Source: a virus
Virus record (IMG/VR): IMGVR_UViG_3300031688_000046
Coordinates: 1-39,274 of that record
Length of the DNA: 39,274 nt
Reading direction: 5' to 3' (one strand)
Below, in pieces: positions 1 to 39,274 of this stretch. Numbering within the stretch: the stretch's first letter is position 1; each line of letters begins with the position of its first letter. The notes below the pieces were generated by a model. The model worked only from the letters and a program-made list of their open reading frames with translations. It ran no database searches and had not been told where the DNA came from. The position numbers and the translations under genes were made by a program.

Positions 1-125
1 CTTGGATTACAGGTTCTGCAGGTGGAGCAGCTACTTCTAGCTTAGATGCAATGGAAGTAAACTTCTTATCAGAAAGAGCTTTATGTACTTTAGGTGCTAA
101 TAACTTTTTCTTATTCAAACAATAA
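1..125 (+). CDS. Probable major capsid protein, C-terminal end (partial)
   Basis: An open frame enters from the left edge (codons in phase with position 3) and stops with TAA at 123-125, giving about 40 residues that end in GANNFFLFKQ. The peptide contains SLDAMEVNFLSERA. An Ala/Gly/Ser stretch, an amphipathic helix and a short hydrophobic end are what many phage capsid C-termini look like, and the position directly upstream of the other virion genes fits. A hairpin follows the stop. The family call rests on these impressions and on context only, because most of the protein lies outside the window. It could be another head protein. Confidence 0.45.
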   Translation, partial: WITGSAGGAATSSLDAMEVNFLSERALCTLGANNFFLFKQ

Positions 126-144
126 GAGTAACAATTTGTAATTT

Positions 145-170
145 TTACCCTCGTTTTATCACGGGGGTAA
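145..170 (+). terminator. Stem-loop after the capsid-like gene, possible terminator
   Basis: TTACCCTCG (145-153) pairs with CGGGGGTAA (162-170) around an 8-nt loop, with one G-T pair. The tail after it (TTATTACTTT) is only moderately T-rich, so it may partially terminate or protect the very abundant capsid mRNA rather than stop transcription fully. It lies 19 bases beyond the stop codon and 31 bases before the next gene. Confidence 0.5.
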
Positions 171-201
171 TTATTACTTTATAAACTTTAAATTAAATCA
201 A

Positions 202-963
202 ATGAACAAATTAAAAAAGACTGTCTTAAAAGACAAAACATACAAACTAACAGGAGATATTGCTCCTTTAAGCCTTATGATTCCAGCTAGAAATAGCAGA
301 AGATCACCGTTAATGTATTTTGACGAAGAACAAGGTATCAATAGACCTTTGCGCTATGCAAGAAACCAGAAAAGTCCTTTTGAGGATGAGCAAGATGGAA
401 ATGCTATTCTAGAACCAATTGTGTTTGAAGATGGTTTTCTTTTTGTGCCAAAAACAAATCCTGTACTACAAGAGTTTCTATCATTACATCCTTCTAATAA
501 ACATTTATTTATTGAGGTTGATAAAGAGGTAGACGCTAATGTTGATGTTGAGTATTTAGACTATGAATTAGAAGCTCAGGTTTCTGCAAAAGATTTAAGT
601 CTTGAATTAATGGAGACAATAGGTAGAGTGGTTATAGGTTTAAATGTAGACAAATTAAGTTCTTCGGAGCTTAAAAGAGATATTAGGTTATTTGCAAAAA
701 GATACCCTCAAGATTTCTTGGAGTCTCTTAATGATCCATTATTGATTATGCAAAACAAGTGTTCTCAATTTTTGTCTAACAATTTAATTATAATGAAAAA
801 CGAAAAAGACGTTTATTATAATTTAAAACAAAATAAAAAGAAATTACTAACCGTTCCTTATGGAGAAGACCCATTATTTATATTGGCATCATTCTTCCAA
901 AGTGATGAAGGTCATCAAGTTTTTACCCTGTTAAGCAATAGGTTGAAAAAGGTAGACGAATAG
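202..963 (+). CDS. Conserved-looking virion-module protein of unknown function
   Basis: A 253-aa protein directly downstream of the capsid-like gene. The N-terminal third has a distinctive stretch with RNSRRSPLMYFDEEQG (about residues 30-45) and YARNQKSPFEDEQDGN, followed by an extended segment VFEDGFLFVPKTNP. The rest is mostly helical and charged. I recognise no enzyme motif, signal peptide or membrane span. Its place between the capsid hairpin and a strong terminator suggests it is co-expressed with capsid and may be a scaffold, decoration or head-completion protein; that is inference from position. The ATG follows AAATCAA with no Shine-Dalgarno, as for most genes here. Confidence 0.75.
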   Translation: MNKLKKTVLKDKTYKLTGDIAPLSLMIPARNSRRSPLMYFDEEQGINRPLRYARNQKSPFEDEQDGNAILEPIVFEDGFLFVPKTNPVLQEFLSLHPSNKHLFIEVDKEVDANVDVEYLDYELEAQVSAKDLSLELMETIGRVVIGLNVDKLSSSELKRDIRLFAKRYPQDFLESLNDPLLIMQNKCSQFLSNNLIIMKNEKDVYYNLKQNKKKLLTVPYGEDPLFILASFFQSDEGHQVFTLLSNRLKKVDE

Positions 964-983
964 TAAACTAACTAAATTATAGG

Positions 984-1017
984 GAGGCTTCAATAAAATG
1001 AAGCCTCTTTTTTTTTT
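984..1017 (+). terminator. Rho-independent terminator ending the capsid transcript
   Basis: A perfect 8-bp stem, GAGGCTTC (984-991) with GAAGCCTC (1000-1007), encloses an 8-nt loop and is followed by ten Ts (1008-1017). It sits 21 bases after the stop of the 253-aa gene and directly before a promoter box, so it separates a capsid transcription unit from the connector/tail unit. Confidence 0.9.
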
Positions 1018-1019
1018 CG

Positions 1020-1027
1020 TATCTTTG
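1020..1027 (+). promoter_or_regulatory. Bacteroidetes-type -7 box, TATCTTTG
   Basis: TATCTTTG matches the Bacteroidetes -7 consensus TAnnTTTG and lies 18 bases upstream of the ATG at 1046, immediately after the T-run of a terminator. No clear -33 TTG element is visible. The surrounding context TTTTTCGTATCTTTG-T-TT recurs at 9951-9967 before the GNAT gene, which supports both as real promoters. Confidence 0.6.
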
Positions 1028-1045
1028 TTTAAATAACAATTTGAA

Positions 1046-2020
1046 ATGATTAACACGGTAAGAGCAACGGTCTTGTCAATTGCAAATAAAAACAATTACG
1101 GATATATAACTCCTAGTGATTTTAACTTATATGCAAAACAAGCTCAACTAGACATATTTGAAGATTATTTTTATCAATATAACAGCTGGATCATAAAGCA
1201 AAATGCTCGTGTATCTGGTAGTGAATATGCAGATATTCTAAAAGGCTTGGTAGAGGTAATTGACAGCTTCTCTGAAACAAGAGGACTAACTACACCTGGT
1301 ATTAATTTATATAATTTACCAGAAAACTACTATTTAATTAATAAAATAAATTACTATCCTAACGCAATATTTTCTTCAACTACTACGGCGGGTGGAGTAA
1401 ACACGTTAACAGATGCTAATGCAACATTTGTAGCAACTGGTACTGTACTGCCAGGGCAGTTTGTAACTAACACTACTTTAACTAGCGTGTCTTCTGGATT
1501 TGGAGCTTATGTAGTTAGTGTAGATTCAGAGACTCAATTAACGTTATCTAACAATCCATTTGGTAGCGCTGCTACTGTTGGTAATTCTTACACAATTGTA
1601 AGTACAACTGGTATTAAAGAAATCGAAAGAGTTTCTCAAAATAAAATATTCTATTTAAATTCATCTCCTTTAACATCTCCAAACATAACTTATCCAGCCT
1701 ATGTTTTAGGTGGGGGTAATAGTGTATCAACTGGTAATACCATTACAGTATATCCAGATACAATAATTGGATCAGGAAAGGTTTTATCACAATACATAAG
1801 GTATCCTTTGGATCCTAATTGGACTTATAGTTCTTTAGCGGGCGGAGAGCCAGTATTTGATGAGGGAGCGGCAGATTATCAGGATTTTGAATTACCTGAT
1901 TCTGATGAGCCTAACTTAGTAAATAAGATATTACAATATGCTGGTGTATCTATTAGAGAGAATGATATTGCTGTTTTTGGTAATATGCAAGAACAAGAAG
2001 ATAACCAACAACAATCATAA
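1046..2020 (+). CDS. Virion connector/ring-type structural protein (putative)
   Basis: A 324-aa protein, first of a tightly packed virion operon (3 bases to the next gene). The N-terminus contains NNYGYITPSDFNLYAKQAQL and a long amphipathic helix with IFEDYFYQYN. The middle (about residues 105-190) is Ser/Thr/Gly-rich beta sequence, suggesting an inserted beta domain. The C-terminus is acidic and ends in a Gln-rich tail (QEQEDNQQQS). I associate this N-terminal pattern with connector or ring proteins of Bacteroidetes podoviruses, including crAss-like phages, but this is from memory. No catalytic motif is seen. The start is supported by the -7 box 18 bases upstream. Confidence 0.75.
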   Translation: MINTVRATVLSIANKNNYGYITPSDFNLYAKQAQLDIFEDYFYQYNSWIIKQNARVSGSEYADILKGLVEVIDSFSETRGLTTPGINLYNLPENYYLINKINYYPNAIFSSTTTAGGVNTLTDANATFVATGTVLPGQFVTNTTLTSVSSGFGAYVVSVDSETQLTLSNNPFGSAATVGNSYTIVSTTGIKEIERVSQNKIFYLNSSPLTSPNITYPAYVLGGGNSVSTGNTITVYPDTIIGSGKVLSQYIRYPLDPNWTYSSLAGGEPVFDEGAADYQDFELPDSDEPNLVNKILQYAGVSIRENDIAVFGNMQEQEDNQQQS

Positions 2021-2023
2021 GCT

Positions 2024-2947
2024 ATGTCATATATAACAGATTATCAATATTATGAAAACGAAGGGACAAACCCTACGAATTCAAACTGGGGTTCCTATCA
2101 ATTTGTATCGCTAGACGATATAGTAACTAACTTTATGCTAATGTATGTTGGCAATGACAAGCTAATTAATAACGTAGAAAAATATAATATTTTATTTCAC
2201 GCAAAACGAGGTATTCAAGAATTGAATTACGATGCAATGAAAGAGATTAAGATATTAGAACTTAGTGTTTGTGATCAGCTAAGGTATGTATTGCCTCCTG
2301 ATTACGTTAACTGGGTAAGGGTTTCTATATATCAAAATGGTGTATTAATGCCATTGACTGAAAACATACAAACAAATTGGAGTAGTTCTTATTTACAAGA
2401 TAATGATTGTAAAATACTATTCGATGAGTTTGGAAACATATTAAAACCAGAAAACTCTACTATAGATATGGATAGAATTTCTGGAAGCAAAAAAAGTCTT
2501 TACTTAAACTCAAATAGCAGTCAGGATGGTAATATGGGTTACAATGTAGATGGTGCTTGGTTCTTTGATTATAGCGTGGGTCAACGTTATGGGCTTAATA
2601 CAGAGACTGCAAATTCTAATCCTACCTTTAAAATAAACAAAGCTTCTGGAGTAATTAACTTTAGTTCTGGAGTTTCAGATAAACTAGTTATTTTAGAGTA
2701 TGTTTCAGATGGTATGGAAAATGGTGTAGACTCAGAGATTAATTTAAATAAATTGTTTGAAGATTTTATCTACGCCTATATTAAATATGCTATATTAACC
2801 AGTAAATACGGCGTTCAAGAATACATAATCAATAGAGCTAAGAAAGAAAAAACAGCTTTATTGAGAAACGCAAAAATAAGATTAAGTAACATACATCCAG
2901 GAAGATTGTTAATGAATCTTAGGGGTCAAGATAAATGGTTAAAATAA
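2024..2947 (+). CDS. Virion connector/ring-type structural protein (putative)
   Basis: A 307-aa protein 3 bases after the preceding gene and 1 base before the next. Residues about 63-100 contain FHAKRGIQELNYDAMKEI and then VLPPDYVNWVRVS. A segment of helix with the AKRG-QELNYDA pattern, followed by a beta strand with LPxDYVNxVRVS, is one I associate with head-tail connector or ring proteins of Bacteroidetes podoviruses. The C-terminus is helical and basic (RAKKEKTALLRNAKIRLSNI). The likely role is in the neck between portal and tail; this rests on pattern and gene order. It could also be a tail-fibre attachment protein. Confidence 0.75.
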   Translation: MSYITDYQYYENEGTNPTNSNWGSYQFVSLDDIVTNFMLMYVGNDKLINNVEKYNILFHAKRGIQELNYDAMKEIKILELSVCDQLRYVLPPDYVNWVRVSIYQNGVLMPLTENIQTNWSSSYLQDNDCKILFDEFGNILKPENSTIDMDRISGSKKSLYLNSNSSQDGNMGYNVDGAWFFDYSVGQRYGLNTETANSNPTFKINKASGVINFSSGVSDKLVILEYVSDGMENGVDSEINLNKLFEDFIYAYIKYAILTSKYGVQEYIINRAKKEKTALLRNAKIRLSNIHPGRLLMNLRGQDKWLK

Positions 2948-2948
2948 T

Positions 2949-5900
2949 ATGCCACAGTTTACAAGAAATTTTATAAAAGGAAGGATGAATAAAAGCGTTG
3001 ATGAACGATTAGTTCCTCAGGGTGAATATATTGATGCTTTAAACTGTAGACTTGGATCTACAGAAAATACTGAAATAGGTGCTGTAGAAAATTCTTTAGG
3101 TAATACTAGGTTAACAACCTTAACTTACGAAAGTCAGCCTTTAAGTTCTCAGGCAAAGTGTATTGGAGCTTACGAAGATGGTGGAGAAGAAACTATGTAC
3201 TGGTTTATAAATGATCCAGCAAACACTAACTCAAGCACGGGTAAGGTTGATATGATAGTATCATACAATACTAAGTTGGATTTAATATTTTATCACGTTA
3301 TATCTACTAGTGTTTTAAATTTTGATGATACCTATTTAGTTACAGGAGTTAATCTTATAGATGGATTATTGTTCTTTACAGATAATCTAAACCCTCCTAG
3401 AAAAATAAATATAAACAGAACTTATCAGTACCCAATAAGCGATGTTGATCAGGTGACTGAACAAGACATAGGTGTTATTGTAGCTCCGCCTTTATTTGCG
3501 CCTACACTTACGCCAGTCCAACAAGGTGGTGGAGAAAATTATATGACAGATATAATGATTTCTTTTGCTTACAGATACAAGTATGAGGATAATGAGTATT
3601 CTGCTATTTCTCCTTTTTCGCCAATATCTTTTTCACCAGGACCATTTCAATTAGACTTTTCTACTTATGACAATATAGGTATGGAAAATGTATACAATAG
3701 TGTTATTGTAAAATTTAACACAGGCGGAAGAAACGTAAAGGGAGTGGATTTATTATTCAAGTCAACAAACTTTGCAGCGATAAATGTTATTGAAAGATTT
3801 AATAAATTAGATCAAGGCTGGTTAGATAATATTGAACAAACATTTCAGTTTACAAATCAAAAAATATATACTGTTTTACCAGAAGCTCAGCTTTTAAGAC
3901 TTTTTGATAATGTGCCTAGAATTGCACAATCTCAAACGCTTATGGGTAATAGGCTTATGTATGGTAATTATATTGATGGATATAATATTACAAATGAAGA
4001 CGGTCAAGATGTTTATTTGGATTATACTTTAGACTTAATATCAGAAGACTTAGATGCTGGGGAAGCACCTTCAGTAAATACTTCTTTTAATTACACTATA
4101 AATGGTTCGGTTTCAGTTATTAACGGAACGGCTACTTATGATACAACTGGATTTGATTTAAAAAGTGGTTCTCAGATAGGTATTTCTTTTAACTTAGGTC
4201 ACTCTCAATTTTCTGGAGCTGCTGAATATGTAGACGGAACGGAGCCTTTAAATGAATATGAATCTACATTTTTATTTAATATTCAAGAAGATTTTTCTAA
4301 TGCTTATGACTTAGTTAACTCTCCGTCATTTATAGCTGCAATATCTGAGTTTGTTGCGCCTTCTAATTCTACGTGTTTTTCTCAACTATGTTCTACTGGA
4401 TGTGTTAACGGTACGTCAGTTACAGATTTAATTAACTGTGGTGTTGTTGCTAAATCAAGCTGGTATAAAGTAGGTTTTGGATTATCAGGAACGAATCAAG
4501 GTATAGTTATTGGATCTACGCCTGGTAGCAATAGTTTTTCTTTAACTGTTCCAGCAATAAAATATGAGAAGTATGATACAACTGTAACTCCTAACCTTGG
4601 CTTGGGAATATTTGCTTATGAATATTTTACAGTAAGACAATCAGAACTTCTTTATAGTTTAGATTCATCAAAAAGTAGCCTACATAGTGACAGAGATTAT
4701 GAGGTTGGTATTGTTTATGAGGATGATTATGGTAGAGCAAGTACTGCTTTAGTAGATACAAACAATACGGTTTACGTTCCTTGTGAGAATTCAATTACAA
4801 AAAATACAATAAAAGTTACACTAAATAGCTACCCTCCTTACTGGGCTACTAAGTATAAATTTGTTTTAAAACCATCTAAAGATGAATATAGAACAGTTTA
4901 TTCAAACATATTTTTTCAAGAAGAAGAAACTGGTAATGTGTGGTTTAAATTAGAAGGAGATAATAAATCTAAAGTTGTTATAGATGAAAACTTAAAAGTC
5001 AAGTCTGATACAAATGGAGCAGTATTAAGATGTGTTGAAACAAAAGTTTTGGATTATGGTAGTCAAGTAGAAAATTGGCTTTGTCAAAGAGCAGGCGATG
5101 GTACTCTAATAGATGATACTTGTTCTCAGCCAACAGGAGTTTATATGCAGCTTAGACCGAGTAATTTTTCAGCAGGTATAGCAGAAGACGCGCTAATAAA
5201 CACTGGTGATGATGGATGTAAAGGGTCTTATTGTGCTGTAAAGTATGATGTTTCAATTCCTAATCCTGGCGGTTCTGGTGCAACTGAATTTATACCATAT
5301 ACTATACCAGCAGGAAGTATTGTTTCAATAAAACTTAGAGAGCAACGATATAAAAGAGGGTCTAAATGCGGAAGTAGACAATATATTTTTGACAAAACTT
5401 TTACAGCTAGTCAAGATTACGATAGTATGTATGCTTTTGTTGAAGGAGATAATATAGATTTAACAGCTGGTGTTAGTTCAGGTAGTGACGACACTATAAA
5501 TACAATAAACCAACCTAGTACATTGTATCCTTATTATACATCTTTAGCTAGTGGAGGTCAGTCTTATGTTACTTTTCAAACAGATGCTTCAAACGGAAAA
5601 ATGTATCTTGTTTTTCAAAATGGAACTCCTAATTGTGGATCGCCAAACAAGAGAAATTCTTATGGTAATGTAGAGGTTATAGCTCAAAGAGCAACCACAT
5701 TAATAGTTTTTGAAACTGAAGCAAAAGATGCTAATACAGAGATGTATTTTGAAAATGAGCAAGTTTTTGACATTACTGGAGGGTATCATCAATCAGGAAC
5801 AGATGTTACTGATCAAGATCAGACAGTAAGTTTGCCTGCTGTGATTAATTTAACTTTCTCTAATTGTTTTACTTTTGGAAATGGAGTAGAATCCAATAGA

Positions 5901-7769
5901 GTTTTAGATGCTTTAACTACCCCTAGTTTTACTATAGGCGAAAAAGTAACTGCGGTTTCTCAAGAAGAATACAAAGAAGCTCATCGTTTTAGCGATATAA
6001 CATACAGTGGTAATTTTAATAAAGAGTCTAATGTAAATAAGTTAAATGAGTTTAATTTAGCTCTTGGTAACTACAAGTCTTTAGAAAGTTCTTATGGTCC
6101 AATTAGAAAATTACACGCAAGACAGACAGACATACTTACTTTACAGGAAGACAGAATATCTTATGTATTAGTAGAAAAGAATTTACTTTCTGATGCGTCT
6201 GCTGGAGGGGCTATAGCCTCAATACCAGAAGTATTAGGTACTCAGTTAGCTAGAATCGAAGAGTTTGGTATAAGTAATAATCCTGAAAGTTTTGCTTCTT
6301 ATGGTTATGATGTATATTTTACTGACGCTAAAAGAAGTTCGGTTATAAATATTAGAGGTGGTATTAGTGCAAAGTCAGACAAACTACAAGTTATATCTTC
6401 ATTAGGTATGCGTAGTTGGTTTAGAGATTTATTCACCACTGGATTTGATACTCAGAAATTAGGAGGATATGATCCTTATATGAATGAGTTTGTTTTAAGT
6501 AGCAACACAGAATTAGTGCCAGTACCTCCAACAAATAGAGATTGTGGGTATGAGGTTAGGCAATCAAATTCTAGTGAGGCTTCATCTTTTAATATAGATT
6601 GCACATCTCTTATAGGTGATGTAGCTTGTGTATATAATTTTGATTCAGGCTCTGCTGTTTTGGTGGTTAACTATAATGGCGTTGATGTTATTAATCAAAC
6701 AATAAATGGAACAGGAACTGTAACTTGGAATAAAGGACAATCCTTTCCAACAACTGCTCAGGTAACTATTACCCCTACAGCCGCAACATATTCATTATCA
6801 TTAGGTTGTCCTCAAACAGAAAATTTAACGGTAAAACGTATTGTTATAAATGCTTCTGGAGATGCTAGCCTAACGTCTAGTATTAGATATAGATGGGCTG
6901 ATGGAACAACTATAAGTCCTTATCAAAGTGACAACATTATCTTAGAAGAGGATGGTGTTTCGTTATTTGCTTCACAAACAGGTCCTGCTTCTTTTGGAAC
7001 AATACCAGTGAGTGGTGCAACTGTAACGATGCAAAACCTACAATCTGTTGGAGAGACTTTTGCTTTTGATCCTTTAGCCGATAAACTAAAGTATTTGGTT
7101 TCTAATACCAATTATAATGAGGCTGATATAAGTACATTAATACCACTATTAAGTACTTCCACACCTATTGTAAGCGTTGGCGGTAACACCTATCAATCAA
7201 GCTTTACTTATACTAACGCAGCGAATGATGATTACTTGTATTTGGTTTGGGACTATAGAGTTGCAACTCCAATAGAACTATGTTATGATGCTACTAGCGC
7301 CTCTGAATCTTGTTGTAGTTGCGGAACAGACGCTCCAGTTTGTCCAGATAGAACTTTAGTTTTTCAGGTATGTAATAGTAATGCTGCTAAAGATGATAAC
7401 TTTGATGTATATTTAAATAACAATTATATAGGTGCTTTAGACTTAAACTCAAACACACAAGCAGGATCTGTATTTATAGCTTCTTCTAATACGAGTGCTG
7501 CGGTAACAAGTAGTGACTTTGTTTGTCCTTTAAATCTTATGGTTACATATCATTTCGATCCTAACTTTGTAGTAGGAGGAGTAAATACTTTGGAGCTTAG
7601 AAATACACAGTCTAACAATAATGGTAATTACGGGTCAATAGGTTTAAGAAATTATTTAACAACAGGAAATGTTTTAAACAGCCCTTGCGTTGTAGATAAC
7701 TTGGTGTACTCTGGATCAACAGGGTCTAGTTTTACATTAACATTTAATTACACTGAGTGTTGTCCATAA
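2949..7769 (+). CDS. Large tail/stabilisation-type virion protein
   Basis: A 1606-aa protein, second largest in the window. The N-terminus has the motif GRMNKSVDERLVPQGEYIDA (residues about 11-30) followed by an N-x-R element, a start I associate with large tail or tail-stabilisation proteins of marine podoviruses and crAss-like phages. The body is Thr/Ser/Asn/Gly-rich and predominantly beta. A conserved-looking block at about residues 1115-1190 includes YDVYFTDAKRSSVINIRGG and GGYDPYMNEFVLS. From about residue 1195 on, Cys-containing beta domains appear, ending with CCSCG (about 1455) and a terminal ECCP. No enzyme motif is seen. It likely forms the tail hub or stabilises the connector, with the C-terminal domains exposed. 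Spacing to neighbours is 1 and 12 bases. Confidence 0.8.
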   Translation: MPQFTRNFIKGRMNKSVDERLVPQGEYIDALNCRLGSTENTEIGAVENSLGNTRLTTLTYESQPLSSQAKCIGAYEDGGEETMYWFINDPANTNSSTGKVDMIVSYNTKLDLIFYHVISTSVLNFDDTYLVTGVNLIDGLLFFTDNLNPPRKININRTYQYPISDVDQVTEQDIGVIVAPPLFAPTLTPVQQGGGENYMTDIMISFAYRYKYEDNEYSAISPFSPISFSPGPFQLDFSTYDNIGMENVYNSVIVKFNTGGRNVKGVDLLFKSTNFAAINVIERFNKLDQGWLDNIEQTFQFTNQKIYTVLPEAQLLRLFDNVPRIAQSQTLMGNRLMYGNYIDGYNITNEDGQDVYLDYTLDLISEDLDAGEAPSVNTSFNYTINGSVSVINGTATYDTTGFDLKSGSQIGISFNLGHSQFSGAAEYVDGTEPLNEYESTFLFNIQEDFSNAYDLVNSPSFIAAISEFVAPSNSTCFSQLCSTGCVNGTSVTDLINCGVVAKSSWYKVGFGLSGTNQGIVIGSTPGSNSFSLTVPAIKYEKYDTTVTPNLGLGIFAYEYFTVRQSELLYSLDSSKSSLHSDRDYEVGIVYEDDYGRASTALVDTNNTVYVPCENSITKNTIKVTLNSYPPYWATKYKFVLKPSKDEYRTVYSNIFFQEEETGNVWFKLEGDNKSKVVIDENLKVKSDTNGAVLRCVETKVLDYGSQVENWLCQRAGDGTLIDDTCSQPTGVYMQLRPSNFSAGIAEDALINTGDDGCKGSYCAVKYDVSIPNPGGSGATEFIPYTIPAGSIVSIKLREQRYKRGSKCGSRQYIFDKTFTASQDYDSMYAFVEGDNIDLTAGVSSGSDDTINTINQPSTLYPYYTSLASGGQSYVTFQTDASNGKMYLVFQNGTPNCGSPNKRNSYGNVEVIAQRATTLIVFETEAKDANTEMYFENEQVFDITGGYHQSGTDVTDQDQTVSLPAVINLTFSNCFTFGNGVESNRVLDALTTPSFTIGEKVTAVSQEEYKEAHRFSDITYSGNFNKESNVNKLNEFNLALGNYKSLESSYGPIRKLHARQTDILTLQEDRISYVLVEKNLLSDASAGGAIASIPEVLGTQLARIEEFGISNNPESFASYGYDVYFTDAKRSSVINIRGGISAKSDKLQVISSLGMRSWFRDLFTTGFDTQKLGGYDPYMNEFVLSSNTELVPVPPTNRDCGYEVRQSNSSEASSFNIDCTSLIGDVACVYNFDSGSAVLVVNYNGVDVINQTINGTGTVTWNKGQSFPTTAQVTITPTAATYSLSLGCPQTENLTVKRIVINASGDASLTSSIRYRWADGTTISPYQSDNIILEEDGVSLFASQTGPASFGTIPVSGATVTMQNLQSVGETFAFDPLADKLKYLVSNTNYNEADISTLIPLLSTSTPIVSVGGNTYQSSFTYTNAANDDYLYLVWDYRVATPIELCYDATSASESCCSCGTDAPVCPDRTLVFQVCNSNAAKDDNFDVYLNNNYIGALDLNSNTQAGSVFIASSNTSAAVTSSDFVCPLNLMVTYHFDPNFVVGGVNTLELRNTQSNNNGNYGSIGLRNYLTTGNVLNSPCVVDNLVYSGSTGSSFTLTFNYTECCP

Positions 7770-7781
7770 ATAAAAAATAAT

Positions 7782-9179
7782 ATGAGTTTAGTAAATAAGT
7801 ATATTGATTCTGGAAGTTTTTTAACTGCTACTGCGGTTTATGACGATATTAATTTAACCACAAAAGCAACAGACGGTTATTATCAGTTTGGTGGTCAATA
7901 TAGAAGACAGGTTTCAGGAGCGTTATTAACAGCTACAGTATGTGCTGATTGCTTTGCTTTTGATTCTTTAGATTATGTATCAACATCGGCTAGTGACTTA
8001 TGCTGTGAGACACAAACATCTGTTCAATACTATTATCCTGCTGGGTCAACTTTTTTAACTACAACAAATATATACACTGATGTAAATCTAAGTAATATTG
8101 CTGCTGATGGTTTTTATCAAGAACCTGCTGCAAACCAATACAGACAAATAACAGGAAGTGTTTTAGGCACGGTAACAACTTGTCCTTCTTGCGCAGAACC
8201 TTGTGGTACCTCAATTACAATCCCTTCAGGCGCTCAAGGCTACTATAATTTAGATTTTGACGCTGGAAGCACTGCTTCTGACGTAGGAGCAATAGTTGTA
8301 TATTTTAATCCAGCTAGTATTCCTGACGGAATTAGAGTTTTATATGATAACGTTTTTTACAACACATTAACAAATAATACTGATGGAAGAATACAGACAA
8401 CAAGTGGAGTCACAGGTGCTTTCACTATAGTAGGAAACGCATCAGATACGTGTGTTCCTTCTGCTCCAAACACTAACTCTTATACTTTCTTTGACGGTAT
8501 TATTGGCGGGGCTTGGAATAACACAGGCACAACACAAAGTATAACAATAAATACTGGCGATTTTGTTGGTGGTGGTGTTAGTCAATATAGCACTTTAGTT
8601 ATACCTAAAACAACTGCAACACCTAATATTGTTAGTATACAGGTATTAGGACCTTGCTCAAGTACTGCTTGGAATGTTCAGGTATCTTGTCCAGCAAATC
8701 TACCGAGTGTTTTAGCTTCAACAGCGCAATCAACGGACGCTTGTCAATCTACTCAAAATACATCTGTATATTTTGCAAAAAATTATAATGACACAAACAC
8801 AGTGCCTATTGTTGGAAACTTTGTTTTTACAGATCAAAACGGAGCTACCCCTTTAAATAACACAAGTACTGTACAATATTATATAACAGGAACTATTGCT
8901 TTTAGTGTTTTAAATGGAGTTGTTGTTTCATCTGCTACTTGTACTAGTGGAAGTTCTCAATTAAGAATTTCTGACTGTCAGACAGGTAACACTTGGACAA
9001 TGACTAATACATACGGTCACGTCCTCACTAACGTTCTACAATACCAGCAAGGGGTACCAGGGCAGGGTGCAGTATATTGTGGTACGGTAACGCAAGTAAA
9101 TGTATCAGGGACTAATGATGCAACAGTAAATGGAGCGCAGAGTTATAGCTGTGGTGATGCAACACATTGTTTACAATAA
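7782..9179 (+). CDS. Cys-rich adhesin-like virion protein with duplicated N-terminal domain
   Basis: A 465-aa protein with 16 cysteines by my count. Two tandem repeats of about 60 residues open it: the first has GSFLTATAVYDDINL, DGYYQ, QYRRQVSG and CADC; the second has STFLTTTNIYTDVNL, DGFYQ, QYRQITG and CPSC. Both therefore end in a CxxC pair. The rest is Thr/Ser/Gly-rich beta sequence, and the C-terminus ends YSCGDATHCLQ. This composition fits a surface-exposed tail tip or fibre protein that binds the host. Cysteine pairs are unusual in a protein assembled in the cytoplasm; they might form after release or bind metal. The next virion gene lies 20 bases on. Confidence 0.7.
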   Translation: MSLVNKYIDSGSFLTATAVYDDINLTTKATDGYYQFGGQYRRQVSGALLTATVCADCFAFDSLDYVSTSASDLCCETQTSVQYYYPAGSTFLTTTNIYTDVNLSNIAADGFYQEPAANQYRQITGSVLGTVTTCPSCAEPCGTSITIPSGAQGYYNLDFDAGSTASDVGAIVVYFNPASIPDGIRVLYDNVFYNTLTNNTDGRIQTTSGVTGAFTIVGNASDTCVPSAPNTNSYTFFDGIIGGAWNNTGTTQSITINTGDFVGGGVSQYSTLVIPKTTATPNIVSIQVLGPCSSTAWNVQVSCPANLPSVLASTAQSTDACQSTQNTSVYFAKNYNDTNTVPIVGNFVFTDQNGATPLNNTSTVQYYITGTIAFSVLNGVVVSSATCTSGSSQLRISDCQTGNTWTMTNTYGHVLTNVLQYQQGVPGQGAVYCGTVTQVNVSGTNDATVNGAQSYSCGDATHCLQ

Positions 9180-9199
9180 TAAATATAAAATAAAAATAT

Positions 9200-9949
9200 A
9201 TGCCAAATTATACACTAACACATAGTCAAGACGTTCAGGGATGGGCTTCGTTTTACAGTTACTTCCCTGAATATATTATGGGTATGAATCAATACCTGTA
9301 TACTTTTAAAAATGGAGATTTATATCGACACAACACAAACCCTGTTAGGAATAATTATTACGGGAATCAATATAACTCTACAATTACAAGCGTATTAAAT
9401 GATCAACCATTACAGAATAAGGTTTTTAAAACCATAGAGTTAGAATCTGATTCTAGCTGGGGTGCAACTTTTTTAACTGACTTACAAGTAGGTAGTATTA
9501 ATGCGGATTACTTTTCTTTAAAAGAAGGTTCTTATTTTAGTTTTATTAGGTATAACCAAAATCAAGAGAATTTAAATTTAAGATCTACGCAAGGTATAGG
9601 GACGTGTGCTAATGTAACTGGAAGTGTTGCCGCACCGCCTTTAGCTATTGAGTTTAATTTCTCAGTTGACTCTATACTCAATATAGGTGCAACCGCATAT
9701 AAAATTGATGCTGGAATTTTAATTGAGTTAGGTCCTGTAACGGCAATATCTGAAGATAGACGAATTGTTACGATACTAAGCCCTGTTGATGATGCAACTG
9801 GGAGTGATAGTATAGTATACTTAAAAGACCCTGTAGCCGAGTCCTATGGTATGTTGGGATATTATTTAGAGTTTACTTTAACAAACACTAGCACTGTGGC
9901 AACCGAGTTGTTTGCTGTAAATAGTCAAGTCTTCAAAAGTTATCCATAG
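9200..9949 (+). CDS. Virion/tail protein of unknown function
   Basis: A 249-aa protein, predominantly beta, with aromatic-rich N-terminus (WASFYSYFPEYIMGMNQYLY) followed by KNGDLYRHNTNPVRNNYYG and a strand with NDQPLQNKVFKTIELES. This order, an aromatic segment then a printed-value-like NGDLYRHN loop and a QxKxFxxIELES strand, is one I associate with tail or hub proteins of Bacteroidetes podoviruses. No catalytic residues, signal peptide or membrane span are seen. It closes the transcription unit that begins at 1020, since a new promoter box follows 7 bases after its stop. Confidence 0.7.
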   Translation: MPNYTLTHSQDVQGWASFYSYFPEYIMGMNQYLYTFKNGDLYRHNTNPVRNNYYGNQYNSTITSVLNDQPLQNKVFKTIELESDSSWGATFLTDLQVGSINADYFSLKEGSYFSFIRYNQNQENLNLRSTQGIGTCANVTGSVAAPPLAIEFNFSVDSILNIGATAYKIDAGILIELGPVTAISEDRRIVTILSPVDDATGSDSIVYLKDPVAESYGMLGYYLEFTLTNTSTVATELFAVNSQVFKSYP

Positions 9950-9956
9950 ATTTTTG

Positions 9957-9964
9957 TATCTTTG
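9957..9964 (+). promoter_or_regulatory. Bacteroidetes-type -7 box, TATCTTTG
   Basis: TATCTTTG ends only 5 bases before the ATG at 9970. If it is a genuine -7 box, transcription would start at or next to the ATG and give a leaderless or nearly leaderless message. The flanks (TTTTTGTATCTTTGCTT) match those of the box at 1020. No convincing -33 element is visible. Confidence 0.55.
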
Positions 9965-9969
9965 CTTTA

Positions 9970-10380
9970 ATGGGATTTACGATAAAAAAATTAAGCCCTA
10001 CCGATTACGATGAAATTTTAGTAAATTGGTGGAATGATTGGAGATGGCAAGCTCCTCCTAAAGACTTTTTACCTGAAGATGGTAAAGGTGGATATATTAT
10101 TTACGATGAAGATATTCCTGTTTGTGCAGGCTTTATTTATGTGACTAATTCCAAAGTAGGTTGGTGTGATTGGATTATCTCTAATTTTAATTACAAGGAT
10201 AAGTTAAAAAGAAAAGAGGCTTTAAAGAAGCTTATATTAACTTTAACTGAAACCTTAAAAATAAGTAAATGCAAGTATGCTTATGCTTTAATTAAATCTG
10301 ATTCTTTAATAAATATTTATAAGGAAGAGGGTTACTTAGAAGCTGGTCAATACAATAAAGAAATGATAAAAAAATTATAA
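9970..10380 (+). CDS. GNAT-like acetyltransferase
   Basis: A 136-aa protein with the size and layout of a small GNAT fold: N-terminal strand and helix (FTIKKLSPTDYDEILVNWW), aromatic WNDWRW, then DGKGGYIIYDEDIPVCAGFIYVTNS forming the beta 2-4 region. A helix with RKEALKKLILTLTETLK and a strand CKYAYALI are followed by a C-terminal IYKEEGYLEAGQYN, the usual end of GNAT proteins. The usual acetyl-CoA loop Q/RxxGxG/A is not obvious, so activity is uncertain. It sits inside the virion cluster, 1 base before the first candidate ejection protein. It may modify a virion or host protein; the substrate cannot be read from the sequence. Confidence 0.65.
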   Translation: MGFTIKKLSPTDYDEILVNWWNDWRWQAPPKDFLPEDGKGGYIIYDEDIPVCAGFIYVTNSKVGWCDWIISNFNYKDKLKRKEALKKLILTLTETLKISKCKYAYALIKSDSLINIYKEEGYLEAGQYNKEMIKKL

Positions 10381-10381
10381 T

Positions 10382-11224
10382 ATGGCAGCAATAACATCAG
10401 CGGTTTTATCTATAGGTTCAATGGCTTACAAAGGTTTTTCTGCTATAGATGCAGCAAAATCACAATCTAGAGAAGCTGGTCGGCTTACCGAGCAAGCAGA
10501 TGAATTAGAGAGAAATGCTTTGGCAGATATAGAACAAAATCGTTTAGAGGCGGTACAAGCTCCTATGCAAATATTTGATACCACTAATGAACTACAAACG
10601 TTAGACGGCTCTACTATCTTAGAAACGGCAGCTGAGGGAGATCAAAGAGGTGTTCAAGCTACTGCTGGTAAAATAAAAGGAACTCAAGATGCGGCTAGAA
10701 CTGAAGCTAGAGACACTATTGCTAAAGTACAATTAGAGTTGGATACTAATGCAGCTAAAGAAGGAAATAGAAAGGGTGAGTTAGCGTCTGAGTACAAAAC
10801 AGATCAAGCAATTGAGATGTCTTTAGAGGCTGATGCTATGCAAAAAAATGCAGATAGCTTAGAGGTTGCGGGTGTATCTAATTTAGTAGATGCGGGTGTT
10901 GGAGCTTTTAGCGCAGTAAATACAGCTTTTGGAAGTAAAGCTGGGGATGCGGCTAAAGACCTTATGGATGCAGACCCTAGTCTTTCTAAAACAGATGCTT
11001 TAAAAATGGCAAACGAACAGGGGTTAGAAGGCAAAACAGGTATAGGTAAATTATTAGCTAAAGCAGGGCAGGGTATTTCAAAATTTGCTGGGGTTGCTGC
11101 TGGGGCTTTATCTAATTTTACTGGTATTGGAGATGGTAAAGATTTTAGTGAATCTCAATTAGCTGAAATGGCTAAAGGGCTAGGTATTTCGATAGAAGAA
11201 CTTATTGCTAAACTAAAAAAATAA
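10382..11224 (+). CDS. Candidate internal/ejection virion protein, small
   Basis: A 280-aa Ala/Gly-rich, helical protein. It opens with a hydrophobic segment (MAAITSAVLSIGSMAYKGFSAI), continues with a long charged coiled-coil-like region (about 25-155), and then has a second glycine/alanine-rich hydrophobic patch (about 163-190) and KAGQGISKFAGVAAGALSNF near the end. Small Ala-rich helical proteins of this kind precede larger internal core proteins in T7-like and other podoviruses (the gp14, gp15, gp16 order), and here it is the first of three in rising size. The role in genome ejection through the envelope is inferred from composition and order. Spacing is 1 base on both sides (TAATATG junctions). 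Confidence 0.6.
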   Translation: MAAITSAVLSIGSMAYKGFSAIDAAKSQSREAGRLTEQADELERNALADIEQNRLEAVQAPMQIFDTTNELQTLDGSTILETAAEGDQRGVQATAGKIKGTQDAARTEARDTIAKVQLELDTNAAKEGNRKGELASEYKTDQAIEMSLEADAMQKNADSLEVAGVSNLVDAGVGAFSAVNTAFGSKAGDAAKDLMDADPSLSKTDALKMANEQGLEGKTGIGKLLAKAGQGISKFAGVAAGALSNFTGIGDGKDFSESQLAEMAKGLGISIEELIAKLKK

Positions 11225-11225
11225 T

Positions 11226-13490
11226 ATGGCGGATAGATTAGATATTGCGAAATTAAAACTAGAGAAAGGTTTATTAAGCGGTAAAGGCGCACCAAGTACA
11301 GCAGTAGCAGATGGCTTACAGGGGTTATTTAGTGGTATTGATGCAGATGTTCAAGCCAAAAGAGAAACTCGTCAAGCGTTTAAAGAAGAGAGTGCATCAG
11401 ATATAAGAGATCTTAGATCTTTAAGAGCAGAGGCGCAAGCAGCAGGAGCAACAGATGACAAAAGTTCTTCGGGACAAAGCATTAAATTGGGTGATATACC
11501 AACTAGCACTACATTAGCTAACTGGACACTTACACAATTAGATGGATTTATACAAGATTCTTACAATCAACAAGAAGTTGTAACTTCTGGTTTAGGAGGT
11601 TCATTTGCTGTAAGAGATTATGGTATTTTTAAAAACAATCAAAAACAAACGTGGCAAGCCGTAAAAGGAAGAGCTGATTCAGCTGGAAAAGAACTAGAAG
11701 AAACTAAGAAAAGAGCGCAAGGCTATACTAAAGATGATGGTGTTTTTGTTCCTCCAGTAGCAGGAGCAGGTGAAGCGGCTTTTCAAAGATACCAAAGCGT
11801 TATAGGTGACTTAAATAATACTAGAATAATATCTGGTGAAGATGGTATGGGTATTGTTGAGGTTTATCAAACAGTGTACGACCCAGCTTCAGGTGTTCAG
11901 AAGAGGGTATTAGATAAAGATGGTAATCCAATTATAAATAAAAATATTAGTGGAACAAGTGTAATGTCTTTAATGAATGGAGAAAATTCAAGATGGCAAA
12001 GAACAGACGTTATTGGTGCTGTTGATAAATCTTTTAGTAAAGAAGTTATCGCTGCTTATGAGGTTTCTATAAACCATCCAGGATATTTGAAGGGTAGCAG
12101 TAGAGAAGACAATATTAGACGTAATCCAAGTTTTACTAGGTATCAAGATACTTTTATTGAAAAAACATTACCTAATAACAGAGCTGTTTCTAGCACTTTA
12201 ACTGACAATTATAGTTCAGAATTTTATCAATTAGACCCTGATCAAACTGCTAGCGGTGTGGTTGATGGTAAAAAAATTGATATGACAGACACAATTACTG
12301 TTCAAGTTCTTACAGGATATGATAGTAATGGAAAACCAATATATGATGATAAAAGCGCTCCTAAATACATAGGTTCAAAAGTAGAAGGAGATGGTATTGT
12401 TGTTCAAACTACAGACGCACATAAAGCAGCAGCATCGGGTATTGTAAGAGGAGCTGTTGATGGTAAAATAGGAAAAGGAATTAAATCTGGTGTAGCTGTA
12501 GCTCAGTTTGATCCTTATAGAAAATCAGTAACAGATAAGAATGATAAATTAGATTCTGGAGTTGATTTATTTAAACAAGTGCAATTACTTCACGGAGGAA
12601 CAAATGCAGAGGTTAAGGCGGCTACTGAGACTTTAATGGTTAAAAGTGGGTTTACATTCAGCGATACAACTGTAAGCAAAAAAGATGGTGATCGAGAAGA
12701 TGAAGAAGGAGTTATAATGAGTCAAACTTATCAGGTAGATAAAGGTGATGGAGTATTTAAGTCGTTTGAATTAAGTTTGATGACTGATAATCCTAAATAT
12801 AACAAAGACAAACAAGCGAAATTGAAAAAAGGAGATAAAGGCTATGAGCCTCAATTTATTCCTGTTTCAAAACAAGAGTTTGAAGATAAGTATTATGAAT
12901 TATTTAAAGGTAAAGGAGATCAGCCTTCTGTTTCAAAATCAAGAAATGCATTTGCAGGTAAAAATAAAAACTACAGTCCAATAGGTAAATTAAATACAGA
13001 TGCAGATAGAAGTATGTCTGTTACAAGCACGGAGGATGTTGACATTACAGCAATAGATGACGTTTCTGTTAATACTAAAATAGGAGATAAATCTGCAATT
13101 GCAACAATAACTGGATCTAGTTCTTATGCAAATATTAAAGATAATTGGAAGGAATCAGGTGTTAAAAACGACACTGTGCAGCTACAAGGCTTACAAGGAG
13201 AAATACAAGGTACGTTTGATGCTTTAAAAGCAGAACAAGGAGGTAATCAAGGTGCTGGTGTTGAAGTAAAATACGATGCCGAAACTGCTAAATTCTACTT
13301 TATTGGTCCTAACGGAGAAGAAACGGACAGGGTTTCTGTAGCTGTAGATAATAATAATTTAGATGGACAAGTTAGAAAGATTTTAGCAGACGGAATAAGT
13401 AAGTTTTTAGCTGGAAGAGCATCAGGAACTAGAAAGAAAACTACTAAAGGTGGGGTAGAAGTAGATGAATTTGGAGTGCCAATAGAATAA
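11226..13490 (+). CDS. Candidate internal/ejection virion protein, medium
   Basis: A 754-aa hydrophilic protein, second of three genes in rising size. It opens with a charged helical region (DRLDIAKLKLEKGLL; AKRETRQAFKEESASDIRDL) and continues with mixed alpha/beta, Lys/Asp/Gly-rich sequence. There are no clear membrane spans, signal peptide or lysozyme/transglycosylase motif. The C-terminus is basic then acidic (GTRKKTTKGGVEVDEFGVPIE). By position and size it could be the equivalent of a T7 gp15-type internal protein. It could alternatively be a tail component. It starts 1 base after the preceding stop. Confidence 0.6.
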   Translation: MADRLDIAKLKLEKGLLSGKGAPSTAVADGLQGLFSGIDADVQAKRETRQAFKEESASDIRDLRSLRAEAQAAGATDDKSSSGQSIKLGDIPTSTTLANWTLTQLDGFIQDSYNQQEVVTSGLGGSFAVRDYGIFKNNQKQTWQAVKGRADSAGKELEETKKRAQGYTKDDGVFVPPVAGAGEAAFQRYQSVIGDLNNTRIISGEDGMGIVEVYQTVYDPASGVQKRVLDKDGNPIINKNISGTSVMSLMNGENSRWQRTDVIGAVDKSFSKEVIAAYEVSINHPGYLKGSSREDNIRRNPSFTRYQDTFIEKTLPNNRAVSSTLTDNYSSEFYQLDPDQTASGVVDGKKIDMTDTITVQVLTGYDSNGKPIYDDKSAPKYIGSKVEGDGIVVQTTDAHKAAASGIVRGAVDGKIGKGIKSGVAVAQFDPYRKSVTDKNDKLDSGVDLFKQVQLLHGGTNAEVKAATETLMVKSGFTFSDTTVSKKDGDREDEEGVIMSQTYQVDKGDGVFKSFELSLMTDNPKYNKDKQAKLKKGDKGYEPQFIPVSKQEFEDKYYELFKGKGDQPSVSKSRNAFAGKNKNYSPIGKLNTDADRSMSVTSTEDVDITAIDDVSVNTKIGDKSAIATITGSSSYANIKDNWKESGVKNDTVQLQGLQGEIQGTFDALKAEQGGNQGAGVEVKYDAETAKFYFIGPNGEETDRVSVAVDNNNLDGQVRKILADGISKFLAGRASGTRKKTTKGGVEVDEFGVPIE

Positions 13491-13502
13491 CAACATACAA
13501 TA

Positions 13503-16500
13503 ATGGAAGACGAATTATTATTTGAAACCCCTAATGGGTCTGTAATTACGGAGAGTGAAGCTAAATCTAAATACGGAAATAGACTTCAAGGATTGTTAGA
13601 TAGCGGAACTTTTAAGCAAACAGAAAAACCTGCCACCAAGAAAGAAGAAACTAAAAAAGAAGTTGAGGTTACTTTTGATGTTGAGGCGTTTTATATTAGC
13701 CCTAATGGTAGCGAAATAAGCGGTCAAGATGTTGTTAAGAAATATGGAGATCGCTCACAATCCTTAGTTGATGGAGGTACATTAAAAAAAAAAGACGCGT
13801 CTGTCGATTCCACTGGGGAGACGGAAAATACGGGTGGCATTACACCAATTCTAGAAACAGAAGGTATCTTATCGGATTCTGGAGATCCTACTGAAAATTT
13901 TCAAAAAGTAAATAACGTTGTCGTTGATGGTGTTCCTTTTGTTGAATTACCAACTGAGGAGCAACAGAACTATATTGATAGTTTAAAACAAAATGATGAG
14001 GACGAACCTCGTTTAAGCGGACAAAACGATATGTTTGGTCAGCCAATGAACGCTGAAGGCTCTTCTGATTTTAAAACAATGTCTTCATACGACTTTAATG
14101 ATGGAGATGTATTACAGAGTTATGTAAACTTTAATAGTAAAAAACAACTACCTGGACAAAAAGACTTTTTAAAGACGACTATTACGCAAGACGGTAAAGT
14201 TTTAGGTGATAGAGCGACTCCAGCGGGAATGATAGCCACTGAAGCTCCAAGAGAAAGAAACTTATTAAATAAATTATTTTATTCTGAGGAAGATCTTGAT
14301 GAGATTGATGCAAAAGGTACTATATCTAAAGATCTTTTAGATAAGGTTGATGTGGACCTTTCAGACTATCAAGCTTGGGAGAGAGAAAACACAAAGGAAG
14401 ATGACTTTGTTTACTCAGAGATCAGAGACTTAATAAATAGCGATGAAGATGAACAGCTTTTAATAGACAAGCGAAATTTTCAAAAATTATCAGCCTATAC
14501 AAATTCACTAGGAGATGATATACAAAATGACATAGATCTTATAGGTGATAGATTGAAATTTGAATCTAACCCAGAATCTAGAGCTATTTTATTAGCAAAA
14601 CAAAAAGCACTTAAACAGGCTCAAGTTAAAAACATTGGTAGACAGTATAATTTCCTATCTTTATTTCCTGCTCTACAAAAACAAGACGATGTAAAAAAAA
14701 TTCGTAGGAAAGAGTATATTATGAATCAAAGATCTGGGGATTTTTCTGGAGCTACTTCTAATATGGTATTAACGGCAGTTGACTCTGGATTAAAATTTGC
14801 TGGAGGGTTACTTACTGCAATACCTTCTTGGATAGAACAAGGTGGTAATTTAGCGGGTTTAGATATGAGTGGTGCTAGGGGTCTAAATGAAAGTTTGGAT
14901 GCTATGCTTAATAACGAGATTGGAACCTTTGATGGCGCTATAGATTCATCTCCAGTAGAGAGAGCTTCATTTAATGAAGTGAAAGAGGTTACTATAAATT
15001 GGCAAGGAAAACCAATGCAAGTAGGATTAACTCCACAGGGAGATATTGTTGATATGAATACAATGGTATCAATGGGTGGCTTGCTAACAAATGAGCAGGT
15101 AAAAGAAGTTAATAATTCTGCTAAAAATATATCAGAATTTGAAATAACAGCAACAGGAGGTTCTGTTCTTCAAGGAGGTACAGGAATGATTGTTAATTTG
15201 ATTGGATTGATTAAAGGTGGTCAGTGGGCTACTAAATCAATAAACAAAGCATTAAAGTCTACTGGAAGAAAAGTAAAGGGTGGTGTTGGTATGGCTGCGG
15301 TTTCTTACGGAAGCTCTGTAGCTACAGAAGTAAATAGTATAAAGAGTCAATTGATGCAGGCTGGTCTTTCTGAAGACGAGGCTATGGATAGAGCTATATT
15401 ATATGGAAATGGACGAGCGAGTTTAGATGGACTGTTTTCAGGTTTGGCTGGAGGAAATACAAAATTATTAACCGCCAATAAAAATGCTGCTGCTACATTA
15501 AGAGATCTTGTTTTAAAACCAAAGACCGTATTTAAAAGCGAGGTATTTAAACAAAAAGTAAAAGACTTAGCTAAAGAAAACTTTAGGGAGGTTGTTATTG
15601 AGGAACTTCCTGTTTTGTATAGTGGTGCTTTTTTAAATAGATTAGCTAATGAGTCTATTGGTAAAGAAATTTTAGATCAAGAAGTGTCTAAAGCTTCTGT
15701 TATAGAGACTGTGGTTCTTACTTTAGGAGCTACATCTGGTCTAGGAGCAAAAACATTGTTGACTAACAATGGTCGTAAGGATTTATTGAAGGCAGCTACT
15801 GAAAGCTCTAATATAGAAAAAGATATTGCAGATGCTGTAAATAACGGTGATATTACTGAAGCAGAGGGTAAGTCTGTTTACACAGAGGTTTACAATATGC
15901 AAACTGGTATAAACCAGACACAAGGTACTATGTTAGTTAGTTCTAATATAGAGCCAGCTGCCGCTTTACTAAACCAAAGACAGAAGTTAATGGCTAAGAG
16001 AGCGGAATTAGAAGGACCGTTAAAGTTAGAGATAGATAAGAAAATAGAGGGAGTTGATTCTCAAATTGATGCTTTAAAAAAGCAAGATACAGCAGAGGCT
16101 AAAGCTATAATGAATCAACAGAAAGAAGGAACTGTTACTACTAATGTTACCAAGGAAGAGGCTTTAGCTTCTTTAAAGGCTGAGAACGAAGTTAGAGAAA
16201 AAGCTGGATTGCCTGTTATTTTAGAGTCTGAAGAAAATATTTTAAAAGAACAAGATAACCTATTAAAAGAAAAACAAGATGCCATTCAAGAGTCAAAAAC
16301 AGAGGAGCAAGTGCTATCAGATGATGGCGGAAGCAAAGAAACAAGGGAAACCGATAACGTGGAACTGCAAGGAGTGGGAAAAGGAGACACACGTCAAACT
16401 ACCGTCACTGATGAGAAGACGCTAACTCCAGAACAACAAGTAAAGTCTGATGAGTTAAATAAAAAAAGAGACGAAAAGATAGATCAAGAGTCTCGTAGGT

Positions 16501-19500
16501 TTGTAGTTCCTGGAACTAAAACTCAGGTTCAAATGAATGCTGATGGCACAGCTAATCCTGTTGCTGTAAAAGAAAACACTGATAAACCCGTTAGTAGAGG
16601 TAGACAATTAAAAGCTAACAAGATGATATTGGAAGATGTCATTGATGTTAATGAAGGTACTCGACTAGACCTGGATGCATCAACTAATTTAACGGAAACA
16701 GAATATTCTCAGGAGGTAGCTGATAATTCAAACAACATAAAAGAAATTGCAGAGACTCTTGCTATAGAAAGAAAAAATAGAAAAAATTTAACTAAAGCTG
16801 AAAAAGAAGAGCGAGCTGATCCTTTAGATATTAAAGGTAAGATAGGTAAAATTAGTGAAGCAGATTACGCTAAGTATGGAGACCCTAATAACATTACTCC
16901 TCAAATGCGTCGTTTCTGGTTTAAGAAAAAAAACAAATTTGGTCAAAACCCAAAGTCTGATTTAGACACTAGTGTTACTGGGCTTCAGGGTTATACTACT
17001 GAAAATGAAAGCAAATACATACAAGATGTTATAGATTTTATAACAGCAAATCCTACTGGAAAACTAAATATTGAATCAGGTATATCAAATGTTGAAACAA
17101 GTTTAGAGAATAAGTTTGAACAGTTAACAGGTTTAAAGGCTACACCAATAAATATAGATACTGTAAACAATATTGATCCTAATAGAGAACCTATTAGTGT
17201 AACTAAGAAAAAAGGTAAAGACATATCACAGAAAGAAGCTTCTGAACCTGGTGTATTTGGAAAAAAGAAAGGTCCTTCTCCAGATAAAATTTTAGGTAAA
17301 AAGAAAACATCATCTGACAAAACAAAAGAAGAGGGTGAGAATGTAAACAGAAAAAAGTTCTGGAAAAGCTGGAACAAAGCATATAGAGAGTCTAAAACTG
17401 ACCAGACCACTAGAAGAAAACAACTTTCAGATGCTATCCAGGACTTACTGACATCTAAAACTATAACAACAAAAAAAGCGAAAGCTTTAATTAAAAAGAT
17501 TTCTGGTGTAAACCTTAATAATCCTCGTCTGGTAAGCCAGGTATTGGAGTATGTTACAAAGGTTAGTATGGATGCTGCTAACGCAAAGAAGTTTGATGAT
17601 GCTAAGAATTTGTCTAATAAAATAAAAAAACTTTTAAAAAGCGAAAGCTTAGATGCAGAGGTTTCTATCGCAGCAAAGCAGTTTAATAAGATTGATCCTA
17701 ACTTAGTTAGTGATTTAGATTTATACCTAGACAATGCTCAGCGAATTGTAAATGGTTTAACTAAAACCAAAACAGATAAAGAAGGTAATCTTATTTTTGC
17801 GGGTACAGTAGACATAAAAGCAATAGACAAATATACTAGTGAAACAATTATTCAAGAGGCAAAAACAATTAGTGATGCTGAGGCTAAAGCTTTTAGTGAT
17901 TTAACAGGGTTAGATCCTAGTGAATTTAGTATTGCGGAAATGCGTTCTATTTTAGAGGAAACAGGCTCTAAGGAGTTAGACCAAACTAATGAACAAAAAG
18001 CCAATGAAAAAGACGATAAAATAACTAAAGCTGTTAAGAAGGCTTTTGCTTTTTATAAAAAATCTATTAATGATATTATAAAAAATAGAATTGACCCTAT
18101 TAGTGGTGAACCTTTAGTTATAAGCAAGGCTGATCGTAAAGTTATAAAAGAGTTTATGGATGTTGACATTGATTTAATGACTACCGCTAAAGAAAAACTA
18201 GAAGCTTTGGACGCTATGGTTAATTTTATTGTAAACCAAGGTACTGGTGGTATGGTTGCTACAACTAAGCGTAACCAAGGAATGAAAAACACTATTGAAG
18301 CTAACAAGAAGCTAAAACCAGCTAGAAAATTAAAGCTTTTTGGTTCTGAAAAAGTTGCTAATTTTTGGTATAAAAAACTAGGTGCAACTCCTAGGATAAT
18401 TGAAAACTTATTTAAAGGAACGTCTACAGCTAGGATTTTTAACAGGTTATCTGGTTTTGACGGGATAAGGAATGGAGTCGCAAAGGCTGAAGCATTAACA
18501 AATGATATTGCTCAGTCTTATGTAGATAAGTTTCTAAAACCAACAAGCAGAATAAATGCAGTAAAAGGTACTACAAAAACACAACCTAACGGCACAGATT
18601 TCAATACAGCTGAAAATGACATCGAAAGATTTATGTATGGTTTTATGCTAAGAACTGTAGATGGAACTAAAGAGGAGCAACAAAATGAATTTGACAGAAG
18701 AAAACGACATATAGAAGAATCTATTGTCGCATATACTCAAGACGGAGATACAAAAAAAGCAGAGCTTGGGCAAAAGATTTATGATAAAATAATCTCAGGA
18801 TCTAAAAATATTGAAGATATAAAAGCTAAAGTTGATCCAACAAACAAAGAAGCTATTGAATGGATTATTGGTCAGTGGTCAGAAATTAGACCAGAACTGG
18901 CAAATGTATCTCTCAATATATATAATAAGGTTTTAGGAAAAGATATTAACTACCTTACAGATTCCTATGTATTATTAAGTGACGAATCTTCTGGATTAGA
19001 TCAAGAAATTGGAACTCCTCAATTTCAAGGTACTTCACAGAAAATTTACGATAAGAAATCAGGTGTTTTAATGGATGTTACTAAGCCTAAAAGCCTTCCT
19101 ACTGGAAGAGTTTTAAATTTTGGTTTTGATTCTGTGCAGTTTAGCGGATTAAAAGACGCTTTAACGGATCTTGAAACAGCAGAAAGTATACAGATAATGA
19201 AAGGCTTTCTAGGTACTAAAAATAAAATGAACCCCGCCTTTAAAAATCTAATCCCTGATGTAGACAATAGGAACCTTATTTTTAGTAAGTTTCAGAATTA
19301 TGTAAATGCTAAAAGAGGAGCAAGTGAAAAAATTCAAGACAAGGAGACTATAAAGTTTCTTAATCAGATAGCTGGAATTGGTGTGTCTAGAGTTTTAGGT
19401 GGACCAACGCAGTTTTTGAAACAGTTAACTCCCTTGGTAAATACAGCTACAAATTTAATGTTTGATCTTGGATCTGTTGGCAAAGGTATTTCTTTAATAA

Positions 19501-20702
19501 CCAGAAACCCTGATGCTAGAATTTGGTTAAGTAAATCAGGTTATGAAATTGCTAATCGTGGTTTACAGTCTATAACTAACTTAGAAGGAACTAACACAAG
19601 ACTAGATAAATCTGCTGAAGGAAAAAAAGAAAAATTTGGAAGAGCAATATTAGAGGCTAATAAATTTTATTTAGAAAAGTTTTTGGTTAATCCAGATAAG
19701 TTTGCAGCTCAAGCTTCGTGGATGGCATACTATATGAATGACTTAAAAAAACAAGGTATAGATCCTTCTAGTATTGATTGGTCAAATCATAAGGTAAATA
19801 AAAAAGCAGGTGCTTTTGCTGAACAACAAGTAGGAAGACAGCAGAATGTTTCTGACACAGACCTGCAGGGTGATTTGTTTAACAGTAAAAACGCTACATC
19901 ACAGGTTGCTCGTAAAATATTTTTTCCATTCGCTAACTTTTTGATAAATCAAAAGACAAGAATGTATACTGATTTTAACATAGCTCTTAGTAAAACAGCT
20001 ACAAAAGACGATAAAAGAAATGCGTATCGTTCTTTAGCTGGTCTTGGAGTAGAGACAGCTACATTTAACTTACTTGGATTAGCTATTACTCAAGGATTGG
20101 CTGCTATGTCTCAAGCGATAACTGGAGATGACGATGAGGAAGATAAAAATAAAGCACTTCAAAATAGATTAAAAGGTAGAGCTGGTAACGTAGTTAAGGA
20201 TATTTTATCACCTATACCTCCATTAGATGACTTAACTTTAATGATGGTTAATAAGGTTATAAAAACTGCTAGTGACGGAGATGATCCTTTTCAGTTTTTT
20301 GCAAAAGATAAAAAAACATTTATAGAGCAAGCAGGTGTTTTGGGTATACCATTTGGGACTGCTGGTGATTTATTTGAGATGATAGGTATCGGATCTACTG
20401 GAACTTACACGGATAATTATGGTAAAGAACGAGAAATTGATCCATCGTTAAAAGGAGCAGCGACTCTTAATGGTTTAGCTTACCTTTTATATAGTCTTGG
20501 TATGCTTCCATCTGAAGCAGGATCTATTATTAAGTATAATGTAAAATCATACAAAAAGAGTGGGAATAAAAGTAAAGGTGGATCAGGTATTCCTATAAAA
20601 ACAAAAACAAAAACAAAAACAAAAACTAATAGAAAAAGAAAAACAAATAGCGGTGGACCATTACTAGGTGGTAAGAAAAAATCAGGAGGGAGATTGTTTT
20701 AA
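13503..20702 (+). CDS. Giant (2399-aa) candidate ejection/polyvalent virion protein
   Basis: The largest gene here. The N-terminus carries two copies of a short motif: ETPNGSVITESEAKSKYGNR then LLDSGTFK (residues about 8-38), and YISPNGSEISGQDVVKKYGD then LVDGGTLK (about 63-96). Glycine-rich membrane-like helices lie at about 418-450 and 548-580. A long Lys/Glu-rich, probably coiled-coil region covers about 770-1500. The C-terminal part has GGPTQFLKQLTPLVNTATNL (about 1966), ASWMAYYMNDLKKQGIDP (about 2070), KIFFPFANFLINQKTRMY (about 2138) and a membrane-like helix (about 2180-2205), then a basic KT-repeat tail. That C-terminal pattern is one I associate with very large internal virion proteins delivered during infection. 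No transglycosylase motif was seen. Its 3' end overlaps the convergent HNH gene by 21 bases. Confidence 0.7.
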   Translation: MEDELLFETPNGSVITESEAKSKYGNRLQGLLDSGTFKQTEKPATKKEETKKEVEVTFDVEAFYISPNGSEISGQDVVKKYGDRSQSLVDGGTLKKKDASVDSTGETENTGGITPILETEGILSDSGDPTENFQKVNNVVVDGVPFVELPTEEQQNYIDSLKQNDEDEPRLSGQNDMFGQPMNAEGSSDFKTMSSYDFNDGDVLQSYVNFNSKKQLPGQKDFLKTTITQDGKVLGDRATPAGMIATEAPRERNLLNKLFYSEEDLDEIDAKGTISKDLLDKVDVDLSDYQAWERENTKEDDFVYSEIRDLINSDEDEQLLIDKRNFQKLSAYTNSLGDDIQNDIDLIGDRLKFESNPESRAILLAKQKALKQAQVKNIGRQYNFLSLFPALQKQDDVKKIRRKEYIMNQRSGDFSGATSNMVLTAVDSGLKFAGGLLTAIPSWIEQGGNLAGLDMSGARGLNESLDAMLNNEIGTFDGAIDSSPVERASFNEVKEVTINWQGKPMQVGLTPQGDIVDMNTMVSMGGLLTNEQVKEVNNSAKNISEFEITATGGSVLQGGTGMIVNLIGLIKGGQWATKSINKALKSTGRKVKGGVGMAAVSYGSSVATEVNSIKSQLMQAGLSEDEAMDRAILYGNGRASLDGLFSGLAGGNTKLLTANKNAAATLRDLVLKPKTVFKSEVFKQKVKDLAKENFREVVIEELPVLYSGAFLNRLANESIGKEILDQEVSKASVIETVVLTLGATSGLGAKTLLTNNGRKDLLKAATESSNIEKDIADAVNNGDITEAEGKSVYTEVYNMQTGINQTQGTMLVSSNIEPAAALLNQRQKLMAKRAELEGPLKLEIDKKIEGVDSQIDALKKQDTAEAKAIMNQQKEGTVTTNVTKEEALASLKAENEVREKAGLPVILESEENILKEQDNLLKEKQDAIQESKTEEQVLSDDGGSKETRETDNVELQGVGKGDTRQTTVTDEKTLTPEQQVKSDELNKKRDEKIDQESRRFVVPGTKTQVQMNADGTANPVAVKENTDKPVSRGRQLKANKMILEDVIDVNEGTRLDLDASTNLTETEYSQEVADNSNNIKEIAETLAIERKNRKNLTKAEKEERADPLDIKGKIGKISEADYAKYGDPNNITPQMRRFWFKKKNKFGQNPKSDLDTSVTGLQGYTTENESKYIQDVIDFITANPTGKLNIESGISNVETSLENKFEQLTGLKATPINIDTVNNIDPNREPISVTKKKGKDISQKEASEPGVFGKKKGPSPDKILGKKKTSSDKTKEEGENVNRKKFWKSWNKAYRESKTDQTTRRKQLSDAIQDLLTSKTITTKKAKALIKKISGVNLNNPRLVSQVLEYVTKVSMDAANAKKFDDAKNLSNKIKKLLKSESLDAEVSIAAKQFNKIDPNLVSDLDLYLDNAQRIVNGLTKTKTDKEGNLIFAGTVDIKAIDKYTSETIIQEAKTISDAEAKAFSDLTGLDPSEFSIAEMRSILEETGSKELDQTNEQKANEKDDKITKAVKKAFAFYKKSINDIIKNRIDPISGEPLVISKADRKVIKEFMDVDIDLMTTAKEKLEALDAMVNFIVNQGTGGMVATTKRNQGMKNTIEANKKLKPARKLKLFGSEKVANFWYKKLGATPRIIENLFKGTSTARIFNRLSGFDGIRNGVAKAEALTNDIAQSYVDKFLKPTSRINAVKGTTKTQPNGTDFNTAENDIERFMYGFMLRTVDGTKEEQQNEFDRRKRHIEESIVAYTQDGDTKKAELGQKIYDKIISGSKNIEDIKAKVDPTNKEAIEWIIGQWSEIRPELANVSLNIYNKVLGKDINYLTDSYVLLSDESSGLDQEIGTPQFQGTSQKIYDKKSGVLMDVTKPKSLPTGRVLNFGFDSVQFSGLKDALTDLETAESIQIMKGFLGTKNKMNPAFKNLIPDVDNRNLIFSKFQNYVNAKRGASEKIQDKETIKFLNQIAGIGVSRVLGGPTQFLKQLTPLVNTATNLMFDLGSVGKGISLITRNPDARIWLSKSGYEIANRGLQSITNLEGTNTRLDKSAEGKKEKFGRAILEANKFYLEKFLVNPDKFAAQASWMAYYMNDLKKQGIDPSSIDWSNHKVNKKAGAFAEQQVGRQQNVSDTDLQGDLFNSKNATSQVARKIFFPFANFLINQKTRMYTDFNIALSKTATKDDKRNAYRSLAGLGVETATFNLLGLAITQGLAAMSQAITGDDDEEDKNKALQNRLKGRAGNVVKDILSPIPPLDDLTLMMVNKVIKTASDGDDPFQFFAKDKKTFIEQAGVLGIPFGTAGDLFEMIGIGSTGTYTDNYGKEREIDPSLKGAATLNGLAYLLYSLGMLPSEAGSIIKYNVKSYKKSGNKSKGGSGIPIKTKTKTKTKTNRKRKTNSGGPLLGGKKKSGGRLF
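20597..20626 (+). repeat. Tandem hexamer (AAAAAC)x5 encoding a KT repeat
   Basis: Five perfect copies of AAAAAC in frame encode alternating Lys-Thr near the C-terminus of the 2399-aa protein, followed by more basic residues (NRKRKTN). A perfect short tandem repeat like this is prone to slippage, so its copy number may vary among relatives. Confidence 0.85.
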
Positions 20703-21077
20703 AGAATGAATCTCAGCGTGACACCTGGCACAAACCACGATACATTTATCTATTTCTTTTTTAATAGTGTCTATTGAATTGCCTTGAGCAATACCATCAC
20801 TAACTGAAAAACTTTTGTTATTTTTTTCGTGATGAAATTCTAATGCTCTGCTAGAAAATGTTTTATTGGTTTTTTTAGAGTATCCACATACAGTACACGA
20901 AAGTGTTTCTTTGTATTCTTTTAACCAAGTTCTATTTTTTTTCCTTCTATCCTTTTTAACCGCAAGACTGCATTTTTTACAATTATATCTAACGTATTTT
21001 CCGTCTTTATGAAATTCAGTTAAAGGTTTGGGTACGTCACATTTTTTACATATTCTAATTTGTTTATCAGAACTCAT
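20682..21077 (-). CDS. HNH endonuclease with N-terminal zinc-binding motif
   Basis: A 131-aa protein with an N-terminal zinc-finger-like motif (CKKC near residue 10 and CKKC near 33) followed by a basic helix, then an HNH nuclease core: CTVC (about 61-64), LEFHHEKNN (about 80-88) and CARCHAEIH (about 117-125). The two CxxC pairs of the HNH core bind structural zinc and the HH...H residues bind the catalytic metal. Such free-standing HNH enzymes in phages act as homing endonucleases or in DNA processing. It is the last gene of the minus-strand operon and overlaps the convergent giant gene by 21 bases, a position typical of an insertion at a module boundary. Confidence 0.85.
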   Translation of the reverse strand: MSSDKQIRICKKCDVPKPLTEFHKDGKYVRYNCKKCSLAVKKDRRKKNRTWLKEYKETLSCTVCGYSKKTNKTFSSRALEFHHEKNNKSFSVSDGIAQGNSIDTIKKEIDKCIVVCARCHAEIHSLKQSPS

Positions 21078-21255
21078 CCTCTGTTAATTTTTGAGTGTCC
21101 CTTAAAATAATAATCAACTCTTTTATATTAGAGTTTAAAGACTTGGGATCTTCATCCATTAATGATTCGTAAATGCCGTCAGTTAATACATTAATATTAG
21201 CCATTAGCATATTAATGTAATTGATAGTGTTTTGACTGTTCTTTTTTACTGACAT
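21067..21255 (-). CDS. Small helical protein of unknown function
   Basis: A 62-aa protein overlapping the start of the HNH gene by 11 bases, so the two are probably translated together. It is all helical by eye (NTINYINMLMANINVL, NIKELIIILRDTQKL), mildly acidic, with no motif I know. The ATG follows an A/T-rich leader. Confidence 0.6.
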   Translation of the reverse strand: MSVKKNSQNTINYINMLMANINVLTDGIYESLMDEDPKSLNSNIKELIIILRDTQKLTEDEF

Positions 21256-21313
21256 TTTTTTAGGTTCCTATAATCTACAAAAAAAAATAAATTTAAAGAT
21301 AAAAACTTATTAA

Positions 21314-21544
21314 CTAATCCATTGCTAGAATTAAACCTTTTCCCATTTTTGAATCTATTTTTGAAATAGCTCTATAAATAACTTTTGATTTTCTCTTTGT
21401 TTCATTTATCTCTTTTTTTGTGGAATCCTTGCCTAGATTAGTATACATATAACAATCTATTCTAAAAAGTTCATCAATTTTTTTGTAGTTACTCCAGGCT
21501 TTAAATTCTATTATCTTTTCTACGTCAGTGAACGTGTATTCCAT
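21314..21544 (-). CDS. Small protein of unknown function
   Basis: A 76-aa protein, N-terminus MEYTFTDVEKIIEFKAWSNY, then a basic helical region (STKKEINETKRKSKVIYRAI). Its start overlaps the end of the DnaA-like gene by 20 bases, a configuration consistent with coupling to it. No motif recognised. A KKEINETKRKS stretch might bind nucleic acid, but that is only charge. Confidence 0.6.
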   Translation of the reverse strand: MEYTFTDVEKIIEFKAWSNYKKIDELFRIDCYMYTNLGKDSTKKEINETKRKSKVIYRAISKIDSKMGKGLILAMD

Positions 21545-21977
21545 TTTGTTGTTTTTTAAATGTTAATAACTCTTTTTCTAATATATTAATTTTATCTAAT
21601 AATAACTGTTTTTCTGACTTAAAATCTAAAACCCTATCACTTACCCTATTGTATAAATTTGAAATATCTGGATCTGAGTTCATTAAAAAATCAAAATCTT
21701 TTAACCCGTGAATCACAGTAGCGTGTCCTCTATTTCCAGATAATACACCTATCCTATCCAAACTCAGGAAATGATAATTTCTTAATATGTAATAAAATAT
21801 TCTTCTCGCATCAACATAACTTCTTTTTCTGCATTTTATAAATATATCAATTAAATCACTTTCTTCCTGGATAATATTTATTATCTCCTCTATAGGTGTT
21901 TTTCTTTTTTCTTTTTGGGGCTTAGGAATAACATAATACCCTAATAATACATTGTAGTCTATTTCATTGTATTTCAT
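21525..21977 (-). CDS. DnaA domain-IV-like DNA-binding protein
   Basis: A 150-aa protein whose residues about 30-110 match the C-terminal DNA-binding domain of bacterial DnaA: a helix with IKCRKRSYVDARRIFYYILR (48-67), a turn helix LSLDRIGVLS, then the signature GNRGHATVIHGLKDF (81-95), equivalent to GGRDHTTVLHACRKI in E. coli DnaA. There is no AAA+ ATPase, so it can recognise DNA but cannot by itself melt an origin. A coiled-coil-like tail (SEKQLLLDKINILEKELL) follows. The ATG directly abuts the stop of the VRR-NUC gene (TAAATG). It may bind phage origin or host DnaA boxes, or act as a regulator; both are inference. Confidence 0.85.
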   Translation of the reverse strand: MKYNEIDYNVLLGYYVIPKPQKEKRKTPIEEIINIIQEESDLIDIFIKCRKRSYVDARRIFYYILRNYHFLSLDRIGVLSGNRGHATVIHGLKDFDFLMNSDPDISNLYNRVSDRVLDFKSEKQLLLDKINILEKELLTFKKQQNGIHVH

Positions 21978-22217
21978 TTATCCTCTATATATTTCAGTTA
22001 TCACACCGTGGTTATCTAATTCTTTTATTCTGTATTTTTGTATTGCAGAAACTACTCCCTTTGGTTTTTTAATCTCAGAAAATATTACACCGCAATTCGG
22101 TGGTATAGCGACAATATCAGGAATACCATTCTTATTGGTCTTAATTAATTTAATAACGTAGTACCCATCAGCCTCTAACTGTTTAATTCTTTTTGCTTGT
22201 ATTTGTTGCTCTGTCAT
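21978..22217 (-). CDS. VRR-NUC domain nuclease
   Basis: A 79-aa protein that is essentially a bare VRR-NUC fold, a PD-(D/E)XK variant found in phages and in eukaryotic FAN1. Seen: an N-terminal helix (QQIQAKRIKQLEADGYYVIKL), the catalytic elements NGIPDIVAIPP (G-x-PD) and IFSEIKKPKG (E-x-K), then SAIQKYRIKELDNHG (Q-x-x-R-x-x-x-L-x-x-x-G). All three motifs are intact, so it should be active as a stand-alone structure-specific DNA nuclease, perhaps a branch resolvase. Its ATG overlaps the stop of the tiny membrane-protein gene by one base (TAATG). Confidence 0.88.
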   Translation of the reverse strand: MTEQQIQAKRIKQLEADGYYVIKLIKTNKNGIPDIVAIPPNCGVIFSEIKKPKGVVSAIQKYRIKELDNHGVITEIYRG

Positions 22218-22324
22218 TAAAACGGGTCATTATCCCAGTCCTCAGGAAATAGTTTTTTGGCTACTGCCTTACTTACCACTATTACTGCTACAGCTATTGC
22301 TAGCCAACCGATTGCTTCTATCAT
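22217..22324 (-). CDS. 35-aa single-span membrane protein with acidic tail
   Basis: A small frame read in the gap between the VRR-NUC and helicase genes: start at 22324, stop 22219-22217. It has one membrane segment (AIGWLAIAVAVIVVSKAVA) and a short cytoplasmic-type tail KKLFPEDWDNDPF. The stop overlaps the next ATG (TAATG), which argues that it is translated. The tail ends in Asp-Pro-Phe after acidic residues, loosely like the DDIPF tip with which SSB proteins recruit partners. Function unknown; membrane anchoring of the replication complex would be a guess. Confidence 0.65.
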   Translation of the reverse strand: MIEAIGWLAIAVAVIVVSKAVAKKLFPEDWDNDPF

Positions 22325-22329
22325 TGTAT

Positions 22330-23562
22330 TTAATTTAAAGTTAATAAATCTCTTTTAAAATGTCTTAATGTGTAGTCTTTCTTTTTACTTACTGCCTTGT
22401 AAATATCTGGTTCGATTCCTCCTTTTGTAAAGATCCAGATTACTTTGTTTTCGGGTCTATCCTTGGTTGTCATTCTATCTCTTGACTGCCAATAACTGGT
22501 AGCACTAAAGTCTATATTGTAATAAATCAGTATGTCAGCCTTTCGCAAACTTATACCCTCTCTACCAGACACTATTTGCAAAGCTATTGATTTGTTTGTA
22601 CTTTCAAACGTACTTAAATCAGTACATATTTCATCTCCATAAACTTCCTTTAAAGCATTCAACTCCTCTTTAAATTTATAGAATATTCCTATTTTTTGAG
22701 TACAAAAGTTATCGTATATATACTGAGCCTTAAATGTATCTAACACCATTGACTTACCACTTTCAAACTTAACAGTTCCGCTATACATCTGATGTAATTT
22801 CTGCATTAATTTAACACCAGTATCTGCTAATATTACATTCTCTTTACCCTCTACTACCAAATCTTTTTTTAACTTGTTACAAAGGTCTGTAATTATTGTG
22901 GGTGGATTTACATATAGAACTTCTTCATTTATTTTTGACTTAAACCCCGCTTCTTTTTGGGTGTAGGAAATGCTGTATGGTTTCATTTCGTCCAGGATTG
23001 ATTGTTTTCCTGTAGAATAGTCATTAACCATAAAACCTCCAATGTGTCTTGTTTTTGGAACTACATAGTCTTTAGCGAACTTATAGAAATTAGTGTACTT
23101 GCTAAATGGACTTTGTACTAACCCATATACCTGGTGATACATTTGACTAAATGATTCTGGTGTAGGCGTTCCAGATAAGAATATTACAAACGGATTGTTT
23201 TTTATGATAAGCTCCTTTACTTGCTTAGCTCTTTTACTTGGTTTAGGAAACGCACCCATACTGTGAGACTCATCGCAAACAATAGCATCCCATCCTTTTT
23301 GATCAACCTTATGTAACGACTCGTAATTAACGACCAACAAAGAAAATCCAGGGTCAAGCAACTCAAAATCATTGTATATACTATCAATTGCTTTTTTCTT
23401 AGTAATAAACAAAACAGTCTTTACTTCTATATTGTCTAATATTCCTAAAGATGTTAGTGTCTTACCAGTTCTTACTTCCATAGATAAGTACACAAACTTT
23501 TTTTCTTTTATAACGTTAATTCCTTTCCTAATTATCTCTACCTGGTATTCTCTAAATTCCAT
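22330..23562 (-). CDS. SF2 helicase, SNF2-like
   Basis: A 410-aa ATP-dependent helicase or translocase. In order: Q-motif-like start FREYQVEII, Walker A MEVRTGKTLTSL (29-40, K34), motif II DESH (97-100), motif III LSGTPTPE (129-136), and in the second RecA domain VSGREGISLRKADILIYYN (motif V) with YWQSRDRM (motif VI, Q-x-x-R). The whole two-domain core is present and intact, with no extra nuclease domain. Phage SNF2-like helicases act in replication fork remodelling or recombination. It abuts the upstream gene at the same coordinate (ATG/stop overlap) and lies in one operon with the primase-helicase. Confidence 0.9.
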   Translation of the reverse strand: MEFREYQVEIIRKGINVIKEKKFVYLSMEVRTGKTLTSLGILDNIEVKTVLFITKKKAIDSIYNDFELLDPGFSLLVVNYESLHKVDQKGWDAIVCDESHSMGAFPKPSKRAKQVKELIIKNNPFVIFLSGTPTPESFSQMYHQVYGLVQSPFSKYTNFYKFAKDYVVPKTRHIGGFMVNDYSTGKQSILDEMKPYSISYTQKEAGFKSKINEEVLYVNPPTIITDLCNKLKKDLVVEGKENVILADTGVKLMQKLHQMYSGTVKFESGKSMVLDTFKAQYIYDNFCTQKIGIFYKFKEELNALKEVYGDEICTDLSTFESTNKSIALQIVSGREGISLRKADILIYYNIDFSATSYWQSRDRMTTKDRPENKVIWIFTKGGIEPDIYKAVSKKKDYTLRHFKRDLLTLN

Positions 23563-23984
23563 TATTTTTGATTTAAAATTAATATTGAGGCATAGTGTTT
23601 AGGTAGCAGATATACTTCTTTTTTTACTTTTTCGCCTCCCCAAAACGTTGTGCCAGGGCAAGGTATTTTATTTACCTTTAACGAACTCTTATCTATGCTT
23701 TGTAGCCAAAAGATATATATTCCCGTTGGATCCTGGACCAAGTAAAATTTTAATATATCTTCAGGCAAACTCATAAGATGATCGTATTTCATCTTTTCTA
23801 ACATCATAGTACTATAATGCGTGTCTCTAAACTTCATCTCCATTACAGAGTTTGTTTTTTTAGGAGACAACCCATAAGCATCATAATGCTCAAACTCATA
23901 TTCCGAAGGTGTAAGGTCCCATCCATAAAATGTATTAAGGAATAGAATCATTACATTCTCCTTGTTTTTTATATGCTCTATCAT
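23562..23984 (-). CDS. Possible PD-(D/E)XK-fold protein
   Basis: A 140-aa protein of unknown function. Residues about 30-60 read HYDAYGLSPKKTNSVMEMKFRD: an Asp followed about 14 residues on by E-x-K, with a helical MLEKMKYDHLM after it. This is the arrangement of a PD-(D/E)XK nuclease core, although the rest of the fold is not obvious. The C-terminal half is beta-rich with GGEKVKKEVYLLPKHY. It starts 4 bases inside the previous gene and overlaps the helicase start, so it is co-translated with replication genes. An alternative is a non-catalytic helicase partner. Confidence 0.6.
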   Translation of the reverse strand: MIEHIKNKENVMILFLNTFYGWDLTPSEYEFEHYDAYGLSPKKTNSVMEMKFRDTHYSTMMLEKMKYDHLMSLPEDILKFYLVQDPTGIYIFWLQSIDKSSLKVNKIPCPGTTFWGGEKVKKEVYLLPKHYASILILNQK

Positions 23985-24244
23985 TCGTGATTCTTTCTTA
24001 CCTCCATTAGTTCAGCACACTTCTCGTATTCCTCTAGATCTTCAAAATAAACAATCAATGTGTCTATAACATTTACAGTTACAACATCAGTTATATCGTG
24101 AATAAAATACTCAACATCAGTTACCATTACATCCCTAATGTCAACGTTGTTTATTATCATATCATAAGAGTTATACATTGCCCAGTGTAGTTCTTCGTCA
24201 TCATAATGGTCTAGTATCTGTTTAATTCTATCTCTATCTTTCAT
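23981..24244 (-). CDS. Small acidic protein of unknown function
   Basis: An 87-aa acidic protein with many Asp and Glu residues (HYDDEELHW, VYFEDLEEYEKCAELMEV) and alternating beta-like hydrophobic stretches (VVTVNVIDTLIVYF). It overlaps both neighbours (11 and 4 bases) in the replication operon. No motif recognised. Confidence 0.65.
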   Translation of the reverse strand: MKDRDRIKQILDHYDDEELHWAMYNSYDMIINNVDIRDVMVTDVEYFIHDITDVVTVNVIDTLIVYFEDLEEYEKCAELMEVRKNHE

Positions 24245-24497
24245 AGTTATCTCTAAGGTATTTATAGACTTCGGGTAATTTACTCATTGCTTTTTTTTGA
24301 CATCTATAAACTTCTTTCCCTAAATGCTCTTTACTATAAAGAGTTAATCCTTTTTCTTTATCATACCAATGATCACGACCATTGGTTGATATTCCTCCTT
24401 TTCTGATCGCGATTTTGCAGTGCAGTGTGTTTATTATTTTTATATAAACTTGCCAATCATTTTCTAGGCACCATTTGAAATCAGAATTCAAACTCAT
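24234..24497 (-). CDS. Small protein of unknown function in the replication operon
   Basis: An 87-aa protein with Trp and Lys clusters (DFKWCLENDWQVYIKI, NGRDHWYDKEKGLTLY) and a helical C-terminus (RCQKKAMSKLPEVYKYLRDN). It overlaps the end of the primase-helicase gene by 17 bases and the following gene by 11. No motif recognised; it could be an accessory factor for the primase-helicase. Confidence 0.65.
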   Translation of the reverse strand: MSLNSDFKWCLENDWQVYIKIINTLHCKIAIRKGGISTNGRDHWYDKEKGLTLYSKEHLGKEVYRCQKKAMSKLPEVYKYLRDNYER

Positions 24498-26907
24498 TTT
24501 TAGGTTTTACGATGTTATTTTTGTCTGTATTAATAATCATCCATTTACCGTTCATATCCCTATCTTCTGTTGGTGTAATACCTGTTTTATATAAAGCAAA
24601 AGATCTCAGCCATTTGTAAAATGCAGTTCTTGAGATTGTCATCTTAGCTTTTGGAGCATAATCTGGATTGTCTTGAATGAATTCTAAATATAATTCATTT
24701 TTATATATTTTTTGGTCTAACTTCAAAGAATCGTGTCTTGCAATTCCATTAATTAACCCACACCATTCTATAAACTCGTGACAAGTTTCTGCAGATAATT
24801 TCCTTATAGATAAGTTTTTGAACGTAGATTTTAATAATCCATTTTTTAGGTAAAACATTAAATTTTCTACCATATAATTATCAAATATACACCATTCTTC
24901 TTGACTCCATTCTGAGAATAAAAGCTTTCCAAATTCTACTAAAGGGGTAAAGTCTTTTGTATAAAACTGCTTAAACTCCAATTCCCATTTTCTTCTTTCA
25001 AAAGAACTACCCTTACCTTTTATAGCGTAGTTTGTTGTAATAGCTATTTTAGGTGATTTACTAAATGGTATCTTAATTGCATCTTTATTCTTTTTCTCCA
25101 ACGTCAATCCTTCAGTTACCACACTAAACAATCGCTCAAAATCAAAATGCTTTTTGACATCATCAAAGCATAATAACTGTGTATCTGTAGATACTGTTTG
25201 ATATGGAAATGATTTCTCAAAGTTAAATGCCTTACCATCTATCATTACTAACTTTTTCATTTGAGATATTGCATTAATAAACAATCCCTTACCCGTACCT
25301 CCCTCTGGATTTTCTGATATAACCTCATCATTTAATATAACTGCGGGACAGTAAGATAAATTCTTGTATGCGTGTAATAAATAACCTATCGTGCTTTCCA
25401 TAGATCTTATTGTTATTTTATCTCCACCCGCAACATTACTAATGAATGTTTTATAATCACATTCAAACGTATCACATAAATCAAAGTCTCTATCTATTAC
25501 CTGATCTTTCCAAACATACCCGCCTAAATCTAAATAATCTATAGCAGTCTTACTGTCTTTTTGTACTTTAACGGCACAATTTCTATAATACAAATAAGAA
25601 GTGTTCTTGTCATCTTCAATGAAATAAACATCAACAGTCCCTAATAATGATAAAAACTCTTCTCTAAAAAACCGTGTCTTATCAGCAAAGTAATTGTAAA
25701 CAGACATATCATCTAAAACTTCCAAATACCCTAATACAAAATCCTTTATCTCTTCCTCATTTGTATGGTCTATTAAGTTATTTGTAACTCTAACGAATAT
25801 AAAATTCTTGCTATTTCCTGGTGCGAATTTGTAGAATCCATTGTCTTCTAGAAACTGTCTAAACAAGTAGTGAATAATATTTATTACTCCTTTCTCGCTT
25901 TTACTCCAAAATCTTTTATCACTTTCATCCTCCTCTATTGTGTGAATCACAGAATCTATTACTGCATCTTCAATATTTGACTCAGCTAATTGAAGACGGA
26001 TCTCTTTTTTTGAGACACCACGCTTTAATTTCATACGTACTTGATTAACCTTGTCTTCGTCTTCGTAATACTTAGATCCAAAATTCTGAGTTTGAAGATA
26101 AGCAGAACTTATTGTAGCCCTAATTTCCTGGGCTGAGAAGTCCTTAGTCTCAAAAGAGGACATAATGTACTCTGACAAAGATTTATTGACTCCATAGTCG
26201 TTAAAAGCGGCGGCAAGTACATATACATTGTTGTTTCTTTCTCCGTGCTTTAGTCCGTATTTTTTTTCCCACCACTTCATTAAAATATCTACGATCTTGT
26301 TTTCATCTGTAACGGGGATTGTTGGTCTTGTAGTGTATTTATCTACTGGCTTATATTCTTGTTCCTCTACTTTATTCCATAGTTGAGAATTTTCATTTAG
26401 AAAAAGTAATGGATCATAAGACTCATAACAAACTCTTGATATATTCTTAGAGGTCTTGTCTAAGTAATCTGACTTAAAATACTTTTCTAACGAAACAAAA
26501 TATGACTTATGGTTTCCTGGTTCTTTAGGTATTTTTATTAATGCCTTTAAACCATTACCACTAGGAGATACAAAAACAGAATACACATACCTGTCTTTAG
26601 ATAACCTTTCTTTTTCAGAAATCATATCTTTTTTAGTATTGTACCCATCAAAATCTAAACAAATAAAACCACTATGCACCAGGATAGAATCATCTGCTCT
26701 TTTTTTAAATGTACCCGAAAAACAAATAGCGGGTAAATTCTTTTTTAACTCTTGTCTAACCTTTTTATCTTTCTCTTTCCGTATTTGCTTTATTAATTCT
26801 TTTGAAGTACCCTCCTTTATTCTTACAAGTATAGAATTTAAGTCTCTGTAAAAAGGTGTAGAGGTATCCTTTATGTTTCTAAATATAGTAATATTACTTT
26901 CTTCCAT
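24481..26907 (-). CDS. Primase-helicase: BT4734/VirE-type N-terminus plus SF3/D5-like ATPase
   Basis: An 808-aa fusion. The N-terminus matches the BT4734-like (VirE N) domain: FICLDFDGYN (81-90, DxD metal site D85/D87), SPSGNGLKALIKIP (114-127) and SRVCYESYDP (157-166), an archaeo-eukaryotic primase-like arrangement. A helical linker follows (about 200-300). The C-terminal half is an SF3/D5-like helicase with Walker A NPEGGTGKG (about 533-541, with Gly where Ser/Thr is usual), Walker B LLCFDDVKK (about 578-586) and a sensor-like KIAITTNY (about 622). It likely primes and unwinds DNA at the phage fork. It has its own upstream region with a (TA)9 palindrome; the ATG is 3 bases after CAACATA. 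Confidence 0.88.
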   Translation of the reverse strand: MEESNITIFRNIKDTSTPFYRDLNSILVRIKEGTSKELIKQIRKEKDKKVRQELKKNLPAICFSGTFKKRADDSILVHSGFICLDFDGYNTKKDMISEKERLSKDRYVYSVFVSPSGNGLKALIKIPKEPGNHKSYFVSLEKYFKSDYLDKTSKNISRVCYESYDPLLFLNENSQLWNKVEEQEYKPVDKYTTRPTIPVTDENKIVDILMKWWEKKYGLKHGERNNNVYVLAAAFNDYGVNKSLSEYIMSSFETKDFSAQEIRATISSAYLQTQNFGSKYYEDEDKVNQVRMKLKRGVSKKEIRLQLAESNIEDAVIDSVIHTIEEDESDKRFWSKSEKGVINIIHYLFRQFLEDNGFYKFAPGNSKNFIFVRVTNNLIDHTNEEEIKDFVLGYLEVLDDMSVYNYFADKTRFFREEFLSLLGTVDVYFIEDDKNTSYLYYRNCAVKVQKDSKTAIDYLDLGGYVWKDQVIDRDFDLCDTFECDYKTFISNVAGGDKITIRSMESTIGYLLHAYKNLSYCPAVILNDEVISENPEGGTGKGLFINAISQMKKLVMIDGKAFNFEKSFPYQTVSTDTQLLCFDDVKKHFDFERLFSVVTEGLTLEKKNKDAIKIPFSKSPKIAITTNYAIKGKGSSFERRKWELEFKQFYTKDFTPLVEFGKLLFSEWSQEEWCIFDNYMVENLMFYLKNGLLKSTFKNLSIRKLSAETCHEFIEWCGLINGIARHDSLKLDQKIYKNELYLEFIQDNPDYAPKAKMTISRTAFYKWLRSFALYKTGITPTEDRDMNGKWMIINTDKNNIVKPKNEFEF

Positions 26908-26950
26908 TTATGTTGATTTTATTTCTATATATATATATATATAGTTATTT
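26908..26950 (-). promoter_or_regulatory. C(TA)9G palindrome and CAACATA element upstream of the primase-helicase
   Basis: Read on the minus strand: AAATAA, then C(TA)9G (26944-26925), GAAATAAAA, T and CAACATA, with ATG three bases on. A close copy with C(TA)7G and the same flanks occurs on the plus strand upstream of groEL (36195-36233). No good TAnnTTTG box is seen, so either the TA run itself is the promoter region or it is an operator. Confidence 0.55.
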
Positions 26951-27016
26951 AATATTATATTTTTTTGTTTTGCCATATCTAAGGGAAATAATTAACATTT
27001 CCGACATATATTTTAG

Positions 27017-27044
27017 AAAAAAAAAGGGAGTTTTACCTCCCTTT
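27017..27044 (-). terminator. Rho-independent terminator after the SSB-like gene
   Basis: On the minus strand AAGGGAG and CTCCCTT (extending to 8 bp) enclose a 6-nt loop, followed by nine Ts (27025-27017). It lies about 20 bases beyond the SSB-like stop codon and ends the upper early transcript, so the primase-helicase needs its own promoter. Confidence 0.88.
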
Positions 27045-27063
27045 ACCTCAGTTTAGTCATTTT

Positions 27064-27327
27064 TTAAAATGGCAAGTCTGCTGTTTTTTCCTCTTCTTTT
27101 GCTGGAGCATCACCTTGTTTTTTAGGTACAAATGTATCTAATTCAACATAAGGTTTACCCGCTTGACTTGTAAGCACGTTTAAGTTTACCCATCCGTTTT
27201 TCTGATGAGTGTTTAGAAATGCTACGGCTTCTTCAACTTTTACGCTGATATTACCGATTACAAATTCAGGTGCGTTATCTCTTCTCTTGAAAAGAAATCC
27301 GTCTGCAAAAACTTTGTCTTTTGACAT
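27064..27327 (-). CDS. Small SSB-like ssDNA-binding protein candidate
   Basis: An 87-aa protein ending in an acidic tail KEEEKTADLPF that resembles the conserved SSB C-terminal tip (acidic residues then -IPF), which recruits replication partners. The body is short and beta-rich: FADGFLFKRRDNAPEFVIGN, SVKVEEAVAFLN, KNGWVNLNVLTSQAGKPYVELDTF. The pattern could form a small OB-like fold, but at 87 aa it is shorter than typical SSB proteins (about 110-180 aa). It lies directly downstream of a recombination exonuclease and an annealing protein, and is followed by a strong terminator. Family assignment is inferred from tail, size and context. Confidence 0.65.
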   Translation of the reverse strand: MSKDKVFADGFLFKRRDNAPEFVIGNISVKVEEAVAFLNTHQKNGWVNLNVLTSQAGKPYVELDTFVPKKQGDAPAKEEEKTADLPF

Positions 27328-27347
27328 AATAAATAGTATTAATTTGA

Positions 27348-27367
27348 GTGCTTAGTAGGAGAAGCAC
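27348..27367 (-). promoter_or_regulatory. Hairpin between exonuclease and SSB-like genes
   Basis: GTGCTT (27348-27353) and AAGCAC (27362-27367) form a 6-bp stem with an 8-nt loop, extendable by two pairs with one bulge. There is no T-run, so it is more likely an RNA-processing, stability or translation-control structure for the SSB-like message, whose start lies about 21 bases beyond it. Confidence 0.4.
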
Positions 27368-27381
27368 CTCTGACTCCTTTG

Positions 27382-28221
27382 TTATAGATCTTCCTCTGTA
27401 ATATGTTGTGTAATTTCCATTTTGGCATCTTCAATAAAGAAATTATTGTAAACCTCAATAGCTTTCTGTACTTTCTCTCTGCCTCCAATCAAGAATTGTT
27501 CTGTTGGTTTAAAGATCCCAAGTCTTCCAGAAACTTTGCAAACTACGTAAAATATCACAGGTTTACCAAATATCTGCTGATAAATATATGCCTGGCTATC
27601 GTAATTATAATCACGTGACGACCATTTAAATTTATCTATATTACTCGTGGTCTTAATATCAATTAAAACATCGGGAGTTATAATATCTGCCTTACCTTTC
27701 CATTTCAGACCAAATAATTCTGTGATCCCAGGGACTTCGTATTGGTTTAATGGGTTAAAAATATCTGAATGGAATCTAAAGTTAGACTTCATCTTATTGA
27801 TCAGATAATCTAAATGCTCTTGCTCTTTTTTAAGTAACAATATTTTACCCTCTGAAACCTCCTTATAGTGTTTTGTAGATCTTGTTGATGATTCTACAAT
27901 ATTAAACAAATGTTTCTTCTCTGGCTCTAAAACAGATACGTGAAAGTATCTACCCGCAACCATTGGAACAGTCTCTTCTTTACCTTTACCATATTTCTCT
28001 GGCTCTTTCAGTAAAGTCCATATATCAGAGTTTGACATATATTGTTTACCAAAATCCCCATAATAATCCTCATCAGATTTTAGTCTTTTTAAAATTTCTA
28101 TTTCTTTTCGTTCTTCTGGTAGTTTCATATAATCTTTATCCATTAAGTATTCTTTATGTTCTTTATAAACCCTTTCTCTCTTTATTGTTGATGGCTTTAT
28201 ATATTTACCCTTAATTAGCAT
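27382..28221 (-). CDS. RecE/lambda-exo-like PD-(D/E)XK exonuclease
   Basis: A 279-aa nuclease with all landmarks of the RecE/exonuclease VIII-type PD-(D/E)XK group: the N-terminal YMSNSDIWTLLKEPEKY (61-77), the upstream His motif VAGRYFHVSVLEPE (88-101, H94), the metal site GKADIITPDVLIDIKTT (176-192, with D179, D188 and K190), and the following QAYIYQQ (210-216, the QxxxY motif). It would resect double-stranded DNA ends to give 3' single strands. Its start overlaps the end of the annealing-protein gene by 11 bases, the usual two-gene recombinase arrangement in phages. Repair, recombination-dependent replication or concatemer formation are likely roles. Confidence 0.9.
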   Translation of the reverse strand: MLIKGKYIKPSTIKRERVYKEHKEYLMDKDYMKLPEERKEIEILKRLKSDEDYYGDFGKQYMSNSDIWTLLKEPEKYGKGKEETVPMVAGRYFHVSVLEPEKKHLFNIVESSTRSTKHYKEVSEGKILLLKKEQEHLDYLINKMKSNFRFHSDIFNPLNQYEVPGITELFGLKWKGKADIITPDVLIDIKTTSNIDKFKWSSRDYNYDSQAYIYQQIFGKPVIFYVVCKVSGRLGIFKPTEQFLIGGREKVQKAIEVYNNFFIEDAKMEITQHITEEDL

Positions 28222-28804
28222 AATAAGAGTTTAACTCTTTTTTGTTAGCCGTAGGAATAGTAAACTTTACTTCAAGGTTTTTGATTAATTGTGCGAATGG
28301 TACAGACTTATTATCTTTAATGTAATTTACACAATCTCCCCAATTTCCGTGTGTTTTTTTCAACATTGGCTTAACTGCTTGTTTTACGGGTGGTCTATCC
28401 TCCGATACATCTACTAAGTCTTCTCCCGCCCATAAAGATAATCCTAATCCGTGCATAGCAATAGCCTTTACCATTGATCTCTGGATTGATTTATTTACAT
28501 CAAAAGAAGTTAATGCATCAATTTTAACTGACTTGTTTTGATGATTCATAATAGGTAAGTAATCAATGTGTTCTACTCCTCCAACAGTTACACCTACTTT
28601 TACATAGGCAGTGTTCCCGTCTGTGAAGTAATTTAAACCCGTGTGTTCTGACTCATATACTTTTCTATTTGCATCAGAATACTTGTCTTTAATTATTGCC
28701 CAAGCATATGCCCAAGATAAATAATCGAATCTTCCCTTTTTTTCTATCTTGTCTTTTACATTGATAGATGCTAATGTTTTGAATGTTGATTTAATTTCGC
28801 TCAT
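28211..28804 (-). CDS. Sak-type single-strand annealing protein (DUF1071-like)
   Basis: A 197-aa protein with the start FDYLSWAYAWAIIKDKY (about 26-42), a central strand region TAYVKVGVTVGGVEH and YLPIMNHQNK, and a conserved-looking helix DVNKSIQRSMVKAIAMHGLG (about 101-120) with SLWAGEDL after it. This order (LSWAYAW; the RSMVKAIAMHGLGL helix) is that of Sak-like, Rad52-superfamily annealing proteins of phages. It would coat and pair single strands made by the adjacent exonuclease. The C-terminus is basic and lacks an acidic tip. It overlaps its neighbours by 4 and 11 bases, indicating tight coupling. Confidence 0.85.
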   Translation of the reverse strand: MSEIKSTFKTLASINVKDKIEKKGRFDYLSWAYAWAIIKDKYSDANRKVYESEHTGLNYFTDGNTAYVKVGVTVGGVEHIDYLPIMNHQNKSVKIDALTSFDVNKSIQRSMVKAIAMHGLGLSLWAGEDLVDVSEDRPPVKQAVKPMLKKTHGNWGDCVNYIKDNKSVPFAQLIKNLEVKFTIPTANKKELNSYYAN

Positions 28805-29226
28805 AATTTTTCTTGTTTAATGATTTGTGTGTATTTATTTAAAATGTTATCTCTTTTAAGTTTGAGATAATCGTAATGTTTTTTATTATTCCTCTGATTT
28901 ACTTCGCTTTGTATCTTTGTGTTGATCACTTCAATCTGATCTTTGTAGGTTTTTTTTAACATATGATATACCCCATTCCTAAATCCTTTATCTAAAAAAT
29001 ATAAGTAGTCATCATAGTCTATCTCTTGATAGTCTAAAGTTCCTTTTTTTGTGTTGTAAATTTTTATCCCCTCCTTATCACTTATTATCTTTATTCCCCT
29101 ATAAAATACAGACTCATTTTTTTCAGTAGTCATTTTTACAGATTTTGAAAAATTACAAGCTTGTTCCCATACTATATATAGGTAGTCTAAGCGACCTAAC
29201 AACATACTTCTGCTTTTTTTAGGCAA
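28801..29226 (-). CDS. Protein of unknown function before the recombinase genes
   Basis: A 141-aa frame from this ATG, but the true start may be the internal ATG at 29133: the first 31 residues overlap the previous gene by 31 bases and look unlike the rest. From there the protein reads MTTEKNESVFYRGIKIISD and continues with IKIYNTKKGTLDYQEIDYDD, then FLDKGFRNGVYHMLKKTY and a basic helix (NQRNNKKHYDYLKLKRDN). The GFRNGVY turn and alternating strand pattern suggest a small alpha/beta protein. No motif recognised. It overlaps the annealing-protein start by 4 bases. Confidence 0.65.
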   Translation of the reverse strand: MPKKSRSMLLGRLDYLYIVWEQACNFSKSVKMTTEKNESVFYRGIKIISDKEGIKIYNTKKGTLDYQEIDYDDYLYFLDKGFRNGVYHMLKKTYKDQIEVINTKIQSEVNQRNNKKHYDYLKLKRDNILNKYTQIIKQEKL

Positions 29227-29510
29227 GTATCAAAAAATTCACTCAAGTCTTTATCATTGTCTTCCTCTAAAACTTTTGTTATTTTTATAATAGATCTGCG
29301 TACAGTTTCATATTTTACATCAAAACCTCTTTCATACATTAATGATACAATTTGGTTTATTGTCATTGGTCTTTCGTGACACAATTTATATAGTAAGTGT
29401 CTTGGTCTGGAGACCTCCCTATTCCTAACATCAGAAAACATCTGTTCTTCTGTTATCTCTAACCCACTACATATAAGTTTAACGTATTCATTAAAAATTC
29501 CTCTCTTCAT
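29196..29510 (-). CDS. Second DnaA domain-IV-like DNA-binding protein
   Basis: Annotated from the ATG at 29510 (MKRGIFNEY), 4 bases after the stop of the upstream 48-aa gene; an upstream in-frame ATG at 29549 would lie inside that gene. The 104 residues follow the helical order of DnaA domain IV: FNEYVKLICSGLEITEEQMF (first helices), DVRNREVSRPRHLLYKLC (the R-x-x-ARxxxxYL helix), MTINQIVSLMY, then GFDVKYETVRRSIIKI in the place of the GGRDHTTVLHACRKI signature. The recognition helix is more diverged than in the 150-aa protein, so DNA specificity may differ. No ATPase is present. It may be an origin-binding protein or a transcription regulator. Confidence 0.65.
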   Translation of the reverse strand: MKRGIFNEYVKLICSGLEITEEQMFSDVRNREVSRPRHLLYKLCHERPMTINQIVSLMYERGFDVKYETVRRSIIKITKVLEEDNDKDLSEFFDTCLKKAEVCC

Positions 29511-29514
29511 TGTT

Positions 29515-29661
29515 TTATTGTTTTTTAGATTTATAAGCATACTGCGCACCCAACATTACGAAATACTCTTTCCAGGTAAATTCTGTTGGTGTTGGAGGTA
29601 ATGGAATCTGATTATTTTCCACTTCTCTTTGTTCGATAAATTTTTCGCTTGATTTTCCCAT
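29515..29661 (-). CDS. 48-aa protein of unknown function
   Basis: Read in the gap upstream of the second DnaA-like gene: start at 29661, stop at 29515. The protein begins MGKSSEKFIEQREVENNQIP, then has a Pro/Thr stretch LPPTPTEFTW and ends KEYFVMLGAQYAYKSKKQ. Spacing of 4 bases to the next ATG and a clean frame support it. No motif recognised; it might be a small adaptor of its neighbour. Confidence 0.6.
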   Translation of the reverse strand: MGKSSEKFIEQREVENNQIPLPPTPTEFTWKEYFVMLGAQYAYKSKKQ

Positions 29662-29693
29662 TTGATTTAATTGATTTGTGTTTGTAAATTTAG

Positions 29694-29825
29694 TTATTTA
29701 AAAATTAATATACAACTTATTCCCACTATTATTCCTATTATTCCCATAAAAAATACTACATAAGAATACTTCATTCTTTCTGGGTTTCTCCCTTGGTTGC
29801 TTCTGTATTGTCTTAATTTTTTCAT
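29694..29825 (-). CDS. 43-aa single-span membrane protein
   Basis: Read in the gap: start at 29825, stop at 29694. A basic N-terminus (MKKLRQYRSNQGRNPERMKY) precedes one membrane span (VVFFMGIIGIIVGISCILIF). By the positive-inside rule the N-terminus would stay in the cytoplasm. No lipobox or cleavage site. Function unknown; small phage membrane proteins often act in superinfection immunity or lysis control, which is only a possibility here. Confidence 0.6.
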   Translation of the reverse strand: MKKLRQYRSNQGRNPERMKYSYVVFFMGIIGIIVGISCILIFK

Positions 29826-29934
29826 ATTTATTAAATTTTAGTTATAACTATTAGTGATTATATTATCTGTATAGTTTTTTTAATTATCTTATCACATACT
29901 GTGTCTTATGTATGGTTTATTATATTTAAAAAAC
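29826..29934. promoter_or_regulatory. Intergenic region with two palindromes
   Basis: A 109-base AT-rich gap between a tiny membrane-protein gene and the secreted 3D-domain gene. It holds a perfect 12-bp palindrome TAGTTATAACTA (29839-29850) and the inverted repeat CACA-TAC-TGTG preceded by TTAT (29889-29903). A near-identical TTATCACA-N3-TGTG is at 35675-35689. These look like operator or origin sites; no TAnnTTTG box was found on the minus strand here. Confidence 0.45.
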
Positions 29935-30303
29935 TTATATTAGCTTTATAATTACATTATTCCACTTACCTCCCTTACGGGTTTTATTTACAAGAAAATC
30001 TATTCTCTGTGTCCATCTCTTGTTCATACGATCTTGTATTGTCCAGACTCCAGACAAATCGTCTGCTCCCTCGATCATTACTTTTTCGCCCATCTTAAAA
30101 CCTAACTGCTCAAGATCTCTGCTCACTGCAATCCATCTGTGTCCAATAGGGTTTGATTCGTTTATTTTCTTTCCACTTGCAGTAGTTAAATAATCTGCAT
30201 TACATTGTTCTGGTGTTGCGTGGTATATTGTTGCAGTAACAAAAAAACCATCTTGCTCGATTTCAAATAAAAATAACGACATAACTAATAGTATTGTTTT
30301 CAT
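29935..30303 (-). CDS. Secreted 3D/double-psi beta-barrel protein
   Basis: A 122-aa protein with an N-terminal signal-like hydrophobic segment (MKTILLVMSLFLFEI) followed by a 3D (Asp-Asp-Asp)/double-psi-barrel domain: VTATIYHATPEQCNADYLTTASGKKI, split here as ATIYHA, QCNADYLTTASG, RWIAVSRDLEQLG, GEKVMIEGADD, GVWTIQDRMNKR and RIDFLVN. The final Asp residues (QDRMN, IDF) correspond to the catalytic aspartates of MltA-like 3D folds. It is likely exported and acts on or binds peptidoglycan. It could be a lysis-related enzyme or a wall-remodelling factor. It overlaps the upstream gene by 4 bases in the early operon. Confidence 0.75.
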   Translation of the reverse strand: MKTILLVMSLFLFEIEQDGFFVTATIYHATPEQCNADYLTTASGKKINESNPIGHRWIAVSRDLEQLGFKMGEKVMIEGADDLSGVWTIQDRMNKRWTQRIDFLVNKTRKGGKWNNVIIKLI

Positions 30304-30665
30304 ATTTCTGCCGTAAAATTAAGTTCAGTATAATCTGGGTTTTCATCAAAAAAATCTTTCATTTTCTTCCCCATTCTATGATCAGCATATTCAGAAATAT
30401 CGTTGCTACTTACCCCAAACTTTTTCATTTTTTCGTCATTCCAAAGCCAATCATCTTTAAACATTTTATTTACTCTGTCTACTGATCCACTTTTTTCAAT
30501 TTGTTTTAACTCTTCTACTATTGCTTTATAACTGTCTTCTCTATAAACTACATAATCAATGTATCCAGAAGTTTCCTCTATTGCACCAAATCTTTCTCCC
30601 GCATCTACTCCTTGTATTGCGAACATAAATTTTCCATCTATGTCTCCACTATAATATCTTCCCAT
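30300..30665 (-). CDS. Phage protein of unknown function
   Basis: A 121-aa acidic protein beginning MGRYYSGDIDGKFMFAIQGV, then FGAIEETSGYIDYVVYRED, a helical centre (IVEELKQIEKSGSVDRVNKM) and an end DENPDYTELNFTAEI. The MGRYYSGDIxGKFxFxxQ start is one I have seen in phage hypotheticals, without a known function. It overlaps the 3D-protein start by 4 bases. Confidence 0.7.
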   Translation of the reverse strand: MGRYYSGDIDGKFMFAIQGVDAGERFGAIEETSGYIDYVVYREDSYKAIVEELKQIEKSGSVDRVNKMFKDDWLWNDEKMKKFGVSSNDISEYADHRMGKKMKDFFDENPDYTELNFTAEI

Positions 30666-30678
30666 AATTTCTATTTAT

Positions 30679-30906
30679 TTAATTGTTTTTATTTTCTTGT
30701 GCGTATTGCCAAACTCTGGTATTGAGATCATCGTTTACCCAATCCCAAAAAAAGTCTGTTATATCTATTCCGTTTAATTCTACTTCCAGAATTTCTAAAT
30801 CATTTTCTGGAGCATTTTCGTGATCTCCATCATCCCAATAATATTCATACGAAATATTTAGATCATAGTTTTCTTCCTCTATGGTATAGTTTCCTCGTGT
30901 TTTCAT
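30679..30906 (-). CDS. Small acidic protein of unknown function
   Basis: A 75-aa strongly acidic protein (YYWDDGDHENAPENDLEILE; DITDFFWDWVNDDLN) with many aromatics. Such composition is seen in DNA-mimic inhibitors but equally in ordinary small phage proteins. No motif recognised. Nine bases from the upstream gene. Confidence 0.65.
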   Translation of the reverse strand: MKTRGNYTIEEENYDLNISYEYYWDDGDHENAPENDLEILEVELNGIDITDFFWDWVNDDLNTRVWQYAQENKNN

Positions 30907-30915
30907 AAGTTTGTA

Positions 30916-31503
30916 TTAATTATTTTCTATTAAGTGTAAAACATCGTGTATCTCTGCTCCTTTAATTTTACTATCGTTCCACATAAAGTTTTTTAAACGT
31001 GTTTCAAACCCTGGTATGCTTTTAAAAATTTCTCTTACCCAATAATTTGAAGTAAAATAAACTTTTATATCTTCGCCCATTTTAATATCTTTCATATTGG
31101 TGGCTACCCAAGATTTTTTCTTTTTGTCATATCCAATTAATTCAATCAACATTTCTTTTTTATGCTCAATACTTAAATTATTGAATGATCTTGGGTATTT
31201 TTGTAAAATTACTTCTTGGCAAGTATCCTCAATCTTTTGAATTAACTTTGTGTGTTGTTCAATTCCATATAAGTTTTTATAAAATTCTTGAAACTTACGA
31301 TAATCTGTGTATTCTCCAAAAACTTTAAATTCAGTTTCAAAATCCATATCTTCAATATTGATAAATGAAATTTTACCAATTTTGTTTTTGGTAATTCCTC
31401 CGCAAACTTGCGTTTTGAATTCTAAACCTTTTCCGTTCTCTGTGTCAATCGTAAAACTGAATCTTACATAATCATCGTGCTTTTTAATCTTTACTACTTT
31501 CAT
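30916..31503 (-). CDS. Protein of unknown function
   Basis: A 195-aa protein starting with a beta strand VVKIKKHDDYVRFSFTIDTE, then FKTQVCGGITKNKIGKISFI. The C-terminal half is helical with Lys/Glu-rich segments and ends with IHDVLHLIENN. No motif recognised. It lies 2 bases after the preceding small gene. Confidence 0.65.
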   Translation of the reverse strand: MKVVKIKKHDDYVRFSFTIDTENGKGLEFKTQVCGGITKNKIGKISFINIEDMDFETEFKVFGEYTDYRKFQEFYKNLYGIEQHTKLIQKIEDTCQEVILQKYPRSFNNLSIEHKKEMLIELIGYDKKKKSWVATNMKDIKMGEDIKVYFTSNYWVREIFKSIPGFETRLKNFMWNDSKIKGAEIHDVLHLIENN

Positions 31504-31505
31504 AT

Positions 31506-31658
31506 CTATTGTATTAAAATGTTATTTTGGTTTTCTATTGTTCCGTGTTCTGACTCTGTTACCCATTTTCTGGCAACCTCTATACTTGGTGTATATCGTT
31601 GTTCGTTTGGCATTTCTCCTCCATAGTAAAGGCATACTTTAAAAATTTGTGGCTTCAT
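31506..31658 (-). CDS. Small protein of unknown function
   Basis: Annotated from the ATG at 31658 (MKPQIFKVCLYYGGEMP), 1 base after the stop of the upstream gene; a longer frame to 31703 would overlap that gene. About 50 residues, with a strand FKVCLYYGG, then RYTPSIEVARKWVTESEHG, a pattern of a small alpha/beta fold. No function recognised. Confidence 0.6.
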   Translation of the reverse strand: MKPQIFKVCLYYGGEMPNEQRYTPSIEVARKWVTESEHGTIENQNNILIQ

Positions 31659-31659
31659 A

Positions 31660-31887
31660 TTATTTTCTTTTAGGTGTTTGTTCGATTGGATCCCCATATT
31701 CATCTAATTCTGTTATATGAGACATAAATAAAGTAATGCTTTCGTCTCCATCATCCCATACTTCTATATTATTGAAGAAAATATCTTCATCTTCGTCTTC
31801 TCCGTTTAAGTGGTTTCCTAACAAATGTATATAATGATCTTGATTTTTTACGCGTTGCAATTCTGCAATCAATTCTTTTACTTTCAT
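31660..31887 (-). CDS. Small acidic protein of unknown function
   Basis: A 75-aa protein: a helix KVKELIAELQRVKNQDHYIH, then a very acidic loop NGEDEDEDIFFNNIEVWDDGDES and a strand ITLFMSHITELDEYG. The KELIAxLxxxxQD...V start is a common one in small phage proteins that end in a beta sheet. No function known. Confidence 0.65.
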   Translation of the reverse strand: MKVKELIAELQRVKNQDHYIHLLGNHLNGEDEDEDIFFNNIEVWDDGDESITLFMSHITELDEYGDPIEQTPKRK

Positions 31888-31894
31888 AGTTTGT

Positions 31895-32227
31895 TTATTT
31901 TATTTGGTTTATAAATTCTACTACTGCTTTGTATGTTCCTTGTAGCTTGGTTTGTCCTTGCTTACATATTGTTATACCACCCCCATTAATGTTGCACTCA
32001 AACACTTCAATCATTACATTAAAGAAGTTATCTGAATTATCATCATTGTCTGTTGTGATGCTTTCAATCTTCTCAACCACAGACATCAGCCAATCCCAAG
32101 AGGTGTGGTATTTTAGGAGAATGTGATGTGTTAATTCTCTGTCGCCCTCTTTTGTTAGATGCTCAAAGTAACATCTATCAATGGTTTCTAATCCCATAAA
32201 TTCTGCTATTAGTTTATTGCTTTTCAT
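31895..32227 (-). CDS. Protein of unknown function
   Basis: A 110-aa protein beginning MKSNKLIAEFMGLE, with YHTSWDWLMSVVEKIES in the middle and a strand NVMIEVFECNINGGGITICK. The N-terminal pattern NKLIAEFMGxE followed by YHxSWDWLMxVVEKIE is one I associate with hypothetical proteins of Bacteroidetes phages. No function known. The C-terminal end ( YKAVVEFINQIK ) is amphipathic. Neighbours lie 7 and 2 bases away. Confidence 0.7.
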   Translation of the reverse strand: MKSNKLIAEFMGLETIDRCYFEHLTKEGDRELTHHILLKYHTSWDWLMSVVEKIESITTDNDDNSDNFFNVMIEVFECNINGGGITICKQGQTKLQGTYKAVVEFINQIK

Positions 32228-32229
32228 AT

Positions 32230-32385
32230 TTATTTAATTAAATTTTGAATTGCCGAAACGTCTATCGTTCCGTACTGTATATGAACCTTGTTTAAGTGTT
32301 TTTCTGCCTTGGTAAAATCCTGGGCATTACCAGGATTTTTATACATAAAGATCATTCTCCTTAAAAATGTTATTTCATCAATCAT
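32230..32385 (-). CDS. 51-aa protein of unknown function
   Basis: Read in a gap: start at 32385, stop at 32230, two bases before the next ATG. Sequence features: MIDEITFLRRMIFMYKNP, a basic middle KAEKHLNKVHIQYG and an end TIDVSAIQNLIK. A 10-bp stem-loop lies inside the frame (32314-32339). No motif recognised. Confidence 0.6.
   Translation of the reverse strand: MIDEITFLRRMIFMYKNPGNAQDFTKAEKHLNKVHIQYGTIDVSAIQNLIK
32314..32339. other. Intragenic 10-bp perfect stem-loop
   Basis: AAAATCCTGG (32314-32323) pairs perfectly with CCAGGATTTT (32330-32339) around a 6-nt loop, inside the 51-aa gene. The U-tract is short on either strand (four to five). It could be a weak bidirectional terminator or attenuator in the long early transcript. 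Confidence 0.45.
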
Positions 32386-32438
32386 AATATTAATTTAATG
32401 CAATGTAGTCTTTTTACTATTAATATACAACATTAATC

Positions 32439-32660
32439 CTATTTAATTACTCCCTCGTACTCATCTATTAAATTTTCCATCTCCTCTTCTGTCATTTGAT
32501 CATAGTCTTTTGTATATGGGTAGTATGGATCAATGTATGTTCCACCACCATTGCCATCATTCCAAATAAATACATTCAGTTTGTTGGTTTTACATTCATA
32601 TCCCGTTCCTCTTCGGGTTTCAAAATATCTTATTTCTAATACTTTTAAATTATTTTCCAT
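32439..32660 (-). CDS. Small protein of unknown function
   Basis: A 73-aa protein with an N-terminal strand KVLEIRYFETRRGTGYECKT, then NVFIWNDGNGGGTYIDPYYP and an acidic helix (TEEEMENLIDEYEGVIK). The IWNDGNGGGTY loop is glycine-rich but not a recognised motif. Four bases after the neighbouring gene. Confidence 0.65.
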   Translation of the reverse strand: MENNLKVLEIRYFETRRGTGYECKTNKLNVFIWNDGNGGGTYIDPYYPYTKDYDQMTEEEMENLIDEYEGVIK

Positions 32661-32664
32661 CTCT

Positions 32665-33216
32665 TTAGTTATTAGTTTTTACAATACATTTATAATAATC
32701 ATCTCCATATATAGAAGTAAATTCATTTGAAATTTCCTCGTCGCTTGGAAATTCTATATGATCAATACAAAAATGATCACGATTGTACGGATCAGACTTA
32801 AATATTTTTCCGTCTATTTCTATTTGATCAAATGATTCAGCTATATAATCGTTTTGATGCGTAAACGTTCTTTTAAGGTGTATAACAAGGGCGTTAAAAC
32901 ACGCTTTGTCTTGTGGTGTAGTTATTTCTTCCTCATTGTAGTATAAAACATAATCTTGCCAATCAGATTGGCTATAACCTTTCGCATTAATTATTACTTT
33001 ATTTTTATAATCTTCCCTTTCGCTATGGTATCGTTTTTCTCGTTCTACTATGTTTGTGTAGTTGTGGTTTTTTATTTCACAAAAAACATTTATCTCATTT
33101 GCAAGGTAATTTATATCTTCAACTTTTGATTCGTGAGCAAAACTAAATCCGTAATCGTTTGATATTTTTACTATGGTTTTTTTAATGCTTTGAAATTTTA
33201 TTTTTTTAGTTATCAT
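32665..33216 (-). CDS. Protein of unknown function
   Basis: A 183-aa protein with a basic start (MITKKIKFQSIKKTIVKI), a central helical region (NYTNIVEREKRYHSEREDYK) and an acidic C-terminus with YGDDYYKCIVKTN. No motif recognised; length and mixed composition suggest a single alpha/beta domain. No lipid or membrane signals. Confidence 0.65.
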   Translation of the reverse strand: MITKKIKFQSIKKTIVKISNDYGFSFAHESKVEDINYLANEINVFCEIKNHNYTNIVEREKRYHSEREDYKNKVIINAKGYSQSDWQDYVLYYNEEEITTPQDKACFNALVIHLKRTFTHQNDYIAESFDQIEIDGKIFKSDPYNRDHFCIDHIEFPSDEEISNEFTSIYGDDYYKCIVKTNN

Positions 33217-33247
33217 ATTTATGATTTATCGTATTAATGTTTAGTTT

Positions 33248-33499
33248 TTATTGTTGGTATGCGATCATATCAAAAATTGGGGAGTATGCTTTTTTATCTC
33301 CATTGCTTCCTTGTATCATCTCTATTTCTGCCGTTAATATTATTTTGTTTCTATAATCCCAATCTAATAGCTTCCTTTTGTCTTCGCTTGAATATATTAT
33401 TGCTGAAACTAAATTGTATCTTAAATCTGCTGAATTGTAGTAAGTATGCGTTTCTTCTGTTATCACATTCATTACTTTTGTGGTTTTATTTTTTTCCAT
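33248..33499 (-). CDS. Small protein of unknown function
   Basis: An 83-aa protein beginning MEKNKTTKVMNVITEETHTY, then NSADLRYNLVSAIIYSSEDK and a strand KIILTAEIEMIQGSNGDKKA. It starts 4 bases after the stop of the lipoprotein gene. No motif recognised. Confidence 0.6.
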   Translation of the reverse strand: MEKNKTTKVMNVITEETHTYYNSADLRYNLVSAIIYSSEDKRKLLDWDYRNKIILTAEIEMIQGSNGDKKAYSPIFDMIAYQQ

Positions 33500-33503
33500 C
33501 TCC

Positions 33504-33647
33504 TTAATTATTTAAATAATATCCGCCGTTTCTGTTTGTGGATTTTGTTGTGCATTGCGAAGATCCGCAAGAAAACAAAGACATTAAAATTAATATTGCG
33601 AATGATATCGCAAAAACTCTACTAAATACTTTAAATGATTTTTTCAT
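33504..33647 (-). CDS. 47-aa lipoprotein
   Basis: Read in the gap between 33499 and 33660: start at 33647, stop at 33504. Basic N-terminus (MKKSFKVFSRVF), hydrophobic core AISFAILILMSLF, then the lipobox FSC followed by GSSQCTTKST, a signal-peptidase II pattern (L/F-x-S-C). The mature protein would be about 21 residues, mostly polar with a Thr/Asn tail. It could be a superinfection-exclusion or outer-spanin-like lipoprotein; no partner inner spanin was identified nearby. Confidence 0.7.
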   Translation of the reverse strand: MKKSFKVFSRVFAISFAILILMSLFSCGSSQCTTKSTNRNGGYYLNN

Positions 33648-33659
33648 CTTTCTATTATT

Positions 33660-33938
33660 TTAAAAATTACACTCAAAAACGCCGATTAAATGACTGTGTT
33701 CAACATTTTCCTTTTCTCTTAAATATTCGTCAACTTGTTGCAAGGCTTCATCTTCTGAATAGTTAGTGACTAAATGAATACGGGCAAAATTTGTGCATTC
33801 CTCCGCAACAATGTAGGGTTTTGCGTTATCTTCTTTTAGTTCTTGGAGATCTTCGCTACAATGAATAAAATGTATCGTATTTTCTTCGTCGTTCCATATT
33901 AAAACAATTTCGTTGTGTTCGTTTGTTGTTATCTGCAT
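33660..33938 (-). CDS. Small acidic protein of unknown function
   Basis: A 92-aa protein with an N-terminal strand pair (MQITTNEHNEIVLIWNDEEN), an acidic middle (SEDLQELKEDNAKP) and helix SEDEALQQVDEYLREKENVE. No motif recognised. It starts 3 bases after the upstream gene. Confidence 0.65.
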   Translation of the reverse strand: MQITTNEHNEIVLIWNDEENTIHFIHCSEDLQELKEDNAKPYIVAEECTNFARIHLVTNYSEDEALQQVDEYLREKENVEHSHLIGVFECNF

Positions 33939-33941
33939 TTT

Positions 33942-34382
33942 TTAGTTTTTAGTTGTTAGCGTGTATATTGAGGAATTTTTTGTTTCTTGGACGAATGGCA
34001 TTTTAAAACCGATCTTAAAAAGTATGTCAACCATACAATTAAAACCACATCCGCCATCTACATAACTACACGTATTTTTAGAAGCATATTTTAAAAATCT
34101 TCTTTTATTGCTTTTAGCATTCCTATTGTAGTGACTTAATCCGTAAAATTTAGAAGCGTCTAACTTTTTTAATTCTTCGCTGAAAAAAGTATTTATAAAA
34201 TCACCTAATACAGTGCCTTTTTTGTCGTAACCATAACCGCCCGCATAAAATCTTGTTTGATCGTCTCGCCTATCATATAGCCGACAAACTCCAGATCTTG
34301 ACCATTTAAACGCCATTGTTGAAAATTTCCAATTTGTACTTAAAAATTCTTCTCTTGCTTCTTTGTTTAATATTGCTCTCAT
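33942..34382 (-). CDS. Phage protein with a GYGYDK motif, function unknown
   Basis: A 146-aa protein. An N-terminal helix REEFLSTNWKFSTMAFKWS leads to DDQTRFYAGGYGYDKKGTVLGDFI (split: RFYAGGYGYDKKGTVLG, FINTFF) and a basic centre (NRNAKSNKRRFLKY). Cysteines at SYVDGGCGFNCMVDI may form a turn. The G-YGYDK...G segment recurs in hypothetical proteins of many tailed phages, but I know of no function. It overlaps no neighbour; 4 bases from the next gene. Confidence 0.7.
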   Translation of the reverse strand: MRAILNKEAREEFLSTNWKFSTMAFKWSRSGVCRLYDRRDDQTRFYAGGYGYDKKGTVLGDFINTFFSEELKKLDASKFYGLSHYNRNAKSNKRRFLKYASKNTCSYVDGGCGFNCMVDILFKIGFKMPFVQETKNSSIYTLTTKN

Positions 34383-34386
34383 AGTG

Positions 34387-34509
34387 TTATAAATTAAATT
34401 TTATTATTAGTTTTTTAATGAATGATAAGTTTTTATATTGTTCAAGTGTATAAACGTGAACGTGTCCGTTTTTAATGTGGGTATAAATACCCGTTTTTAA
34501 TTTTGTCAT
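34387..34509 (-). CDS. 40-aa protein of unknown function
   Basis: Read in a gap: start at 34509, stop at 34387. Sequence features: MTKLKTGIYTHIKNGHVHVY and a basic C-terminus (FIKKLIIKFNL). A short beta hairpin (GIYTHIKNGHVHVYTL) with histidines is suggested by the pattern. No function known. Confidence 0.5.
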   Translation of the reverse strand: MTKLKTGIYTHIKNGHVHVYTLEQYKNLSFIKKLIIKFNL

Positions 34510-34516
34510 AATTATT

Positions 34517-34726
34517 TTATTTATTTAATTGCTCTACTATTAACTTACAATTTTTTAGTGTAGCGGTACTAGCTACATAGTCTAATGAGTTAGCCATACC
34601 TATTGAAGAATTATCTATCGATACCTCCATAATCCAAACTTTTTGTAAATCTTCATACGAAACGTAATACACGTCAGCTCCCTTTGTAATCTTGTAATAT
34701 CCTATTGCTATTTTAGTTACTTTCAT
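34517..34726 (-). CDS. Small protein of unknown function
   Basis: A 69-aa protein: strand MKVTKIAIGYYKITKG, strand VYYVSYEDLQKVWIMEV, then a helix SLDYVASTATLKNCKLIVEQ. The beta-beta-alpha start is a frequent plan for small phage proteins. Seven bases to the next gene. Confidence 0.6.
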   Translation of the reverse strand: MKVTKIAIGYYKITKGADVYYVSYEDLQKVWIMEVSIDNSSIGMANSLDYVASTATLKNCKLIVEQLNK

Positions 34727-34730
34727 AATA

Positions 34731-34955
34731 TTATCTGTTTTCGTATTCTTTAAAATCTAAGCCGATACACTCACATAAAAACTCTTCATTGAACCAGAAT
34801 GTATCATTTATTTCTGTTTCAGTTGGTAGTTTCGTTTGGTATAAATCAGACATACAATAGTCTAATTCTTCCAACTCTGAATAACTAAATTTGTGTTGTT
34901 TTGCTCCGCTCCAAAATTTGAAGTTTGTTAATTTTAAATCTGTTGTGTATTGCAT
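34731..34955 (-). CDS. Small protein of unknown function
   Basis: A 74-aa acidic protein with a basic strand at the start (YTTDLKLTNFKFWSGAKQHK) and an acidic remainder (EELDYCMSDLYQTKLPTETE). No motif recognised. A stable hairpin lies just upstream of its start codon (34971-34988), so its translation may be regulated by structure. Confidence 0.6.
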   Translation of the reverse strand: MQYTTDLKLTNFKFWSGAKQHKFSYSELEELDYCMSDLYQTKLPTETEINDTFWFNEEFLCECIGLDFKEYENR

Positions 34956-34970
34956 AATTGGTTTATTTAT

Positions 34971-34988
34971 GGGAGGCTTTCGCCTCCC
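34971..34988 (-). other. Stable GNRA hairpin between two early genes
   Basis: On the minus strand GGGAGGC and GCCTCCC form a perfect 7-bp, mostly G-C stem with a GAAA tetraloop. The tail is not U-rich on the minus strand (ATAAATAAACC), but it is T-rich on the plus strand. It therefore looks like an mRNA stabiliser or processing site for the early operon, or a terminator for an antisense plus-strand transcript. Confidence 0.6.
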
Positions 34989-34998
34989 GTTTATTTTT

Positions 34999-35229
34999 TT
35001 ATTTTAATAAGTTTAAAAACATTTTTAATCTGTTTACTTCATCCGTTAAAGTATCAACCAATAAATAAACATCGTTTGCTTCTAAGTGTTCAGCATTAAA
35101 ATCTTTCAACTCGTTTTCTTCGCTTTGACATCCAAAAGAAATTTGGTTTTTAACTTCTTGAGTATCAATTTTAATATTGTTTAATGTCTTTAATACTTCA
35201 GTTCTAATGTTTGATTTTAAATTGCTCAT
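34999..35229 (-). CDS. First early-operon gene, function unknown
   Basis: A 76-aa protein: SNLKSNIRTEVLKTLNN, acidic centre (SEENELKDFNAEHLEAN), then a helix DTLTDEVNRLKMFLNLLK. All-helical, possibly coiled-coil. It is the promoter-proximal gene of the minus-strand operon, with a 68-base leader from the candidate box at 35298-35305. No motif recognised. Confidence 0.6.
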   Translation of the reverse strand: MSNLKSNIRTEVLKTLNNIKIDTQEVKNQISFGCQSEENELKDFNAEHLEANDVYLLVDTLTDEVNRLKMFLNLLK

Positions 35230-35261
35230 AATAAATAAATTAAATTGTGTGCCTTATTGGC

Positions 35262-35277
35262 TTTGTAAATATACAAA
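35262..35277. promoter_or_regulatory. Inverted repeat in the early-operon leader
   Basis: TTTGTA-AATA-TACAAA, a 6-bp inverted repeat with a 4-nt spacer, about 33 bases upstream of the first minus-strand gene. It sits between the candidate promoter box (35298-35305) and the start codon and could be an operator or an attenuator stem. Confidence 0.4.
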
Positions 35278-35297
35278 TAAATACTATAATAATACTA

Positions 35298-35305
35298 CAA
35301 AAATA
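35298..35305 (-). promoter_or_regulatory. Candidate early promoter -7 box, TATTTTTG (minus strand)
   Basis: Plus-strand CAAAAATA reads TATTTTTG on the minus strand, matching TAnnTTTG. It would start a transcript about 60-70 bases before the 76-aa gene at 35229, the first of the long minus-strand operon. No clear -33 TTG is visible; the AT-rich setting raises the chance of a random match. Confidence 0.45.
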
Positions 35306-35493
35306 CTCTTTTATTTAGTTTATTTTATAAAATGCTTTGTTTACTGGTGTTGTAGTGATCCCACAGTAAAAAAATATATGTTTTCTTCTTGGTGTGCGTG
35401 TGCTGATCTATATTTAAAATATAGTATTATTTAAATTCTTTTTAAATGTGGGGATCTAATAACCCTTTTCTTTTGTGTACGTGACAAAATAAA

Positions 35494-35610
35494 AAAGGAT
35501 CAAGGAACAAGCAAGGAGAAACAAGAGCGAAGGCAAAGGATCAACGGCAAGCGTTCCAGCTGGTGGGCGTGTACCTGCTGCGGGTGTGCGGGTGTGTTCC
35601 TATGGAAAAG
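35494..35610 (+). ncRNA. GC-rich island, candidate noncoding RNA or origin
   Basis: By count 35501-35600 is 58% G+C and 35551-35600 is 68%, in a genome that is otherwise about one third G+C. Seen inside: direct repeats AAAGGATCAA (35494-35503 and 35535-35544), tandem GCGGGTGT (35580-35587, 35588-35595), and the hairpin CAGC-T-GGT...ACC-T-GCTG (35557-35580). It has no good ORF. The type is a guess between RNA and origin. Confidence 0.35.
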
Positions 35611-35674
35611 CTAAAAAATTCTGATGCAAATTTTTAGTTTTGAGAGGGGGGGTTCGTTTTTAAAATCGTTTTCC

Positions 35675-35689
35675 TTATCACAATGTGTG
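35675..35689. promoter_or_regulatory. TTATCACA-N3-TGTG palindromic site
   Basis: TTAT followed by CACA-ATG-TGTG; the same TTATCACA-N3-TGTG pattern is at 29889-29903. Both copies lie in intergenic DNA, and half of it (TTATCACA) resembles a DnaA box lacking one base (TTATCCACA). It could be an operator or an origin-binding site. Confidence 0.45.
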
Positions 35690-35739
35690 GCGTATATCCT
35701 ATATTACCCAATGCCTCTTAGTGTGTAATATTTTTTTAT

Positions 35740-35747
35740 TATCTTAG
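35740..35747 (+). promoter_or_regulatory. Promoter-like box TATCTTAG before the 75-aa gene
   Basis: TATCTTAG differs by one base from the -7 box TATCTTTG and lies 18 bases upstream of the ATG at 35766. The leader that follows (AATCTAA, ten bases, ATG) resembles that of groEL. Confidence 0.4.
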
Positions 35748-35765
35748 CAATCTAAACGCAACATT

Positions 35766-35993
35766 ATGAAAATCAAAGGAGCAAAGAAAATACCTAACAG
35801 ACCTGTTATGCAGGAATATTTATCAAGTCGTAATAAACACGAGTTATCTGGTGGATCTAATTATTACGAGACAGGAATTAGTAAGTTAGTTTCTTTAAAA
35901 AATGCTAAATACAGAGCTAAAAAAGTTAGTATGATTGCAGATGGTATTGAATTAGCTGAACAGAAAAAAGATTTTTTTAACTCATACAGATAA
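35766..35993 (+). CDS. Small basic protein of unknown function
   Basis: A 75-aa Lys/Arg-rich protein (MKIKGAKKIPNRPVMQEYLS; KLVSLKNAKYRAKKVSMIAD). The only gene in the divergence region, with its own promoter-like box and a strong terminator (36017-36053), so it is a single-gene unit. Basic and helical composition could suit nucleic-acid binding. No motif recognised. Confidence 0.7.
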   Translation: MKIKGAKKIPNRPVMQEYLSSRNKHELSGGSNYYETGISKLVSLKNAKYRAKKVSMIADGIELAEQKKDFFNSYR

Positions 35994-36016
35994 CTTTCTT
36001 CCCATAGTTGATTTGT

Positions 36017-36053
36017 GTAAAAAGGGTTTGACTATTGGTTGAACCTTTTTTTT
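36017..36053 (+). terminator. Rho-independent terminator after the 75-aa gene
   Basis: GGTTTGAC (36025-36032) pairs with GTTGAACC (36038-36045), two pairs being G-T, around a 5-nt loop; the A-run before it pairs with the eight Ts after it (36046-36053). It lies 24 bases after the stop codon. Confidence 0.85.
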
Positions 36054-36084
36054 GTTTGCAATTCTTCTAAATTCCGACAATATC

Positions 36085-36240
36085 AACATAAATATGTTAT
36101 TAATATGTTGTCTAAGTTATTGGTTATCAATTTAATGCCGATTATGTAGTTTTTTTCTCTTCTTTTGTAGGGAAGAAAAAATATATATTACTATAAATAC
36201 TATATATATATATAGAAAAATAAAACCAACATATTAATAA
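36085..36240 (+). promoter_or_regulatory. groEL upstream region with inverted repeats
   Basis: Contains AACATA-AA-TATGTT (36085-36098), a 14-base inverted repeat TTATTAATATGTTG (36097-36110) with CAACATATTAATAA (36227-36240), and between them a (TA)7 palindrome. Repeats with the AACATA/TATGTT core occur three times within 160 bases, like an operator array. The classic CIRCE heat-shock element (TTAGCACTC-N9-GAGTGCTAA) is absent. Confidence 0.5.
36195..36233 (+). promoter_or_regulatory. C(TA)7G plus CAACATA element, copy of the primase-helicase leader element
   Basis: AAATA, C(TA)7G (36200-36215), an A-run, TAAAA, C, then CAACATA (36227-36233). This matches the minus-strand element at 26950-26910 apart from TA number, A-run length and a few bases. 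It is about 80 bases upstream of the groEL ATG. Confidence 0.6.
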
Positions 36241-36275
36241 TAAAGTTTATCTAAGAATGTTTAGTAAATTTTTTA

Positions 36276-36283
36276 TACTTTTG
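36276..36283 (+). promoter_or_regulatory. groEL promoter -7 box, TACTTTTG
   Basis: TACTTTTG fits TAnnTTTG and lies 29 bases upstream of the groEL ATG at 36313. The bases after the box (ACTAATAATTAAATCTAATC) give a short A/T-rich leader of normal length. No obvious -33 element. Confidence 0.65.
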
Positions 36284-36312
36284 ACTAATAATTAAATCTA
36301 ATCCAACACATT

Positions 36313-37896
36313 ATGAGTTACAGTCCAAAAGATCTAATCTTTGAAAAAGAGGGTAGGGATAAATTAAAAAAGGGGATCAATGCAATTACAGATGCTGTAA
36401 AAAGTACTTTGGGTCCTTTAGGTAAAACAGTTCTTATTGAATCTCCAGAACATACTCACGGTATTACTGTGACAAAGGATGGGGTTACTGTTGCTAAGTC
36501 TATATTTTTAGAGGATGCTGTAGAGAACTTGGCTGTAAAGATGATGAAGGAGGCTGCGGATCGTACTGCGACTTCTGCTGGAGATGGAACGACTACTGCT
36601 ATTGTGCTTACTGAGGCGATTATTCGTCACGGAATGGATGCGATAGAGAGAGGCGAGAATATAAACACTACAGAATTAATCAAAGAGCTTAACGACACTG
36701 TTAAGCAGATTGTAAAAAACCTTAGTAAGAGTTCAAAAAAAGTAAGTGACAAGACATTGCGTGATGTTGCTACTGTTTCTGCGAACAATTCGATTGAGTT
36801 GGGGCAATTAATTTCTGATGCTTACAAGGAATTGGGTAAGGATGGGATTTTGACTGTTGAGAATTCACAGACTGAAGAGACTTACTACGATATTACTAAG
36901 GGTATAAAAATAGAGCGTGGATATACTACTCGTTTGTTTGCTAATAATGAGCGAAACGATGAGTGTGTTTTGGATGATGTTCATATTTTAATTACTGACA
37001 CGGAGATTCAGAGTCTTTTGGAGATTGAGAACATTTTACGTCCTTTGATTAAGGAGAAGAAGAAGCTTTTGATTATTGGGAATTGCACACAGAATGTAAT
37101 TAACACATTAGGCGCGAATAAAGTTCAGAACAATTTAGCGATATGTAATATTATACCGCCTTCATTTGGTTATAAGACCAATGAGTTATTAACTGACATT
37201 GCTTTGTCTGTTGGTGCTAAGTATTTCAGTGAGTCACAGGGTGATGATTTGAGTTTACTTACGATGGAGAGTTTAGGGTTTGCGAATAAGATTATTGTTG
37301 GAAAAGACAGTACTGTTATTGTGACTTCTGACGAGAAGCAAAAAGAGGAGATAGGCGAAAGGATTGATCAATTAAAAGATCAGCACAAGAAAAATTCTTT
37401 AAACAAGTTTGAGAAAGATTTTATATTAGAACGGATAGCGAACTTGACTGGATCAGTTGGCGTTATTTATGTAGGGGCGAACTCGGATATTGAGCAGAAA
37501 GAAAAATTTGACCGCATCGATGATGCGGTGTGTGCTGTTCGATCAGCGTTAGAGGAAGGTATATTGCCAGGGGGAGGCGTTGCGTTATTGCGTGAGGCTG
37601 AGAAACTAGGTGATGGAATATCGAATGATATACTATACCAATCTTTAACAGCGCCGCTAGAGCAGATACTCTCGAATGCTGGAGATGACATTAAAAAAGT
37701 ACGAGATACAATTTGTTCTTGTGCAAAGGCTCCAGTTAATTACGGGTACAATGTAAAGAGCAAGGAATATGGTGATATGTTTAAGATGGGGATTATAGAT
37801 CCAGCTAAAGTAACCAAGAACGCATTGATTAATGCGGTTAGTGTTGCTACGACTATACTAAGTACAAACGCAATAGTAACAATGAAACGAGCATAA
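36313..37896 (+). CDS. groEL: Chaperonin GroEL, phage-encoded
   Basis: A 527-aa group I chaperonin. Equatorial ATPase elements are intact: TLGPLGKTVLI (32-42), TKDGVTVAK (54-62, D56), AGDGTTTAIVL (89-99, D91) and IDDAVCAVRSALEEGILPGG (about 401-420), with NYGYN near 478. The apical domain has a hydrophobic face (RGYTTRLF; SLLEIENIL) for substrate and co-chaperonin binding. The usual C-terminal GGM tail is missing: it ends IVTMKRA. It overlaps the groES start by one base. It likely folds phage virion proteins or compensates for the host chaperonin; the ring partner and substrates are not known. Base composition appears higher in G+C than neighbouring early genes. Confidence 0.97.
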   Translation: MSYSPKDLIFEKEGRDKLKKGINAITDAVKSTLGPLGKTVLIESPEHTHGITVTKDGVTVAKSIFLEDAVENLAVKMMKEAADRTATSAGDGTTTAIVLTEAIIRHGMDAIERGENINTTELIKELNDTVKQIVKNLSKSSKKVSDKTLRDVATVSANNSIELGQLISDAYKELGKDGILTVENSQTEETYYDITKGIKIERGYTTRLFANNERNDECVLDDVHILITDTEIQSLLEIENILRPLIKEKKKLLIIGNCTQNVINTLGANKVQNNLAICNIIPPSFGYKTNELLTDIALSVGAKYFSESQGDDLSLLTMESLGFANKIIVGKDSTVIVTSDEKQKEEIGERIDQLKDQHKKNSLNKFEKDFILERIANLTGSVGVIYVGANSDIEQKEKFDRIDDAVCAVRSALEEGILPGGGVALLREAEKLGDGISNDILYQSLTAPLEQILSNAGDDIKKVRDTICSCAKAPVNYGYNVKSKEYGDMFKMGIIDPAKVTKNALINAVSVATTILSTNAIVTMKRA

Positions 37897-38153
37897 TGAA
37901 AGCAATAGGGAAAACCATAGTAATTGAAACGATTAAAGAAAAAGAAACTACTGAGTCTGGGTTATTACTAACCTCAGCTGACACAGATAAGTTTAGATAT
38001 AAGAAGGGAAAGGTTATTATTCCTGGACACGAGTGTTTGGTAATAAAAGTAGATGATATTATTTTCTATGACAAAGCTGCTGGACACACAATGATGCTAA
38101 ACGAAAAGATATATACTATTATTCAGGAGCGTGACGTTGTTGTTGTCGAATAG
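37896..38153 (+). CDS. groES: Co-chaperonin GroES, phage-encoded
   Basis: An 85-aa co-chaperonin, shorter than the usual 95-97 aa. The N-terminal KTIVIETIKEKE, mobile loop TTESGLLLTSADTDKF (with LLL in place of the IVL contact) and the C-terminal strands YTIIQERDVVVVE are in place. The roof hairpin between GKVIIPGHE and DDIIFYDKA is very short, as in T4 Gp31, which I recall also lacks it. It starts within the groEL stop (TAATG-type overlap), in groEL-groES order, the reverse of bacterial operons. Its 3' end overlaps the convergent regulator gene by 35 bases. Confidence 0.95.
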   Translation: MKAIGKTIVIETIKEKETTESGLLLTSADTDKFRYKKGKVIIPGHECLVIKVDDIIFYDKAAGHTMMLNEKIYTIIQERDVVVVE

Positions 38154-38601
38154 TTTTATTCATTTCTTTTATAATCTTACGATAAACTTTATTGCTGTAT
38201 TTTGTATCTGATTTGAATATAGGATTTCGGTATGGGCTTTCAGAAATAGTCTCTTGCATATTTAGTTTTCTATAAACAGAGGAGACTATTCTTTTTCCTT
38301 TAAAGCCTAATTCGTATAGTTTAGATTCTCTTCCAATTCTTTCGCGCCAGACTATTATCCATTTTTGATTTAGTAATTTATGAAACCTCATTTTGTCCCA
38401 GGGCATCACTTCGTCAAATTCGTCAAATTGTTTTCTAGTAAATAAACCTTCGCTGTATAGGAACAGCATCATCTCTAAATCCGCAGATCCTATTCCGTAA
38501 GTTGCTTTAGCCCAGTGCTTTATAACTTTCCAGTATTTTAAGTAGTCGTTTGTAGGCATTTTACGATCATAGTTTGCTCGTATTTTTTTGTCAAAACTCA
38601 T
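38119..38601 (-). CDS. Winged-helix (MarR-like) regulator candidate
   Basis: Annotated from the ATG at 38601 (MSFDKKIRANYDRKM), because a longer frame to 38673 would start with a hydrophobic stretch that overlaps the divergent promoter and the next gene. The 160-aa protein has the helix ADLEMMLFLYSEGLFTRKQF, then MPWDKMRFHKLLNQKWIIVW, a wing-like RIGRESKLYELGFKGKRIV and YRKLN. This helix-turn-helix-wing order fits MarR-type winged helices. Likely a phage transcription regulator. It is divergent from the late operon and convergent with groES, overlapping it by 35 bases. Confidence 0.7.
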   Translation of the reverse strand: MSFDKKIRANYDRKMPTNDYLKYWKVIKHWAKATYGIGSADLEMMLFLYSEGLFTRKQFDEFDEVMPWDKMRFHKLLNQKWIIVWRERIGRESKLYELGFKGKRIVSSVYRKLNMQETISESPYRNPIFKSDTKYSNKVYRKIIKEMNKTIRQQQRHAPE

Positions 38602-38616
38602 TAGATTTAATTTAAT

Positions 38617-38624
38617 TATATTTG
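38617..38624 (+). promoter_or_regulatory. Promoter -7 box TATATTTG of the small basic operon
   Basis: TATATTTG matches TAnnTTTG, 20 bases upstream of the ATG at 38645. It lies in the 43-base gap between divergent genes, so it may be shared with, or overlap operators of, the winged-helix gene. Confidence 0.6.
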
Positions 38625-38644
38625 TAAATATAATCAAAACAAAT

Positions 38645-38758
38645 ATGGCTCGTAAAAAGAAAATGAAAAACACTTGCTGGAAAGGCTTTGTTGCTTATGG
38701 TTTAAAAACCAAAGGAGGAAGAAAAGTCCCTAACTGCGTTCCTAAAAAAAATAAATAG
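38645..38758 (+). CDS. 37-aa basic protein with VPNCVP motif
   Basis: A short frame read directly: MARKKKMKNTCWKGFVAYG then KTKGGRKVPNCVPKKNK. A CWKGF-x-G-x-K-x-K-GG-R-x-VPNCVPK pattern is one that I have seen as a C-terminal motif of marine phage virion proteins, where its role is not clear to me. Here it is free-standing. Lys-rich and probably structured by two cysteines. Followed 3 bases later by the next small gene, in one operon. Confidence 0.6.
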   Translation: MARKKKMKNTCWKGFVAYGLKTKGGRKVPNCVPKKNK

Positions 38759-38761
38759 AAT

Positions 38762-39091
38762 ATGCCAAGAGATTTAAAAACACCGTTGTCAAAAACTACA
38801 GAACCAAGTTTTAGAACTGCTTTTTCAAGTGCAAAAAAATCAGGTAAAAAAACATTTAACTGGAAGAGTAAAAATTACACTACTCAGACTGCTGAAAATT
38901 TGGCAAAGAATATGTCACGAAAAAATTTAGTAAAAGCTGAATCCGAAGCTTATAAAAAAACAGTAGCTGCAGGAAACCGTCCAGATGATGATGTAACTCC
39001 AAGAAAAAAAACTGGATTACAAAAATCTAGAGAGGAGCAGTATCAATCATACACTAAAGAACATTATAATAGATACGAAAAAAAGAAATAA
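38762..39091 (+). CDS. Basic 109-aa protein of unknown function
   Basis: Lys/Ser/Thr-rich and helical: LKTPLSKTTEPSFRTAFSSA, KKSGKKTFNWKSKNYTTQTA, then REEQYQSYTKEHYNRYEKKK at the end. The composition suggests nucleic-acid binding or a capsid-internal basic protein, similar to packaging or late gene operons of marine phages. No motif recognised. Spacing 3 bases upstream and 2 downstream. Confidence 0.65.
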   Translation: MPRDLKTPLSKTTEPSFRTAFSSAKKSGKKTFNWKSKNYTTQTAENLAKNMSRKNLVKAESEAYKKTVAAGNRPDDDVTPRKKTGLQKSREEQYQSYTKEHYNRYEKKK

Positions 39092-39093
39092 TT

Positions 39094-39225
39094 ATGAAAA
39101 AAAAATTGAAACCTTATTTTACAGCAGCTATGAAAAGTGGTGTTAAGCCTGAAAAAAATGGATTACCTTCTGAGCAAGCTATTCAGAATAGTGTTTATGC
39201 TAAGTGTGGTAAAAAACAATATTAA
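39094..39225 (+). CDS. 43-aa basic protein of unknown function
   Basis: A short frame: MKKKLKPYFTAAMKSGVKPE then KNGLPSEQAIQNSVYAKCGKKQY. Basic with a single Cys near the end. The stop TAA overlaps the ATG of the following frame by one base, supporting translation in an operon of very small proteins. Confidence 0.55.
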   Translation: MKKKLKPYFTAAMKSGVKPEKNGLPSEQAIQNSVYAKCGKKQY

Positions 39226-39274
39226 TGGCTTTTAAAATACATAATATGTATAGTAAAACAGGACTTAAAAAAGT
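39225..39274 (+). CDS. Small protein, partial at the window end
   Basis: Starts ATGGCTTTTAAAATACAT (MAFKIHNMYSKTG) and runs off the edge. The start overlaps the previous stop (TAATG). The basic, Tyr-rich opening resembles the other small proteins of this operon. No more can be said. Confidence 0.5.
   Translation, partial: MAFKIHNMYSKTGLKK

Follow-up and report, generated by a model that had tools for sequence, protein, structure and literature searches.

The groEL and groES genes lying side by side in the IMG/VR virus record IMGVR_UViG_3300031688_000046 raise the question whether they belong to the phage and work together, and which kind of folding machine such a pair would form. The record, a fragment of 39,274 bases, was analyzed over its whole length and is referred to as the window; neither end repeats nor tRNAs were found in these 39,274 bases.

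Genes of the cassette and their lineage

Both open reading frames of the groEL-groES cassette claimed by the first-pass annotation were recovered with family matches (Table 1), and the groEL stop and the groES start share one base (TAATG). GroEL matched Pfam Cpn60_TCP1 (PF00118) over residues 25-525 with 1.6e-51 and 176 bits (cut-off 34.3) as well as the PHROG groEL family (3e-134), and GroES matched Pfam Cpn10 (PF00166) with 1.4e-10 and 41.5 bits (cut-off 21.1). The AF2 model of GroEL (mean pLDDT 80) comprises a complete GroEL fold with a full-length match by Foldseek. The model of GroES (pLDDT 88) shows a Cpn10 fold in which mainly the mobile loop is of low confidence; its best VIA Z against Cpn10 structures was 11.8, and against gp31 of phage T4 Z values of 9.6 and 8.9 were obtained. 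The window GroEL has the domain architecture of a group I chaperonin, and the window GroES has both the domain and the fold of Cpn10.

Table 1. Coordinates of the chaperonin cassette, its convergent neighbour and the residues and segments discussed in the text
Feature	Position	Strand	Description
groEL	36313..37896	+	527 aa; group I chaperonin subunit, viral lineage
Glu239 codon, equivalent to E. coli GroEL L234	37027..37029	+	GroES mobile-loop contact; residue alignment
Glu450 codon, equivalent to R452	37660..37662	+	ring-ring contact, same change as SR1; residue alignment
D459, I460, K461, K462 codons, equivalent to E461, P462, S463, V464	37687..37698	+	ring-ring contact
groES	37896..38153	+	85 aa
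GroES mobile-loop segment KEKETTESGLLLTSADTDKFRYKKGK	37935..38012	+	26 aa; low AF2 confidence, as expected of a flexible loop
GroES roof segment	38013..38057	+	15 aa; roof hairpin essentially missing
Convergent small gene	38119..38601	-	probable ATG at 38601, ORF open to 38673; overlaps the groES end

Closer alignment to E. coli GroEL showed all ATPase residues intact (T30, G32, K51, D52, D87, T89-T91, D398, G414-416, N479 and D495 in E. coli numbering), as had been proposed from the sequence before, and a loss of these residues is ruled out. The nucleotide-site columns retain the bacterial residue class far above matched columns (P = 0.0002). The lack of a GGM tail was borne out as well: the protein ends in ...VTMKRA, and the tail is missing in 28/28 viral representatives, compared to 36 of 50 bacterial GroELs that carry it near the C-terminus. 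As a peculiarity of a few members, the position of E. coli D155 is occupied by Ser (S160, codon 36790-36792) only in the window and its five closest relatives, the other 76 viral sequences having Asp. A mutation of D155 in E. coli GroEL is known to make the allosteric switch sequential.

The relatives of the window comprise 80 IMG/VR loci (56-98% identity) and the GenBank entry MW202828, which results in 82 sequences including the window. In all 82, groES lies 3' of groEL and shares its strand; the gaps among the relatives range from -44 to 3,358 bases, so that the gene order is conserved and tight coupling is not. In four relatives (L054, L063, L066 and L075) the two genes are 2.6-3.4 kb apart, which suggests insertions inside the cassette. 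Bacterial operons begin with groES, followed by groEL. The same order was found in the phages Flavobacterium immuto, Bacteroides DAC16 and Cellulophaga Calle_3 and phi40:1, and from these differing orders among phages it can be concluded that gene order follows lineage. Such a relation was reportedly also seen in virioplankton, where gene order is said to track GroEL phylogeny (Marine et al. 2017, ISME J). The reversed order emphasized by the first-pass annotation is present, but the context that cultured elemo phages share it had been missed; both gene order and the carriage of chaperonins by phages are already known.

A maximum likelihood tree of GroEL (IQ-TREE) was calculated from viral representatives, elemo and 50 bacterial GroELs, 29 of them from Bacteroidota. 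The window groups with its relatives and elemo in one clade (UFBoot 100), separate from the 50 bacterial GroELs, which upholds the phage ownership of the cassette. Without elemo, the 29 sequences of the window lineage reached a support of only 38, and elemo may therefore branch inside. Host contamination or misassembly is ruled out by the 81 relatives with the same arrangement together with the tree. The members of the lineage are probably podovirus-like phages of roughly 60 kb that infect Bacteroidota and have Flavobacterium phage elemo among their relatives; since the assignment is drawn from relatives, we infer both host and phage group. One relative of the cassette (L089, 2633-4331), in which groEL is split over two frames, lies in a Flavobacteriaceae metagenome bin (UBA5079). 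This fits a Bacteroidota host, although the bin placement may be binning noise.

The small convergent gene was found beside groES in 80 of the 81 relatives and in elemo. Its product had no Pfam match and looks by eye like a winged-helix regulator; in MW202828 the gene after groES is annotated as 'repressor protein'. Elsewhere in the window, a match to the crAssvirus muzzle C-terminal domain (PF25729, 7.4e-17) at 9200-9949 points to a tail apparatus related to crAss-like phages. A small protein encoded on the minus strand at 29196-29549 and present in 27 relatives showed a weak match, below the cut-off, to the DnaA C-terminal helix-turn-helix.

Co-chaperonin, contact residues and ring-ring interface

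The description of GroES as an 85-aa protein with a shortened roof and LLL loop contacts was confirmed by comparing its segments with other GroES. The roof segment comprises 15 aa in all 82 viral sequences, compared to 24 in E. coli, so that the window roof lies 9 residues below the E. coli length, and no strand pair of a roof beta-hairpin was found between residues 45 and 54 of the GroES model. What the first pass had missed is that a short roof is partly seen already in many Bacteroidota GroES (19 aa in 17 of 29), and part of the viral shortening may thus be host heritage. The mobile-loop segment has 26 aa in 82/82 viral GroES and 24 aa in 49/49 bacterial ones, with the sequence SGLLL at residues 21-25 of the window protein in a stretch of low pLDDT; the window GroES has a flexible mobile loop with a hydrophobic tripeptide. 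Roof loops are likewise missing from gp31, and the cage that it forms with E. coli GroEL is larger (PMC6318259). Since gp31 works without them, the absence of the roof hairpin is regarded as a variant, and the membership in the GroES/Cpn10 family stands.

On the side of GroEL, the GroES loop is contacted by L234, L237 and V264 (PMC3514286). The position of L234 is occupied by Glu in 81 of the 82 viral GroELs and in none of the 50 bacterial ones, that of V264 by Ala in 65 of the 82, and L237 is invariant. As a set, the apical groove is not more altered than matched columns (P = 0.44), and an unusual change of the groove as a class is therefore unsupported; the case consists of L234E and V264A. 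These lineage-wide changes at two of three contact residues strengthen the earlier idea of a matched pair, while the exclusion of host GroES proposed along with it can only be inferred. The rewritten contact residues suggest a poor fit of host GroES on the phage GroEL.

Based on these sequence comparisons and monomer models, we consider it likely that the cassette encodes a functional, matched phage group I chaperonin pair with old vertical inheritance, a retuned grip between its two halves and a larger cage similar to that of gp31. Less expected is that ring-ring residues are rewritten throughout the lineage along with those contacting GroES, which suggests a matched, possibly single-ring machine.

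The ring-ring interface was absent from the earlier account. The single-ring mutant SR1 carries R452E, E461A, S463A and V464A, and in an ancestral chaperonin that forms single rings the changes are E460R/S463A/V464E (PMC12696368). At the four SR1 positions the window shows E, D, K and K (R452E, E461D, S463K and V464K). A departure from the bacterial class at two to four of these positions was found in all 82 viral sequences, compared to departures at none of them in 48 of 50 bacterial ones. The left ring-ring site is altered too, with K105 and A109 changed (the latter to E or R by alignment, charged either way) and a shortened E434 loop, and the inter-ring columns retain the bacterial class with 0.22 vs 0.57 in matched columns (P = 0.008). 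Judged from the alignment, the canonical ring-ring contact residues are lost in the window GroEL.

These changes would be explained if the pair were a single-ring chaperonin whose ring-ring surface is lost, a reading that we regard as quite possible but stop short of favouring. Since a single ring needs a less tightly binding, releasable cap, the phage would then carry its own GroES. GroEL single rings were described to need a weakened GroES, and GroES I25L appears functional with them (PMC5575113). Leu is found at the I25 position in 73 of the 82 viral GroES, but also in 8/49 bacterial ones. The chaperonins of the phages EL, OBP and AR9 form single rings (PMC5934643, PMC9598537), but are distant and act without a co-chaperonin. 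Furthermore, the altered contacts could build another double-ring interface, and crystal structures of GroEL E461K and E434K were among the Foldseek matches, so that single changes need not break assembly. Slightly more tentative is the fuller version, according to which the whole widespread phage lineage would possess a natural single-ring GroEL with a roofless, weakly binding GroES, the grip being retuned (L234E; Leu at I25) and the cap opened for large virion proteins. If true, the pair would be a natural counterpart of the engineered single-ring GroEL-GroES and of mitochondrial Hsp60-Hsp10.

Departures at SR1 positions were also observed in the GroELs of the Vibrio phages K364 and YC and of the Cellulophaga phages Calle_3 and phi40:1. 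From these it appears that the loss of ring-ring contacts may have been repeated among phages.

As another explanation, the phage GroEL could be a broad-use duplicate that works with host GroES and raises the folding capacity, with the phage GroES being accessory. The canonical ATPase site and overall fold, the invariant L237 and the Vibrio phages pv27, K364 and YC, for which no GroES was detected near groEL, are consistent with such a role. However, groES is retained at 82/82 loci, and the lineage is fixed for L234E, a change in a residue that contacts GroES. Both observations make the duplicate an unlikely reading.

Base composition and co-divergence

A G+C content of 48% in a 60-base sample of groEL (37501-37560) had been taken as a hint at separate ancestry. 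The value holds (48.3%), but it is a local peak, since groEL as a whole shows 38.0% and the window 32.6%. The codon usage of groEL nevertheless deviates strongly, with z = -8.2 against the other window genes and a GC3 of 0.34 vs about 0.22. This shift is not restricted to the window: each of the three genes, groEL, groES and the convergent one, has an elevated GC3 at 57-63 of 69 loci. The region 36313-38601 forms a compositional island with a GC3 above that of the flanking genes across the lineage. The raised G+C appears to be an old property of the three-gene module, perhaps caused by the expression level or by the history of the module.

The distances of GroEL and GroES are correlated with r = 0.85, and those of groEL and replication genes with r = 0.75-0.89 (Mantel p = 0.0005 each). 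Because the unlinked replication genes correlate equally, the correlation within the pair does not by itself prove that its two members coevolved, and the mirror-tree signal was rejected for this purpose. The correlation with the replication genes does show that the cassette diverged together with the phage genome, and with the lineage-wide GC3 the raised G+C is no sign of recent capture; the recent gene transfer read from the 48% sample was rejected accordingly, and a separate ancestry in the sense of a recent one is not supported by the G+C. A recently captured foreign cassette or a misassembled host piece, for which the codon usage and GC3 of groEL could be cited, is highly improbable: cassette and neighbour recur in 81 relatives, flanks and cassette are equally similar in L005 and L006, the distances are congruent with those of the replication genes, the clade is distinct from bacteria, and GC3 is raised throughout the lineage.

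Proposed mechanism and known systems

For the matched pair, the following course of events is assumed. In the window, groEL and groES open the run of rightward-transcribed genes, beside the conserved convergent regulator-like gene, and would be translationally coupled. GroEL would bind and hydrolyse ATP in the ordinary way and capture non-native phage proteins. Its apical groove (L234E, V263A/G, V264A) would be retuned to the phage's own GroES, and ATP would drive the docking of this GroES onto GroEL. The roofless GroES with its longer mobile loop would then seal a dome that is larger and more open, in the manner of gp31 on host GroEL; the missing roof hairpin together with the longer mobile loop points to a cap for a larger cage. 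Should the ring-ring surface be lost, single rings would do the work, and a tuned cap would be needed for release (PMC5575113). As clients, virion proteins of the phage itself are most likely. Two very large proteins of the virion module are encoded at 2949-7769 and 13503-20702 (1606 and 2399 aa). The 2399-aa protein matched no family and may make high demands as a folding client.

Compared to known systems, the Flavobacterium phage elemo (Elemovirus, e.g. NC_055855) is similar in the groEL-groES order with a one-base overlap, a GroES of 83 aa with a 15-aa roof, the missing GGM tail and the convergent gene after groES. In contrast to the window, the GroEL identity is about 41%, L234 and R452 are kept, and three of the four SR1 positions are changed to residues other than those of the window. 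Podoviridae sp. ctfjg026 (MW202828) shares order, neighbour and clade, whereas its GroEL is 55-56% identical and its listed ORFs share 44 bases. In immuto, DAC16, Calle_3 and phi40:1 both GroEL and GroES are phage-encoded as well, but groES comes first and the GroELs belong to other branches; DAC16 also differs in that the canonical ring-ring residues are kept.

T4 gp31 resembles the window GroES in its fold without roof loops, the longer mobile loop and a TESGL-type loop sequence. Unlike the window GroES, it acts on host GroEL by replacing host GroES, and the identity is negligible (8-13%). Since the window phage encodes its own GroEL, a gp31-type role on host GroEL is unlikely. The chaperonins of EL, OBP and AR9 and the mutant SR1 are phage-encoded or engineered GroELs with single-ring states; in SR1 ring-ring contact residues are replaced as in the window GroEL, for which single rings are a possibility. 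EL, OBP and AR9 differ in that their chaperonins are very distant and need no co-chaperonin.

Altogether, the studied phage GroELs of EL, OBP and AR9 act without a co-chaperonin and T4 supplies only the cap, whereas the window lineage encodes both halves and has cultured Flavobacterium phages among its relatives. It therefore offers a natural test of whether one ring with a tuned cap is enough for a working GroEL-GroES system, and of whether the cage becomes larger for large viral proteins once the GroES roof is lost.
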